From Shinisaurus crocodilurus (taxonomy: Eukaryota > Chordata > Lepidosauria > Squamata > Shinisauridae): a stretch of DNA of 64,000 bases. Below are positions 1-64,000 of the stretch, in pieces. The stretch lies in contig CM037877.1 in the NCBI GenBank assembly GCA_021292165.1, positions 111,312,789-111,376,788 on the forward strand. Reading direction: 5' to 3'. The stretch's first letter is position 1; each line of letters starts with the position of its first letter. The notes beneath the pieces were generated by a model that saw only the letters and a list, made by a program, of their open reading frames with translations, was not told where the DNA came from and searched no databases. A program made the position numbers and the translations under genes.

Positions 1-833
1 CACACATTTAATAATTAAAGTCTTGCAACCACATGGGCAGCACCATTCACATAGGTCCTTACCAGAAAATTGTCACCCCAAGCTTGAAAAGGCCATGATT
101 TTGTGTTAGGTATTTTCAGAACTGTCCTCACTCACATGGTTACTGACCGTCTCCATAAATCTTGTGGAGACACACCACAGGGCTGGGAGAGATTTCAGCT
201 AAAGAAAATTCCCTTGAAGTAATGGGAATGACAGAGATAAGCCTTATTTACTCCTTAGAGTCGTCCTTTGTAGTTTTAATTACCATTCTTGTGACTGGGG
301 GAGTACTCGGAGTCAAGGATTAACAACTTCTTCTTGATGCTGTGGCTGGAGACCTGAAAAGGACACTTAAGCCTGCAAACTCTTCATTTCTTTTAAGATT
401 TATGCTGCCAGTTCATAATGAGGAGAGATTTTTATCTACAACAAATTATCTACAATGAAGTTCAAATTTCCTACATGGTCGCAATCTTTTTTCAGGAAAT
501 TCTAAAAGAAATATGGTTTAAAGCCTCACGATGAGAAGATCAATAAACAAGTTCTGAAATGGGAAAGAAAGAGGCACCTTAATTTTTTAAAATTCTTAAT
601 CTTGGGAAAGTTTATAAAAGAAGTAGCTGTGTGATAAATTTGCACAGTGTGAGAACAGTTTTTGTTGTCTCTGGTGCTGGAAACAAAGCGTCAAAATGGC
701 TACACAGGACTTGTGGTTTAAGCTAACTGGAAAAATGATGAATAGATTTAATGCATTCGAGGGGAAAAAATTATTGGCAAGCTAGAGGATTTAGAAGTGC
801 ATTTTTTACAAAAAATTGAAAATGTGCATTCAG
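1..833. other. Unassigned AT-rich flank
   Basis: No convincing coding region, RNA gene or recognisable repeat was seen. The stretch ends where the Gypsy LTR begins. Confidence 0.4.
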
Positions 834-985
834 TGGAAGACCGACAACCTGGTCTTCTGCGTGGGTTCAATGCTAAGGGGGTAGCGAGTCCTGGGGCGGG
901 CCTTCTCTGAGGTCTCCAGCGCCTCACCCTTAGCCCAGAACAAAGGGATAACTTATAGCCACAAAAGTATCTTTTAGAAAACAGG

Positions 986-991
986 TTTATT
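986..991 (-). promoter_or_regulatory. Poly(A) signal AATAAA in the Gypsy LTR
   Basis: The minus strand reads GTAAATAAACC, downstream of the LTR TATA box and minisatellite, as expected near the R/U5 boundary. Confidence 0.55.
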
Positions 992-1108
992 TACAAAATT
1001 ACCTTCACAAACCCAGACCCACGCCAGCAATACAGCTTATCAGTATGATACAAAGTAACAAGCAAGAAGTCTCAAGGACACCGTGAGTTCAGGGCTCTCA
1101 GCTAGTTA

Positions 1109-1545
1109 GTTCAGCTCGGGCTCCAGCAGAGGCCCGGTCAACCGCATGCTGCTAGCTGGGTTCCCGGCGGAGGTCCGGTCTACCCAAGCGGCTAGCTGGG
1201 TTCCCGGCGGAGGCCCGGTCTACCCAAGCGGCGAACTGGGTTCCCGGCGGGGGCCCGGTCAACCGCACGCGGCTAGCTGGGTTCCCGGCGGAGGCCCGGT
1301 CTACCCAAGCGGCTAGTTGGGTTCCCGGCGGGGCCCGGTCAACCGCACGCGGCTAGCTGGGTTCCCGGCGGAGGCCCGGTCTACCCAAGCGGCTAACTGG
1401 GTTCCCGGCGGGGGCCCGGTCTACCCAAGCGGCTTGTGAGTGATTTCAGCTTGGTTTCCCGGGGGTCCGGTCAACCCAAGCGGCCAGTGATTTCAGTTTG
1501 GTTTCCCGGGGGTCCAGTCAACCCAAGCGGCCAGTGATTTCAGCT
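1109..1545. repeat. GC-rich minisatellite inside the Gypsy LTR
   Basis: About eight units of roughly 40 bp share the core TGGGTTCCCGGCGG followed by a CCCGGTC...ACCCAAGCGG half. Two longer units of about 47 bp (from near 1433) contain GTGATTTCAG. Units vary by substitution; two or three carry CAACCGCACGCGG in place of CTACCCAAGCGG. It lies between the LTR TATA box and its poly(A) signal, so it would be transcribed in the R region. Confidence 0.85.
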
Positions 1546-1651
1546 AGATGGAGCGTGCCGGGTGCTGCTACCCGGGGTTGCCGATCCTTCGTTCCCTTAC
1601 CCCAGGCATGGGCAAGATTGCTGAACTGCTGCCAGTTCCCTTGCGCAGGGT

Positions 1652-1659
1652 GTTTTATA
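1652..1659 (-). promoter_or_regulatory. TATA-like box of the Gypsy LTR
   Basis: The minus strand reads GGTATAAAACACC. The second Gypsy-type LTR has a decayed counterpart (GGTAGAAAACCCC near 25290), which supports this as the promoter position. Confidence 0.55.
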
Positions 1660-1942
1660 CCTTGGTGTTTCAGGTAGCCCTTCCCTCCGTGATCAGGTGG
1701 GTTGACACCCTCCCTGAGGGGCGGCCTTTTGGGTCAGGTGGGGTGACGCCCTCCCCCCATGGGATGGGGTCCCTTTGAAGCCACTTGCTTAATGGTCTCA
1801 TCCTATGGTGTTGAGTGGCCATTTCTTAGGGGTGCCGAAGTGTCTGCTCTGGAGAGGTATTCCAGTCTTATGTAGATGGGGCTGATATGCGAGAGCATTG
1901 ACAAACCTGGTGATGCTTCCTGCCTTCCCCCCTGGGGTGATT

Positions 1943-3280
1943 CTATGCAGATGTTGTTTGTCCCCTTTGGCATCTGTGGAGACTGGCTGTCTCCCCCCCC
2001 CCGGGTCTCCTTCCCCCCTCCTTGGTGAGTGCGTGTGTGTCAGGCAGGGGGCTTAGGTTGGCTTTCTCCACATCTCCCCCCCGGGGAAAAGATGGCATTG
2101 GGGTCCCACACCCCAATTTCCCATTGACTTGCCCATCACCTGAGAAAGCCCGGGAGAGTGCATCAGCCAGGACATTGTCCTTACCCTTGATGTGCTCAAT
2201 TTCGAAGTCAAAGTCTTGCAGTGCCAGACTCCACCGTAGGAGTTTTTGGTTGTTGCCCTTGACTCTATCTAACCAGCACAGGGGGGAATGGTCGGTCTGC
2301 AGGCGGAACCGTCTCCCCCAGAGGTAGGGGCGCAACTTGGTGATGGCCCACACCACAGCCAGGCACTCTTTCTCAATGGTGGCAAGACTACGTTCTCTGG
2401 GCAGGAGTTTCTTGCTCAGGTAGGCAACGGGGCGCAGCCCTTCTCCTACCTTCTCCTGTAATAACACCGCCCCCATCCCAGCCTCAGAGGCATCTGTCTG
2501 TAGAACGAAGGGGGATTCGAAGTTTGGGGCTTGCAGAATGGGAGCTGCCGTGAGGCAGGCTTTTAACCCGTCGAAAGCGGTCTGGCAAGCCGCGGTCCAC
2601 TGGACCCTGTTCGGTTGGCGCTTTTTACAAAGATCAGTCAGAGGGGCTGCTAGCTGACTGAAGTGTGGCACAAACTTCCGATAGTACCCCGCAAGTCCCA
2701 GAAAAGTCTGCACCTGTTTTTTGGTTGCGGGTTGGGGCCATTTCTGAACCGACTCTATCTTAGTTTCCATGGGTTTGATGCTCCCCCCTCCGACCCGATG
2801 TCCAAGGTACTCAACTTCCCCTAGCCCCACCTGGCACTTTTTTGCTTTCACTGTCAACCCAGCGTCCCGGATCTGCTGGAAGACCTGCTGGACATGCTGC
2901 AGATGCTGTTCCCAAGTGGAGCTAAAGATAGCTATGTCGTCCAGATAGGCACAGGCAACTTCTCCCAACCCGTTCAGCATTCCATTCATCAGCCTCTGAA
3001 AGGTTGCCGGACCGTTCCGGACTCCGAAGGGAAGAGTGGTGAACTGGAATAAACCCAGGTGTGTGACAAAGGCAGACTTGAGAGCAGCATCCGCGTCCAG
3101 CGGGACTTGCCAGTAGCCCTTGGTGAGGTCTAGGGTGGTAATGTACTTGGCCCTCCCTAGCTTCTCCAGCAAGACATCCATGTTGGGGATGGGGTAGGGG
3201 TCAGGGACGGTCACCTTATTGATTTTCCGATAGTCCACACAGAACCGCACCCCCCCCATCCTTTTTGGCCACCAGGACAA
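1943..3280 (-). pseudogene. Gypsy pol: reverse transcriptase and RNase H
   Basis: This 445-codon open segment starts inside the RT. RT motifs in order are FCVDYRKINK, TTLDLTKGYWQVPL, FGVRNGPATFQRLM and the catalytic YLDD box (AYLDDIAIFS). The thumb is followed by an RNase H domain with FVLQTDASEAGMGAVL, a glutamate in TIEKEC, RLQTDHSPL and DNVLADALSR. RT copies element RNA to DNA and RNase H removes the RNA strand. The start codon is an artefact of a frameshift; the true frame continues from the upstream segment ending at 3216. After RNase H the frame runs to a stop without integrase, confirming that integrase lies on the other side. Confidence 0.85.
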
Positions 3281-4205
3281 TCGGGGAGGACCATGGGCTA
3301 GAACTAGGAACGATCACCCCTAGGTCTAACATGGCTTTGACTTCCTCTGCAATGACCTGAACGTGGGGTCCCACCGCCCGGTATGGCAGAGATTGCAGAG
3401 GGGGGCTGTCACCCATTTGAATGGTGTGCTGGATGAGTGGGGTCCGCCCGGGGCGGTCTGTGAACATGGTCCCAAATTCATCCAGCACCCGCTTCATTTG
3501 CTCCCGCTGAGCCTCGGACAGGGCGGGTGACAGTGAAATTTCTTCCATCCCCCCGCCATCCCCCCATTCTCCCAACAGATCCCCATCAGCGAAATCCTTA
3601 TCATTGTGTTCCTTCACACAGCCTACTCCCACACTCCGGTCCACATATAATTTCAACATATTCACATGAAACACTTTACATTTTTCAGGAGTCCTGGCAA
3701 AGAGTATTCTGTAGTTGACTGGTCTAAGTTTCTCAACTACAGTCTCCGGACCCTCCCACTTAAGACACAGCTTGTCTGTTTTGAGGGTACGCAGAACCAA
3801 TACTTTATCACCCACTTCAAAAGTCCGGGCTACTGCGGTTTTATCATACAGCTCCTTTTGCCGCTGCTGGGCTGCCTTCAGATGCTGTTGGGCGGCTTCT
3901 TGAACGCTGTGGAGGGTGTCCCGTAGCCGCCGCAGAAAAGTGTGAACCGGCACGGGCGAACTGTCGGCAGCCCCCTCCCACTCCTCCCGCAACAAAGCCA
4001 AGGGCCCCTGTAGTTCTCTGCCAAACATCAGTTCATTCGGGGAAAACCCGAGGCTTTCCTGAGGAGCATCCCGGTAGGCAAAGAGGAGGTAGGGTAGGGC
4101 TTGGTCCCAAGTTCCCGGGTGACGGCTAGCGTACGCCCGGATCATTTCCCCCAAAGTCTGGTTGAAGCGTTCAACCAGTCCGCTGGTCTCGTGGTGGTAA
4201 GGCAC
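3216..4205 (-). pseudogene. Gypsy pol: C-terminal integrase core, linker and start of RT
   Basis: The segment opens with the integrase motif HHETSGLVERFNQTL, carrying the catalytic glutamate, then a region typical of chromoviral-type integrases (FAYRDAPQESLGFSPNELMFGR). A linker leads into the N-terminal RT (SLPYRAVGP, VKAMLDLGVIVPSSSPWSSP, VLVAKKDGG). Integrase and RT thus sit in one frame with integrase first, which is the direct evidence for the unusual domain order. The frame breaks at a run of eight C (3250-3257) where the RT should continue into RFCVDYRKIN. Confidence 0.85.
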
Positions 4206-4218
4206 CGAAGTTACATGG

Positions 4219-4650
4219 TCAACCCCCCCCCCACATCTTCTGGAACAGTTTAGACATGAACCCGGTGCCGCAGTCCGACACGACCATGCGGGGCATTCCT
4301 AAGCGGGCAAAGAGAGAGAGCAGAGTCTTAGCCAGGCTGGCTGCAGAGATGGAGGCTAGCGCAAAAGCCTCCGCGTAGTGGGTGGCAAAGTCCACTACCG
4401 TCAGTACAAACTTCTTCCCTGTCTTGGTGGGCGGGTTCAGGGGACCCACTATGTCCATAGCAATCTGTTCAAAAGGGATCCCCACCACTGGAAAAGGCTG
4501 AAGGGGAGCTCTTGGGTGATCGTGATTGAGTCCCACCCGCTGGCACACATCGCAGGACCGACAGTAAGCTTTAATGTCGGAGGCGATCATGGGCCAGTAG
4601 AACCCCTCTGTGATTCGAGCTTGGGTCCGCTTCTGCCCCAGGTGTCCTCC
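4219..4650 (-). pseudogene. Gypsy integrase: HHCC zinc region end and catalytic core
   Basis: Visible motifs are CRSCDVCQ (the cysteines of the HHCC zinc finger), AMDIVGPL (first catalytic Asp) and VVSDCGTGFMS (second catalytic Asp). The frame is open from an in-frame stop at about 4648-4650 to a run of ten C (4223-4232), where it shifts out of phase with the following segment containing the catalytic Glu. Integrase would insert the cDNA copy into host DNA. Confidence 0.8.
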
Positions 4651-5007
4651 TCATGCCACGTCATGGGCGAGGTGCAGCACGGCGCGGCGGTACCATTGGG
4701 GAACCACCAGTTGCCTTTGCTTGCGCCCCGGTGCCACTTCCCCCTTTGGCTCGAACTCCCGGTACAAAGTTCCATTGTCCCAGACAAATTTTTCGGTGGC
4801 AAGGGATACCCCGGGGTCTTGGTTGGCCAGTTCGCGACACTCCTGCAAGGAAGGGTCCAGCCGCTGGGCTTCCTTGAATTGGGCTTGAGTCCCAAAGTCT
4901 TTAGCCATCTGGGCAAACCCTTCATCCTTCGGGGGCTCCGCTATGGCCTGGTTCTCCCCGGAGTGCCCCGCAAGGGATGGGGTCACCCCGGTTGGTGGAG
5001 GGGGCAC
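4651..5007 (-). pseudogene. Gypsy pol: region between protease and integrase zinc finger
   Basis: The open segment ends with VVPQWYRRAVLHLAHDVA and an in-frame TGA. The two histidines of the integrase HHCC motif (LHLAHD) lie just before the stop and its cysteines just after, in the same frame, so one nonsense change separates them. The N-terminal half has no motif I can name. Confidence 0.65.
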
Positions 5008-5099
5008 GGGCTTAGGCTTTGGGACCGGTGCGGTTACGGGCGGCCCCCCTCTTCTTGCCTATCCCCGGGTGACGACCCCCATCTTAGCTTTGGCCACCC

Positions 5100-5345
5100 G
5101 GAACACGAGGTTGTTCCCGATGATGATGCCCCACTCCTTTTGGCGATGGATGATTACGTCCATCTCTCCTTCCCACCCCTGGTACTTGACCCGGACCCGG
5201 GCGATGGGGACGGTGATGTCGGGGGAGTTTTAGGGTTTGATCGTACACGTACGTCCTGACAAAAGTTGGGACCTTTCTACGCGGTCCCGGGGCAGAGCCG
5301 TTACATCTGCCCCAGTCTCCCTATACCCCATCCGGGAAACATTGT
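5100..5345 (-). pseudogene. Gypsy aspartic protease remnant
   Basis: The minus-strand frame around 5305-5319 reads ETGADVTALP, matching the retroviral protease signature D-T/S-G-A with the catalytic Asp replaced by Glu. Further on it reads ITVPIARVRVKYQGWEGEMDVII and a GIIIGNNLV segment, as in Gypsy proteases. At least two in-frame stops interrupt it. It lies directly upstream of integrase, fixing the order PR-IN-RT-RH. Confidence 0.6.
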
Positions 5346-5599
5346 TGATATAGATGGACTCACAGAATTGTTTGCGGCTCCATCTCAGCTGGTCCGGGGA
5401 GGCGATGCGATACAGCGATGCACGGGGTCCGGGACGGTAGAGATCCCACTCTTGGAGATCCTCCTTGGCGCCGCGATCCTCGGGGAGGCTGACTTAGCTA
5501 CACCAGCTCATACATAAGAGGTAAAACACCACCACTAATTTTTCCATATTATGGAAAAGAATTAAAAGAATCGGCACTTGAAGCGAAAGAGTTAAAAAA

Positions 5600-5688
5600 A
5601 AGTCTGCTCCTGCCAATCGGCTGGTAGGCCGGATAAAAAGGCAAGGCGGGCCGGATGTGGCCCGCGGGCCTTAGTTAGAAGACCCCTG
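5600..5688. mobile_element. Terminal fragment of a hAT-type element
   Basis: The segment contains GCCGGATGTGGCCCGCGGGCC and ends AGAAGACCCCTG, a terminus like those of other hAT elements here (CAGGGGTC inverted). The other terminus was not found, so boundary and orientation are inferred. Confidence 0.4.
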
Positions 5689-5980
5689 GTGTGGGGGATT
5701 GCTAAAAGAGCTGGGAGAGGATATTAGGAGATATTATCTCTCCCCTCTTGCATTTGCAAGCACAGCAGAGCAGACCCCAACTACAGTGGAAAAACGTGAG
5801 TGTGCGGAGCTGCTGGTTAGAGCAGGTTCAGTTAGTGGGTACAGGCTGCCCTTTTGGCAGACTGGATCTTTACCTGGCTTCTCCCTTATACTACCAATAA
5901 GACAAACAGTCTTTTGGAGGTTAAAAGCAGAGTTTACTCACTTAGATCTTGCAGATTGGATACAGGCAGGCTTAGGAATG
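5689..5980. other. Unassigned; possible old LTR piece
   Basis: No clear gene. The stretch has the look of decayed LTR sequence, but I cannot assign it. Confidence 0.25.
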
Positions 5981-6133
5981 TACAGTATTTTTCCATGTAT
6001 AAGACTATACTTTTTCCTAAAATCGTTAGACTAAAAATTGAGGGTCGTCTTATACACGGAAGTAAGCTGGGGAGAGAACCGTGTGGTTGCGAAACTGCCC
6101 AGTGGGGGGCGTCTTATACACGGAAAAATACAG
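5981..6133. mobile_element. Small TIR element (Tc1/mariner-like MITE), copy 1
   Basis: The ends are inverted repeats, ACAGTATTTTTCCATGTATAAGAC on the left and GTCTTATACACGGAAAAATAC on the right. A second copy lies at 18707-18879. A TA-type target site fits the left end. Superfamily assignment is inferred from the TIR style and small size. Confidence 0.55.
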
Positions 6134-7545
6134 TTGTGCAGGAATCATTTGGTAGTCGATCCGTTCTGAACTTGGGAAAAGTTCAGACATGCTACTCTCT
6201 GCTACATCTTTAGACATGCCGCAGTTACAGATTCATGGCTCAGACTGAATTCCCAGGCAGGAAGAGAAGGCATTGGCTACGCCCACATCCTGCCCCGGAG
6301 GACGTCTGGGTAATGTCCACAGAGTGTCTACTCTAGGAGGCACAACTCTGTGGTCCCAATTACGTCATGCACCTATACATGGCGTGTGAGGTTTTTGGCT
6401 GGACATTCCCTACAGTTAGAAACATCTGAGCAATATCTTTGTAAGACTCAGAAAATGGAGAGCCAGTAATGGTGGCTTGGTGGCTTTAGGTGTGCCTGCT
6501 GCCGCTTTGCTCCTACAGATTTTCTGCTGGGTTCATAGTGTCCCTCTTTTTGTTGCATAGCTCCCTGTGGGTGGGGGTGGGGAGTATAAATAGTGGTAAT
6601 TGTGGAGGAAGAGGGGGGGCTGGCTGGCCCGCCAGACCTCCACCCTTTCCTACTTCAAAGGAATCTCAGCGCTTGCCACCATGTGGCCCGGAAGGGGGGG
6701 CTGGCTGGCCCGCCACCACCCCACCCTTACCTACCTAAAGGAAACTAAGACCCTTTGAGATCTCAAGATACCAGATTGCCAGCCTCAGCTGTCTGCAATC
6801 TTACTTGAATCTCTGTTTAGGGACTCGCCTTCAATTTCTGTAACCTGGATTTAGATACCGTACTGAACTTACAGAGCACTACAAAACCAATTTGGGGTGA
6901 AACTAAGATAAGGTTTATTCTGGTAGCATCTTACAACAAGATTAGGGAAATAAGAAGCACACAAAATAGAGAGACACTTTAGTACACAGTAAAGCTGCAA
7001 AACAATAAAACCTGATTCTTTAAGATCTCTCAGGCACACACATGTTACCTGAGGGTGTTCTCTTCAAGGGTTAGATCCAGCACAGCCTCGCTGCCCGAGG
7101 AGAACTACTCCATCTACCCGCAGGTCTGAGATGGGTAAACTCCCACAAGGCTTGCCTTTCACCAGAGCTCTCAATCCAGCTAATTTTACTAGGAGCTGCC
7201 TGGGGTCGGTTCCGGAGGGCCCCCCCCCAAAGGCTTGGGCCCCTCGCTGGCGTGCTGCCATGGCTCCAACCAGGCACGCTACCAAAAAGACTAAGACCAA
7301 CAACAAAGGCTACACGTGGGGAAATAGCTCTCCCCCCTCCCTTTTTCTGTAGCCTTCTTGCTTCAGCCAATCAATTTGAACTTCACCTGGCCAGGCAGCG
7401 GGGAGGGAACTGGCCAGGCAGGGGGGAGGGAACTCGTGAGTCATGGCTTGAACTATCTACATATGAACGCCCTAGTCGTCTAGGCGCCACCTATGTCATC
7501 CGAGGCCCTCGCCTCCTCCCAGCCCCCACCTGGTTCGCACATGAG
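6134..7545. other. Unassigned repeat-like DNA with a short GC-rich duplication; candidate minus-strand LTR
   Basis: A GGGGGGGCTGGCTGGCCCGCC motif occurs twice (near 6612 and 6697) in an imperfect duplication. Around 6890-7460 the minus strand has AATAAAC-type signals and U3/R-like composition, suggesting an old LTR, but I could not define its ends. The open frames here lack protein signatures. Confidence 0.3.
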
Positions 7546-7548
7546 GAG

Positions 7549-7550
<2 letters not shown>

Positions 7551-7588
<38 letters not shown>
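7551..7588. repeat. (GT)n microsatellite
   Basis: An uninterrupted GT dinucleotide run of about 38 bp, followed by the palindromic CTGCATGCCTGCATGCAG. Confidence 0.95.
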
Positions 7589-7589
<1 letters not shown>

Positions 7590-7831
7590 CCTGCATGCCT
7601 GCATGCAGGAACCCCCAAAAGCTCCACAGTAATCAGAAAAAACACACAACAAAGCCCATTCAAAACCAGAGGCTGCTATCAAATTAAATTACTCAATCAA
7701 GTAAAGTTATCACATTTTAATTCTCAAATGCCAATTATTTGGTTTTCTGGTTTCAGAATTTAACGCCAAACTATTTATGTTGGAGCTCAGTGGTTTGAGC
7801 TCCCAACATAAATTTCTTTTTCTAAATATAA

Positions 7832-8083
7832 CTTTAAAAGGGGATTGGACAAATTCATGGAGGATAAGGCTATCAATGGCTACCAGTCCTGATAACTATA
7901 TGCCACCTCCAGTATCAGAGGCAGTATGCCTATGTACACCAGTTGCTGGGGAACATGGGGTGATGTTGCACTCATGTCCTGTTAGTGGGTTTCCCATGGG
8001 CAGCTGGTTGGCCACTGTGTGAACAGAATGCTGGACTAGATAGACCCTTGGTCTGATCCAGCATGGCTCTTCTTTTGTTCTTA
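7832..8083 (+). mobile_element. CR1/L3-type LINE 3' end
   Basis: The segment runs from GGGGATTGGACAAATTCATG to GGTCTGATCCAGCATGGC and TTCTTTTGTTCTTAT, the familiar 3' end of a CR1-related LINE in squamates. A decayed trace of the same end is visible near 43790-43845. Only the 3' end is present. Confidence 0.65.
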
Positions 8084-8521
8084 TACAGGGGGAGCAGTAT
8101 CATGTCTGCAGGCCAACATGTTTTCAGTATAATGTATGCACAGAGCCTGTAGACATACATGTAGGCTCCACCCACATGATTGGGAACCTTGCAAAAGCAG
8201 GGTTCTTCCCATTCATGTGTGCATTGGCCATGTGCATGTAGGAGGAGGATAAGAGTCCCTGCTTCTCCCCACCCCCTCCACCATGAGTGCATTTATTGTA
8301 AAGCGTAGACAGTCCTTACATGTCAGGGAGAAGTGTTCTAGCCTAGTTGTGTCCACAACATGCTTGTTTTATATTTGATGGAAATTTCATTGATGAAGGA
8401 ATAATGAAGAGTATGATCCCCACACCTGTAGCCAGCAGTAGTAACAGTCCAGGGATAGGTGTGCAGCACAATTCTATGAGGGTCTTCTCAGAAGTAAGTC
8501 CTACTGAGTTCATAGGTAAGT

Positions 8522-8670
8522 GTGTATAGCAGGGGTTGGCAACTTGTGGCCCTCCAGATGTTTTGGCTTATAGCTCCCATCAACCCTAGCCAGCATAGCC
8601 AGTGGTGAGGGATGATGGGAGTCGTGGCCCTCCAGATGTTTTAGCCTACAAGCCCACCCCTGGTGTATAG
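8522..8670. mobile_element. Palindromic hAT MITE with 8-bp TSD
   Basis: The element (8530-8662) begins CAGGGGTTGGCA and ends CCACCCCTG. It is nearly self-complementary: both halves hold GCCCTCCAGATGTTTT in opposite orientation. It is flanked by a perfect 8-bp duplication GTGTATAG (8522-8529 and 8663-8670), which identifies the hAT superfamily. This is the best preserved of the window's most abundant miniature family. Confidence 0.9.
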
Positions 8671-9114
8671 AAAGGATTGCAGCCTTAACTACTAAATAAG
8701 AGCTATGCCTTTGATGCAAGGAATTTCATAAGCACTAAAGAAGTAATTGAAACATTGTCAGGGAGCAATTTGGACAACAGTATACAGAAATTTGTCTAGA
8801 ATAAGATTGAAACTAGTGTGCCAATTTGCCCTGGTACTTCTTTTTCTTCTTACCAAATCCAATTTGAAATCATCTTCCCAGGTTTAAGACAGATCCCGCA
8901 AGATCTTTGTTTTTCAGACAGCAACATAATTTGATCAGACAAATGAGGTCACAACTCTTCTTACCGATATAGTCTTAAAAGTTACATTGAACTTTAGATT
9001 CATTCATAGACATTCCAGCTGGAAACCTAAAGTGCTTCTCAGAGCCTGAGGGTGCTTCCTGACAAGGCTTTTCTTGTGCTATCGCCCTGCCCTATTCATG
9101 GAATTTTAGAGGAG
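8671..9114. other. Unassigned
   Basis: AT-rich sequence with no recognised gene or repeat. Confidence 0.4.
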
Positions 9115-9310
9115 ATTTAGATGCCATTGTCTTCTACTTGTAACCCTCCTGTGTTTTCCCACTGCCTTTTATGTCTTCTTTTCCTTACCTAAGAAAATCT
9201 GTTCAGGAGGAAAAGACAGAATAGCTGCATAATGCCTTCTGATTGGTAGTGCTTGGAGCCCTCTCCTCTGTCTGGAAGCACCCTAACTCTCTCAACTGTA
9301 TTAATCATTT
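9115..9310. repeat. Dispersed repeat, uninterrupted copy
   Basis: The stretch matches 53655-53715 plus 54432-54535 (shared TTGTAACCCTC, TTTTCCCACT, AGGAGGAAAAGA, TTGGAAGCACCCT). In the second locus an L2 fragment and a CA repeat split the same sequence, so this copy shows the arrangement without that insertion. Family unknown. Confidence 0.5.
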
Positions 9311-9999
9311 GAACCTCTAAGCTCTGATTCTTCATTTTTCCCCCCATTCCCTTAAAGTGGTTTTTCCTGACATCACTCATGTCCACTGACATAATTTCCA
9401 TACTAGCAACTCTGTCTGTAGTCCCAATAATGCATCTCAAAGTCAGTTAAAGGAACAAATTAATTCCTGGCTTAAGTGGCAGGAGGGGGAGCGGAAAATG
9501 AAAAGTAGGAGAGAGAATGAACAAAGAGGAGAGTACACAAAGCCAGCAGCTGTACAAGTGAGGAAGGCTGAACATATATTATCTTGCTGTCAAACAATCC
9601 ATAAAATCTTTGGCTTCAGATCTCTAGTCCTAACCAATAAATTAGCTGGACTGCACTGAAGAAACTTCAAATATTAGGGGGCAAGTATTGTTCTTCAGGG
9701 AGAGGCTGTGTTTCTCTTGCATCCCTGTCAGTGCCTATGACACTTGTCCTGCCTTTAATCCCAACCTGAGGGCCATAGTAGGTGTGACAGAGGTACAGTA
9801 ACAGCAATCCAATCTCTTTAAACTGTCATGGGATGGGAGGCAAACTGGATTAGGACCTCGGGAGAGAGGAGGGGCTAACCCTTTCTCTTGCACCACTTCC
9901 CTGATGAAAACTGGCATCACCTCCACCTTGCAAAGCTCCTCCCTGCCCTGTTAGGAACAATATACATATAAACTTAGATCTGGGTATGTTGGTTGGTAC
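9311..9999. other. Unassigned
   Basis: No supported feature; short open frames have no protein signature. Confidence 0.4.
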
Positions 10000-10435
10000 C
10001 CCTGTCAAGGTTCCACCTGTACCAGGACACCTTGATCAGCTCCTTAAAGATATCTGCCTCTTTAACAGCCCCTCCTGTATCAGGATGCCAATTCTCTGCC
10101 TTTTTACCTCCTGTTCCCAGTAACATGGGATTAGGCCTTAGCCATGGTGCAAAAGACACTCCAACAACTGAATTTTAACAATAACTGTTTACTGTAGTAA
10201 TTATTGGTAAAGTAGAATCACATTAACTTAGGGTAATTGCACAAATAGAGCTGTAAGATTACAAAAAGCAAGTATAAGGGAAATAAAAGGAAAAATAACG
10301 CAAGGTTCTCTAACCTAGCTACACTGTCACCTGTAAGCCTTAGTTAAGAGATTCCTTCTCCAGCCTAGCTCTGGCTGTTCTGCATTCTTCAGTGAAATTC
10401 AGACCCTGCTTCTCTGTCTGCTTCACTCTCTGCAG

Positions 10436-10491
<56 letters not shown>

Positions 10492-10900
10492 ATTTCGCTC
10501 TCTCCCTCTGCCCCCACTGCAGTTCCAGATCCACTCTTTATATACACTCCTGCCCAGACCTAGAAGGTTACAATCCTGTGACCCCAAACTGGGGAAATGA
10601 AACTTAACTCTATTAAAGGGAAAAGGAGGCTTCTCTCAATGAAAAGGAAACTTAACTCCATGAGGGGAAAATGAAACTCACAAACTCAGGAGATGTTTGG
10701 GCCTACAGGCTTCAAACTAACTCAAGCCTGTGTAGGCCTCAATTCTTCACAACCCCTCTTGCCCAGCAAAGCAACATCACAAAATATGTTATTCTGACAG
10801 CCCAGACACAATACCAGCTTTCCAGGGAGTCTACTAGCACGGATGTTTTGGCTTGGGCATAAACCGTGTTTGCATTCTGATGTTTCATTCCCAAGTTACT
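10000..10900 (-). repeat. Candidate LTR on the minus strand
   Basis: The minus strand has a good TATA box (GTGTATATAAAGAG, near 10540), a purine-rich AG repeat, and a T-rich zone with CTTTTATTTCCC further on, an arrangement like an LTR promoter with R/U5. No TG...CA boundaries or TSD could be fixed, so a non-LTR origin remains possible. Confidence 0.3.
10436..10489. repeat. (CT)n microsatellite
   Basis: About 54 bp of CT dinucleotides. Confidence 0.95.
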
Positions 10901-11004
10901 GCCTGTCAACTGAAAAGTGAGATGGAAAGCACTATTGCCAGATCTGGATGAACATCTCTAATCCAGGCTAGCCCTGGCATTATCTCCATTAACTGAATAT
11001 TCAG

Positions 11005-11029
11005 AACAACAACAACAACAACAACAACA

Positions 11030-11103
<74 letters not shown>
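11005..11103. repeat. Compound trinucleotide array (ACA)n(CTA)n(TTA)n
   Basis: Three adjacent blocks, about 26 bp of AAC, 42 bp of ACT and 33 bp of ATT. Each block differs from the next by one base, suggesting stepwise conversion of one array. Confidence 0.95.
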
Positions 11104-11590
11104 CCTTTGTGACATGCTTTCTTCAGCTCCCAGGATACAAACCGTGCTACCACCTACTCTTCCTATTGTACCCTCTTTAGATTAGTTTTAAAACCATACT
11201 CCGTCACTCATTTGCCCGATTTTAGTTTATGACAGAATGAGCAACTTTTGCCTTATTTTCTTCATAGGTTGCTCAAGGCACCGTTTATTCAACTATTTGT
11301 TTAGCTTGCTGTATGTGTATATCCCTCTTTTCTGAGTAAGAACCAAAGTGACTTAGGGTGCAACCCTATCGATTGCACCCTCACTGCTTGGAAACCCCTG
11401 AACGTGGAGGCTTGAGTTTCCTATGCCCTGCCAGGCTGAAGCCAGGCAGGCAGGAGGAGCAGCAGAGGTGATCTTCGCCTCCCCATCCTCCGATTTCTGG
11501 TATTTTAACTGGACGGGGTTTTCAGATTGCCTAGTGAGGGAGCTTTGGAGGGGTAGCAAAGGAGGCTGGAGGAGGTTCAGGATAACTTGT
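11104..11590. other. Unassigned
   Basis: Single-copy-looking DNA left of the large hAT element; nothing supported. Confidence 0.4.
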
Positions 11591-11847
11591 ATCCTGCCCA
11601 AGGCCGGTGCAAGGCAGTTTGGTGCCCTAGGCAAGATCAGATATTTAGCGCCCCCCCCCCCTTGAGCCTTCCCTCCCTCCAGCCCTATAGCCCATTATGA
11701 AATAAAAGTCAATTGGCAAAACCTAAAAAATGTATTGATCTAAACATTGACAAACATACATAAAAAACATGTTGATGTAGTACCAATTTGCTATATAGAA
11801 AAATTCCTAGTGAAGTGTGATAGAAACTACATTTAATGTTTAAAACT

Positions 11848-11952
11848 TCATTTTCCTTGCCTTTTCTTGGCAAACTGGCAAACCATTTCTTTAATGTCTA
11901 AAGAAGATGCTAACTCAGATTCAATTGAAATGGTTGCCAAGCCAACCAGTCT
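11848..11952 (-). pseudogene. C-terminal remnant of a TTF-type/DUF4371-like hAT transposase
   Basis: The minus strand encodes about 34 residues, RLVGLATISIESELA followed by SLDIKEMVCQFAKKRQGK, ending at a TGA. This resembles the end of hAT transposases of the TTF/DUF4371 group, where an R-L-x-G-L-A-x-L-S-I-E motif near the end of the dimerisation region precedes a basic tail. A stop lies just upstream, and no other conserved part was found. Confidence 0.6.
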
Positions 11953-12009
11953 TTCTTAGCACATTGTTGAACGCAGATAATTTTTTATTAATTTTAATTT
12001 GAAAAAACT

Positions 12010-12107
12010 TCTTTCTCGAGTCCAACCCCCTGCTCAATGCAGGAAACTAGAGGAGAGGTCTCCCATCCAAGTAATAACCAGGCTTGACACATACGATATA
12101 GCAAGCT
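12010..12107 (-). mobile_element. 5S-rRNA-headed SINE with CR1-like tail, fragment
   Basis: On the minus strand CCTGGTTATTACTTGGATGG matches the internal promoter region of vertebrate 5S rRNA. It is followed by TTGAGCAGGGGGTTGGACTC, a CR1-type 3' end. A longer copy with the same fusion lies at 43457-43640. It sits inside the large hAT element. Confidence 0.6.
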
Positions 12108-12330
12108 GTAAATTTTTTGTGCTAATGCAGATTCAACACAGGACTCATTCTTAATACAGCAGAAGTTGAAGGAGTAGAGAATTTGCTCCTACAAACACTG
12201 TGCTTCAGGCTAAATACAGCTAAGTTTCTCCTGGTACTGCACACAGTTTCTTCTGGAACTACCTATATAGAAAGTTCACATTTAGAAAGCTCCTCCAACT
12301 TTGGTGCGAAACAGAAAGAAATCCCTACGT

Positions 12331-12466
12331 CAGCCTCCCCCAACCTGGTGCTCCCCAGATGGGTTGGGTTGCAACTTCCATCATTCCCAACCAGCATCAC
12401 CATGCTGGCTGAGAATGATGGGAACCGCAGTCCAACCCATCTGAAGGGCTAGGTTAGGGAAGTCTG
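12331..12466. mobile_element. Palindromic hAT MITE, decayed
   Basis: It begins CAGCCTCCCCCAACCTGG and ends GGTTAGGGAAGTCTG, with a nearly self-complementary interior. The flanking octamers match at only 5 of 8 positions. Confidence 0.65.
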
Positions 12467-12849
12467 CTGTAAGTACACACATGACCAAACTGCTGGTGGT
12501 AGAGCGCTCTCATCTATCATCCTACCAAGCAGCCAGCAGGGTTTGACCACCCTTCAGGTGCCAACGTGTGCCCAGATGGCTGTCCATAGGAGCTTGCTTG
12601 CATTCTGCTTACAGCTGATCAGTTCCAGACCCTGCTGGTCAGGATGCTGACAAAGGCCCAGTGCCAACAGGTGGAGGAGGAGGAATGGGAGCAAGAGAGC
12701 CCAATGGAGAGAAACAACCAAAGCTAGGAAAACAGCCAAACTCAGAGGACAGACACCTGAAGCACAACCTCCTTTTACAGGCTTTCTTGGGGCCGGGCCA
12801 TCTGGGGATCAGCCCTCACGTTAAGAATGATCACCTCTAGACCCTAGGG

Positions 12850-12987
12850 CAGTCTTCCCCAACCTGGTGCCCTTCAGATGTTCTGGACCACGTCCCAGCA
12901 TTCCTAACCATTGGCCATGCTGGCTGAGGCTGATGGGAGTTGACATCCAACACATCCAGAGGGCACCAGGTGGTGCGGGGGAGCCTG
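12850..12987. mobile_element. Palindromic hAT MITE, decayed
   Basis: It begins CAGTCTTCCCCAACCTGG and holds the inverted copy GGGCACCAGGTGG near its right end. No clear TSD remains. Confidence 0.65.
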
Positions 12988-13551
12988 TCCAATGGCATGT
13001 TTACCAGGAAGCAAGTCTCACAGAGCTCAGTGGGTACAAAGAAGCCCATACAGAGGCAGCACACTTGTTCCCAGATTTGCAAAATGGTCAGCTACCAGGT
13101 ACACAAGTGGCCCAAGGTCTCAGAGGCTGCCCCCTGCTCTGAACTCCCAGCTCAGCCCCGTGAACTGAGGCAGCAAAGGCATGCTGGGCATCTTCTCACA
13201 GGCCCATCTCCTCCATCTACCTGCCCAGGAACAAGACAATTTGGCCTGATTATCCGCTGGAGCCCTTTAGAGATGGACCCGGCTGCGTTCGTTTTCCTGC
13301 TCCTCACTCAAAGCTCCGGAGGATTTCCCCTGGCAAGAGCCCCCGGCAGGGCGCCTGCTTTGTTCGGTAGCACGTCCAGGCAAGAAGGGAGAACTTCTTT
13401 CCGGCAGCACGTCCAGGCAGGGAAAGCCCCCTCTCTTTCCGGGGCTCCGGGGAGCTGCCAGTCCAAGGGCGGGCTTCAGCAGGGGCAGGCAAGCCAGGGC
13501 TTTAAACTACAGCTTCCAGCCAGGGATGCTGGGAGCTGTAGTCCCTTAGAG

Positions 13552-13852
13552 CAGCCTCCCCCAACCCGGCGCCCTCCAGTTGCCTAGTTCCACCCTCTGC
13601 TGCAATGTGCCTGCCAAGAGCCTTCCCAAATTAGAATTTGGCCCATGGGCCAAAAATGGTTTCCTACCCCTGCTTTAGGAGATACTGATTTCCTTATGGT
13701 ATAATGCAGGGCTCTCCAACCTTGGGTCCCCAGATGTTACTGGCCTACAGCTCCCAGAATCCCTTGCCATTTGGCCGCAGCTTCCGGGCTGCCTGGGGAT
13801 GATGGGGGTCGCAGTCCCACACAGCCGAGGGGCACCAGGTCGGGGAAGGCCG
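13552..13852. mobile_element. hAT MITE split by an inverted 192-bp insert
   Basis: The left part (CAGCCTCCCCCAACCCGG, 13552-13579) and the right part (from 13772, ending GGGGCACCAGGTCGGGG) are the two sides of one MITE. Between them lies 13580-13771, identical to the reverse complement of 14997-15188. Confidence 0.65.
13580..13771 (-). repeat. 192-bp perfect inverted copy of 14997-15188 (left arm)
   Basis: Base-by-base comparison shows no differences over 192 bp between this segment and the complement of 14997-15188. It contains half of the MITE at 14936-15061, that element's TSD, intervening DNA and the start of the element at 15096. The complete versions exist only at the right-hand site, so this arm is the derived copy. 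Confidence 0.95.
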
Positions 13853-14420
13853 GGCCAGGAGGTCCCCGAAGGCCTCGGCCGCCTCCCTCAGCCGCCGCAG
13901 GAATGCCGCCCCGGGCTGGGACCTAAAAGGCCAGCCCCTTCCCACCGCCCGACGGAGGAGCTGCGGGAGGTTTGTACCCGGCGGCCGCAAGGCGGAGGTG
14001 AAGGGGCAGCGAGCGACTCGGGACTCGGCTTGGCCGGCCAAGCGGGCTGCTAGGTGCCTCCGCACGCCCTGGGGCTGCCGCGCCCGGCCTGGGCTGGAGT
14101 GCAGCCGCCGCGCCAGGCGGCACAGCAAGCAGCAGGAGCGACGCGGGCACCAACGCAGCCTCTCCCAGGGCCGCCTGCAGCCCGTCCCGCCGCTCAGGGG
14201 AGCACTGCAGTCTGCAGCGCTCATATCTCCGGAATGCGGGCGGGTGCGGGGCTGGGGCTGGCCACAGGCACACCGGGGAGACGATGCTTCCCTCCCTCCC
14301 TCCTACCTGGAGGCCGATCCTCGGCCTCGCGTAGCACACAGCCCCCGGGCCAGCGGCGATTCCAGCAGCTGGAGAGGGGAGGAGGTGCCTTAAGGGGCGA
14401 GGAATCACGCCCCCTTTAGC
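13800..14420. other. CpG-rich block inside the hAT element
   Basis: About 600 bp of GC- and CpG-rich sequence lies just inside the right terminus of the hAT element, upstream of its transposase tail. All frames are open by composition; none has a recognisable domain. It could be an element promoter or captured host promoter/5' UTR DNA. Confidence 0.45.
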
Positions 14421-14927
14421 CATGCGCTCTAGGCAGTAGCCTAGTTCGCCTAGCTATAGCGCCGGCCCTGATCCTGCCCTTTCTAGTCTCATCCCCTCCC
14501 CACCAACTAGAACGCCCCTTTCCCACTCTCAGAGGTTCAGTTTCCAACCCCAGAGAGGTAGCTAGCACAGTTCTTTCCTTGCCAGCTGTGAGGGGGAGGC
14601 TCAGGTTGGATTTCCTCAGAAGCAATCCTATGGTCCCTGGGATGCTTGCCCAGGGATTATAGAATTACTGTTTTACCAAAACAGTAATACAAGAAATTAC
14701 AACACTTTGGGGGTTGGAACTTAATAAGCACAGTTAGTAGACTGATTTTCCAGTATGAAGTTTCTTTTTCTCATCAATTGTCTGGTCTCCCTTAGTTTCT
14801 CTTATCATGTTTTCTTCCCCTTTTTTGGTCTTTTTTCTTTTTTGGGGGGGGTCAATTTCACAGGAAGACCAAATATTTCTGGAACCTATCTGAGGGAGCA
14901 TCTATTGCTGATCTACTCATTATACCA

Positions 14928-15069
14928 GGGCACTCCAACCTTGGGCCCCCAGATGTTGCTGGCCTATAGCTCTCAGCATACCCAGCCAGCATGGCTAATG
15001 GCAAGGGATTCTGGGAGCTGTAGGCCAGTAACATCTGGGGACCCAAGGTTGGAGAGCCCTGCATTATAC
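14928..15069. mobile_element. Palindromic hAT MITE with perfect 8-bp TSD
   Basis: The element (14936-15061) runs from CAGGGCACTCCAACCTTGGG to GGTTGGAGAGCCCTG. It is flanked by CATTATAC at 14928-14935 and 15062-15069. Its right half was copied to 13580-13771. Confidence 0.9.
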
Positions 15070-15188
15070 CATAAGGAAATCAGTATCTCCTAAAGCAGGG
15101 GTAGGAAACCATTTTTGGCCCATGGGCCAAATTCTAATTTGGGAAGGCTCTTGGCAGGCACATTGCAGCAGAGGGTGGAACTAGGCAA
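14997..15188 (+). repeat. 192-bp perfect inverted repeat (right arm, source)
   Basis: This is the source copy for 13580-13771. It spans the right half of one hAT MITE, its TSD, 18 bp of intervening DNA and the first 93 bp of the next element. Confidence 0.95.
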
Positions 15189-15446
15189 GGCCAAGAACAT
15201 ATGTAATTCTTACCAATTTGGACATTTTCCTACCAAGCATACAAAACACAGCTCCATTCTAAGCAAGCGTACTCAGGAGTTAGCCCCAGTACAACAGCTC
15301 TTATGCCTGTAAAAGCACAGCCCAATTCCATGCATGGTATTAAAGTTTAATTGCCTTTAAATGCCCTCTTATCTCCAGTCACTGATTGGACATAACAGCA
15401 GAAGAAGCTTGTACCTGGTTGGAGGTTCCCCATCCCTGCCCTAAAG
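15088..15446. mobile_element. 343-bp hAT-type element
   Basis: The element (15096-15438) begins CAGGGGTAGGAAACC and ends GGTTCCCCATCCCTG. Flanking octamers TCCTAAAG and CCCTAAAG match at seven of eight positions. Its interior contains TTTTTGGCCCATGGGCCAAA and lacks coding capacity. Confidence 0.75.
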
Positions 15447-15572
15447 CAGCCTTCCCCAATCTTGTGCCCTCCAGATGTTTTGGACTTTAACTCCCATCAG
15501 CCCCAGCCAGCATGACCAATGGTCAGGAATGCTGGGAATTGTAATTAATGTTGGGGAAAGTCTGCTCTAAAG
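15439..15572. mobile_element. Palindromic hAT MITE abutting the previous element
   Basis: The element (15447-15564) begins CAGCCTTCCCCAATCTTG and ends TTGGGGAAAGTCTG. Flanking octamers CCCTAAAG and CTCTAAAG match at seven of eight positions. Its left TSD is also the right TSD of the preceding element. Confidence 0.75.
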
Positions 15573-16061
15573 CATTGGTGGCCAGCATTGTTTGCAAGTG
15601 TGTGATAGTGCCAGTTAGATGCTTGCTATACGACATGCAGTCCCATCAAGAATAATGTTCTATAGCATACACCTACCATTTCACATACTGCAGCTGGTAA
15701 GCTTCATTTTGAACTATTGATCATGTATTACTGAACAATTACATTTTTCTAGTATGTCTTTAACAAACGAGCAAATACCCTCTTTGCTTCTCAACAGTGG
15801 GTTCTAATGATGCTCTGGGATGTAGCCTGGGTTGCAGGTTCTGCCATAGATCAGATCTTGAGCAGGGGTCAGGTCAGGTCAGGTTTCTTAGGAAGCAAGA
15901 GATCAGCACCATAGAAAGCTTCAAGTGGTGCTAGAGCTGGGAGCTAGACAAGGTTGCCTGTATGTTGTTCCAACAAGGATCAGAGGAAGACTGAGGTTTA
16001 AATAGAAGTAGTGCTGGATTTAGGCTGGTTGGTCCTGCCTCCATACTGATGAAGGTATTGA
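15573..16061. other. Unassigned
   Basis: No supported gene or repeat. Confidence 0.4.
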
Positions 16062-16244
16062 CTGGGTTCGCACAACACACTAAACCTCAGTAGGTTACTT
16101 CCTACTGAGGTTTAGTGTGTTGTCTGAGCCCCACAGGGTGCTTTAGAAGCCAATCTGGTGTGGCTTCAAAACCAGCGCGCGAAGTGTTGGATTGTATTAG
16201 GGTTATGCTAACCCTAGTAGGTTTAGTGTGTTGTCTGAACCCAG
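16062..16244. mobile_element. Foldback MITE with a 23-bp perfect palindrome
   Basis: Inverted ends of about 26 bp (CTGGGTTCGCACAACACAC on the left; complement of the right end CTGGGTTCAGACAACACAC) bound the element. Just inside the left end, 16072-16094 and 16101-16123 are perfect 23-bp inverted arms around TTACTT. A related but diverged foldback lies at 45711-45783. Confidence 0.65.
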
Positions 16245-16866
16245 ATGACACACTAATCTACTTGCAAGCCAAAAGGGCATAGAGCCCCTTGGCCAGAACA
16301 GCAAACAAAGGCTGCCGCTTTGGCCAAGGGGCTCTGGCCGATGACAGCCAGCCAAATGCTCAAGCAGCACTTAGCGCAGATGTCATTGGCTTCCCCAGAG
16401 CACGCCTTCCAATGACAGGGCAGCGGGATTGCTTGTGAGCAATCCCACTATCCCGGCATCACCCAGAGCGCGGGGGGAAGCCCCAAAGATCTGCAGCGGC
16501 GGCAGGGGATCCAGGCACCTGGCCTTGCTTGCTCCCGAGAGCAAGTGAGGCCTGGCGCCTTGATCCCCTGCTGCTGCTTTCACCGCTGCTGCTATCCTTT
16601 GGAGTGAAAAGACAGCAGCGAGGGTGGGATGGTGGCTGGATCCTCCCCCTCCCCCACTTTTTGCCCAAAAAGGCAGCAGCAGTGAAGGCGGCACCTCCTC
16701 CCCAATCCCTGCTCAAGGCGCCATTGCTAGGGAACGTAGGGACGACGGCAGTGACGGTGGGAGAGGTTGGCTGCGTACTGTTGAATTGCTAGGGAGCATG
16801 GCCCTGGCAACTGGGCAGGAGGGGGGATTCTCTCTGCCAGCACCGTGGACATGCATGGCACTGGCA

Positions 16867-16929
16867 GGGAGAATGAGCCCCCACCAACTGCAGGAGTCGC
16901 TCCTGCAGTGGGCAGGGGCTCATTCTCCC
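16867..16929. repeat. 29-bp imperfect palindrome
   Basis: Arms 16867-16895 and 16901-16929 (GGGAGAATGAGCCCC...ACTGCAGGA) differ at about three positions around a five-base centre. Confidence 0.8.
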
Positions 16930-17005
16930 CCCCGTTTCCCATTCTCCCAGGTGCCGCAGTCAAACAGTGCCCAGGAGGAAGAGAAGGGGGGGGGGACCAT
17001 TCCCG

Positions 17006-17094
17006 GTGCTGGGTTTACATAGAAATAAGGCTGCCAGAAGGGAGCATTTTATATGTTCTCTTCTGCTGGGCTTACTTCTACATAAACCCAGCAC
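17006..17094. repeat. 35-bp imperfect palindrome
   Basis: Arms 17006-17040 and 17060-17094 (GTGCTGGGTTTACATAGAA against its complement) enclose a 19-bp loop. Confidence 0.75.
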
Positions 17095-17500
17095 AGGCAA
17101 CAATTCTCCTTTCCCTCACCCTCCTTCCCTCTTCTCCCCGGTGCCGCACAGACAGGGGGAAGGAGAACCCGCAGGGCACACCCCTGATGCCAGACCCTCG
17201 CTGCTGCCACTGCCACCAACAGGTAAGTGCAGGGATAGGGGGTGAGGCTGGGGGTGGAACCTTTCTTGGTGCGGCAGATGTTTAGCGGAGCAGCAGCCAC
17301 GCTGAGAAAGGGCAAATGAAACCTGGCGAAAGTGCCGCTTGGGCACCTTTTGCCAGCCGTCATCCCCACTCCTCTTAGTGCTCCCACGTGGTGTCCCCTG
17401 GGATCCAGCAGGAGGACTGAGCAGGGAAGAAGGGAGAGGCGGTGCCTCCGGACCCCCACTGTGCCCATCTAATAGTCGGGCACAGCCGGTGCCTGGGGCA

Positions 17501-17544
17501 ACTTTAAACCCACAGAGGTTTCAGAACCTCTGTGGGTTTAAAGT
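17501..17544. repeat. 20-bp perfect palindrome
   Basis: ACTTTAAACCCACAGAGGTT (17501-17520) and its exact complement (17525-17544) flank TCAG. With the other palindromes since 16062 it may be part of one large foldback element. Confidence 0.9.
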
Positions 17545-17622
17545 GACGTGCAAACCCGCCCATTGTCTCTTAAAGGAGCCTGACCTATTTTACAAACTCA
17601 GCCTGCAACAACATGGGAGTGG

Positions 17623-17907
17623 CTATGACATGCTAGTTTCCTCATGGCCTGAGTCCTCTGAGTCTGAGGACAGTAATGCAACCTCCTCTGGACACAGGGA
17701 AGCTGAACGCTCAGGTCTTTCTGGAGAACTGGGTCCCAGGGAGGTGGAAGCCTCATGATGCTTTTGCGCAGCAGAGTCTTTTCCCTGAACCATTACTTCT
17801 GGAGTCTCTTCTTCTGAGGACAAAGGACTGAAATCCTCTGAGGATGAGGGTTCAGGGTCCTGGTCCGTAGCATTCTGGCCAGGTGTGCCCCAGACCTCAC
17901 TCCCCAT
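17623..17907 (-). CDS. Short acidic Ser/Glu-rich ORF, unknown
   Basis: The 94-codon frame is rich in Ser, Glu and Asp, with clusters such as SSSEDFSPLSSEEE and LLSSDSEDSGHEE. Such composition occurs in gag proteins and in N-termini of some transposases, but no catalytic or zinc motif is present. It may be a fragment of a decayed element or chance; there is no sign of a promoter or of splicing. Confidence 0.2.
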   Translation of the reverse strand: MGSEVWGTPGQNATDQDPEPSSSEDFSPLSSEEETPEVMVQGKDSAAQKHHEASTSLGPSSPERPERSASLCPEEVALLSSDSEDSGHEETSMS

Positions 17908-17910
17908 GCC

Positions 17911-18706
17911 ACAGGTTGGTTCCCCATGTTCTCAGAGTGTCAGCAAGTATTCTTAAAGAAGTATAGACCATTGTCAGTTGAGAGTGAGGGTTTTCTTGTG
18001 TGAGTCTGTGTTGAGCCAAAAGATCTATTCAGGAGTCACCCTTTCAGTGGTGGTAGTGGTGTGGCAAGGTTCAAGTTCTAAAGGACTGCTCTTGGATATT
18101 TTCATGATTAAGTTAAGGGCCCTGCTGTGATTATGTCTTCAAACCAATTCAGCTTTTTAGAAAGGGCAGAGTCCTCATGGCTGAGGCAGCGCCAACCCAG
18201 AATTCGTGCAGGGAATTGCATCCTTGAAAAACTTGCACTGTTGCAAAAGTAGCTTGTAAGTAACACGTTTCAGGAGTAGGAGACCATATTTGCTATACAC
18301 ATTAGCATGCCTCCAGCTTTCTTCTGTTTTTCTTTTCTTTGAAATGCAATGGTTAATCTTAATATTTTGTGGTGCCTCCTTGATAAAACTGTGCACAGGG
18401 CCAACCCTACCATTAGGCAGGTGGCAGATGCTGGGAGGCAGCAGCAACGTGTTGGAGGAAAGACCTGTGTGCCATGCAATGTGCTGTGTGCTTCCTAAAT
18501 TAGCCAGCTGCCTTCAGGTGGAGTGGAGGATGCTGTCCCATCACCAATGTTGAAGGAAGATTCAACTGCAAGTCAAGTTGGCTTTTGTACATGGAATGGG
18601 AGGTTGCACCATCTTATCCTTCGCCTCAGGCAGCAACATGTCTTGGGCTGCCCCTGCGTGGGCAGATCTACACTACAGTCAGTATCTGTCTAACAGTGCA
18701 ATTATT
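17911..18706. other. Unassigned, with possible hAT-type end near 18395
   Basis: CAGGGCCAACCCTACCATTA near 18397 resembles the inverse of GGTAGGACTGGCCCTG near 22300, so both may be termini of one hAT family. Nothing else is supported. Confidence 0.3.
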
Positions 18707-18879
18707 TACAGTATTTTTCCATGTATAAGACTATACTTTTTCCTAAAATTGTTAGACTAAAAATTGAGGGTTGTCTTATACACGGAAGTAAGCCGAGGAG
18801 AGAACCGCGCGGTTGCGAAACTGCCCAGTGGGGGGCGTCTTATACATGGGGGCGTCTTATACACGGAAAAATACGGCTA
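18707..18879. mobile_element. Small TIR element (Tc1/mariner-like MITE), copy 2
   Basis: Same family as 5981-6133, with the same ACAGTATTTTTCCATG left end. This copy has an extra GCGTCTTATACATGGG unit before the right end, making it about 20 bp longer. Confidence 0.55.
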
Positions 18880-20882
18880 CATGTTTAGTCCCACTGTGGC
18901 TTTGCTCCCTCATAAGTGTATGTAGAATTGCAGTTTAAACCATTGTTTTCTTTACACAGGGAATTCTACAAACTGTAGCTTGATGAGGGGGAAACAGGGA
19001 TCTCTAAGTAACAGTATTCACTCCAAATTATACTGTAATTCCCAGGATCCCAGAGGGGAAGCCCATGCCATTTAAACTGTCGTGAAATTGATATAATTTT
19101 TAAGGTAGATTTGTCCTGATGTTGCATAATCTGCTTCTAATTTAGGGAATGGTTAATATATTTTAGCTTTTGAATAAAAGAAAACTCTGTGTTCGATATT
19201 GTTAATTAATTTGGAAGTCTTCATGTAAAGTAATAATTAATTTAGAAAAAATGAAACATTCTGAATAGCAGCCTATTCTATAGAGACTGCAGCCACCAAT
19301 GTTATTATTATGCACATTTTCATTTACATCATAAGTATTTTCCTGGCAGTTATAACCATCTGCACCAGCGTAACTAGAGTATATTTCCCTATAATTTCCC
19401 AGCTTTCTTATTATGTAACATCCTGTATTATCTTCTTTTTTTCTAAGTTGCTTAATAGTACATCACATCTGCACTGGACTTGTGCCTTTAGTGGCAGCCT
19501 CAAGTGACCTTTAACATGGGTCACTGGGAATCAGATCTCAATCGGGCCAGCTTTTCTTTATCAAATGTTGAGGCTTTAATGTCCAGAAATAAAATAGGTT
19601 GTTTGTCTCTCTCCTTGTTCATCAATATCCAATGGGACCTGAAGGTTAAATTCAACATAGAAACAATGGTTCTGAAGGTTAGGATCAAAATAGATTTTTT
19701 CCATAAGTAAGCTAGATAAAAACTGTTCTAACTAAAGACAAGCAACAAAGCAAAATGCTTTTGATAGTTCTCATGAAACTGTTTTCACTGTTTTATCCAT
19801 TCAGAAAAGGGGTGTTTATGTTTTTTCCCCACATTTTGCTTTTAGTGCATTAAACAACAACAGGAACAACCATGTAGTGTTAAGGATATTTATACAAGTG
19901 CTTGCAGTTGTAGGCAAATGCCACAGTGCTGACTGCACCAAGAACAAAGCAGATGGAACACATTTATATCTGTGGGGATTAAGTGACATATGGTGGTAGC
20001 ACGCTTTACGTTTTCTGAAATCTGCAAAATACACCAAGTAAGCTGTATGCCTTGCACATATCTGCCAAAGAGGATGAAATATCCTGCATTTTGGTAAGGC
20101 CATTTAGGCTGCAGTTCATTATGCTTGTGCTACAGAGCATTCCCATGGGTGTAATGCTATTCTCTGGGTGTCTACTCCAGAGAAGGTGGTTTGCTTCTTT
20201 ATAGCCCCAGTACTGGGACTGCGACCCTAGGCACACTTACTTGGAAGTAAGCAAAGTGGGACTTCTGTATAAACATGCATAGGTTCTCACTTCATGGCCT
20301 GCTACATCAACACAATGTCCCCCAACATACAGCATCGCACAGGTCTTCCAGAGATATTATGATGGCACTGTAAGAAAAGATATAAGATTGGGATACTGGG
20401 ATGCAGTTCTGATATGCTAAAATCAGTGGGGTCTTTTCTTTTGATTGTGTTGATTTTCCTCCATTTTTTTTAACCCCATAGGAAAATGTTGCACCTGTAA
20501 GAGTTCATTTAGAAACTCTTTAAAGGCTTTGCATAGAAGCTCTGTAATGATTTTAGATTGTGAAGCTGTGGGCACAAACCGTGAATTTTAAAAAAGTTTG
20601 TTCTTTTAGTTGCCTTATAAATAAAATATATGGGGCCTACACCAAGAGATTTGTGTGGTGATTTCATAGTAACATGGGACTTTTAGCTTTCCTCACCTCT
20701 GCAGCTCCTGCCCATAGCCCTGTTCAGATGGTGGCTAAAAATGTACAGCAAATGTGTGAAGTGGTGGGCAGTGGAATTGTGGTGCCATGTCCTGGCCCTA
20801 CCCCACCCTTTGTATATTCACTAAACTGCACAGTCCCTATGAGCGTACAAAGCAAAAAACAGGGTCTGATTTTATGGACAAG
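18880..20882. other. Unassigned AT-rich DNA
   Basis: No gene. A short copy of a common squamate motif (CACACTTACTTGGAAGTAAG, near 20230) is the only repeat trace noted. Confidence 0.35.
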
Positions 20883-21342
20883 TTGGGTGGCCATTTATAA
20901 ATCACTAAAAAAGAGGAAATGCATCACCAAAAAACAGGACAAAAGCAGATGCAGATTTGCATACAGGTTTGCATATACTAATTTATATGTATAGATGCAC
21001 ATTTGAAATGGACTGCTGTACTTTAAATAGAAATACAATAAATCCCATTGATTTCAGTGGGTCTACTCTAAGTATGAGTAAATCTGGATCCAGCCCCAAA
21101 CATCTCACCATAGTGGGGAAGACTGTGACCTGTGTGCCTGCTCAGTCTACTGTCCAGGTGGTAACTGTTGATGGGCAACTTCAAGGCCCCTCCTCTCCCA
21201 TCTGATAGTTCTTTATCTTTAAACTGAACTTGGAGAGGACAGCCCTTCAAATAGAGGATGCCTTCAAAATAGAGGACAGTCCTCTAGCAGCCCTTCAAAT
21301 AGAGGATTGTCCTCTGTAAAATAAGGCACATGCCCATCCTAT
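20883..21342. mobile_element. Dispersed TIR repeat family A, copy 1
   Basis: Starts near GGGTGGCCATTTATAAATC and contains CTAATTTATATGTATAGATG, CTCACCATAGTGGG, GTGCCTGCTCAGT and AATAGAGGACAGTCCTC. Related copies lie at 43121-43682, 61752-61868 and, inverted, near 63315-63568. Ends resemble TAGGGTGGCCA; no transposase seen. Confidence 0.5.
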
Positions 21343-22574
21343 GACAAGCCTACAGGGACTGTAGAGGCACTAATGAATACATGTAGGGTGAGGGTGGGGC
21401 CTGCAGCCATGATCCACCTCCTCCCATGCACCTCATCTGCCTAGGTCTTACATGCTTATGTACACTTTCTCTGCCTATTTTCTCTCCCAGTTTTCTTCCT
21501 GTGTTGACTTCTCTTTTTTCCTATTTTCCTGGACCTACTCTCCTTTAAACTCTACCTTCCTAAGTTTTCTAGGTTGTTGTTATTGTTTAACTCCTTGTGC
21601 TTGCCCTGTTGTATCTAGGATCACAACAGCTCAGCCAGTGGGAGCCAGAGATTCTCCAAAATGGGCAGACTCCCTAACATGCAGGCAACTGAGCCACTCA
21701 CTTCCACTGGCTTATAATCATTCTTGCAACCACCACAAAAATCTCTTAGTGCATTACATATTTATGTTTGTAATTATAGAATAGGCTTTGCATGGTATTA
21801 TGGCCTTTACCTAAGGGAAACTTAACCATTCTTATGATTTGAGAAATATATATACCTATGTAAGGAGAAAGTGTTGAAGAAAACAGATGGTACAGAAGTA
21901 AGGAAATAATACTTCGAGTGAAATCATGTGGACTACATACAGGTAGAATTAGTTAACGATAGCCTACAACAGTGGTTTTCAAAGTATGTTCTGAGAAATG
22001 TTGGGATCCCTTGGAAGCTTATCAGTGGTGCCAGACATTTTGCTGCCTGAGGCAAAGGACAAGATGGCACCCTACTTCCATGTACAGCGGCAAACTGGAC
22101 TGGCACTGACTGGACTGGCACTAGAATCTTGCTTCGACACTGGCAACAGAGCACTATCCATCACCACAACTGGGGGTAGCACATTCATGTGCAAGTCAGG
22201 TCATGTGGCATACACAACTTTGCCCGCTAACACCTTGATGCCGCTCCCTGCCCCGCAGCATCTGCTGCCAGAGGAAGTTGCCTCACTGCCTAATGGTAGG
22301 ACTGGCCCTGAGTTGTTCCACAATGAGAAGATCAGTAATGGTGGACAAGCTTCCAAACTGCTATTGGCCCAAAAATGTGCAGCTGCAAAGGAGTGCTGGA
22401 TGTATGTATATTCTCAGTTAATACACAAGCCAACAGGGAGGCTCAACATAGGACTTGGCCTGAAATGAGTTCTAGAACACATCCCAGAATCCTCTGCAAT
22501 GTACAGTGATTCTGTGGCAGCGATGGAGGGGTTCCTTAGACTAGTTGATGTGGAAAGGATTCCTTAAAGGTAGT
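21343..22574. other. Unassigned; possible hAT-type remnant near 22025-22312
   Basis: A segment from about 22025 (GCCTGAGGCAAAGGACAAGA) to GGTAGGACTGGCCCTG near 22312 resembles a non-autonomous hAT element, but no TSD was found. The rest is unassigned. Confidence 0.3.
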
Positions 22575-22790
22575 GTGGTGTGGTGTTTAGAGTGTTGGAC
22601 TAGGACTGTGGAAACCAAGTTCAAGTCTGCACTCAGCAACAAAACTCTCTGAGTGACCTTGGGTCAACCACTATCTCTTCTCCACCTAACCTACCTCACA
22701 GGGTTGTTGTGTGGATAAAATGGGAGAGAGAACCATGTATGCTACCTTGGAGAAAAGGTGGGATACAAATGTAATGAATGAATGAAAGCT
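22575..22790 (+). mobile_element. tRNA-headed squamate SINE, diverged
   Basis: The head (GTGTTTAGAGTGTTGGACTA, then GTTCAAGTCTGCACTCAGC) preserves pol III A- and B-box-like blocks. The body has ACCTCACAGGGTTGTTGTG and the tail GGTGGGATACAAATGTAATG. It is the same family as 26486-26730 and 56181-56424. Confidence 0.75.
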
Positions 22791-23910
22791 TGGAAACTAT
22801 TAGTCTAAGCAATTAGGGGCTTGTATAAATATATTAAGGAATTCACTATTAGCAGTTCAGAGGTATGCCCACTGGAATGAAACTGAAAATTATTCAAAGA
22901 GATTAAATTAACAGTGCTTGCTTAAATCAGGGATAACAAGGCAGCTATAATGAAGATGTATGGGCAACTGAAAAACAATGGAAACATAAGAAATGACTGT
23001 CGGCACAACGTGATGAAAAACTAGGACAATGACATGGACCAAGATAGATAAGACAGGTCCTACAACAAAGAGTCTGTGCTGTACTGCCAGTTATACCTGT
23101 GAGAAACTTTTTTGAGATCAAGGGGTTGTGTTTGTACTCATCCACATCTGTTTCATGGAATTCTGTGTGAGGGAGCTTGAATTACTAGGGTAGGAGATAG
23201 GGTAGCAAAGGTTTTAGCGCAAGGGCCAATTTTGGGCACAGGGTTAAGCATGCATAAGCCCATTGATTTTAATCGTTCTCAGTGGTCTGTTTTAGATTGT
23301 AGTCACAAGACATAATACCTACACCAGTGCAATTAACCAGGCTCAACACTGTTCTGTTCATTGCCTGCAAGGGTAATCACGCTCTGAAGTGTGTTACTCT
23401 TGGGTGCTTTCATTTGACCACTGTGATGCAGTAAATATATCAGGGCTTGAATTATGGAGGGAAAGGTATGAGGCCTATAACGAAATCCACAAACTCCATC
23501 ATCCGATTCCCTACAGCTTTAGCCAAATCATGCCCACCATAGCCTTTTAAAACAGTAGCTAAGGAGGCTGTCAGAAAAGGCAAAGAGACTTCCCCCCTCC
23601 CCCATCATTTGAACACTGAAATAAATACACATCATAGTTAGCATGTGAGAAGAGAAGCCCAGGCCTGGGAGCTCCTGCCATCAGCTCCTGAAACAACCAT
23701 CACCAGCCTGAGAGGACTGTTGGGGCAGCCCCTCCCCCACCTTCCCTGGGGCTATTTAAGTCCTGTGTGCCCTGAGGGAAGGCAGAAGAGAAGCCCAGGC
23801 CAGGGAGATTGTACCAGCAGCTCCAGAAGAAACCTTCAGTTGGCCTGAGAGAACTGGTGTATGTTTGGTTTGGGGTGGGTGGATAATGTTTGTTTGTTTG
23901 TTGTTTGAGT
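22791..23910. other. Unassigned
   Basis: No supported gene. Near 23645-23830 two similar segments (GAAGAGAAGCCCAGGCC... GGAG) suggest an old local duplication. Confidence 0.35.
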
Positions 23911-23982
23911 ATTTAAACATTGTAAACCGCTTTCGGTGCCTTAGCAGAAAGGCGGTATAGAAATGTAATAAATAAATAAATA
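23911..23982 (+). mobile_element. L2-type LINE 3' tail
   Basis: TTGTAAACCGCTTTCGG... AGGCGGTATAGAAATG followed by AATAAATAAATAA is the typical L2 3' end with its short tandem tail. Confidence 0.6.
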
Positions 23983-24828
23983 ACAGCAAGCAGGAGAACC
24001 ACAGAATGAACCTGCTCGGTTCACCTCAGGTATGACAGTAACACTAGCAAACTGCCTGTCATTATGATGAGTGGACCAAGAGCCTTTAGGTACTACTACT
24101 CCATCTGTTCTGCAGTCATGGATTTATTTTAACACAGAGAGAGACCCACATATCACCACCATGGATCCTTGTCAGTGGGGACCAGGCTACCCAGTGTTGG
24201 GGATGGATGGGCAGGCTTTATTCTTCTCCCAAGAGTTGTCTTCTAGCGCAGTGCTTTACTTTTACCCCCACAGGAATGAATGGCAAACTTACTGATATAG
24301 GAAAAATAAACATAAAGGGGTGCACCATTGTGGTTGGGTCTGAATGTGATTTCTACTGCTGGTGACTCCAGTGTCTGGGGTAAAGCTCAGGTTAGCCTCT
24401 AGTATGTGCTAGGTGCTTTAGAAAGTTGGTGAGGAGCTACAAGGGCATTCAAAGGCACTTAAGAGTTCAGAGAGGCAGGTTAAAGCTTCTCATCACTGCC
24501 ATTTACAATAATAATGTAAGCATATGACTTTATGTACCATTTCCATCAAAACATATCACATGAAGTCTAGTTTTAAAACCCACAGAGTGAAACATAAATA
24601 TAAACATAATGAAAACATAAAGATAAATAAAAATCCCAATATTTTAACAGTAGCTTTTCTGGATATTAGTACAGGTTGCATCTTCCCATGTATTTGTAAT
24701 GGCTACTCTTTTCATCATATAAATGCATTCCTACAAATGACCAGGTCTGATGACACTGGCTTTTGTCACAGCATATCCTATTTTTTAATTACTGCTTCTT
24801 GCATCTTTTTTTGTGCTTAGGACAAAGT
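23983..24828. other. Unassigned AT-rich DNA
   Basis: Nothing supported up to the LTR start at 24829. Confidence 0.4.
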
Positions 24829-25372
24829 TGTGACACGGGCTGTCTCGCACACACATGCCACAACCCCATCTCATACATACAATGTCATGAGTCATTTCTA
24901 TTTTCACCTCACAAACTTTTGGTGGGTGTGGAGAAAGCCTGAGCACACACGCAGTGGCACGAACCCTGACATAGTTTCCCCTTAACGACCACACATAGTT
25001 TTCCCCTGGCAACCCCTTTCTGCATAATCCCCAACCAAGGGGGACAGGAGATGCAGGTCTGGCCAGACAGGTACACAATGGGACACATCTTCCCGAATCC
25101 ACAAGAGGACACATGGACCATCCGGAGGTAAAGGGCAGTCTCAAAGAGCTGCAAAGTATCCCCTGAAGGACACCGGTAAATGCAAGACGTCACCTTTTCC
25201 GGGCAGGAATAAGCCCACCTGACCGCAAGGGGCAGGGATAAGCCACCTGACCAGCAAGGGGCAGGAAGGGGGGAAAGACGAGGTAGAAAACCCCTCTGTC
25301 CACCCGAAAGGGGTTGTTGGGAACACGAGCAAGCTGACACTTTCCAAGTCCAGCCCCGGCTGGGTCAAGCAG
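24829..25372 (+). repeat. Solo Gypsy-type LTR, 5' part (split by DIRS)
   Basis: The sequence begins TGTGACACGGGCTGTCTCGC, comparable with the start of the Gypsy LTR at 1903 (TGTCAATGCTCTCGC). It contains GGTAGAAAACCCCTCTG at the place of that LTR's GGTATAAAACACCCTG. It stops abruptly at the DIRS left end. The remaining LTR lies at 31781-32145. No polypurine tract precedes it, so a solo LTR is likely. Confidence 0.5.
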
Positions 25373-25537
25373 TTCTTTGTGGTCTCTGTGCATCACACAC
25401 ATATGGGTTCTCTGCGCTGAGATCGTTCGGGAAAATTCTATAGCTGAGGCGAATTGGGTGGGAGCCCCTCCCCCTGCACGTGCTCCTTAGTGTGGCTCCC
25501 GCCCGTCTCCTCAGTTCCTCTTCGACGCCATTGCGAC
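25373..25537 (+). repeat. DIRS left inverted terminal repeat
   Basis: It starts TTCTTTGTGGTCTCTGTGCA and includes CACACACATATGGGTTCTCT. It pairs with the right ITR with roughly 90% identity by eye; the right ITR is about 47 bp longer at its outer end. Confidence 0.85.
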
Positions 25538-25761
25538 TAGTCGTTGGGTTCTTCTCTTCTCTCTCTTCGGAGTCGTATAGCTGAGTTTGTTCTTCTTTTA
25601 ATACTATATCCAAAACTTTTCTCTCAGAAATCTTTCTATTCTCGATTCTCTTTCAATCTATAACTTCATTCCCCCCCCAAAAAAAATCTTCAAAAAAATC
25701 CTTACTATATCCTCATCTCTCCCCCATTCTTATCCTCCTATTGTCTAATCTTCTTCTAATA

Positions 25762-25935
25762 ATGCCTCTTAAGGCAGCCTTTCAGAAGTGCCAGCAATGT
25801 GGAATGAAAATCCCACCCGCTGACAAACACCCGCTGTGCTTGCTCTGCCTGGGGCAAGAACATAAAATGGAGTCCTGCCAGCACTGCCAGGCCTTTACAA
25901 AACAGGCCCCAAAACACCGCCAAACCAAGCTGTGA
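25762..25935 (+). pseudogene. DIRS gag-like N-terminus with CxxC zinc motifs
   Basis: A frame starting at ATG 25762 encodes about 58 residues with three CxxC pairs (KCQQCGMK, LCLLCLGQEH, SCQHCQAF), a plausible zinc-binding module near the start of DIRS ORF1. It ends in TGA; related decayed coding follows in other frames to the SINE insertion. Gag would package the element RNA. Confidence 0.55.
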
Positions 25936-26485
25936 GCTCTCCTCTGGGAGCAGTCTCTGTCAGCGAAAGGTCCTACTCCGGAGGAGAGACCTGGGGGATC
26001 TCAGGTAGCCAAAAAGCCATCGAAATCGCAGGACACTTCGACGGCTAAAAAATTGGCTAAGAAGGCCCACGAAGACAAAACAGAATGTCTTAAAAGGAAA
26101 ATGGCGGAGAAAGGCGGTGAAGACGCTGGACCATCAACTTCTACCACCATGGTGGTCTCAGAGCGAACTGCTCTGTTTATGACGGCTGTGACTGAGGCTC
26201 GGGATCGAGCTACAGGACCGATTGCCCACCAGTCCCCTCCGGCCTCAACAACGTCTCCTAGAGGCCAAGAGTCGGGTTCGAAAACCCCAATAAAACAGCC
26301 ACCAACTGCAGCCACCTTCCTGTCGGAAGGAGAAATTGTGGCTTCGCCGCTGTTGAAGTGACCTCGTTCGGGCTCGAGAGGTCCTCCACCACGTCTATCA
26401 CCTCCTACAGCATATGCTAGAGAGGAACAGATGGAACATTGCCGATCACGGTCTCCTCGATACCGGAGACGTGATTCACCACTAC

Positions 26486-26730
26486 GCCAGTGTGGCGTAG
26501 TGGTGAGAGTGTTGGACTGGGACTCAGGAAATCCAGGTTCAAATCCCCGCTCAGCCATGAAACTCACTGGGTGACTTTGGGCCAGTCACTGCCTCTCAGC
26601 CTAACCTACCTCACAGGGTTGTTGTGAGGATAAAATGGAGAGGAGAAGGAGGATTATGTAAGCCGCCTTGAGTTCCTTGCAGGAAAAAAGACGGGGTATA
26701 AATGTAATAAAATAAAAAATAAATAAAAAT
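26486..26730 (+). mobile_element. tRNA-headed squamate SINE inserted in DIRS gag
   Basis: The head GCCAGTGTGGCGTAGTGG with GGTTCAAATCCCCGCTCAGC gives pol III boxes. The body contains CTAACCTACCTCACAGGGTT; the tail is GGGGTATAAATGTAATAAAA. It interrupts the DIRS ORF1 between arginine-rich coding on both sides. No convincing TSD was found. Confidence 0.85.
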
Positions 26731-26777
26731 CCACCTCTCGGTCTGTCTACTCGCGCCACCGAGATGACAGGTCTTGG

Positions 26778-27818
26778 TTGGGCTCCTACTATTCGGAATC
26801 GAGATCAAGGAGTTACCGATCCCGATCCCAAGGCTCTCCAGACCGGAGAAGACCAGACTATTATTATCGCCGCCACCAACGCTTGCCCTCTCGGGATCAA
26901 CGCCATAGCCGCAGATCCAGGACACCTACACCGCGACGGGATACAGCTGTGTCCCGCGTGCCCACCGAGACCGTCACACAACCTACTGCCTCGACATCGA
27001 CCGCTCAGTCAGTTTTTGTGCCTGCTGCTGCGGTTCACTCCTTGTCGGGATCGGCGTATGTGTCGGACTCAGACTCGGTGGTCTCCTCCTCCCATTCCAC
27101 TTCCCCAGATGAACAGGTGGAATCTAAGGAAGCGATCTCCCCATCAGAGGACATGGGGAGTTTCGCTGAGCATGTCAACTGGATGGTGACAGCTCTGGGA
27201 GTCGAGGCAAAAATGGCAAAGGGGAAAGCAAAAGACGATATATATGCTATCCTGAAGACCACCCAGTCCAACCATCTGCTCCTTCCTTTCTTGCCAACAT
27301 TGCTGGAGACGGTGCAAGAAACCTGGAAGGCCCCAGCCTCCACGAAACCGACAGCTAAGAGGCTGGAGTCAATGTACAAGATCCAGGAAGAGGGAGCAAA
27401 GTTTCTGTTTTCCCATCCGACCCCGAACTCGCTCATAGTAAAATCGGCGCAGTCTCGTGGGGGAAAACAGCATACTACGCTGGCAGATAAAGAGGGTAAG
27501 ACATTAGACTCCTATGGCCGTAGGGTCTATTCCTCGTCTTCCCTCGGACTAAAATCTAACTATGAAGCATTGCTAGCTAGATACCAAATGTTCATCACAG
27601 AGAAGCTGGGAGACCTCTGTGATTATCTGCCGGATGACAAGAAGGATCAGGCGGCGCAGTACATCAAAGAGGCAACCAGCATCGGTGCACTACAAATGAA
27701 TACTGTGCGCCACCAGGTCGACAGCCACGCCAGGTCGATGATTGGGTCCATGGTCCTGAGGAGGCACGCCTGGCTTCGCTCTACCAACTTGACTCCCGAT
27801 GAATATGGGGTGGGTTAG
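26778..27818 (+). pseudogene. DIRS gag-like ORF1, main part
   Basis: A 346-codon frame begins with an Arg/Ser/Tyr-rich stretch (YRSRSQGSPDRRRPDYYYRR) and continues into a more structured region with KAKDDIYAILKTTQSNH, SYGRRVYSSSSL and DSHARSMIGSMVLRRHAWLR. This organisation is seen in vertebrate DIRS1-like ORF1 proteins, thought to be the gag equivalent. The start follows the SINE insertion and the real frame began upstream. The last codons belong to an L2 insertion (27803-27982); coding resumes near 28000. Confidence 0.65.
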
Positions 27819-27994
27819 GTTTTTAAAAGAATTTTTTATATTGTTTTAATTATTATATTTTATTGTATTGTTTTATTGTATTGTTTTATTGTATTTTAAT
27901 TGTACATCGCCCAGGGTGGCCGGGTGGCCGGCCAGATGGGCGATTAATAAATATAATAAATAAATAAATAAATAAATAAATAGACTCCCGATGA
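27791..27994 (+). mobile_element. L2 LINE 3' end inserted in DIRS, 12-bp TSD
   Basis: The 180-bp insert (27803-27982) has ATCGCCCAGGGTGGCCGGG, CAGATGGGCG and an AATA/AATAAA tail. It is flanked by GACTCCCGATGA at 27791-27802 and 27983-27994. Confidence 0.85.
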
Positions 27995-27999
27995 TAGAG

Positions 28000-28320
28000 C
28001 GAAGATTGAAGACCTCCCATTTGATGGAGAGTAGTTATTCAATGCCACTACGGATGACTCCCTAGACTCCGCTCAGAAGGCTTTGGCAACGGCCAAGAAG
28101 ATGGGGCTCGTCCACCAACAACCACCGCAGCCCTTCAGGCCAAGACGCTGGTCTCGGTTCCCATACCCATCTACCCAATATCAGCCATCGGGTCAAGGTA
28201 GGGGTGGGAACCACCGACCTCGTGCCTCACAGCCGCAAGCACCGCAGCACTCTTATACCCAGCAGCGGTCCAGGGGCTCCAGGAGAGGAGGCGACTTTGG
28301 CCATCGGTGTCTTTGACTCC
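28000..28320 (+). pseudogene. DIRS ORF1 C-terminal part
   Basis: After the L2 insertion the frame carries KALATAKKMGLVHQQ followed by a Pro/Arg/Gln-rich tail (PFRPRRWSRFPYPS). A stop at 28036 breaks it. It overlaps the region where the RT frame begins. Confidence 0.5.
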
Positions 28321-28429
28321 TTCACCAGCCCGACCGAACTGTCTCCACCACTTCAATCAGCTCTCAACGCCACTATTCCAACCGCCATGTCTCCTCCACC
28401 TCAGACAACTCTCTTCGGCTCCCGACTTT

Positions 28430-29316
28430 GGCAACACCTTCGATCCTGGAGGAACATCACGATGGATCGCTGGGTGTTAAGCATCATCGAGCACGGCTAC
28501 AGGATTGAATTCAGAGTCCTCCCTCCCTTTCTCGGCATCAAGACCACCCGTCCAACTCGAGTGCTCTTGGAGGAAGTATCAACCCTCCTACAGAAAGGGG
28601 CGATACAACCGGTTCCCGCAGAAAACTTGGAAGACGGTCTATACTCCAGGTACTTCATAGAAGAAAAAGGGAGGACTCAGACCGATCCTGGACCTTTGCA
28701 CTGTGAACCTCTTCATTCCACCGAAGAGATTCCGTATGGTCACACTCCAATCAATCCTGCTTCTACTTCGAAGGAACAATTGGTTTGCATCCATCGACCT
28801 CAAGGACGCATACTTTCACGTCGCCATCCACAAGGGCAGTCAGAAATACCTTCGGTTTCGAGTGGGGGACGACACCTACCAATTCGTCGTTCTTCCTTTC
28901 GGTCTCTCCACCGCACCGAGGGTATTCACAAAGTCATGGCGGTGGTGTGTGCAAGTCTACGGGCAAGAGGAATCACAGTCTTCCCATATCTAGACGACTG
29001 GTTGCTGGTGGCATCGTTGAGACTGGAGCTTCAACACGCACTAGGAGAAACCCTCCACTTCCTAGACGAGTTGGGACTCTGTCTGAACATGGAGAAGTCA
29101 GTCCTTCAACCAGTGAAGGAGATACAATACATCGGCGCAAGACTAAGCACGTTTGATGGTCGGGCATACCTACCAAACGACAGGGTGCAAAGTATACTTA
29201 CCCTTGCAAAAAAGGTCTTCAAACAACCAGTTTGCTCAGCTCACACGGTTCAACGCCTCCTAGGGCACATGGCCTCGACGATTGCGGTCGTACGATATGC
29301 GAGACTTCGCATGTGA
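28430..29316 (+). pseudogene. DIRS reverse transcriptase
   Basis: The N-terminal part (TRVLLEEVSTLLQKGAIQPV, GLYSRYF) is in one frame. NWFASIDLKDAYFHVAIH with the first catalytic Asp and FVVLPFGLSTAPRVFTK lie in another frame (28703-28980). The frame then returns for VFPYLDDWLLVAS, which holds the catalytic YLDD. Two frameshifts (near 28680 and 28975) and a TGA at 29314 disrupt it. The stop and the next one near 29374 lie where CGA codons are expected, consistent with CpG decay. RT copies the element RNA. Confidence 0.8.
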
Positions 29317-30261
29317 CCCCTACAAACCTGGTTTATCAGAAACTTCAAACCAGAAAAAGACAAACCATCCATCTGATTGAACCTTCCACAAGCCGTAAGA
29401 GAGTCTTTGGGGTGGTGGCAGCAGGAGTCGAACCTGACTGGAGGCGTACCATTTCATCCTCCGATACCGACCCGCATATTGACGATGGACGCGTCGCTGC
29501 TGGGATGGGGGCCCCACTCCGATGACCACGTCGTGCAAGGCACATGGACGTCGACACAAAGCATCAAACATATCAATTGGCTGGAACTGATGGCCGTTTG
29601 GAAAGCACTACAAGCCTTGGAGCAACATCTCTCGGGCTGCCACATCCAAGTTGTGACTGACAATACCACGGTGGTCGCGTACATAAACAAGCAAGGCGGC
29701 AAGAAATCGACCCGCCTCACACGGCTGACTCTGCAACTCTACGAATGGGCTCTACCTCGAAGAATGTCTTTCGTAGCAATTCACATCGTAGGGAAGTCCA
29801 ATGTGCTGGCAGACACATTGAGCCATGTGTCAATGCAGTTGCACGAGTGGAAACTGGACAGGAAAGTAGTCAATTCACTGTTCCAACGTTGGGGTCGTCC
29901 AAAAATAGACTTATTCGCCACCAGCGAGAACATGGCCTGCTCCATATTCTGCAGCAGGGCTGCCTCGGATCCGAATTCGATCACCGACGCTTTCCTGATG
30001 GATTGGAGCAACGACTTTTACTACCTGTTCCCTCCAATTCCACTTCTGACGCGTGTACTCACCAAAGTATCTCAGGACAGTACCAACTGCATTCTGATAT
30101 CCCCGTGGTGGCCATGTCAACCCTGGTTTTCACGCCTAAGCCTTTCGCAGGGAGATTATCTCCCATTACCACTTCAAGACAATCTATTAACACAACACAA
30201 AGGCAAAGTGCTTCATCCCAATCTACATTCCCTGACCCTTATGGCTTGGAGGATCAGATAA
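29317..30261 (+). pseudogene. DIRS RNase H and following domain
   Basis: In the same frame as the end of RT, RNase H residues are visible: LTMDASLLGWG (Asp), INWLELMAVWKAL (Glu), VVTDNTTVVAYI (Asp) and KSNVLADTLSH (Asp). A further segment (PKIDLFATSENMACSIFCSR to LISPWWPCQPWFS) is the conserved post-RNase-H region of DIRS pol, sometimes assigned to a methyltransferase-like domain. The frame is open from 29377 and overlaps the recombinase frame at its end. Confidence 0.75.
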
Positions 30262-31277
30262 CAAAAGATACAGACCTCTCCGCTGCTGTGAAAGAGGTTC
30301 TATTGGCAGCACGAAAGCCCTCCACGAGGCTCTCCTATGCCAGAAAATGGGCAGCTTTCACCAATTTTGTATCGTCCTTGGGCAGAGATCCTATTACATG
30401 CTCGATCTCAACCGTCCTCGATTTTCTCCATTCACTGATGACCCGTGGCCTTAAATTCTCTTCAATTAAAGTATATCTAGCTGCGTTAACAGCGTATAGA
30501 ACTACTTCGACTGGGACATCTTTGTTTGTGCATCCGTTAGTGAAACAATTTTTGAAAGGTTTTAGAAATCTACGACCCCCAATCCGAAACATGGTACCGG
30601 GTTGGGACCTCCCGTTGGTCTTGAAAGCCTTGACGAAATCTCCATTCGAGCCCATGGTGAAAGCAGACTTATGCCTAGTATCATTTAAAACATTATTTCT
30701 AATAGCAATTACATCAGCAAGACAAGTCAGTGAGCTGCGTGCTCTCAGAATAGATCCCCCTTACACGATTTTCCATAAGGACAAAGTCGTTCTAAGGCCA
30801 GATATAACTTTTTTACCCAAGGTGGTTTCTGAATTTCACCTGGAACAGGACGTTATTCTTCCTACTTTCTTTTCGTCTCCATCATCACCGGCTGAAAGAT
30901 CAATGCACAACCTCGATGTCTGTCGGGCACTGCTTTTCTACCAGGCCCGCACGGAGTCGATAAGGAAAACCCAGCAACTTTTTGTGTGTTAAGGTCCTCC
31001 GAAATTGGGCTATCCAGTATCGAAACAGAGACTGTCCTCCTGGATAGTAGACACTATCAAACTTGCGTATCAACTTGCTAAAAGCACTCTGCCAGGATCC
31101 GTAAGAGCTCATTCTACCAGAGCTCTGTCGACCTCGACAGCATTCGGGAGAGGGATCTCCTTGCCGGACCTATGCAGGGCAGCAACTTGGTCTACTCCCT
31201 CCACTTTTATCCGACACTACTGCCTCGACGTTCGAGCCAGGGCGCAGAACGCATTCGGATCTTCGATCACCATCTGA
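30150..31277 (+). pseudogene. DIRS tyrosine recombinase
   Basis: The frame carries a SAM-like N-terminal domain (STRLSYARKWAAFTNF, SSIKVYLAALTAY) and a catalytic domain with ITSARQVSELRAL (first Arg), HSTRALSTS (His-x-x-Arg) and TFIRHYCLDV (nucleophilic Tyr). The only visible break is an in-frame TAA at 30990-30992; before and after it the frame is the same and open to 31277. The enzyme inserts the circular cDNA by site-specific recombination, in place of an integrase. Confidence 0.85.
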
Positions 31278-31321
31278 CTACCGACACCGACCCACCTCCG
31301 GTAAGTCAGCTTGCTAATCTA

Positions 31322-31414
31322 CCCATATGTGTGTGATGCACAGAGACCACGAAGAAGGACAGGTTGCTTACCTGTAACTGTAGTTCTTCGAGTGGTCATC
31401 TGTGCATTCACACA
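31322..31414 (-). repeat. DIRS internal complementary region
   Basis: The left part (31322-31356) is the complement of the DIRS left end at 25373. The right part (31354-31414) is the complement of the right end up to 31780. They meet at GAA (31354-31356), the complement of TTC found at both outer ends. This region is thought to template the joined ends during circle formation. Confidence 0.85.
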
Positions 31415-31574
31415 ACCCGCCCTCCTTCCCCTCTCAGTGTCTACATCGAGTTCGATGGATATCCAAAAGGAAATGGGCTGGGAGAATGATTTACTTCACT
31501 CGATATCGAGAAATATATCGAATTTGAGATTGTGGTGTAGGAAAATGTTAAATATATCATCCTCGGTCCCGAGG

Positions 31575-31780
31575 GTCGCAATAGGCGGTCTCAGGGAACT
31601 GAGGAGACGGGCGGGAGCCGCGCTAAGGAGCACGCGCAGGCGGAGGGGCTCCCGCCCGATTCACCTCAGCTATAGAATTTTCCCGAACGATCTCAGCGCA
31701 GGCGCAGAGAACCCATATGTGTGTGAATGCACAGATGACCACTCCAAGAACTACAGTTACAGGTAAGCAACCTGTCCTTC
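31575..31780 (-). repeat. DIRS right inverted terminal repeat
   Basis: The complement of 25373-25537 with small indels, extended outward by about 47 bp (ACAGTTACAGGTAAGCAACC) to the terminal TTC at 31778-31780. Confidence 0.85.
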
Positions 31781-32145
31781 TCTTCCCCGAGCACGGACAG
31801 GCTCGGAGTCCAGCTAGGCAGACCAGAAGCGAGGAAGTGTAAAGTCTCTGGTGTAAGGTAACTCTGTTGCTGCAATACGCTAGCCTGGGAAAACAAGGAT
31901 TTCCGATCTATGAGGTCACGACCTAGTTTTGTTTATGCTGTAGTATTCCTAGAAGTCTATTAGTTCCGTTCCATTAACCTAACCTAAATAAAGCGTCTGT
32001 TCTTTGATGTGAATGGTTATGTGTGCTTTTTAGGTAGCGGTTGAGTTTAAATCGCTTAATATCCCCTTGACGGGCTATATCTCCATGCCGGTTAACCCGT
32101 TAAGTGCCAAACTCACGCAGAAGACCCGGTTGTTGGTCTTCCACA
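31781..32145 (+). repeat. Solo Gypsy-type LTR, 3' part
   Basis: It continues the LTR broken at 25372. It has a poly(A) signal (CTAAATAAAGCGTC, near 31986) and ends CGCAGAAGACC...GGTCTTCCACA, nearly the same terminus as the Gypsy LTR at 834. Split and joined length would be about 0.9 kb, close to the 1.07 kb of the first LTR. Confidence 0.6.
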
Positions 32146-32150
32146 GCGGG

Positions 32151-32153
<3 letters not shown>

Positions 32154-32192
<39 letters not shown>
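32154..32192. repeat. (TC)n microsatellite
   Basis: About 39 bp of CT dinucleotides directly after the LTR end. Confidence 0.95.
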
Positions 32193-32196
<4 letters not shown>

Positions 32197-32404
32197 TGCT
32201 CCTGTTGTACATAGTGAAGGATTCCTCTTCACATTACTACAGTGCGCTAAGGAAAAATCTTCCTCCCCAGTTTCGGATATCACAAGTAGCTGATAGGCTC
32301 TCCAGATTTGTTAAACATACACTTTTTAAAAATGCATGTGCATTTTAAATTGCTTTTACCTTTTATGATGGGTATAGTATATAGTATAGTATATGATGGG
32401 GCAT
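32193..32404. other. Unassigned
   Basis: Nothing supported. Confidence 0.4.
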
Positions 32405-32607
32405 TTATGTCAGTTGACTTTTTAACATGTCTCGTATTTTTACTGAAATTGTTTTTAGCTGTTTAAATTTTTTAAATTTTGTATATTGAAATCTTATGTG
32501 GTATTTTATTATTTGAGGTTTGTAATTTTATGAATTGTTGTGAACCATACAGAGAGCTTCAACTATGGGGTGGTATAGCAATGAAATAAATAAATAAATA
32601 ATAAATA
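32405..32607 (+). mobile_element. L2 LINE 3' UTR and tail
   Basis: TTGTGAACCATACAGAGAGC... GGTGGTATAGCAATG and a (TAAA)n tail match the L2 ends at 38297 and 54380. Confidence 0.65.
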
Positions 32608-33232
32608 TTTTAGTTCTGAAATTTTCTGTGTTTCTGAAATTATATCATGGCCCACATGGGAGCTTTTCTACCATGTCCCCCACCACAAACACCTTTTTGT
32701 TATTTTTGTTTAATATAACATGCAGCCTGAAAAAGAGTCATACAAAGTTTGCTGACTATTTTGTAACTTTTTGGCTGGGCCTGCTAAAGGTATTATTCTG
32801 TGAAGTTTTGATTTTTTAAATTTTTTTTGAATGGAATTTAGAATTAATTGACCTTTGCTGAATAGGACTTACAAGTATGTAAATATTATGTAATGTAAAC
32901 ATGGCTCTTGGCCATGGGGAAGAGCACTCCTGGATAATATAGTACTATACTAAGCGCTTTGTGGAACCTCTTCTTTAATCCCACTTCAAGCTAATTGTAG
33001 AAAAGAAATACCTCAACAGCGCTAATGGGCTCTAGTATGCAAACCTCCTGTTAGGGAGGAGAGAAAAGTCAGAGTAGGGTGAGAGATAAAAGGATAATAC
33101 AGAAAGATGCTTTTCAGTTGTTTAGAGCACAGTCCTACAAGATTGGCACTTTCTAGACAGAGGGCTCTGATCTTGGAGCCTTCTGTGCATCCAAAGCCCT
33201 GCTGGCAAGAGCCAGGCTGGGGGGGGGGGGCT
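32608..33232. other. Unassigned AT-rich DNA
   Basis: No supported feature. Confidence 0.4.
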
Positions 33233-33630
33233 GTCGGAAATTGTAATGTTGCTGCTTAAATCAACGAGGTAATGTAACCACTAGTTACAGTGGGAGGAAA
33301 GCATTAATTGAACAATCCTCAGGGTGAATGTTTTGTAACCCCCTCCTCCCTACTTCCGGCCTCTCTGTGGCCAGCTCTCTCTCTCTCTCCCCCTCTCCAA
33401 CCTGATGGACACAAGGTCTGAGCTGGCTTCCAGCCAGTGACCTCCAATGAAGCAGACTCTTAACACCAAAGACTCTAACCTGCCTATATGCATCCTGCAT
33501 ATATGAATAAACCAATTGTAAGTAAAACTAATAAATGTCTTTATTAGTTTTAAACCTTGTTTGGACAATCTGTTTCCTTTTAAGAGCCTTTTAGCAGGGT
33601 TTAACAACCCACGTGGTGATAACCAGTTTC
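33233..33630 (+). repeat. Candidate retroviral-type LTR
   Basis: Possible start TGTCGGAAATTGTAATG, a pyrimidine-rich middle, ATATGAATAAACC and AATAAATGTC signals, and a possible end near GGTGATAACCA. No TSD or internal retroviral region was seen, so this is a weak call. Confidence 0.35.
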
Positions 33631-34112
33631 AAGAAACAGGCTGTGCATAAGGGGGGAAACTGCTTTGTCCTAACCAGTATAGGGCTGACTACTTTCCATA
33701 TCCTCCAACAGGGGCAGGGGCGGGGAGGAACTGCAGGTGCATTTGCACCTCCCATTCCTCCTATAAAACATTTTGAGCTAGATGGGCCTCTGAGTCAAAG
33801 TTACCCACCTAGCTGACGACGGGGACAGGAGCTGAAAGGCTCATGGATCCACGGCCTCTCCTCTTCCCTCCTCTCTCACTGGCTTGCCCCCTTTCCTCCC
33901 TGCCTGCAATCTTCTGAGGTCACAGCACCAACCTTGGAAGAGGAAGCTGCTGCAGAGCTTTCTGTGGCAGCTGGGGGAGAGGGATGATCCATGATTGGAT
34001 CTACTCCTCTCAAGTTGAATGCTCTGTCTCCAGCCATGGAGAGGGAGATTTGCAGCATCCTCTGGCCCCTCATATGCTCTCTAGCGGCCATAGAATTGCC
34101 CTCTTCTAGTAT
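33631..34112. other. Unassigned
   Basis: No gene or repeat recognised; it ends where CR1 coding similarity begins. Confidence 0.35.
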
Positions 34113-35831
34113 CAGGTGGATCCACAATTGGCTACAGAATCGGACTCAAAGAGTGCTTGTCAATGCTACCTTCTCAAACGGGGGAGAGGTAACGAGCGGG
34201 ATAGTAGTAGGCGATCATTCGTGACCGAGTAAGATTGTCTTCCAGGATAAAATTATAAAAGGAGGAAATTCTAAAAAATTGTGTAGACTCTAGCGATGGG
34301 TCCGTAAGTGACTGTGGAGGCCAATTCTAGATCCACACAGCTTCCCACAGTGAGGACACAGGTTACCAGATGGAAGATGGTCCTGTAAAGGATTTGTTTG
34401 ACGTGCTTTTCGCTTAGCACGTTTCTCCCTTTCACCTTGCACTTGGGCTTCTTCAAAGTTCATGGAACCTCCATTTAGATCGTTCATAGGCCAGAGCTTC
34501 CCATTTTTCAATGTTTATATTGCATTTTTTTTTTTAGATTAGTCTTAAAAACATCTTTAAACCCTTTATACTGACCACCAATATTCCGCTTTCCATCCTT
34601 TAGTTGGGAATAAAGTAACTGCTTTGGGAGACGGCAGTCAGACATTCGAACAACATGACCGGTCCATTGAAGTTGGCGTTGTAGTATCATTTTTTCAATG
34701 CTAGTAGTCTTTGCTTCTTCCAGTACACTGACATTTGTTCGCCTATCTTCCCAAGTAATTCGCAGGATTTTCCGGAGGCAACGTTGATGAAATCTTTCAA
34801 GGAGGTGTAAATGATGTTTATAGATAGTCCATGTTTCGCAGGCATACAGTAAAGTTGGTAATACAATGGCTTCATAAACCAGCGTTTTAGTCTTCTTACA
34901 GATATCCCGATCCTCGAACACTCTATGTTTCATTTGAGAAAATGCGGCACTTGCGAAGCTCAAACTATGCTGGATTTCACTGTCAATGTTAGCTGTAACG
35001 AGCGGGGTACCACAGGGCTCGGTCCTGGGCCAGTGCTCTTCAACATTTTTATTAATGACTTGGATGAGGAGGTGCAGGGAATGCTTATCAAATTTGCAGA
35101 TGACACAAAGTTGGGTAGAACAGCTAATACTCTGGAAGACAGAAACAAAATTCAAAGCAATCTCGATAGGCTGGAGCGCTGGGCTTGGGCCAAAAACAAC
35201 AGAATGAAATTTAATAGGGATAAATGCCAAGTGATGCACCTAGGGAAAGGAAACCAAATGCAGAGTTACAGAATGGGGGACACTTGGCTCAACAATACTA
35301 CAAGTGAAAAGGATCTTGGAATTGTTGTAGATCACAAGCTGAATATGAGCCAGCAATGTGATGTGACTGCAAAGAAGGCAAATGCTATTTTGGGCTGCAT
35401 TAATAGAAGTATAGCGTCCAAATCGCATGAAGTGATAATTCCCCTTTACTCAGCACTGGTTAGGCCTCATCTTGAGTACTGCGTCCAGTTCTGGGCACCA
35501 CACTTTAAGAAGGACGTAGACAAACTGGAGAGGGTTCAGAGGAGGGCAACAAGGATGATTAAGGGACTGGAAACAAGGTCCTATGAGGAGAAACTGAAAT
35601 AACTGGGCGTGTTTAGCCTTCAGAAGAGGAGACTGAGGGGAGATATGATAGCACTCTTCCAGTACTTTAAGGGCTGTCACAAAGAGGAGGGCCAGGATCT
35701 CTTCTCGATCATCCCAGTTTGCAGGACACGGAATATTGAACTCAAGTTACAGGAACCCAGATTCCACCTAAACATCAGAAAAAATTTCCTGACTGTTAAA
35801 GCAATAAGATAATGGAACCAACTACCTAGGG
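34113..35831 (+). pseudogene. CR1 ORF2 reverse transcriptase remnant (two blocks)
   Basis: Block one encodes IRWIHNWLQNRTQRVLVN and GGEVTSG. Block two encodes VTSGVPQGSVLG, then in a shifted frame VLFNIFINDLDEEVQ, LIKFADDTKLG (catalytic FADD), DKCQVMHLGKGNQ, DLGIVVDHKLNMSQQC, RPHLEYCVQFWAP and RRLRGDMIALFQYFKG. These are CR1 RT palm, thumb and C-terminal motifs. A frameshift near 35025 and stops at 35600 and 35810 inactivate it. Confidence 0.9.
34189..35006 (-). mobile_element. 5'-truncated Vingi-like LINE inserted in CR1, 12-bp TSD
   Basis: The insert (34201-34994) corresponds to the last 0.8 kb of the element at 57612-61007. The minus strand encodes the C-terminal segment with RMSDCRLPKQLLYSQL and a final CPHCGKLCGSRIGL zinc finger. 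It is flanked by GTAACGAGCGGG (34189-34200 and 34995-35006). At the truncated end the LINE itself reads AGCTGTAAC, so GTAAC is shared with the target, a microhomology junction. The 3' tail is a short CTA repeat. Confidence 0.9.
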
Positions 35832-35928
35832 CAGGGGTCGGCAACCCGCGGCTCCGGAGCCGCATGCGGCTCTTTCAAGCCTTTGCCGCGGCTCCGCTCC
35901 GGCAGCAGGGACAGGAGCGTGAGAGAAG

Positions 35929-36084
35929 ATGGCGGCCCGCGGCGCCTCTGCGAAGCGTGGAGCCGGGTCCGGGGGCTCTCGGGGGTCCGAGCCCCAAGAG
36001 GAGCCGCCTCCACCGCTCCAGGCCGTGCTGGTCGCCGACAGCTTCAACCGCCGCTTCTTCCCCATTTCCAAGGACCGGCCCCGG
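35929..36084 (+). pseudogene. EIF2B5: Captured exon 1 of EIF2B5 (eIF2B epsilon)
   Basis: From ATG 35929 the frame encodes 52 residues: a Gly/Ser/Ala-rich start ([16 protein letters not shown]), [16 protein letters not shown] and [13 protein letters not shown]. This matches the N-terminus of vertebrate eIF2B epsilon, the catalytic subunit of the guanine nucleotide exchange factor that recharges eIF2 in translation initiation. The frame is intact and is followed at once by GTGAGT (36085-36090), a good splice donor. No exon 2 follows, and hAT termini and TSD enclose it. I infer DNA-level capture of the first exon with part of intron 1, not the working gene. Confidence 0.85.
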
Positions 36085-36668
36085 GTGAGTGACGGGCAGG
36101 CGGCGGAGGGGGATGCGGGCAGCTGCCGCCGAAGGCCTCGGCCTCCTCCCTTCGTTCTCCGCCGGGGAGGCGCTTTCGGTCTTCGGCGAGCTGTAGCGCT
36201 TCTGCAAAAAGCGCCTCCCCGGCGGAGAACGAAGGGAGGAGGCCGAGGCCTCCAACCGCCGCTTCTTCCCCATTTCCAAGGACCGGCCCCGGGTGAGCGA
36301 CGGGCAGGCGGCGGAGGGGGATGCGGGCAGCTGCCGCCGAAGGCCTCGGCCTCCTCCCTTCGTTCTCCGCCGGGGAGGCGCTTCCTGCAGAAGCGCTACA
36401 GCTCGCCGAAGACCGAAAGCGCCTCCCCGGCGGAGAACGAAGGGAGGAGGCCGAGGCCTCCAACCGCCGCTTCTTCCCCATTTCCAAGGACCGGCCCCGG
36501 GTGAGCGACTGGGCAGGCGGCGGAGGGGGATGCGGGCAGCTGCCGCCGAAGGCCTCGGCCTCCTCCCTTCAGTTCTCCGCCGGGGAGGCGCTTTCGGTCT
36601 TCGGCAAGCTGTAGCGCTTCTGCAGAAAGCGCCTCCCCGGCGGAGAACGAAGGGAGGAGGCCGAGGCC
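36043..36668. repeat. Three tandem 208-bp units with hairpins, from EIF2B5 exon/intron
   Basis: Units start at 36043, 36251 and 36459. Each begins with the last 42 bp of exon 1 (CAACCGCCGCTTCTTCCCC), crosses the donor, then has a hairpin with about 42-bp GC-rich arms (GCCTCGGCCTCCTCCCTTCG and complement). The loop is in one orientation in units 1 and 3 and inverted in unit 2. After unit 3 the palindrome extends to about 36713. Confidence 0.9.
36085..36090 (+). promoter_or_regulatory. Retained EIF2B5 exon 1 splice donor
   Basis: GTGAGT follows codon 52. Units 2 and 3 of the tandem array carry the same position as GTGAGC (near 36291 and 36500), so up to three donors are present. Confidence 0.7.
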
Positions 36669-37624
36669 GAGGCCTTCGGCGGCAGCTGCCCGCATCCCCC
36701 TCCGCCACAAATCCCTTTTGCTCATATATAAAGCAGGGGCCAGTTCTGGGCAGCATTTGAATTGAAATCCACTCCTTCCTTGCCAGCCACCTCTTCGTGC
36801 CTTGCCTCCAGTTAGGCTTGCCAGGATATTCTCCATGTTTAGACATGAAAAAAATCCTACAACTCCCAGCATGATAGCTGGGGCATCCCGGGAGATGTAG
36901 GACTTTTCCCCTGTCTTAACATGCATTGCACCCTAACATGCATTGCACTTTACTTCTTGCAAGGAACCCAAGGCAACTTACATAGTCCTCCTCCTCCTCC
37001 TCCTCCATCTCCATTTTATCCTCACAACAACCCTGTGAGGTAGGTTATGCTGAGAGTCAGGGACTCTTATAATGTTCCCCCTCCCATTTTATAATGTTCC
37101 CCCTCCCATCCCCGCAGCGATATTGTAATTTGTGTTTTATTCTTCTTTATAACCTGTTTTGGATTGTTTTTAAGAAATGCAGGGTTAAAAAAGCAGTTAA
37201 TAAATAAATAAATTTATGGAGATATAATTTTGTTCTATTGCTATTAGTTTTCCAATAATTTGTACATGAATACATGATCCTGTATATATAGCATTAAGGT
37301 AAGAAACAATATATGCAGTGTTATATTTGTTTTAAATGTCACAATGGTTTTGCGGCTCCCAGGTTTTTTTTTCCTTCGGAAACGGGTCCAAGTGGCTCTT
37401 TTTGTCTTAAAGGTTGCAGACCCATGATCCTAGGGAGGTGGTGGGCTCTCTCACTCTGGAGGCATTCAAGGTGCAGCTGGACGGCCATCTGTCAGGGATG
37501 CTTTGACCTGGATTCCTGCATTGAGCAGGGGGTTGGACTCAATGGCCTTGTAGGCCCCTTCCAACTCAACTTTTCTATGATTCTATGATCTCCCCCCCTG
37601 CTGGTTATTATTAACATATTATAG

Positions 37625-37721
37625 CGAAGACTTCCCCATCTTGGTGCCCTCCAGTTTGCTGGACTACAGCTTCCATTATCTCCAGCCAGAATGGCCAACA
37701 GCCAGGTTGGGGAAGGCTGGG
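37625..37721. mobile_element. Palindromic hAT MITE, partial
   Basis: CTTCCCCATCTTGGTGCCCT on the left and CAGCCAGGTTGGGGAAGGCTG on the right, inverted. No TSD recognised. Confidence 0.55.
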
Positions 37722-38297
37722 CTGTCCTTGAAGACTGCTCAGAAGCTGCAGCTTGTGCAAAATGCAGCAGCCAGACGAATGACTGGAACCAGAAGGTCTG
37801 AACATATAACACCAATTCTGGCCCACTTGCATTGGCTGTCTGTATGCTTGTTCAGAGTCCGATTCAGGGTGCTGGTTTTAACCTATAAAGCCTTACACGG
37901 CTCCCACCCTGAATCTACCTGGACACTACAATCAACATCTGAGGATTTCCTCCAAGTGCCACTTCTTACGGAGGCTCGGAGAATGGCAACAAGGCACCAC
38001 CTTCTCAGTGGTGGCTCCCCAACCCTGGAATCCACTAAGGCCCACCTGTCACCAACTCCGTCATCTTTTCGGCACCACGTTAAGACTGCCCTCTTCTCCC
38101 AGACATTTAATGACATTTAACATGTCTAGTTTTGTACCAAAAATTATTTTAGCTGTTAAATTATTTTAAAATGTTGTATATTGGGGAAAAAATTGTGCCA
38201 TTTTTATTGTATTGTGGTTCATGTTTTTATGAACTGTTGTGAACCACCCAAAGAGCTTCCGCTATTGGGCAGTATAGAAATGAAATAAATAAATAAC
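37722..38297 (+). mobile_element. L2 LINE 3' part with ORF2 C-terminus
   Basis: The coding trace includes LQLVQNAAARRMTGTRRSEH, PILAHLHWLSV and RVLVLTYKALHGSHPE, the conserved C-terminal region of L2 ORF2. The 3' UTR ends GAACCACCCAAAGAGCTTC... GGCAGTATAGAAATG plus (AATA)n. Confidence 0.8.
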
Positions 38298-38558
38298 TTT
38301 TGTTTATTAATAATTATTCATTATTTCACAATAACTATCCCTGCTTTTTCCATGTGCCTGAAGTAAAACTACTACCAGAATATCTCTTCTGTGTCTTGAC
38401 AACCCCTTCTCAAGTGTGTCCCAGATTGCAGGCTATTAATTTTGTTTGATAATATTTAATAGAAGCCACTGAAAATCAAATCTGCTCCTATCTGTGCAGC
38501 CCTCTCCTGGTTTCTGTTAATTGCATGGCATAGGAATTACACAGCATGGATTGTTTCT
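38298..38558. other. Unassigned
   Basis: Nothing supported. Confidence 0.4.
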
Positions 38559-39582
38559 TAGGCCGGATCCACACCTAAGGTTCATTGCAGTACAGTATCT
38601 CTGCTGTAACTTGTGGGGCACACGAAGCACGCACTTTTCAGTGCCAGTTGTGCTAGTCCTGCGTAATCGTTCCTTGTTTCTTCCAGAATTTCCCAGACTA
38701 CGTTTATCAGGATTTTTTCCAGTTATTGTGGTTCACTGTTGCAGTACGTGGCTAGTGCATGCTAAAGTGGTGCTGCCGTTGCCCGCCTGAGGTGTGGCCA
38801 TGAAAGTGTCATCACTGGAGTTAGCCAATTGTTTTTGAGGGGCAGGGGAAATGCGGTGTTACGTCTTCCCCAAACTGGTGGGGAAGAGAGTTGTGTGGCA
38901 AGTGTGGGGCAGGAAAAGCTTTTTCCCCCTTCTTTTTTAAAAATCTCAGTCTTTCACACGCTCTTCTGCAGCTTTGCATAGCTAATTAACCAAAACAAGA
39001 ACAAACCCCCCTTTCTCTTAAAGCCCCCCCCCCCAAACAAGAAGGTGTAAATTGGCCAAAAGGCATGTCTCCACAGAAGTAAATCACATTCTCTTCACTG
39101 GCCTTGCTCCCAGGTAAATCACACTGATTTCAATGGAGCTTCTGCTTGGGAAGCTTAGCATGGGGCAGGGGTAAGACTGCTTTGGGAAACTGGTTTTGGG
39201 TGGAGGGGAAGGGGCTGATCCTGCTGGCTTCAGCGCACGGGAGGATGGTGGAGGATCCCTTCTCCTTCTGTTTTGTGAGTGGGCAAGGGGCAGGAAAAGC
39301 TTCCCCCCCCCAAAATCTTGGTCCTTCACGTTTGCTCCTCCGTAGCTTCACATAGCTAATTAACCAAAACAAACCAAAAAACCCCTTTCTCTTAAAATAC
39401 CATTTCCCCTGCGTGTTCAAGGCAATGCCCAGTTCTACCGCTACGGAGTTAGGTGTGGGGTGACAAACTGGGATGACTGTGGTACATTTAACGAGAGTGT
39501 GAGTAGTGACTGCGGAACGTGAATATAGCAGTACCGTTCTGCTAACTTGACGATATACTGTGTAATGTGGATCCGGCCCTAG
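38559..39582. mobile_element. 1.0-kb TIR element with internal duplication
   Basis: Ends are TAGGCCGGATCCACA (38559 onward) and TGTGGATCCGGCCCTA (to 39582), inverted. A possible TA target duplication fits both ends. Inside, about 110 bp occurs twice in direct order (38911-39025 and 39289-39400), sharing CATAGCTAATTAACCAAAAC. No transposase was seen. Confidence 0.6.
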
Positions 39583-42203
39583 TCTTGCTATACTGTGATA
39601 GGAAATTGAGAAGTGGCTTTTATACAGATAGATAGATAGATAGATAGCTTTAACAAAAAATCTACATTTGTGATTTGTAATTGCCTTTTTTCACCCTTGT
39701 ACTTCATTTTTTGTCCTGCCCTTCCCCTCCTCCATATTTTCCTTGTTTCACATTTACTTTTGCTTTGTGGCTGTTGCAAGGAGAACAACAGATAGCTTGA
39801 TTAGATAGGCCAACCATGTACGACACCAACAGCTGCCTTGGTGATTTGCCAGGAATCCAACAGCTCTGCTTGCATAGGAATTTGCATAATGTTATAAACA
39901 AAAAATAAATAAATCTGGATGCAACCATATGGCTATAAAACACCATTTGTTATGTTAAAAACAATAGGTGATGGTTTAAACAACCCTACCTCTTGATTGT
40001 GAAAGTGAGTGACAGCTACTTCAGAGCACTCTGAAATAGGAGAGAACACAAAATGAACCCAAACTGCAACAATAAGAACATTCCTTTTAGTTCCCATTCC
40101 CAGGAGAAAGTGCTAACATACCGCTTTATAAAAAATGCAATTCTTAGGCTATGTTGAAATTTAATAAAATATAATGCTAAGTTTATTTGTCCTGGAGTAT
40201 GAAAAACACCACGTGTGCCTTATCTCCACAAAGGGCTGCATTGTGTGGCTTAATTTAATGAACTTCTAGCAAAACTTGAATTTCAAATTTTGTGGTTAAA
40301 CTCTAGAATCATGACACGTAGAAAGATTTTCAAGAACTAATATGTGTTCTTTTTGGTAAGCTGAAGGTGTGTGCCTACAATCTAAGAATGAAAATTAACT
40401 ATATTTATTAAAGTTTATTAAACCGTTCCTCCAAAGAGCCCAAGACAATGTTTAAAGAATTATTCAATTTTATCCTCACAACTACCCGTTGAAGTAGGTT
40501 AAGCTGAGAGATAATGACTTGCCCAAGGCCAGTGCTGGCTCTGGGTTTTGAGGCTCCTTGGGCAAGATGCAGTGAGTGGAACCCCCTCCCTGAGTGTAAG
40601 GATGGGGGAGAAATCCATTCACTTTACATTTTAATGTAAACTTACCTGATGTCACACTTTCAAACCAATATACGAACCGAAACTCAATTATCCTTCGAAA
40701 TTTGCACTTCTCCAAATTTTGCTATGGAGCTCTCCAATCCAAAAATGTGTATAAAATGTGTATATTAAAGTCCACACAAAAATGTGTATATTTACCTAAA
40801 ATAATGTTTTAAAATGTAGGCAAATCGCTTATCAAAAATGTATATTAGGCAAAATTGCATACAAAAATGCATGTATTAGGAGAAATGCACACAAAAATGC
40901 ATATGAATTTTCATGCATTTTTTTTTTTTAAATCACAGTTTCAGGTGAAGCAAACATAAGATTGGAAAAATGAGAAACCAAGGGAAACAAAAATCAACAA
41001 ATTCATCCTTCCCTACCTGAGTGGGGCCCCTCCTCTTCCTCACCACTGCCCATGTAGTGACCCTTGTTCCCTGGGTCCAATCTGCATGGCAGCCCAGAGG
41101 GAGAGGCAGGGAGAGGCTGCGTCAACTTTTCCTCACCTGCTTGCCCACTCACTCTGGGCAGATGAAGAATAGGCAGCAACAGCAAGCAGGAGGAGTAGGA
41201 GGGCCTTGGGTTTCCAGTAGTTGGCAGTGGGTCCCCTGTTGAGGCTTGGAGCTTGGCAAGCGCCCAATGATGCTGACCCCTGACACCAGTTCTGCCCAGA
41301 GATAACTAATGAACATCATAGATGAGTAAGGATTTGAACCCTGGTCTACTCTGTCCAAATTAGCTGAAATAATACAAATATGTTAGGTAGGGCAGATTTA
41401 TAAGGGTTTTCTGTCTTCATGGGCTTCCATCAATGGTTTGAAAAATCAGAGAAATGTATACAAGATTTTTTAAAAAACGTAACTGTCTCATAATTAAGAG
41501 AAATTGGTTGTTATCTTATGTAGCTTTCTTTTCTATTCTATTTTTAACTTTTATTAAATAATCATCTAAAGTTATCATCATCATATATAGTTTTAACAGA
41601 AGACAAATACGCAAACACATGTCTAACAAACCATAACAAAGTAGTCAATACAATCTAAAAAATTATACCTAAAAGAGGCTCTTCCTTTTCTTCTCCTAGT
41701 CTCCCAGCAAGGGGAAAACCAACGGCGACTCTACAGAGAACTACTGAAAAACTACAATCGCTTGGAACGGCCTGTAGCGAATGACTCACAACCCCTTGTA
41801 GTAGAGCTGCAACTGTCATTGCTGCAGATAATTGATGTGGTAAGTTGGCCATAATTCAGTTTCCTCTTCCTGAATAGTTCTTAAGCAAAATGGATTTTAA
41901 ATCAGTGGTGCAGAGCACTGGTCCAGTGTTGGTGCATGTGAACAAGGCTCTATTTCAAGACCAGTTAAAACAAATCAGTTATCCAAGAACACATTTTTAA
42001 CAATCCTATTGTACTGCTATCAGGATAGTTAAAGAATGGCAAAATGATGGATTTTCTCCCGTCTTTCCAGACTTCTTTATGTTTGGAGTGGGATTTTAAT
42101 CATCTTAAGCTAATTATTCCATATTTAATATTTCCTGTAAAGACAGTTCCATGTGGTCAGATTAATATTTCTCCATGGTTTTGTAGCAACTTAGATTTTA
42201 AAA
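39583..42203. other. Unassigned AT-rich DNA with minor repeats
   Basis: Contains a (GATA)n tract (39625-39648), a SINE-like piece (about 40460-40530, TTTTATCCTCACAACTACCC) and several diverged short repeats of GTGTATA/ATGCATA type near 40740-40920. No gene signature. Confidence 0.35.
39625..39648. repeat. (GATA)n microsatellite
   Basis: Six GATA units. Confidence 0.9.
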
Positions 42204-42349
42204 CAGGGGTGGGAAACCTGAGGCCCTCCAGATGTTGTTGGACTACAAATTCCATCATTCCCAACCATTGGCCATGCTGACTGGGGCTTATGGGAGTTGT
42301 AGCCCAACATCATCTGAAGGGCTACAGGCTTTCCACCCCTATTTTAAAG
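42196..42349. mobile_element. Palindromic hAT MITE
   Basis: The element (42204-42341) starts CAGGGGTGGGAAACCTGAGG and ends GGCTTTCCACCCCTA. Flanks TTTTAAAA and TTTTAAAG match at seven of eight positions. Confidence 0.8.
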
Positions 42350-43120
42350 TAATTCAAAATGTGAATGTATGATAATGTTTTGGAAAGTAACAATAAACAT
42401 CTTGTTTTATTTTAAAACACACATTCTGCTTTTCTTCCAAAATAAGAAAAAGTGCACTACCCTAATAAAAATATAATATACCTAGGAGAAAGTGTGTTGA
42501 AAATTTCAAGAGTCTTCTGCATCTGACTCCGTGTGGGTGCTTTCATTATGAAACTTAACCAGAAGAGAATTACATGTGCATAATTTTGCCTGTCAAAAAT
42601 GGTTTGGGCAATTTGCCCCTAATTATTGTAAGCATGGAATCTCTGTGGCCGGGTGGTAGTTGTTCAATTAATCCAAAGTAAAAGGAGTGACCCTGGATAT
42701 ATGGTGAATGTAAGTAGTGGGGATTGATTTTGGTTACTGAGAGAATTATTAGTAGGTGGTCATGCCTCCCTCCTACACATTGAATCTGGACTCCCCAACC
42801 CCCATCAGAATTAATTGAGTGGATATCTGCTGGACTGGATGTCTGGAAATTAATTCAATTTTGTTTCTGAATTAATTTTAAATCAGCAAACCTTCTAATG
42901 ATGTCATTAGGAATGCAGCAGGGCCTAGAGGTTTCTCTGAAACCTACACCCCTCCTGACTTGAGTGGAATCTTCTCTGCTGTCCCCTGCCTCCATTACAT
43001 TGTGCAAAATGGGAGGGTAATTGGCAAAGAGGGTCTTACCTAGGTCAGGAGGGGTGTAGACTGCAGGGAGGCCTCTAGGCCTATTGCACTCCTAATGATA
43101 AAATCAAGAACATACAGAAA
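42342..43120. other. Unassigned
   Basis: No supported feature. Confidence 0.4.
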
Positions 43121-43682
43121 TAGGGTAGCCACTTATACATCACCAAAAAAGAGGGCAAAAGAAAGCACATACTTGCATAAAATTAATATATGCTAATTTA
43201 TATGTATAGATGCAAATTTGGAAGGAATGACTATCATTTAAATAGAAATGCAATACGTCTCACCATAGTGGGAAGACTGTCTGTGACCTGTGTGCCTGCT
43301 CAGTTTGCTGCCCTGGTGCTACTTACTGTTGAGGGCAACTTCAAGGTCCGTGCTCTCCATTTGGATGGTTCTTTATCTTTAAACCAGACTTAGACTGGGC
43401 AGCCCTTTAAACAGAGGGCACCTTCAAGCAGAAGATTGTTCTCTGACAGTCCTCAAATAGATTTCATAGATCATAGAGCTGGAAGGAGCCTACAAGGCTA
43501 TCGAGTCCAACCCCCTGCACAATGCAGGAAACAGGGGTCACAATGCAGAGGAGGGGTCTCCCATCCAAGTAATAACCAGGCCTGACCCTGCTTAGCTTTC
43601 CACACTCAGACAAGCTGAGCCATCGTAAGCCACAGGCCTGTAGAGGACTGTACTTCATAAAGTAGGACAGATGGCCACCCTA
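43121..43682. mobile_element. Dispersed TIR repeat family A, copy 2, with SINE insertion
   Basis: It begins TAGGGTAGCCACTTATA and ends GATGGCCACCCTA, giving the family's inverted termini most clearly. The 5S-headed SINE at 43457-43640 lies inside it. Confidence 0.6.
43457..43640 (-). mobile_element. 5S-rRNA-headed SINE with CR1-type 3' tail
   Basis: On the minus strand the head reads AAGCTAAGCAGGGTCAGGCC and TGGTTATTACTTGGATGGGA, almost the 5S rRNA internal promoter (A box, intermediate element, C box). It is followed by GTGCAGGGGGTTGGACTCGA and a CR1-like TATGATCTATGAAAT end. This is a pol III-transcribed non-autonomous element that would use CR1 machinery. The fragment at 12010-12107 has the same fusion. 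Confidence 0.75.
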
Positions 43683-45029
43683 TGCAGAAGCCTAGAGATC
43701 TCTCACTTGCAGCACCTCTCCTGACACACATTGGGCTCTAACGGCTGACCTTTCCTCCCTGCAGAGTCATCTGAGGAGGCAGGGGCAGTGTGAGACTAGA
43801 TGGATCCTAGGTCTGATCTTGAATGGTTCCTCTTATGTCCTTATGTGAGAGGTACAGTGAGTTCTGAGGTCTCTAGGCCTTGGCTTCATTCTGATGATGT
43901 CATTGAGAGCATGCAGGGCCAAGAGGCTTTTTGGACCTTTTCAATTCCATTTTGGAGTCTGCAGCCTTCACATGGATTCTAGAGTAGTCCTCCTAAATCT
44001 GGTGGGCATATCCAGAGCTGGTTCAGTTCTGTCCCATCATTAGTGAGAATGCCACCAAACATTTGGACAATAAATGAATTATGTGAACCTCAGGGTGCTC
44101 CTTGATGGTCATCGTGCCGTTGCCTGCTATAATGTTCAACCAACCGTGTTGGAAATCAAATGTCCCTGGAAAAGACACGTACTTATTCTCACATCTGATC
44201 TGTGCTTACTATGGAATCCAGCAATGCAGTCTGCACAGCTTGCACAGATCCCACACCTCTCCCTGTCAACTTCAGGGTGGGTTGTGTTTATCATGTCCTG
44301 AAGGCCCCTATAAGGATCAGAATTGGAAGCAGGGTGTGCTCCTTACTGGTCTTCTATATTAGACCTCTCTGTACACTCCATCAACTGCTAGCATGCTCTT
44401 ATTGAAAGAAATTGATCTAATTACTTGATTTCTGTTGTAAATTGTATGTGCCTGAATTCTGTCTCTTAACCAGACTGTTATCTAATTGTAATTGAAGACC
44501 AGAGGGGCTTTGATTAGGTGTTTCCCAGAATGTTAACACATGGTTTTGTCACTTTGGAATACTAAATGCTACTCTGAAATGTGCAGATGTCCCTGATGTT
44601 TCACAAGTAATTTGTTGATTAATTATGAAGCTTTTTAACAATTTTACGCAGGAGCATCCTGTATATTGAAAGAAATTATGAGCCATGTGTTCCTATAAAT
44701 GATTCATCAGATGCTGTTCTCTGAGTTTTCTGCAAAGCTATAATTATGGTGTGTGTGCACCGCTTGCCTTGCAAATGTGCAGACTGTTTGGCTAGCATGC
44801 TGGAAATCCTCCGATGACTACATGAGCCTAACGTCTCAGGTTTGCAATGAGGCAGGTTTATAAAATAAGAACCATCCTTATGTCAGTGCACCACAGTTGT
44901 GAAATACTCTTTGTTGGGTGCCCTTCATTTAAGAAGATCCCAACTCTGTATGCTACCATTGCTACAGAGTATTTCTTAATTTTGAAGTATCCCAACATTC
45001 ATAGGTAGCGCCCTTCAGGTTGAACAGGT

Positions 45030-45030
45030 A

Positions 45031-45080
<50 letters not shown>
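45030..45080. repeat. (ATC)n microsatellite
   Basis: About 17 ATC units. Confidence 0.95.
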
Positions 45081-45081
<1 letters not shown>

Positions 45082-45489
45082 GTAGGCAACTGCCTATTTA
45101 TGTATTTATTATTTTAAAGAAAAACATAAGCTCTCTCAAGTAGTTCATAAAATAAAGCTTAAAACGATGCAGTATAAAAACGGAATAAAACATGATGTAA
45201 CAATCTAACAAAGTTAAAAAGAAACAACCCAGAATAAAATCAAAGTAAAAACCAAGGTAGAAACCAACAGCACTATGAGTTCTAAAAGTTGCTTCCATAC
45301 AAGGTCTCTTTACTGAGGGTTGAACTACATGTTACATGAATTGTGTAGTGTGTAGCTGAGTCTAATGGAATTTTTCTTTTACTGCAGAGTAACTGTGTGT
45401 GACACCGATTCAGAATAGGACCCCTGCACATCAGGATATTAAACCTTCCTCCCCCCATTTCCTCCCTGAAATCCCTTCCAGGGGCTGTA

Positions 45490-45492
45490 AAA

Positions 45493-45528
<36 letters not shown>

Positions 45529-45531
45529 AAC
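45490..45531. repeat. (AAAG)n microsatellite
   Basis: About ten AAAG units. Confidence 0.95.
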
Positions 45532-45710
45532 CCTCCATTGATGCCAATGGAGACTATTCAGGGGGGAAACGGTGTGATGGCAAAGGTTTAATCCTCCCCT
45601 CCCAGTGCGTGGTGGTCCCAATGTGAATGAAGTCTGGGACTTTTATTTTCCCACAATCTGCTACAACTGGAATTCAAATGGTGGTTCCACACCACTATAG
45701 TGCTGTATTG

Positions 45711-45783
45711 ACCTGGTTTGCACAACATGACAACCCACCATGACTGATGAGCCATGGTGGGTTGTCATATTTTGTGAACCCGG
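45711..45783. repeat. Foldback related to 16062-16244
   Basis: GACAACCCACCATG and its complement CATGGTGGGTTGTC sit within CTGGTTTGCACAACA... TGTGAACCCGG ends. Confidence 0.6.
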
Positions 45784-46102
45784 TGCGGTTTCTGCAGAGT
45801 GGCTTATTTTTCATGAACAAGCCACCCTGAGAACCCATGGCTTGTTTTTAGGGTTGTTGATGCCCATGGTGGCTTTTCGTGTCATCCAAACCTCATATGG
45901 TGACTTTGTCGTGGGTTGTCAGGAGTGGCTACAGAGCTGGCCAGCAAAAGCTGTGAAAAGCACTGCCACTCCTTGCAATCTTGCTAGTGCCGCCACCATC
46001 CTCCTTCATCCTTTCTCAGTGCCCTCCACCCCCTGCTCCTAAAAATACCAAAGAAAGGACACCACAGACTGTCCTGAACGTGTTTACAAGGTTTTTTAAA
46101 AG

Positions 46103-46103
<1 letters not shown>

Positions 46104-46143
<40 letters not shown>
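46104..46143. repeat. (AC)n microsatellite
   Basis: About 20 AC units. Confidence 0.95.
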
Positions 46144-46145
<2 letters not shown>

Positions 46146-46194
46146 GTCCTGCACAAATGCGTAGGAGCGAATGTCAGCTCTTAGGAAATTTGCG

Positions 46195-46400
46195 TAAATT
46201 TCTGTTTTATGGCTCTGCCTTGAAATTTGTACAATTTTGGACTCTGTTTTACCTCTCTGCCATGAGATTTGTATAATTTCCTCCTCTGTGTTACTGCTCT
46301 GCCATGAGATTTGCACAAATTTGGCCTCTGTCTGACTGCTCTGCCTTGAAATTTGCAGTTTTCCGCCCCTCTTTACTTCTTTGCCATGACATTTGCGTGT
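46195..46400. repeat. Short diverged tandem array, about 60-bp period
   Basis: Units share (A/T)TTTGC or AATTTG...CTCTG followed by CTCTGCC(A/T)TGA near 46215, 46255, 46302, 46342 and 46380. This produces a repeated peptide on the minus strand, but no known protein. Confidence 0.6.
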
Positions 46401-48944
46401 GTTTAGCAATTGTGCTCACTGCTCTGTAACCCATATGTATATCTGACAGCTAGCAATGGAGGGAAGCAACAAGCAGGAAGGGGGGGGAGTTGAAGGCGGC
46501 TTGAAAGAAGGTGCTTTGTGAGTGAGTGTTCTTACTTCAGTGTAAAGTGAAGCAGCCTATATATAAAAAAGGTGTTCACTAGGAAGGGGGTGGGGAGCTG
46601 AAAGCAGCTGGCTGCTACAGGAGAGAAGGGCGACTTCATCATGGGTGAAGGTGTGGGGAGCCAAATGTGGCTAGAGAGAAGGCGCTCTGCAAAAGGGTCT
46701 TCTTACTTCAGTGTAAAGTGAAGCAGCCTTCAAAATAAAGGTGTTCGCTAGCAAACTGAGGATGACATTGACAAGGACATTGACAAGAGAGGGATATCGG
46801 TATGCTAAGCTAAATATCAGAGAGGCGCTGTTATGCTCTTGCGCAAGAGCACATTTTCCCGAATGCACCAACAACATTTTTACTTTATTTTATTGGCCTT
46901 TTGGAACCCAGATCTCAAGGCAGCCATTATTTTGATTTTTAGAGGGGCCAATTGCTCTGGGCCTCAGATATAGAGGGGGCCACATAAGCACTCGCAAATG
47001 GTAACACTGGTCTGTGAAAATGTAAACCTCAGACCAGGAGTAATTTGTGTTTTCCCTTTACTCCATTTACTGGGCCATTAGCGTCAGGATGGTTTTGCTC
47101 TTATTAAACTGTTGTTTGACCTGCAGATTTAATCAACCTAATGTAGCCTATTGACTCCTTTCCTCTCCTTCACACTCCCAGGCAGGCCAATAGCTTGGCT
47201 GATAGGCTGGCAATCACCATAGTGTGGAGCAGCAAGACATATTATTTACTGGCTCAGTCACAGATTTTAACTTTGGACTTGATATTTATATTAGTTGATG
47301 AATCATGAAAATAGGATTCTACACGAAAGGAGTGCTCTGCTTTGCACATGAATACAACAGTATTGGTTTTCCCCCTTCAGTTTTTGAGACATAAAATCAA
47401 CATAGAGCTGTATTAAAATTTGATATCTATAGACATTTTTGAGGAGATAATATGCATCTCTATTTATCCCCTCAACTATGAAAAAATATGTTGATGTATA
47501 GAGTGCATTGAAATGTAAGCGGGGGGGAGCCTTAGTAGAACATTCAGCCCCTGGGCTTCTCAGAATCTTTAAAAGGCCTTCTAGCCCAATTAGTAGGGAT
47601 GGGGTTGGGGCTACACACAGATATCATGGTTGCAATAGTTTGTCTACCAAATGACAGTTAGGACAGAAGGACCACCTGTGGATATTGAGAAATATAAAAG
47701 TTGAAGGCTCCAACTCCACTTTAAAAAAAAAAAAAAAAAAAAAGCTGAGACTAGGGATGAGCAGATCAGTCTATTTCTGGTCCATGTCAGTTTTGTATGT
47801 TTTCTTCCCAAGTCCAAGTTAAAAAAAAAAAAAGTTTGCAAAAAATGTATTTAAATACTTATTTTTAATGTATTTACTTGCAAAATATACATTTCTAAGC
47901 ATATTTTCTCTCAAAGTACACATATCTAAATGTATTTTATCATAAAATACACATTTTATATGCATTTTAATGTTTTTTGAATAAGGAACTGCACCATAAA
48001 ATTCAAAGAAGTAGACAGTCCTAAGGATAACTGTGTTCCAATCCACATAATAGTTGCTGATGTCAATCAGGTCAGTTTGTATCAGAACTTGCAAAGAATG
48101 AATTCTTCAAGCATCCCCATATGCAAGAATACAAAACTGGAGTATATGGATAGGCTGGATTGGGGTTATGCACATTGGAGACTATGTACAGAGGCCTCTA
48201 GGCCAATGTGATGTCCAACATGCATGACTTCCAGGGAACAGGGGTGCAGGATGGCATTATCTTGATTCCCCCACTCCCATTGTGAGTACAAATAGATGTA
48301 AATGTCTGCATAGGGCTAGAGTAAAAGAGGGGTGCGTGTTACAGATGTTTGATCCCACTTGTTGGGTTAAAATATGAGTAGGACAACAAAATTGCATAAT
48401 CTAAGTATTCATCCCCATGGTGAAAAAAAAACCCTCTCTTGGCACAAATATGTCATATTTGTACCCAAACAGGATTATTTGAGAAGATGTCTAGAAGAGA
48501 CACCTTTTGCTCCAATTTGATGACTGAGTTAAATCTTCCTTTTTCCTCCAGGGTAATCGTGATTAAAAGTTTGGAAGTGGCATGTCCTTCCAAGCATAAT
48601 TCACTCCCTCATTTGAGGATAACTGTGACTAAATCTGTGCTATGTTTTAGCATTTTGGGGTGGAGGGAACACTTGTCCACAGTGTAAAAATAAATATTTC
48701 AGACTCAATTGTGTGGAATTTTTTTTGATACAGAGTTAACTGTGTCATGAAAACCCTTCCACAAGAAGATATTTCTGTCTGAGGGTCAGAAATTATTATT
48801 GCATTCAATGGTACTAAGATTGCACATTTTGGGCAATGAGTTTAAAAGCTTCATTAGTCTCTTGGACCTCAATTCTTGCACAGTTTAAAATATTAACTCT
48901 CTTTCAGAAAAAGGTTTGTATTGGTTGAAATGCCCAAATACTGG

Positions 48945-48947
<3 letters not shown>

Positions 48948-48976
<29 letters not shown>
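48948..48976. repeat. (CA)n microsatellite
   Basis: About 14 CA units. Confidence 0.95.
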
Positions 48977-50910
48977 TCCAGAATCCTCTTTTGTGCTGAC
49001 ATTAAATGTTGACATTTTCCATGGGACTACTTCGGGACATGAATGTTCCTCTATTAAAATGAGACCTTTCCTTCCATGCACAAAAAAATTCACTGCTGGA
49101 ACATAATTGCACACAAATTATCAGTGAAGGAGATGGCAGACCTAGAGGTAAGATAGGTCCATAGTGTAAGACATTTTTGCATACCATTTTATACCTGGGC
49201 AATTGTCCATCTGGAATGAGCAATGGCTTGGATCCAAAGAACAGTGAGCAGAAGGAGAAAAAGCATTAGTGTTTCATGAACTCTTGTGCAAGAGTTGGCA
49301 GAAGACTTCTGACAGTGCAGTACCATGGTGTAACAGGGGTTGCATTACAGTTGTTTTTACTAGAATTCTGAGATCCACTAACTTTAGCCTAAAACAAAAG
49401 ACATATACTTAGAATTATAGAATTCTGGGCTCAGGAATATGTTTTGAATACCAGAATTGAACTGAGTCCACAGTCCTTCCACACAAAACTCCGCTCCTGC
49501 TTACTCCAAGCTTCCTTCATTTCAGCCATATAATTTAGGGTAAGGGAAGTCATTTTGTTGTTGCTACTGTTGAACAATGGGGAGTCAAAAATCATTGCCC
49601 AGCTACTGCAAATTACCGAGGGATCTACCAGTAAATCCAGATATACCTTCTGTTCACCCCTACATTAAAGTATAAGAAACTGTGAATAAAGAAAATACAG
49701 GCTGTAGTGTGTAAACTGTAGTGGGTCATGACAAGGTCTTGAATATGAGCCTGTGCAAGCACTTGTGTGAGCAGAGAACTCCCCTGAATTTTGGGCTCAC
49801 TTGTGTCATGCAACACTTTTCTGCTAAGTTGAAAATAGCCTTTATGTTAGTGGAAGAACATGTTTGGATCTAACCCTATGTCCTGGATGAAGTTTGCCCA
49901 TCCACTTCACACACCAAAAGACAAGATATCCCTATGTTTTAGGATTGGGCTCTTTGTTGTACATAATAATATACCAAGATTTTAAAAAGAAAGGGAAACA
50001 ACAGACCAGGCTAAATAACTTGTAATATAGAGTGGTCAGCACATTATTCCCAATATAACATCTGGATTCACAAGATAAAACTATAATCCTTATAGTACAT
50101 CCTGTATAAATCTTTTCCAACCAGTAAACTTCCACTGTGTAAGCTTGACCATCAAGACTGAAACATACAGAAAACATGATACAGAAAGCTTCAATAATGA
50201 AAGGATTATCCATCCAGTAAGTATTTTCATTTATAGAGTATTAATGGAAAATGACTATAAAAAGATAAAAGGAGCTGTTGTGGTGTGTGTATGTGTGTGA
50301 GGGATACCCTCTCTTTCCTGTAATTGTATATTTGATCCTCTGGTAATATAGCTACACTGTGTTGCTTTATAGAAAGATTGGAAGCATTCATAGCTTAAAA
50401 AACACTATTTTTGCTTTTATCACTGGCAGGTTCTCCTATGCACATATCTCTAGAGTACCTCTTGAAAATCAAAGGAATTACACCAGAGCAGTAATTTCCA
50501 AACGGCATGCTTTTTTGGGCATACTAGTGTGAAAAATAAATTAATTAAATGTTTCTGCAAACCGAAAACACTCACCCACATGGGAGGGCTGCCTGCTGCA
50601 TCTTTACACTATTAAATAGACTTACCAGCTCCCAATCTACTGGGTGTAAGTAATTCTGCCCACTCTCTTCCTCTGGTGTGACTGGAGTTACTCATGATAC
50701 AGAGAGGTGGCAGAATTATCCATCCACAGAGGAGGCTCCCATTGTATTTCTGTATGAATCACTACTAATCAAGAGGCAGGACCTGAATAGTGACTCAGAC
50801 AGAAACACACAGTATATGCATGTGTTTGCCTGTCCACGTAACTGCAAATGCCTTTGTTAGTCTATTACTCTGCAAATGTATTCTGTTAGACAGACTTACC
50901 GTAGCTTTCT

Positions 50911-50973
50911 GTCTAGCCCAGCCTCCCCCAACCTGGTGCCCTCCACACCAGGTTGGGGAAGACTGGGCTAGCC
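50911..50973. mobile_element. 47-bp hAT MITE with 8-bp TSD inside a SINE
   Basis: The element (50919-50965) starts CAGCCTCCCCCAACCTGGTG and ends ACCAGGTTGGGGAAGACTG. Flanks GTCTAGCC and GGCTAGCC match at seven of eight positions. It is the smallest member of the palindromic family, reduced to little more than the termini. Confidence 0.8.
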
Positions 50974-51128
50974 CAATATTGTCTGCTCTGATTGTCAGTG
51001 TTTCTCCGGGGCCTCGGCAGGCGCAGGTATTTCTCAGCCACCTGACATCATTTTAACTGGAGATACCAGAGACTCAACCTGGGACCTTCTGCATGCAGAA
51101 CATGTGCTTTGCCACTGATCTATGACCC
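50974..51128 (-). mobile_element. tRNA-headed SINE (second squamate type)
   Basis: The minus strand reads ATAGATCAGTGGCAAAGCAC and AGGTCCCAGGTTGAGTCTC, tRNA-like A and B boxes, then a body ending with CAGACAATATTGGGCTAG. The MITE at 50919 broke its 3' part. Confidence 0.7.
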
Positions 51129-51338
51129 CTATGCATGCTTGAATGGATATGTGTGTGGATACACATCCAGGGCCAGGGCAGGCTGTTTTGATGACCCAAG
51201 TGGCTGCACCATGTGACCTAACAGGGGCACCTCAGGATCCCTTGCAACAAGCAGCTGCACACATTCCATACATTGCACCCCAGGGTCCACCTGGAGATTG
51301 CATGGGATCCTAGGCTTTGATAACATGGTGTACTGTAG

Positions 51339-51410
51339 CCATGCCAGGGATTGAACCTGGGACCTTTTTCTTGGAAAGCATGTGGTTTGCCACTGAGCTA
51401 TTGCCCTTCC
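51339..51410 (-). mobile_element. tRNA-like head of a related SINE
   Basis: The minus strand starts GGAAGGGCAATAGCTCAGTG and has GGTTCAATCCCTGGCATGG. It looks like a tRNA gene, but it lacks paired acceptor ends and matches the SINE family at 50974-51128. Confidence 0.65.
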
Positions 51411-52737
51411 TTTTACAAATATAGAGGCACATGTGCTAGGGCACAACTGAGGATGTACAGCTGCATGTATACTGTGAGCATCTTCTGCAGCTATTGCTAG
51501 GGATCTTGGTGTGCACTTCTCACATCATGTACTAATTCATTGGCACCGAAAAATCATTGCCCCATTTTTATTGCTTGGGGTCCTTGTGTAGTTGGGCCAG
51601 CCCTGCAAATTTCTATGTCTGTGTATCTTTGTATGTATCTATGCAATCCCGGATATATGGACTATAGTTCTGAAGCAGCAGAACAAGGTTCAAGGGCTGC
51701 AAGGGACTTATATGGCCATTTAATCAGCCATAATACTCAAACCTTCCTTGACAGATGTTTGTCTAGTCTATTTTCTAAAGATCTCCAACTGATGAGATTT
51801 CCCTTGGCATTTTTTCCTGACTATGCCTATCTTTAGAAAATTCTTCTTGATATTTAACCTCCTTCAGCTTAAGCCGCTTTACCTCTTGCCCTTGAACATA
51901 CAGAGCAATTGTTTACCATCCCGTTTCCATGTTTGAAAACTGTTAATCCAATTGTTTTAGTTTATAATATTCACCCTTCTTCTCTCATCATGATGTGTGT
52001 ATGTGGTGGAGCAGTAACAATGAATAATGAATACTTCAGAAATAACAGCTGGTGGTGTCTCATTCCCTTTATTGCAGCACCTGCAGGTTTTGGTGTGAAA
52101 TGTACCACTGAATACTTAAGATGACAAGTCACGCAAGGGAAACCAGTATGCAAGTCATTGGCAGAATATGTACACAATATTCAGTTGACTGTGTTTAGAA
52201 TCTTTAGTCACCACATTGGTGATGTAGGTTGGCAACCAGACCCTTCTCACTGGATACCCAAGTAAAATGTTCCAGAACTATCTCAGAGAGTTCATTTTTA
52301 GGATCCATCTGTGAAGTATTGTCATACTGGATTGCTTTGTGCTTTGACCAAGGGCTTATTTGCACATACCTGATCACTGCTTGATATCCGTCTCAGTGAC
52401 TTATCAGTTGATGATTTACAGCTGAAAGTGTAAGCAACTTTCATTGAAAAACATTGTGTTCGTGGTAATATTTTGTTTACTTAACATTTCTATCCCACCT
52501 TTCAATTCACAAATGTAAGTTCCGACTGTGTTTTTTGCTCTCTCATTGTACTTTATGCAAATCACTGCTTGATGCTGAAGTCACTGAGGGGTGAACACGC
52601 ATGGATGAATCAACTGTAAGTGATGAGGCACATCCACATTACATATTGCAGCTGGTTTAGCAGTCCTTTCCTTTTCCTAGGGAATGATGTAATTTGTAGT
52701 TCCGCATGGGGCAAGGATAAGTAAGGATCATGAAGGC
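51411..52737. other. Unassigned
   Basis: No supported gene or element. Confidence 0.4.
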
Positions 52738-52828
52738 TGCAATCCTGTGTATATTGTCCTGGAAGTAAGCTTCATTTACACTGAGGGACATACTTCTGAG
52801 TAAACATGCATAGGATTGTGCTGCACAA
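52738..52828. mobile_element. Palindromic miniature repeat
   Basis: GCAATCCTGTGTATATTGTC on the left is roughly the complement of AACATGCATAGGATTGTGC on the right, with GGAAGTAAGCTTCA between. Partial copies occur near 8460-8515 and 20225-20285. Confidence 0.5.
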
Positions 52829-52989
52829 GAGAAGTTTCAGCATCTCACCAAACTACAATCCCCAGAATTCTATGGAGTTAAACAAGATAAAGTGTTATAA
52901 AGCTGATTTATAAATGTATAGTGTACATAAGGCCTAGGTAAATTACTGAGAAACCATGGTGTTCATGGGTTGAAAAGTGGACATGCTTT

Positions 52990-53160
52990 TAAATACTTGT
53001 TTTATATACCGTAATTCATGTCTTGCACTTATATTCCATCCTTCTTTCATGGACTTCAAAGTAGCATACACAGGGTTTCCAGGTGGTCTTCCATCCAGGT
53101 ACTGATCAAACTTAGACCTTCTTAGCTTCAACAAAGTTGCTATATCAAGTGCCTTTATGT
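52990..53160 (-). mobile_element. 5S-Sauria-like SINE
   Basis: The minus strand reads TGAAGCTAAGAAGGTCTAAG and GATCAGTACCTGGATGGAAG, a diverged 5S rRNA promoter region. It is followed by a body (GTATGCTACTTTGAAGTCCA, GGAATATAAGTGC) unlike the CR1 tail of the other 5S-headed copies. It fits the 5S-Sauria type known from lizards. Confidence 0.65.
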
Positions 53161-53457
53161 GACTGTTCTAAGGATTGACCTAGAAGACAGGAAGGAAGGA
53201 ACTCAGCAGCTCCTTCCTCCAGCTGCTGCATGCAGAGTTCTTGCTTCAGGCCAGAGGGGGAGGAGAGGGGACTGGAGACCCCCCAAATGCTACATGTCTT
53301 ACAGCAGCAGCAAATCCAGCAGGAAGTACCACACTCACAGTTTGAGAATTTAGGACTTAAAAGAGAAGTCTATGCTCACTGCAGGAACCCCCGTCATTCA
53401 GACTACAAGTCTCATGCTTGTGATACATCAGGTCCGCTTTTCTGTCACAGCGTATAT

Positions 53458-53484
53458 TAGAGAGAGAGAGAGAGAGAGAGAGAG
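53458..53484. repeat. (AG)n microsatellite
   Basis: About 13 AG units. Confidence 0.95.
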
Positions 53485-53725
53485 TGACTGAGAGAGTTTG
53501 GCATTTATTTAAATAGGAAATTTATAGTACAATCCCTGTCAATCCTGTGTTTTCACTTTGGGTTCTATATCTTTGGTTGTAGTAATATTAAGCGATGTAA
53601 GAATTTGGGTGGCACAACAAGGTGCTTCCAGGTGAGGTTTTGGGTTCAGATGATGATGCAGTCTTCCATTTGTAACCCTCTCATATTTTCCCACTATTTC
53701 TTCTGTAGTTTCTTACTATTTCTTC

Positions 53726-54380
53726 TGTAGCTTTTGCAAAATGCGGCAGCCAGATTAATAACTGGGACCAGAAGGTCCAAATATATAACACCAATTCTGG
53801 TCCGCTTGCATTGGCTGCCTATACACTTCCAAGCCCAATTCAAGGTGTTGGTTTTAACCTTTAAAGCCTTACACAGCTTGGGATCACAATACTTGACGGA
53901 ACGCCTCTCTCAGCCACAATCTACCTGGACACTATGTTCAGTTCAACATCTGAGGCCTTCCTCTGAGTGCCTCCTCTAAGGCAGGCTCGGAGGGTGGCAA
54001 CAAGTGGGAGGGCCTTCTCAATAGTGACCCCCAGACTGTTGAATGAGCTCCCCACCGAGGCCCACCAGAGTCAACTTTGTCATCTTTTCAGTGCCAGGCT
54101 AAGACAAGACAGCTCTCTATGTTGAGTTGTTTAAGGATGTCTAGGGTTATTTTAATGGCTTGATGGGGATACCCATGTCAGGTGTTTTTAACAGGTATTT
54201 AACATTCTGTATTAGTGGTTTTGTTGTTGGATTGTTTTTAATTTTTTAAAACCGTTTTAAATTCTGTATTAAATAATTATAACATTTTTATTGTATTATG
54301 GCCTTGTTTAGGCACTGTTGTAAACTGCCCAGAGAGCTTCAGCTATTGGGCGGTATAGAAATGAAATAAATAAATAAATA
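53726..54380 (+). mobile_element. L2 LINE 3' part with ORF2 C-terminus
   Basis: Coding trace LQNAAARLITGTRRSKY, PILVRLHWLPIHF and KVLVLTFKALHSLGSQYL. The 3' end is GTAAACTGCCCAGAGAGCTT... GGCGGTATAGAAATG with (AAAT)n. Confidence 0.8.
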
Positions 54381-54390
54381 TTTTCTCTTA

Positions 54391-54391
<1 letters not shown>

Positions 54392-54433
<42 letters not shown>
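54392..54433. repeat. (CA)n microsatellite
   Basis: About 20 CA units just after the L2 tail. Confidence 0.95.
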
Positions 54434-54435
<2 letters not shown>

Positions 54436-54535
54436 AATCAGTTAAGGAGGAAAAGATGGAATAGTTGCACAGTGCCTTTTAACTTATAGTATTAGGAGCT
54501 GTTTGGAAGCACCCTGGGTCTTTGAAATAACAGTG

Positions 54536-56180
54536 TCAGCAGGTGTTGGTGCCCTTGGATTTCTCTTACTTGTATTACTTGCTTAGAGGCTATGAAATTG
54601 AGTGATATTTTCCTATAATCCAAGTTCCTTTTATTAGTGGTTATTCTTACCTATAAAACAGATTACTAGCTTGTGTGTTGAGACTTACCCAGGAGCTGTC
54701 AGCTTTTGCTGGCAGGCAGTGTCAACAAGAGGCCATTCTGTTCTATGACTTGTCTATTTCCAGGTAACAGTTGTATGTAACTATGCAACTGGGGCTTGAC
54801 TATGGCTGGAGATGCGCAACCTCAATATGCATGGCAAGGCAAATGAGATGACACATCCCCCTTCACATCCTGCAGTCTGAATGGGGATCTCATCAGATGC
54901 CTTGGGTTGTCAACTTGACCAGAAAAAAGTCTTGGCCTGCTCTTATGACTTTAACTGGGTGACTTTAACAGCATCTTGATGTGCAGAAATCTTGATGAGT
55001 GAAGATTTTCACAGCATAGAGATAAACATGATCACCTGCTAATATCCTCACCAAAAGCTGCTGTTTAGAGTCAGCATTCCTCTTACCTGGGACAAAAAAT
55101 GGAGCCAGGCTTTCATGTTCTACTGTTGCCTCCCCTCCTTTTGACCATGATTCAACATGTAATCCAAGCAAGCTCCCCCTTAAAAGGGAAGGAAGACAAG
55201 TTTAATGGTCTGAGAGTGCAATACCACTATTTAAAAGCCTCAGCTCGGTAGCATTTAAGAAGCTTTATAGACTTACCATCTAGACATCAAAGGTATTTAT
55301 AGAATTATTATTTTCAGGATAGACTATTTAATTCAGTGTATGAAGGAAAAGCAGCTGCCTTTGGCAAGGAGCGCCGGACCCTTTGAATCATTTTGACAAC
55401 CCATCACATACCATGCAATGATGCATGTAACCTGGTCCACTCAGGGCTATCTGTGAGGGCACAAAGCTGAGTCCACTGGTCTTGGTAATGAACATTCTGT
55501 ATGCAAAGCATCTGAGTAGTGAGCAAGAAGAGAAGGTGTAAAAATCTGGGTGTCACGTTTAATTTTTGCTGCCCAGGGTCAGGAGCATCCAATGAACTGA
55601 AGGTTTTCAACATATATGAATTCAACATCTGGTCTGTTTATTCAGGGAACATTCCATTAAGTGTGGAACTGTTGGAAATCAAAGTATAAAATAATATTTT
55701 TTAGCAGAGCACACAGAGAAGTATCGCACATCTAAATAGGATTCCTGCAACATACAGGTCCTTCCTCCATGTTTTTAAAATGTTCAAATATACATTTGAC
55801 CACATGGGTGAAGCAACATAAGATGGCTTAAGAATGGTACATGTGGAGCGGTGGTAGGTGAGAATTTGGTTTCAGTTTACTTTTGATAAGAATTTACTAA
55901 AATTCGCAAAGTTCTCCATATTTGGGACAAAAATAACTTGAGATTTAAAAAACATTGATTTGGGCTTTGAGTACTTTGCTCTTAAATGTCTGGGATTGAA
56001 TCCCTGTATAGTCAACCAAATGTTTGTTAGGGTTTCCACCAGTTTTTATCTGACAGGCTCCCCATTTTTAATATGGCAGGCAAGTACATCATGGTCCTCT
56101 CCATGCTGGGAATAGCTGTAATTTCGTTTCAGTTCACTTATAATGAGAATTTGCCAAAATTCACAAAGTTCTTCATTTGT
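54536..56180. other. Unassigned
   Basis: No supported feature. Confidence 0.4.
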
Positions 56181-56424
56181 GCCAGTGTGGCTTAGTGGTG
56201 AGAGTGTTGGAGTGTTGGACTGGGACTTGGGAGATCCGGGTTCTAGTTCCCGTTCGGCCATGAAACTCACTGGGTGACTTTGGGCCAGTCACTGACTCTC
56301 AGCCTAACCTACCTCACAGGGTTGTTATGAGGATAAAATGGAGAGGAGGAGGATTATGTAAGCCGCCTTGGGTTCCTTGCAGGAAAAAAGGCGGGGTATA
56401 AATATAATAAATAAATAAATACAT
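56181..56424 (+). mobile_element. tRNA-headed squamate SINE
   Basis: Head GCCAGTGTGGCTTAGTGG with GGTTCTAGTTCCCGTTCGGC, body CTAACCTACCTCACAGGGTT and tail GGCGGGGTATAAATATAATA. A short duplication (GTGTTGGAGTGTTGG) is unique to this copy. Closest relative in the window: 26486-26730. Confidence 0.85.
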
Positions 56425-57304
56425 AAAAAGAGATTTTAAAAATTCAAATGTGGGAGAAAACAAAACTGACAGCTTGAAATCACCATCCTCCACATGATAA
56501 TTTCTCACATTAAAAATGAAAGAAAAGGAACCTCAAAGATGTACAGGGGCCAATTAGATTATTATGGCCCAACACATTTTGAGTCAATATACTCAGGGCA
56601 ACTGAACCAGTTTCTTCATTGGAACTGTTGAAAGAGTATTATATGATGTGTTTGTTCCTATACTGGTGCCTCCGTGCCCCGTCCCTCTTATTTCTTGGCA
56701 TATATCCCTGCCACAGTGCCACTGCCCCCATAATGTACAGAGTCAGCCACCATGATACAGTTGATGATATCATCCATACCTTGTGATATGAGCTGCCAAT
56801 GAAAGTAGCAGACTTGTATTTCCTCTGTTTCTCACCCCACCCCCAGTAATACATAGCAAAACAAAGTAAGTGAGGTGACATCACTGTCTTCCAAGTTTCC
56901 TCCACCCCCACAAGCAGCAGCCAATTAATTGGAGCTGGAGGAACTCTGCACATTTTAATGTCATGTCACTCCATTTGTTTCATTACATGTCATCAAGCAG
57001 ATTAGAGGAGACACAGGGGTGCTGCTTTTGGCAACTGTTACACATCTCTGTAATGTCTAGTTCTGCTCTATTCCAGCTGTTCTAGTTCTGAATATGGAGG
57101 AAACATTCAAACATTTTCTAGTATTCTCTTGGGGAAGGTAATCTGCATGCAACCGTTGGATAGTAGCACAGCTGTGGTTTAGTCAGTCATCTTTTACTTC
57201 TAAGGAAAGATTACATGGGTGAGATGCATGACATCTCAAAACTCTGGTGTCACTGCTGAGCTCAGGTTAGTTTCTGGCTTTAGTGACAGGTAGTTCTAAT
57301 TTCC
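56425..57304. other. Unassigned
   Basis: No supported feature. Confidence 0.4.
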
Positions 57305-57425
57305 AGAGGGTAGTCATGTTAGTCTGTTGCAGCAAAAACAGCAAAGAGTCTTATGGCATTTTAAAGACTAGCAAATTTATTCTGGTATAAGCTTTTGTGG
57401 ACTAGAGCCTACTTCATCAACGGTA
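57305..57425. repeat. Widespread reptile interspersed repeat, class uncertain
   Basis: CATGTTAGTCTGTTGCAGCA, GACTAGCAAATTTATT and AAGCTTTTGTGGACTAGAGC are motifs of a repeat common in reptile genomes. I cannot assign its class from this fragment. Confidence 0.45.
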
Positions 57426-57600
57426 ATTCTAGACATACTGAGACCTGTACAAGGCAGCAGGAGAGTTGGGGCTACAGAAAATAACTTTGCATTGAGGATT
57501 TTGCCAATGTGTAGAGTTTTTACAAATCTTTGTGTGTGTGTTTTTTCAATGCTTAGCTCCGCAGTGACCTTGAGTTAGAGGAGTTCTTATTCTTATCCAC

Positions 57601-60600
57601 ACACATCTGCTCATCATCATCAGGCGATCACTCGTGACCGAGTAAGATTGTCTTCCGGGATAAAAGGAGGAAATTCTAAAGAAGATTGTGTAGACTCTAG
57701 CGATGGGTCCGTAAGTGACTGTGGAGGCCAATTCTAGATCCACACAGCTTCCCACAGTGAGGACACAGGTTACCAGATAGAAGATGGTCCTGTAAAGGAT
57801 TCATTTGACGTGCTTTTCGCTTAGCACGTTTCTCCCTTTCACCTTGCACTCGGGCTTCTTCAAAGTCCATGGAACCTTTGTGAAAGGCCAACCTCCATTT
57901 AGATCGTTCATGGGCCAGAGCTTCCCAGTTTTCGATGTTTATATTGCATTTTTTTTGATTAGCCTTATGAACATCTTTAAACCTCTTATATTGACCACCG
58001 ATATTCCGCTTTCCATCCTTGAGTTGGGAGTAAAGTAACTGCTTTGGGAGACGGCAGTCAGGCATTCGAACAACATGACCGGTCCACTGAAGTTGGCGTT
58101 GAAGGATCATTTTTTCAATGCTAGTAGTCTTTGCTTCTTCCAGTACACTGACATTTGTTCGCCTATCTTCCCAAGTAATTTGCAGGATTTTCCGGAGGCA
58201 ACGTTGATGAAACCTTTCAAGGAGGTGGAAGTGACGTTTATAGATAGTCCATGTTTCGCAGGCATACAATAAAGTTGGTAATACAATGGCTTCATAAACC
58301 AGTGTTTTGGTCTTCTTACAAATATCCCGATCCTCGAACACTCTATGTTTCATTCGAGAAAATGCGGCACTTGCGGAGCTCAGACGATGCTGGATTTCAC
58401 TGTCGATGTTAGCTGTAACAGAAAGATAGCTGCCAAGATAGAGAAAATGATCGACATTTTCCAGTATTGTCCCGCCAAGCTGGATAGATGGCATCACCAA
58501 AGGATTGGCTTGCACTTGCTGATGAAGCACTTTGGTTTTTTTGATGTTAAGTGAGAGACCAAGTTTTTCGTATGCTTCTGCAAAAGCATTTAGGATAGTT
58601 TGGAGATCATCCTCTGAATGTGCAGAGACCACATTATCATCAGCATACTGAAGTTCCACAACGGAGGTTGTAATTACCTTACTTTTTGCTTTCAGCCTGC
58701 TGAGATTAAAAAGCTTTCCATCTGTTCGATATATAATTCCCACACCGGTGGGAAGTTTCCCCTTGACAAGATGTAAAACCATGGCGATGAAAATGGCAAA
58801 TAATGTTGGGGCGATAACACATCCCTGTTTAACACCTGATCCCACTTTAAATGGAGCACCATGAGAGCCGTTGTTGTCCAAAACTGTTGCCGTCATGTTG
58901 TCATGGAGAAGTCGCAAGATATTCACAAATTTATTGGGGCATCCAATTTTCATAAGGATAGTCCAGAGAGCTGTACGATCTACAGTATCAAAGGCCTTAG
59001 CCAAATCAATAAATGCCATATAAAGGGGTTGATTTTGCTCCTGGCATTTTTCTTGGAGCTGACGTGCAGTAAAAATCATGTCTACTGTCCCTCTAGAGGG
59101 GCGGAAACCATATTGAGTTTCAGGGAGGATCTCTTCTGAAATAGATAGAAGACGGTTTGCGAGAATCCTAGCAAATATTTTACCTGCGGTTGCTAAGAGA
59201 GAAATGCCCCGATAGTTTCCACAGTCTGTTCTATCACCCTTCTTAAAGAGGGTGATAATTATGGCATCCCTGAAGTCTTCTGGGATCTCTTCTCTTATCC
59301 AGATTTTTTCAATGAGTTTATGAAGATGTTGTACAAGTTCGGGGCCCCCTTCTTTAAAGATTTCAGCAGGAATCCCATCTGGTCCACTAGCTTTGTTGTT
59401 CTTCATTTGATTAATGGCTTTTTTTACTTCATCCAAAGTGGGGAGTATTGCAAGTTCCTCTTTAATTTGTTTTTGCGGGATTTGCGAAAAAATCTCATTA
59501 TCCACCTTAGATTTACGATTTAAAAGGTCATAATAATGCTCTTTCCAACGCAGTGCAATAGACTCTTTGTCTTTTAAGAGTTTGGTGCCATCTTTTGATT
59601 GTAAAGGGTTTGTACCATAGGTTTTTGGTCCATAAATGGCCCTTGTGGCCTTAAAAAAGCCCCGTGCATCATGAGATTCTGCAAGTTGTTGAATTTCTTC
59701 AGCTTTCTTTTTCCACCAAGCGTTCTTAAGTTCTCTTGTTCTTCTTTGGACCTCAGCCTTTGCGCTAGCGTAGGTTTTTTTCTTGGCAGCGCAGTTAATA
59801 TCATTTTGCCATATTTGGAAGGCTTTCCTTTTTTGGTCAATTATATATTTAATCTCATTGTCATTTTCATCAAACCAATCCTGATGTTTCTTAGTTTCAT
59901 ATCCAATAGTTTGTTCACAAGCTGCAGTAATGGAGGTTTTCAGCTTAGACCAATGGTCCTCAATGTTGTCAGGAGGTTCCGTAGGTAGATGTTCCTTAAG
60001 AAGTGATTGAAGACGAGTTTGCTTAATAGGATCTTGAAGGACTTGGATGTTCATTTTACGCCTTGGTTTCCTTCCTTGAAGCCTACGTTGGGGAGCAGTG
60101 TTGATAACCATTGTGGAACGGATTAGTCGGTGGTCTGTCCAGCAGTCGTCGGCACTCACCATGGCCCTAGTAAGAAGTACATCGCGGCGATCTCTAACAC
60201 GGACAATTACATAATCCAGAAGATGCCAGTGCTTTGACCGTGGGTGCTGCCATGATGTTTTAAACTTATTCTTTTGTCGAAAGAGCGTGTTTGTGATAGT
60301 GAGATTATGCTCTGCACATATAGACAAAAGTAAGAGTCCGTTCGGGTTGCTATTACCAACTCCGTCTTTTCCAATAGTTTCTGGCCATAAATCAAAGTCA
60401 CGCCCGACTCTTGCGTTAAAATCGCCCAGGAGGATAATTTTATCCTCCTTAGGTATCTCTGACAGGAGAGTGTCCAACTGGCTATAAAAACTTTCCTTGA
60501 TGTCATCATCAGCATCTAATGTTGGTGCATAAGCGCTCAAAATAGTTACCTGTTGGTTATTGGCGAGCTTTAATCGAAGAGTTATCAGGCGTTCGTTAAT

Positions 60601-61018
60601 GCCAGTAGGAACTTCTGACAAAGAGTTCACTAGTTCATTTTTGATGGCAAAGCCTACACCATGTATTCGTCGGTCCTGCTCAGGTAGTCCTTTCCAGAAG
60701 AAGGTATAACCTCCTTTTTCTTCTTTCAGCTGTCCCTCTCCTGCCCTTCGAGTTTCTTGAAGTGCTGCTATGTCAATCTTAAACCGTCTCAGCTCCCTTG
60801 CAATAATAGCAGTCCTACGCTCAGGGCGTTCACTATCTATGTTATCCAGCAATGTCCGTATATTCCATGTTCCAAAATTCAAATGTCTTTTTCGACCGCT
60901 AAAATGGTGACCCCACTGGACGCGGTAATCCAGTCAGGGGAGAAAGAGGTAGACTATGTTTAGGGCACCTTTTCTAGCCCCCTCCCCATACGGGGTGAGC
61001 AGAGTGGACACATCTGCT
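57601..61018 (-). mobile_element. Full-length Vingi-like (Ingi-related) non-LTR retrotransposon, 11-bp TSD
   Basis: The element (57612-61007) has a 125-bp 5' UTR, a single uninterrupted ORF, a short 3' UTR and a TGA-type trinucleotide 3' tail (57612-57620). It is flanked by ACACATCTGCT at 57601-57611 and 61008-61018. The intact ORF and intact TSD suggest recent insertion. The C-terminal C2H2 finger and single ORF favour the Ingi/Vingi group; RTE-type elements have a similar C-terminal region and are the main alternative. Confidence 0.85.
57697..60882 (-). CDS. Endonuclease-reverse transcriptase of the Vingi-like LINE
   Basis: The 1061-codon ORF has no stop or frameshift. The N-terminal 235 residues or so are an APE-type endonuclease: FGTWNIRTLLD, IAALQETRRAGEGQ, SAYAPT, LLGDFNARVG and a terminal DDCWTDHRLIRS with the catalytic Asp-His. 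The RT lies at about 470-800 with SLLATAGKIFARILANRLL, YGFRPSRGTVDMIF, MAFIDLAKAFDTVD, GVKQGCVIAPTLF and the catalytic YADD (LQYADDNVV). A C-terminal region follows (LLYACETWTIY, RLPKQLLYSQL) and a CX2CX12HX3H zinc finger (C1040, C1043, H1056, H1060) at the extreme end. No RNase H was seen. The enzyme nicks target DNA and primes cDNA synthesis there. It may be able to act, and could mobilise SINEs sharing its 3' end. Confidence 0.9.
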   Translation of the reverse strand: MNFGTWNIRTLLDNIDSERPERRTAIIARELRRFKIDIAALQETRRAGEGQLKEEKGGYTFFWKGLPEQDRRIHGVGFAIKNELVNSLSEVPTGINERLITLRLKLANNQQVTILSAYAPTLDADDDIKESFYSQLDTLLSEIPKEDKIILLGDFNARVGRDFDLWPETIGKDGVGNSNPNGLLLLSICAEHNLTITNTLFRQKNKFKTSWQHPRSKHWHLLDYVIVRVRDRRDVLLTRAMVSADDCWTDHRLIRSTMVINTAPQRRLQGRKPRRKMNIQVLQDPIKQTRLQSLLKEHLPTEPPDNIEDHWSKLKTSITAACEQTIGYETKKHQDWFDENDNEIKYIIDQKRKAFQIWQNDINCAAKKKTYASAKAEVQRRTRELKNAWWKKKAEEIQQLAESHDARGFFKATRAIYGPKTYGTNPLQSKDGTKLLKDKESIALRWKEHYYDLLNRKSKVDNEIFSQIPQKQIKEELAILPTLDEVKKAINQMKNNKASGPDGIPAEIFKEGGPELVQHLHKLIEKIWIREEIPEDFRDAIIITLFKKGDRTDCGNYRGISLLATAGKIFARILANRLLSISEEILPETQYGFRPSRGTVDMIFTARQLQEKCQEQNQPLYMAFIDLAKAFDTVDRTALWTILMKIGCPNKFVNILRLLHDNMTATVLDNNGSHGAPFKVGSGVKQGCVIAPTLFAIFIAMVLHLVKGKLPTGVGIIYRTDGKLFNLSRLKAKSKVITTSVVELQYADDNVVSAHSEDDLQTILNAFAEAYEKLGLSLNIKKTKVLHQQVQANPLVMPSIQLGGTILENVDHFLYLGSYLSVTANIDSEIQHRLSSASAAFSRMKHRVFEDRDICKKTKTLVYEAIVLPTLLYACETWTIYKRHFHLLERFHQRCLRKILQITWEDRRTNVSVLEEAKTTSIEKMILQRQLQWTGHVVRMPDCRLPKQLLYSQLKDGKRNIGGQYKRFKDVHKANQKKCNINIENWEALAHERSKWRLAFHKGSMDFEEARVQGEREKRAKRKARQMNPLQDHLLSGNLCPHCGKLCGSRIGLHSHLRTHR

Positions 61019-61347
61019 ATGCTGGCAATGATGAGATACCGTCATTGTGCTACATCAGAGGAAGCAATAAAAAGAATGGTTTAAAAAACGTGTAGCACTT
61101 GTTATCCTCTTGCTGGAAAAGTCTGATTTTTAGTCCACAAACAGAAACAGTAGCACAATAAGTTTATAAATAAATAATGTTATTCATTTAGTATAATAGC
61201 AGCAGTATTTCATAGCAGAATAACTATTTGTAACTAAGAAGTCAAAACAGTGAGGAAGCCTTTGAGGTCAGCAGAACTCTTCTTCAGCCTGGATAAGCAA
61301 AACAAGAGAGGGGAGAGCACAGAGAGAAGCTTTCTCTTTGACATGCT
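61019..61347. other. Unassigned
   Basis: Right flank of the LINE; nothing supported. Confidence 0.4.
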
Positions 61348-61750
61348 TGGATTACTGCAATACTCTCTAGGTGGGGCTGCCTTCGAAGACTGTTCAGAAA
61401 TCCCAGGTGGTTCAGAATGCTGCAGCCAGGCTGTTGACTAAGTTACAACACTTACACTGGCTGCCAGTCCATTTGTGGGCACAATTCAAAGTGCTGGTTA
61501 TCACCTTTAAGCCCTAAATAACTTAGGACCAGGCTACCCGAAGGGCCTCCTGCTCCTTATTTAAATAGGCTTTTGGCCTACAGAGCTATTTGTTTTCTCA
61601 GCTGCCATTTGCTTTAACCTGAATTTCAATTTAATGATATTTTAACTAGCTGCTATTTTTATATGCTCTTATTTGAGTTTTAGATGGTTTTATAGTGTTT
61701 GTTTATGTTACTTTTTATTGTGAAATTTACTGCTGTTAGCCTCTTTGGGC
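61348..61750 (+). mobile_element. Old L2 LINE 3' part
   Basis: GGATTACTGCAATACTCTCT, GTTCAGAATGCTGCAGCC, CACTGGCTGCCAGTCC and AAGTGCTGGTTATCACCTTT match L2 ORF2 C-terminal coding, strongly diverged. Confidence 0.65.
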
Positions 61751-61751
61751 A

Positions 61752-61868
61752 TAGGGTGGCCATGTGTCCTCTTTTAAAGAGGACAGTCCTCTATTTGAAG
61801 GACTGCCAGAGGAACATCCTTTATTTGAAGGTGTCCTCTATTTGAAGGGCTGTTCTATCCAATTTTAA
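61752..61868. mobile_element. Dispersed TIR repeat family A, short copy
   Basis: TAGGGTGGCCATGTGTCCTC, then AGGACAGTCCTCTATTTGAA and its partial repeat. The far end is not clear. Confidence 0.45.
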
Positions 61869-63314
61869 TTTAATGAACCAGGGCTTTTTAAAAGGAATTT
61901 TCACTGGGGGACGACTCCTCAAAAGGGCATTATAAAATCATGCGAAAGGGCAAGAAAATCATGTTTAATTTTAAATAATTACCGTAAACACATAAAGAAA
62001 TATCATGAAACTTTCATTTTAATAGCAAATGATTGCAATTTAAATACACTTGTTATTTAAAATTTAACAAAAAATGTCCAGAACTATGCAATATTTTTTT
62101 TTTACAAATTCCTGTTCAGCGTAAATCTCAGGAACAGGCTGATGTTGCCTTCTGTTTCCGGTTGAAGGAAAATGGACAACAGCAGGCCAGGCCGGGCATC
62201 ATAATAGGCTACACCAATCCCATTCAGAGAGCTATGTTTAGCTGTCCATTAACTGTGTTGTTATACTTGTTTGTGTGTCATCCACTAGAAGATTAGGAAC
62301 ACAATTCTTTCAGTTTGCATTGAGTGTAGTGAGAGAGTTGTTGCGATTATTGCTGCCAGAGGTTTTTGCACCATGCCTGAAGTTACCCTGCCCTAGGTTC
62401 CTTAAATAGTTTCCCTGTGGGAAGTACTACTGTCCTATGTCTAATGCAATCTTTAATCAGCCCTTATATTTTCTGTTAAGTAGAGTGGTAGGCTGCCACC
62501 CAACCTCATCCCGCTCAATTGGGCTTCCAGTCATCTAGGCTTGGACTTTACAAAAAGTGGTAAACCTACCTGCGAATGTAATCAAAGTTTCAAGCTTCCT
62601 TCAGTGCAGGCTTTTAAAGCTGTAACTGGAGAATCCAAAAGCACCACAGACTTCCCAAAGCCAAAGCCTTCTTTCCATTCTGGACCTTGAAACCTCCATT
62701 TGCTTTTCCAGCCCTCCTACCTCAAAAGGCTGGACTACTGGGAAAGGGGAAGAGTCCCAGCAGGGCAGCCTTGTGGAAAATGGTGTCCCTGACTCATATT
62801 TCCTGGAAACAACAGTTATAGTTAAAAACACTCACAAATCTATTTTAAGTATTCTCCTCCCTCCATATGGATTTGAGAGACCCCAAGATAATAATTAGGT
62901 AACTAAGGCTCAGCCTTTAAAATAATTAGGTAGGCCAGACCTGCCCTGAATTCCACTCCTGCACCTCTTAGTCAAAACGGCTTCCAAAGCCCTGGAAGCC
63001 TTTTTCTCCTCCCATGTCCCTTAATCTCCTTAAAGTAATAGGTCTACTTGAGCCATATGAGTTACATATGCACAGGTTTTGCTTAAAACAGGATGGCAAA
63101 TACTAAATCACAGAGTCTAGAAGAGAACATGAACAGAATCTAAATCTACATTTTGTTTTCCTCAAATGTAAACCAAGGACAAGAAGAATTAAAAGGGCAC
63201 TGGTGGGGAGGGGGAATGTTGAGTCCACTGAGGGGGGCAGAATTCATGAGGGCTGGGGGGGGGTTTCCCTGCACTTAATATGGTAAAAATGCCCTGTAAT
63301 GAACCATAAAAACT
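61869..63314. other. Unassigned
   Basis: No supported gene or element; short open frames have no signatures. Confidence 0.4.
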
Positions 63315-63568
63315 GTTTGCCCATCAACAGTTAGCACCAGAACAGCATTGAACAGGCAGGCACACAAGTCATCTGGTCACAGTCTTCCACACTATGGTGA
63401 GATGAACTGTATTTCTATTTAAATTATAATAATTATTTCTAAATGTGCCTCTATACATACACATTAGCACATGCAAATTTTATGCAAATCAGTGTTCTCT
63501 TTCATCCGCTTTTTTGTTGATGCATTTACTCTTTTGGGGGGGGGGCAATTCATAAGTAGCCACACTAG
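63315..63568. mobile_element. Dispersed TIR repeat family A, inverted partial copy
   Basis: Contains TTGCCCATCAACAGTTAG, GCACACAAGTC, CACACTATGGTGAGATG and ends AAGTAGCCACACTA, the complement of copies 1 and 2. Confidence 0.5.
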
Positions 63569-64000
63569 GTACAAATGTAATACGTATGTGAAAGGATTCA
63601 TTCAGTCATTCATTTGTATGGAGTAGTTTTCAGTACTGTGAGCCACCTCCTGAAGACTGAATTGTGGTATACAGTATAGCTCAGAAGCAGGTTTGCCACC
63701 TCGGTTAGAACTAAGCCTATATTCCAGGGTGTTGCTTGTGTCCTGAAATTCTCCTGTTCCCTTGAAGTTGTCAGTCACAGGGTTATATAGACATCTATTT
63801 TTTGAAAGACGGTGATCTTTCTGTAAAAGGAAGTAGGAATGCTGGGAAAGATTCTTAAAAGGATTTTGTTGTAAAATGTAGGATTAGTAGCAGCTAAAGA
63901 TGGAGTATATAAATGCTTGCATTATAAATGAAAGTGGTGCCAGAGTGAATTAATACTTAATAAAACGAACCAAGGTAATTGGACATGTGAATAAGCTCAC
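63569..64000. other. Unassigned window end
   Basis: Nothing supported. Confidence 0.4.

Follow-up and report, generated by a model that had tools for sequence, protein, structure and literature searches.

In the genome of the squamate Shinisaurus crocodilurus, a non-autonomous hAT element with Buster-type target sites has almost certainly captured exon 1 of EIF2B5, with its splice donor and part of intron 1, as DNA, and presumably owes its multiplication to transposase supplied in trans. The observations behind this are the termini of the element, target-site duplications at independent sites, the equivalent of an empty site, a separate parent gene, near-identical copies and a second carrier family. 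We call the family of this element B and the second carrier, also a hAT family, A. The window, that is, the whole stretch of DNA that we analysed, comprises 64,000 nucleotides (C2:111312789-111376788 in the 2.19-Gb assembly GCA_021292165.1, CM037877.1, forward strand). Its family B element is 1,595 bp long (35832-37426) and is nested inside a LINE copy, which we take to be a CR1-type LINE end. The features are, in window coordinates:

35824-35831 (+): left target-site duplication ACCTAGGG, read from the sequence and from uninterrupted LINE copies
35832-35916 (+): left hAT end, a 15-bp terminal repeat CAGGGGTCGGCAACC with subterminal sequence; no match in the parent EIF2B5
35917-36214 (+): EIF2B5-derived block 1, comprising 12 nt of 5′UTR, exon 1 and the first part of intron 1, with 99% identity to C3:11784259-11784556
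35929-36084 (+): EIF2B5 exon 1, intact, 52 codons, encoding the same protein as the parent exon
36045-36668 (+): about three copies of a 208-bp unit, each with the exon-1 tail, a donor and a partly inverted intron start
36085-36090 (+): splice donor GTGAGT; GTGAGC in the parent and in older copies
36293 and 36501 (+): extra donors
36728-36936 (+): EIF2B5-derived block 2 (further intron 1), 95% identical to C3:11784566-11784769
36949-37075 (+): SINE-like block, about 87% alike in element A; parent intron 1 contains a related repeat
37412-37426 (-): right hAT terminal repeat, CATGGGTCTGCAACC when read on the minus strand
37427-37435 (+): right target-site duplication ATCCTAGGG, with one extra base

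The ends of the element are those of a hAT. It has short terminal inverted repeats of 15 bp, and its right end terminates in GGTTGCAGACCCATG, opposite CAGGGGTCGGCAACC at the left; 13 of the 15 letters are paired in the window element and all 15 in the older copies L025 and L033. It is also flanked by the 8-bp duplication of hATs, the window copy having one extra base. Both the inverted termini and the duplication with a one-base indel (ACCTAGGG versus ATCCTAGGG), as described in a previous sequence-only reading, are real. When the flanks of the element were joined and compared with fetched loci, the host LINE was found uninterrupted in the EIF2B5 region across the insertion point at five places (L047 and L053 being the same place as L056). 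ACCTAGGGAGG was exact at one of them and differed by one letter at the other four, and the 8-mer of the duplication, or its one-letter variant, was single in these copies. The uninterrupted LINE copies are the equivalent of an empty site.

Other repeats were observed in the same window. An open frame of 1078 codons at 57700-60933 (-) presumably corresponds to a LINE second ORF, and we take the open frames at 1946-5058 (-) and 25585-30989 (+) to resemble a gypsy-type pol and another reverse transcriptase-bearing retroelement, respectively. Two CAGGGGTAGGAAACC sites facing apart, at 13658-13672 (-) and 15096-15110 (+), are possibly the ends of two other hAT-like repeats.

The open reading frame at 35929-36084 spans 52 codons and matches human eIF2B epsilon with an E value of 3.2e-16; it stops at the donor, the junction from 36085 reading CGG/GTGAGT. 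The sequence-only reading was borne out in both respects, that is, an intact frame like the eIF2B epsilon N-terminus and its end at a GTGAGT donor. Its assumption of one donor was wrong: three donors are present because the 208-bp unit is repeated.

The parent gene lies elsewhere, on C3. Parent exon 1, at C3:11784271, encodes the same 52 residues and continues with CGG/GTGAGC, and exon 2 follows about 6.6 kb past it. A query of 404 residues of human eIF2B epsilon after exon 1, which covers the protein up to its last part, gave eight matches with all ten candidates scored; all were in order and confined to C3:11790895-11802406. For these residues, no match to exon 2 or later exons was found downstream of the element. 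The parental stretch represented in family B extends over C3:11784242-11784769, so that the element holds host sequence with an identifiable parent, as in a Pack-TIR, and the long-form B copies that we compared begin at parent position 11784242. This parental DNA consists of about 30 nt of 5′UTR, exon 1 and some 340 nt of intron 1, collinear between B and the parent and 94-99% identical; for the window element, comparison with genomic exon 1 and intron 1 gave the 99% and 95% identical blocks on C3 listed above. Since the intron and the 5′UTR are collinear with the parent, the capture took place at the level of DNA and not of mRNA, as had been proposed. An exon 1 that is present and in frame could also be expected from an EIF2B5 retrocopy or a local gene duplication that acquired its hAT ends by chance. 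We consider this origin practically negligible and rejected both retrocopy and segmental duplication, because intron and donor are kept, exons 2 onward match only on C3, and the same ends and duplications are found on copies across many chromosomes. Within the 30 kb of the parent region that were read, none of the family B ends was matched. Parent intron 1 contains a palindromic repeat (CTACAACTCCCAGCATGATAGCTGGGG...) at C3:11784600-11784769, with weaker matches elsewhere in the parent region.

Family B is multicopy. A 22-letter query for the exon-1 start, allowing up to two mismatches, matched the genome 117 times (54 forward, 63 reverse; reversed control, 0), with some matches on small contigs, a count that may include assembly duplicates or second haplotypes. 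One match is the parent and 116 are others. Neither outcome that would have refuted the sequence-only reading was observed: EIF2B5 exon 2 in the right order downstream of the element, or a lack of other copies with these termini. We read 67 of the 117 matches, namely the parent, the window, 39 in 38 first-fetched regions and 26 in later places. Besides the window element, the first-fetched regions yielded 38 B copies that have both ends (two of them at L026, none at L032, where the left end is missing). Perfect 8-bp target duplications flank 21 of these 38 copies, against a chance expectation of about 0.0006 (38/4^8). Their consensus is nnCTAGnn, with T at position 4 in 20 of the 21 and A at position 5 in 20 of the 21. 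Among the 17 copies without a perfect duplication, several differ by small indels and some are wholly unmatched. Four further B places were fetched at 3 kb: duplications were perfect at L058 and L060 and not at L063, and at L059 no right end was found within the fetched 3-kb stretch. No pair of B left flanks was more than 40/60 alike; family B is thus multicopy with distinct duplications, as expected of a Pack-TIR. For TcBuster, 8-bp duplications with TA in the middle and a target consensus of nnnTAnnn are reported (PMC3499496). The B target fits nnnTAnnn, and family B is of Buster type by its target sites; no transposase was found in it or assigned to it.

The copies differ little from each other. 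Over the roughly 695 nt of the 3′ part, substitutions relative to the majority sequence ranged from 0 to 1.29% (median 0.07%), figures that count substitutions only, leave indels aside and are biased towards youth because the copies were those that match the window best. The set comprised 38 sequences, including the window and without L035, which holds a nested piece, and half of them (19/38) had no substitution at all. Many substitution-free copies at unrelated places cannot be old, and on this evidence the B burst is very recent; it suggests that a hAT was recently, and is perhaps still, active in this vertebrate. Five copies (L016, L025, L030, L033 and L040) are about 1-1.3% diverged; their 5′ form is the long one, and their donor is GTGAGC. 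At L026 (C1:113939719-113948856), two inverted B copies about 2 kb apart have an exon substitution in common, perhaps owing to a local jump or an inverted duplication. L035 (C2:211577701-211583046) is a B copy with a second, inverted piece of family B inside.

Variation within family B is concentrated in its 5′ part and its donors. Eight of the 39 sequences have a long 5′ form with 329-352 nt before the ATG and 30 a short form with 97-100 nt, which seems to have arisen from the long one by deletion; in L010 the left end is shortened to 79 nt before the ATG. The 208-bp unit of exon tail, donor and partly inverted intron start varies in number, giving 1-8 donors per B copy. Since the 19 copies without 3′ substitution have 1, 2, 3, 4, 5, 6 or 8 donors, the donor array seems to change faster than single bases.

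Exon 1 is carried by family A as well. The 26 later places, a non-random set taken from the exact-match list either sequentially or by hand, and with their ends mostly unread, include 13 of type A. Six of the places were fetched at 3 kb (four family B and two A, L061 and L062), and 20 were short stretches, comprising nine of family B (five long form, four short) and 11 of type A, nine called by motif and two by reading upstream sequence. The following A copies were located:

C4:130768750: L061
C5:146627290: L062
C3:110862000: L084

Across some 2.8 kb, L061 and L062 are 97% identical; the parental segment in both spans about 12127 to 13406 (coordinates of the parent-region comparison). Family A ends are CAGGGCCGGATTAAG/CTTAATCCGGCCCTG, and the perfect duplications of these two copies are GGATATAA and AGAGTAAG. 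L084, which is the L082 place read over a greater length, has A ends, the duplication ACTAGAAC and parent positions 12041-13406 in one stretch, making it the most complete carrier among the places read. Duplications were perfect at all three A places with both ends read (L061, L062 and L084). The EIF2B5 cargo of A amounts to 1.3-1.4 kb; besides exon 1, it includes promoter-proximal DNA and roughly 1 kb of intron 1. In 11 of the 13 A places the exon contains a frameshifting insertion of 7 nt, which is absent from L070 and L082.

A copies differ by about 3-4% in two comparisons, whereas young B copies differ by almost nothing, and A looks older than B. Relative to the parent, A and B have in common a TTGAA insertion and three substitutions (12595, 12615, 12622 and 12742 in the coordinates of this comparison), and they share sequence just past the parental match. 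Because A looks older, B probably received the exon from an A-like element. Alternatively, A and B captured the exon independently from an older EIF2B5 allele, and the shared differences are later changes of the parent; we regard this as possible, yet not as the probable course. Without an outgroup, TTGAA and the other shared differences can indeed be placed on the parent branch, and the main A group has its private 7-nt insertion, which B lacks. However, a single capture followed by a transfer is more likely than the same exon having been taken up twice, and since the A-type copies L070 and L082 are free of the insertion, an A-like donor for B does exist. The B block at 36949-37075 also runs into sequence that A has and that the fetched parent lacks there, an argument that is weak because the block is partly repeat.

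With a transfer from an A-like element to B, we infer the following course. Replication-linked template switching may first have moved 1.3-1.4 kb of EIF2B5 into an A-like hAT, and part of this cargo would then have passed into family B ends. A deletion of about 240 nt in the 5′ part of B would have followed, then the gain of the donor-bearing repeat with its varying number of units and a very recent amplification, the copies presumably multiplying via transposase supplied in trans.

Candidate sources of transposase are abundant in the genome. A search for the hAT dimerisation domain (PF05699) gave 7321 first-look candidates, with frames of up to 1154 aa among the 150 scored. Several matches lie in open frames of more than 800 codons with near-equal scores, for example at C5:132954300-132958600 and C3:114100200-114104500, which suggests that autonomous hATs were recently active. 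L086 encodes 852 residues with PF14291 and PF05699, and has an A-like CAGGGCCGGTGCAAG downstream of the frame, three letters off the family A end; L085 encodes 856 residues. Both were examined as transposase partners of B; in the 4.3 kb read at each, no B ends were present, and a simple scan of their surroundings for paired ends with duplications yielded none. At the two transposase loci read, no autonomous partner with B ends was located.

Pack-MULEs and Helitrons, which belong to other superfamilies, are mobile elements that carry host exons. In a survey of 100 animal reference genomes, 370 Pack-TIRs were reported, only four of them multicopy (Tan et al. 2021, PMC8277862). The survey also lists Pack-MULEs as carriers of host exons and shows that capture by vertebrate hATs, at low copy number, has already been published. 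Animal Pack-type captures by DNA transposons are mostly known in single copy. The multicopy Pack-TIRs are the closest known systems, in particular Pack-hAT-N8_XT of the western clawed frog, which holds 291 bp of CAPSL 5′UTR in three copies on three chromosomes (PMC8277862). With it, family B shares hAT ends, a 5′ piece of a gene, distant sites and differing duplications, and given this common plan B might be viewed as an ordinary low-copy Pack-TIR with nothing special in its spread. Such a view is very improbable: B carries a coding first exon with a donor instead of a 5′UTR, 116 exon-1 matches besides the parent stand against three copies, amplification was very recent, and S. crocodilurus has two carrier hAT families and a donor-bearing repeat array. 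Like B, Ssk-FB4 of Drosophila melanogaster is a multicopy capture of coding sequence by a TIR element; however, it reportedly comprises a nearly whole gene at three loci in fly lines, with protein evidence and positive selection (PMC8277862), whereas B comprises one exon with no sign of selection. Turmoil-1 of C. elegans is likewise an animal transposable element with host coding sequence, but its coding sequences reportedly sit in the inverted terminal repeats, unlike those of B (PMC2572040). Among the matches listed in the literature searched, Tan et al. was the close precedent, the Turmoil-1 paper being more distant, and none combined EIF2B5 and transposon capture in one paper.

Could the mobile exon do more than travel? 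Its ATG, frame and donor might be spliced onto neighbouring genes, and the resulting EIF2B5-headed fusions would have consequences for host or element. Of 39 B sequences (window included), 37 keep an intact frame as far as the GTGAG donor, for which youth alone is a sufficient explanation. The first donor is GTGAGT in 31 of the 39, nearer the usual donor consensus than the parental GTGAGC, but C-to-T changes at CpG sites, of which this is one, are common mutations. Up to eight donors per copy would fit such a role, as would the CpG observed/expected ratio of 0.91 in 35832-36720 versus 0.38 for the window. The CpG-rich 5′ region of the earlier reading consists mostly of hAT sequence and array, EIF2B5 contributing only 12 nt ahead of the ATG in this element. 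We looked for purifying selection on the 156-nt exon in 38 copies and saw none. Taking these copies as ungapped, we counted 30 substitutions, 26 of them distinct (2 of the 30 stem from L014, whose exon lacks 1 base near its end). Nonsynonymous and synonymous changes numbered 23 and 7, near the neutral expectation of about 69:31 under a simple weighting of transitions and CpG sites, and 20 of the 30 touch a CpG. Furthermore, because only 12-29 nt of parental DNA lie upstream of the ATG in family B, a promoter is probably absent. The parental CCGGAAGCGGAAG stretch, which we take to be ETS-like, falls outside B, and L061 and L062 of family A contain a variant of it. Although the upstream DNA is longer in A, the exon there is frameshifted in 11 of 13 places. 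On balance, we consider a function of this kind unlikely.

At present, the element most likely behaves as a selfish passenger that could now and then serve as a stray first exon. We would also call it rather unlikely, though conceivable, that all of this forms one system, in which the first exon would be shared cargo passed between two hATs and the younger would spread as a cassette of start codon and donor with a changing array, making EIF2B5-headed fusions. If so, B insertions upstream of or inside genes would create EIF2B5-headed fusion transcripts. With the parent, an older carrier and young copies in one genome, capture, transfer, repeat growth and amplification can be ordered and dated, and the more than 100 exon-1 matches offer a natural experiment on whether chimeric genes arise from a mobile first exon.
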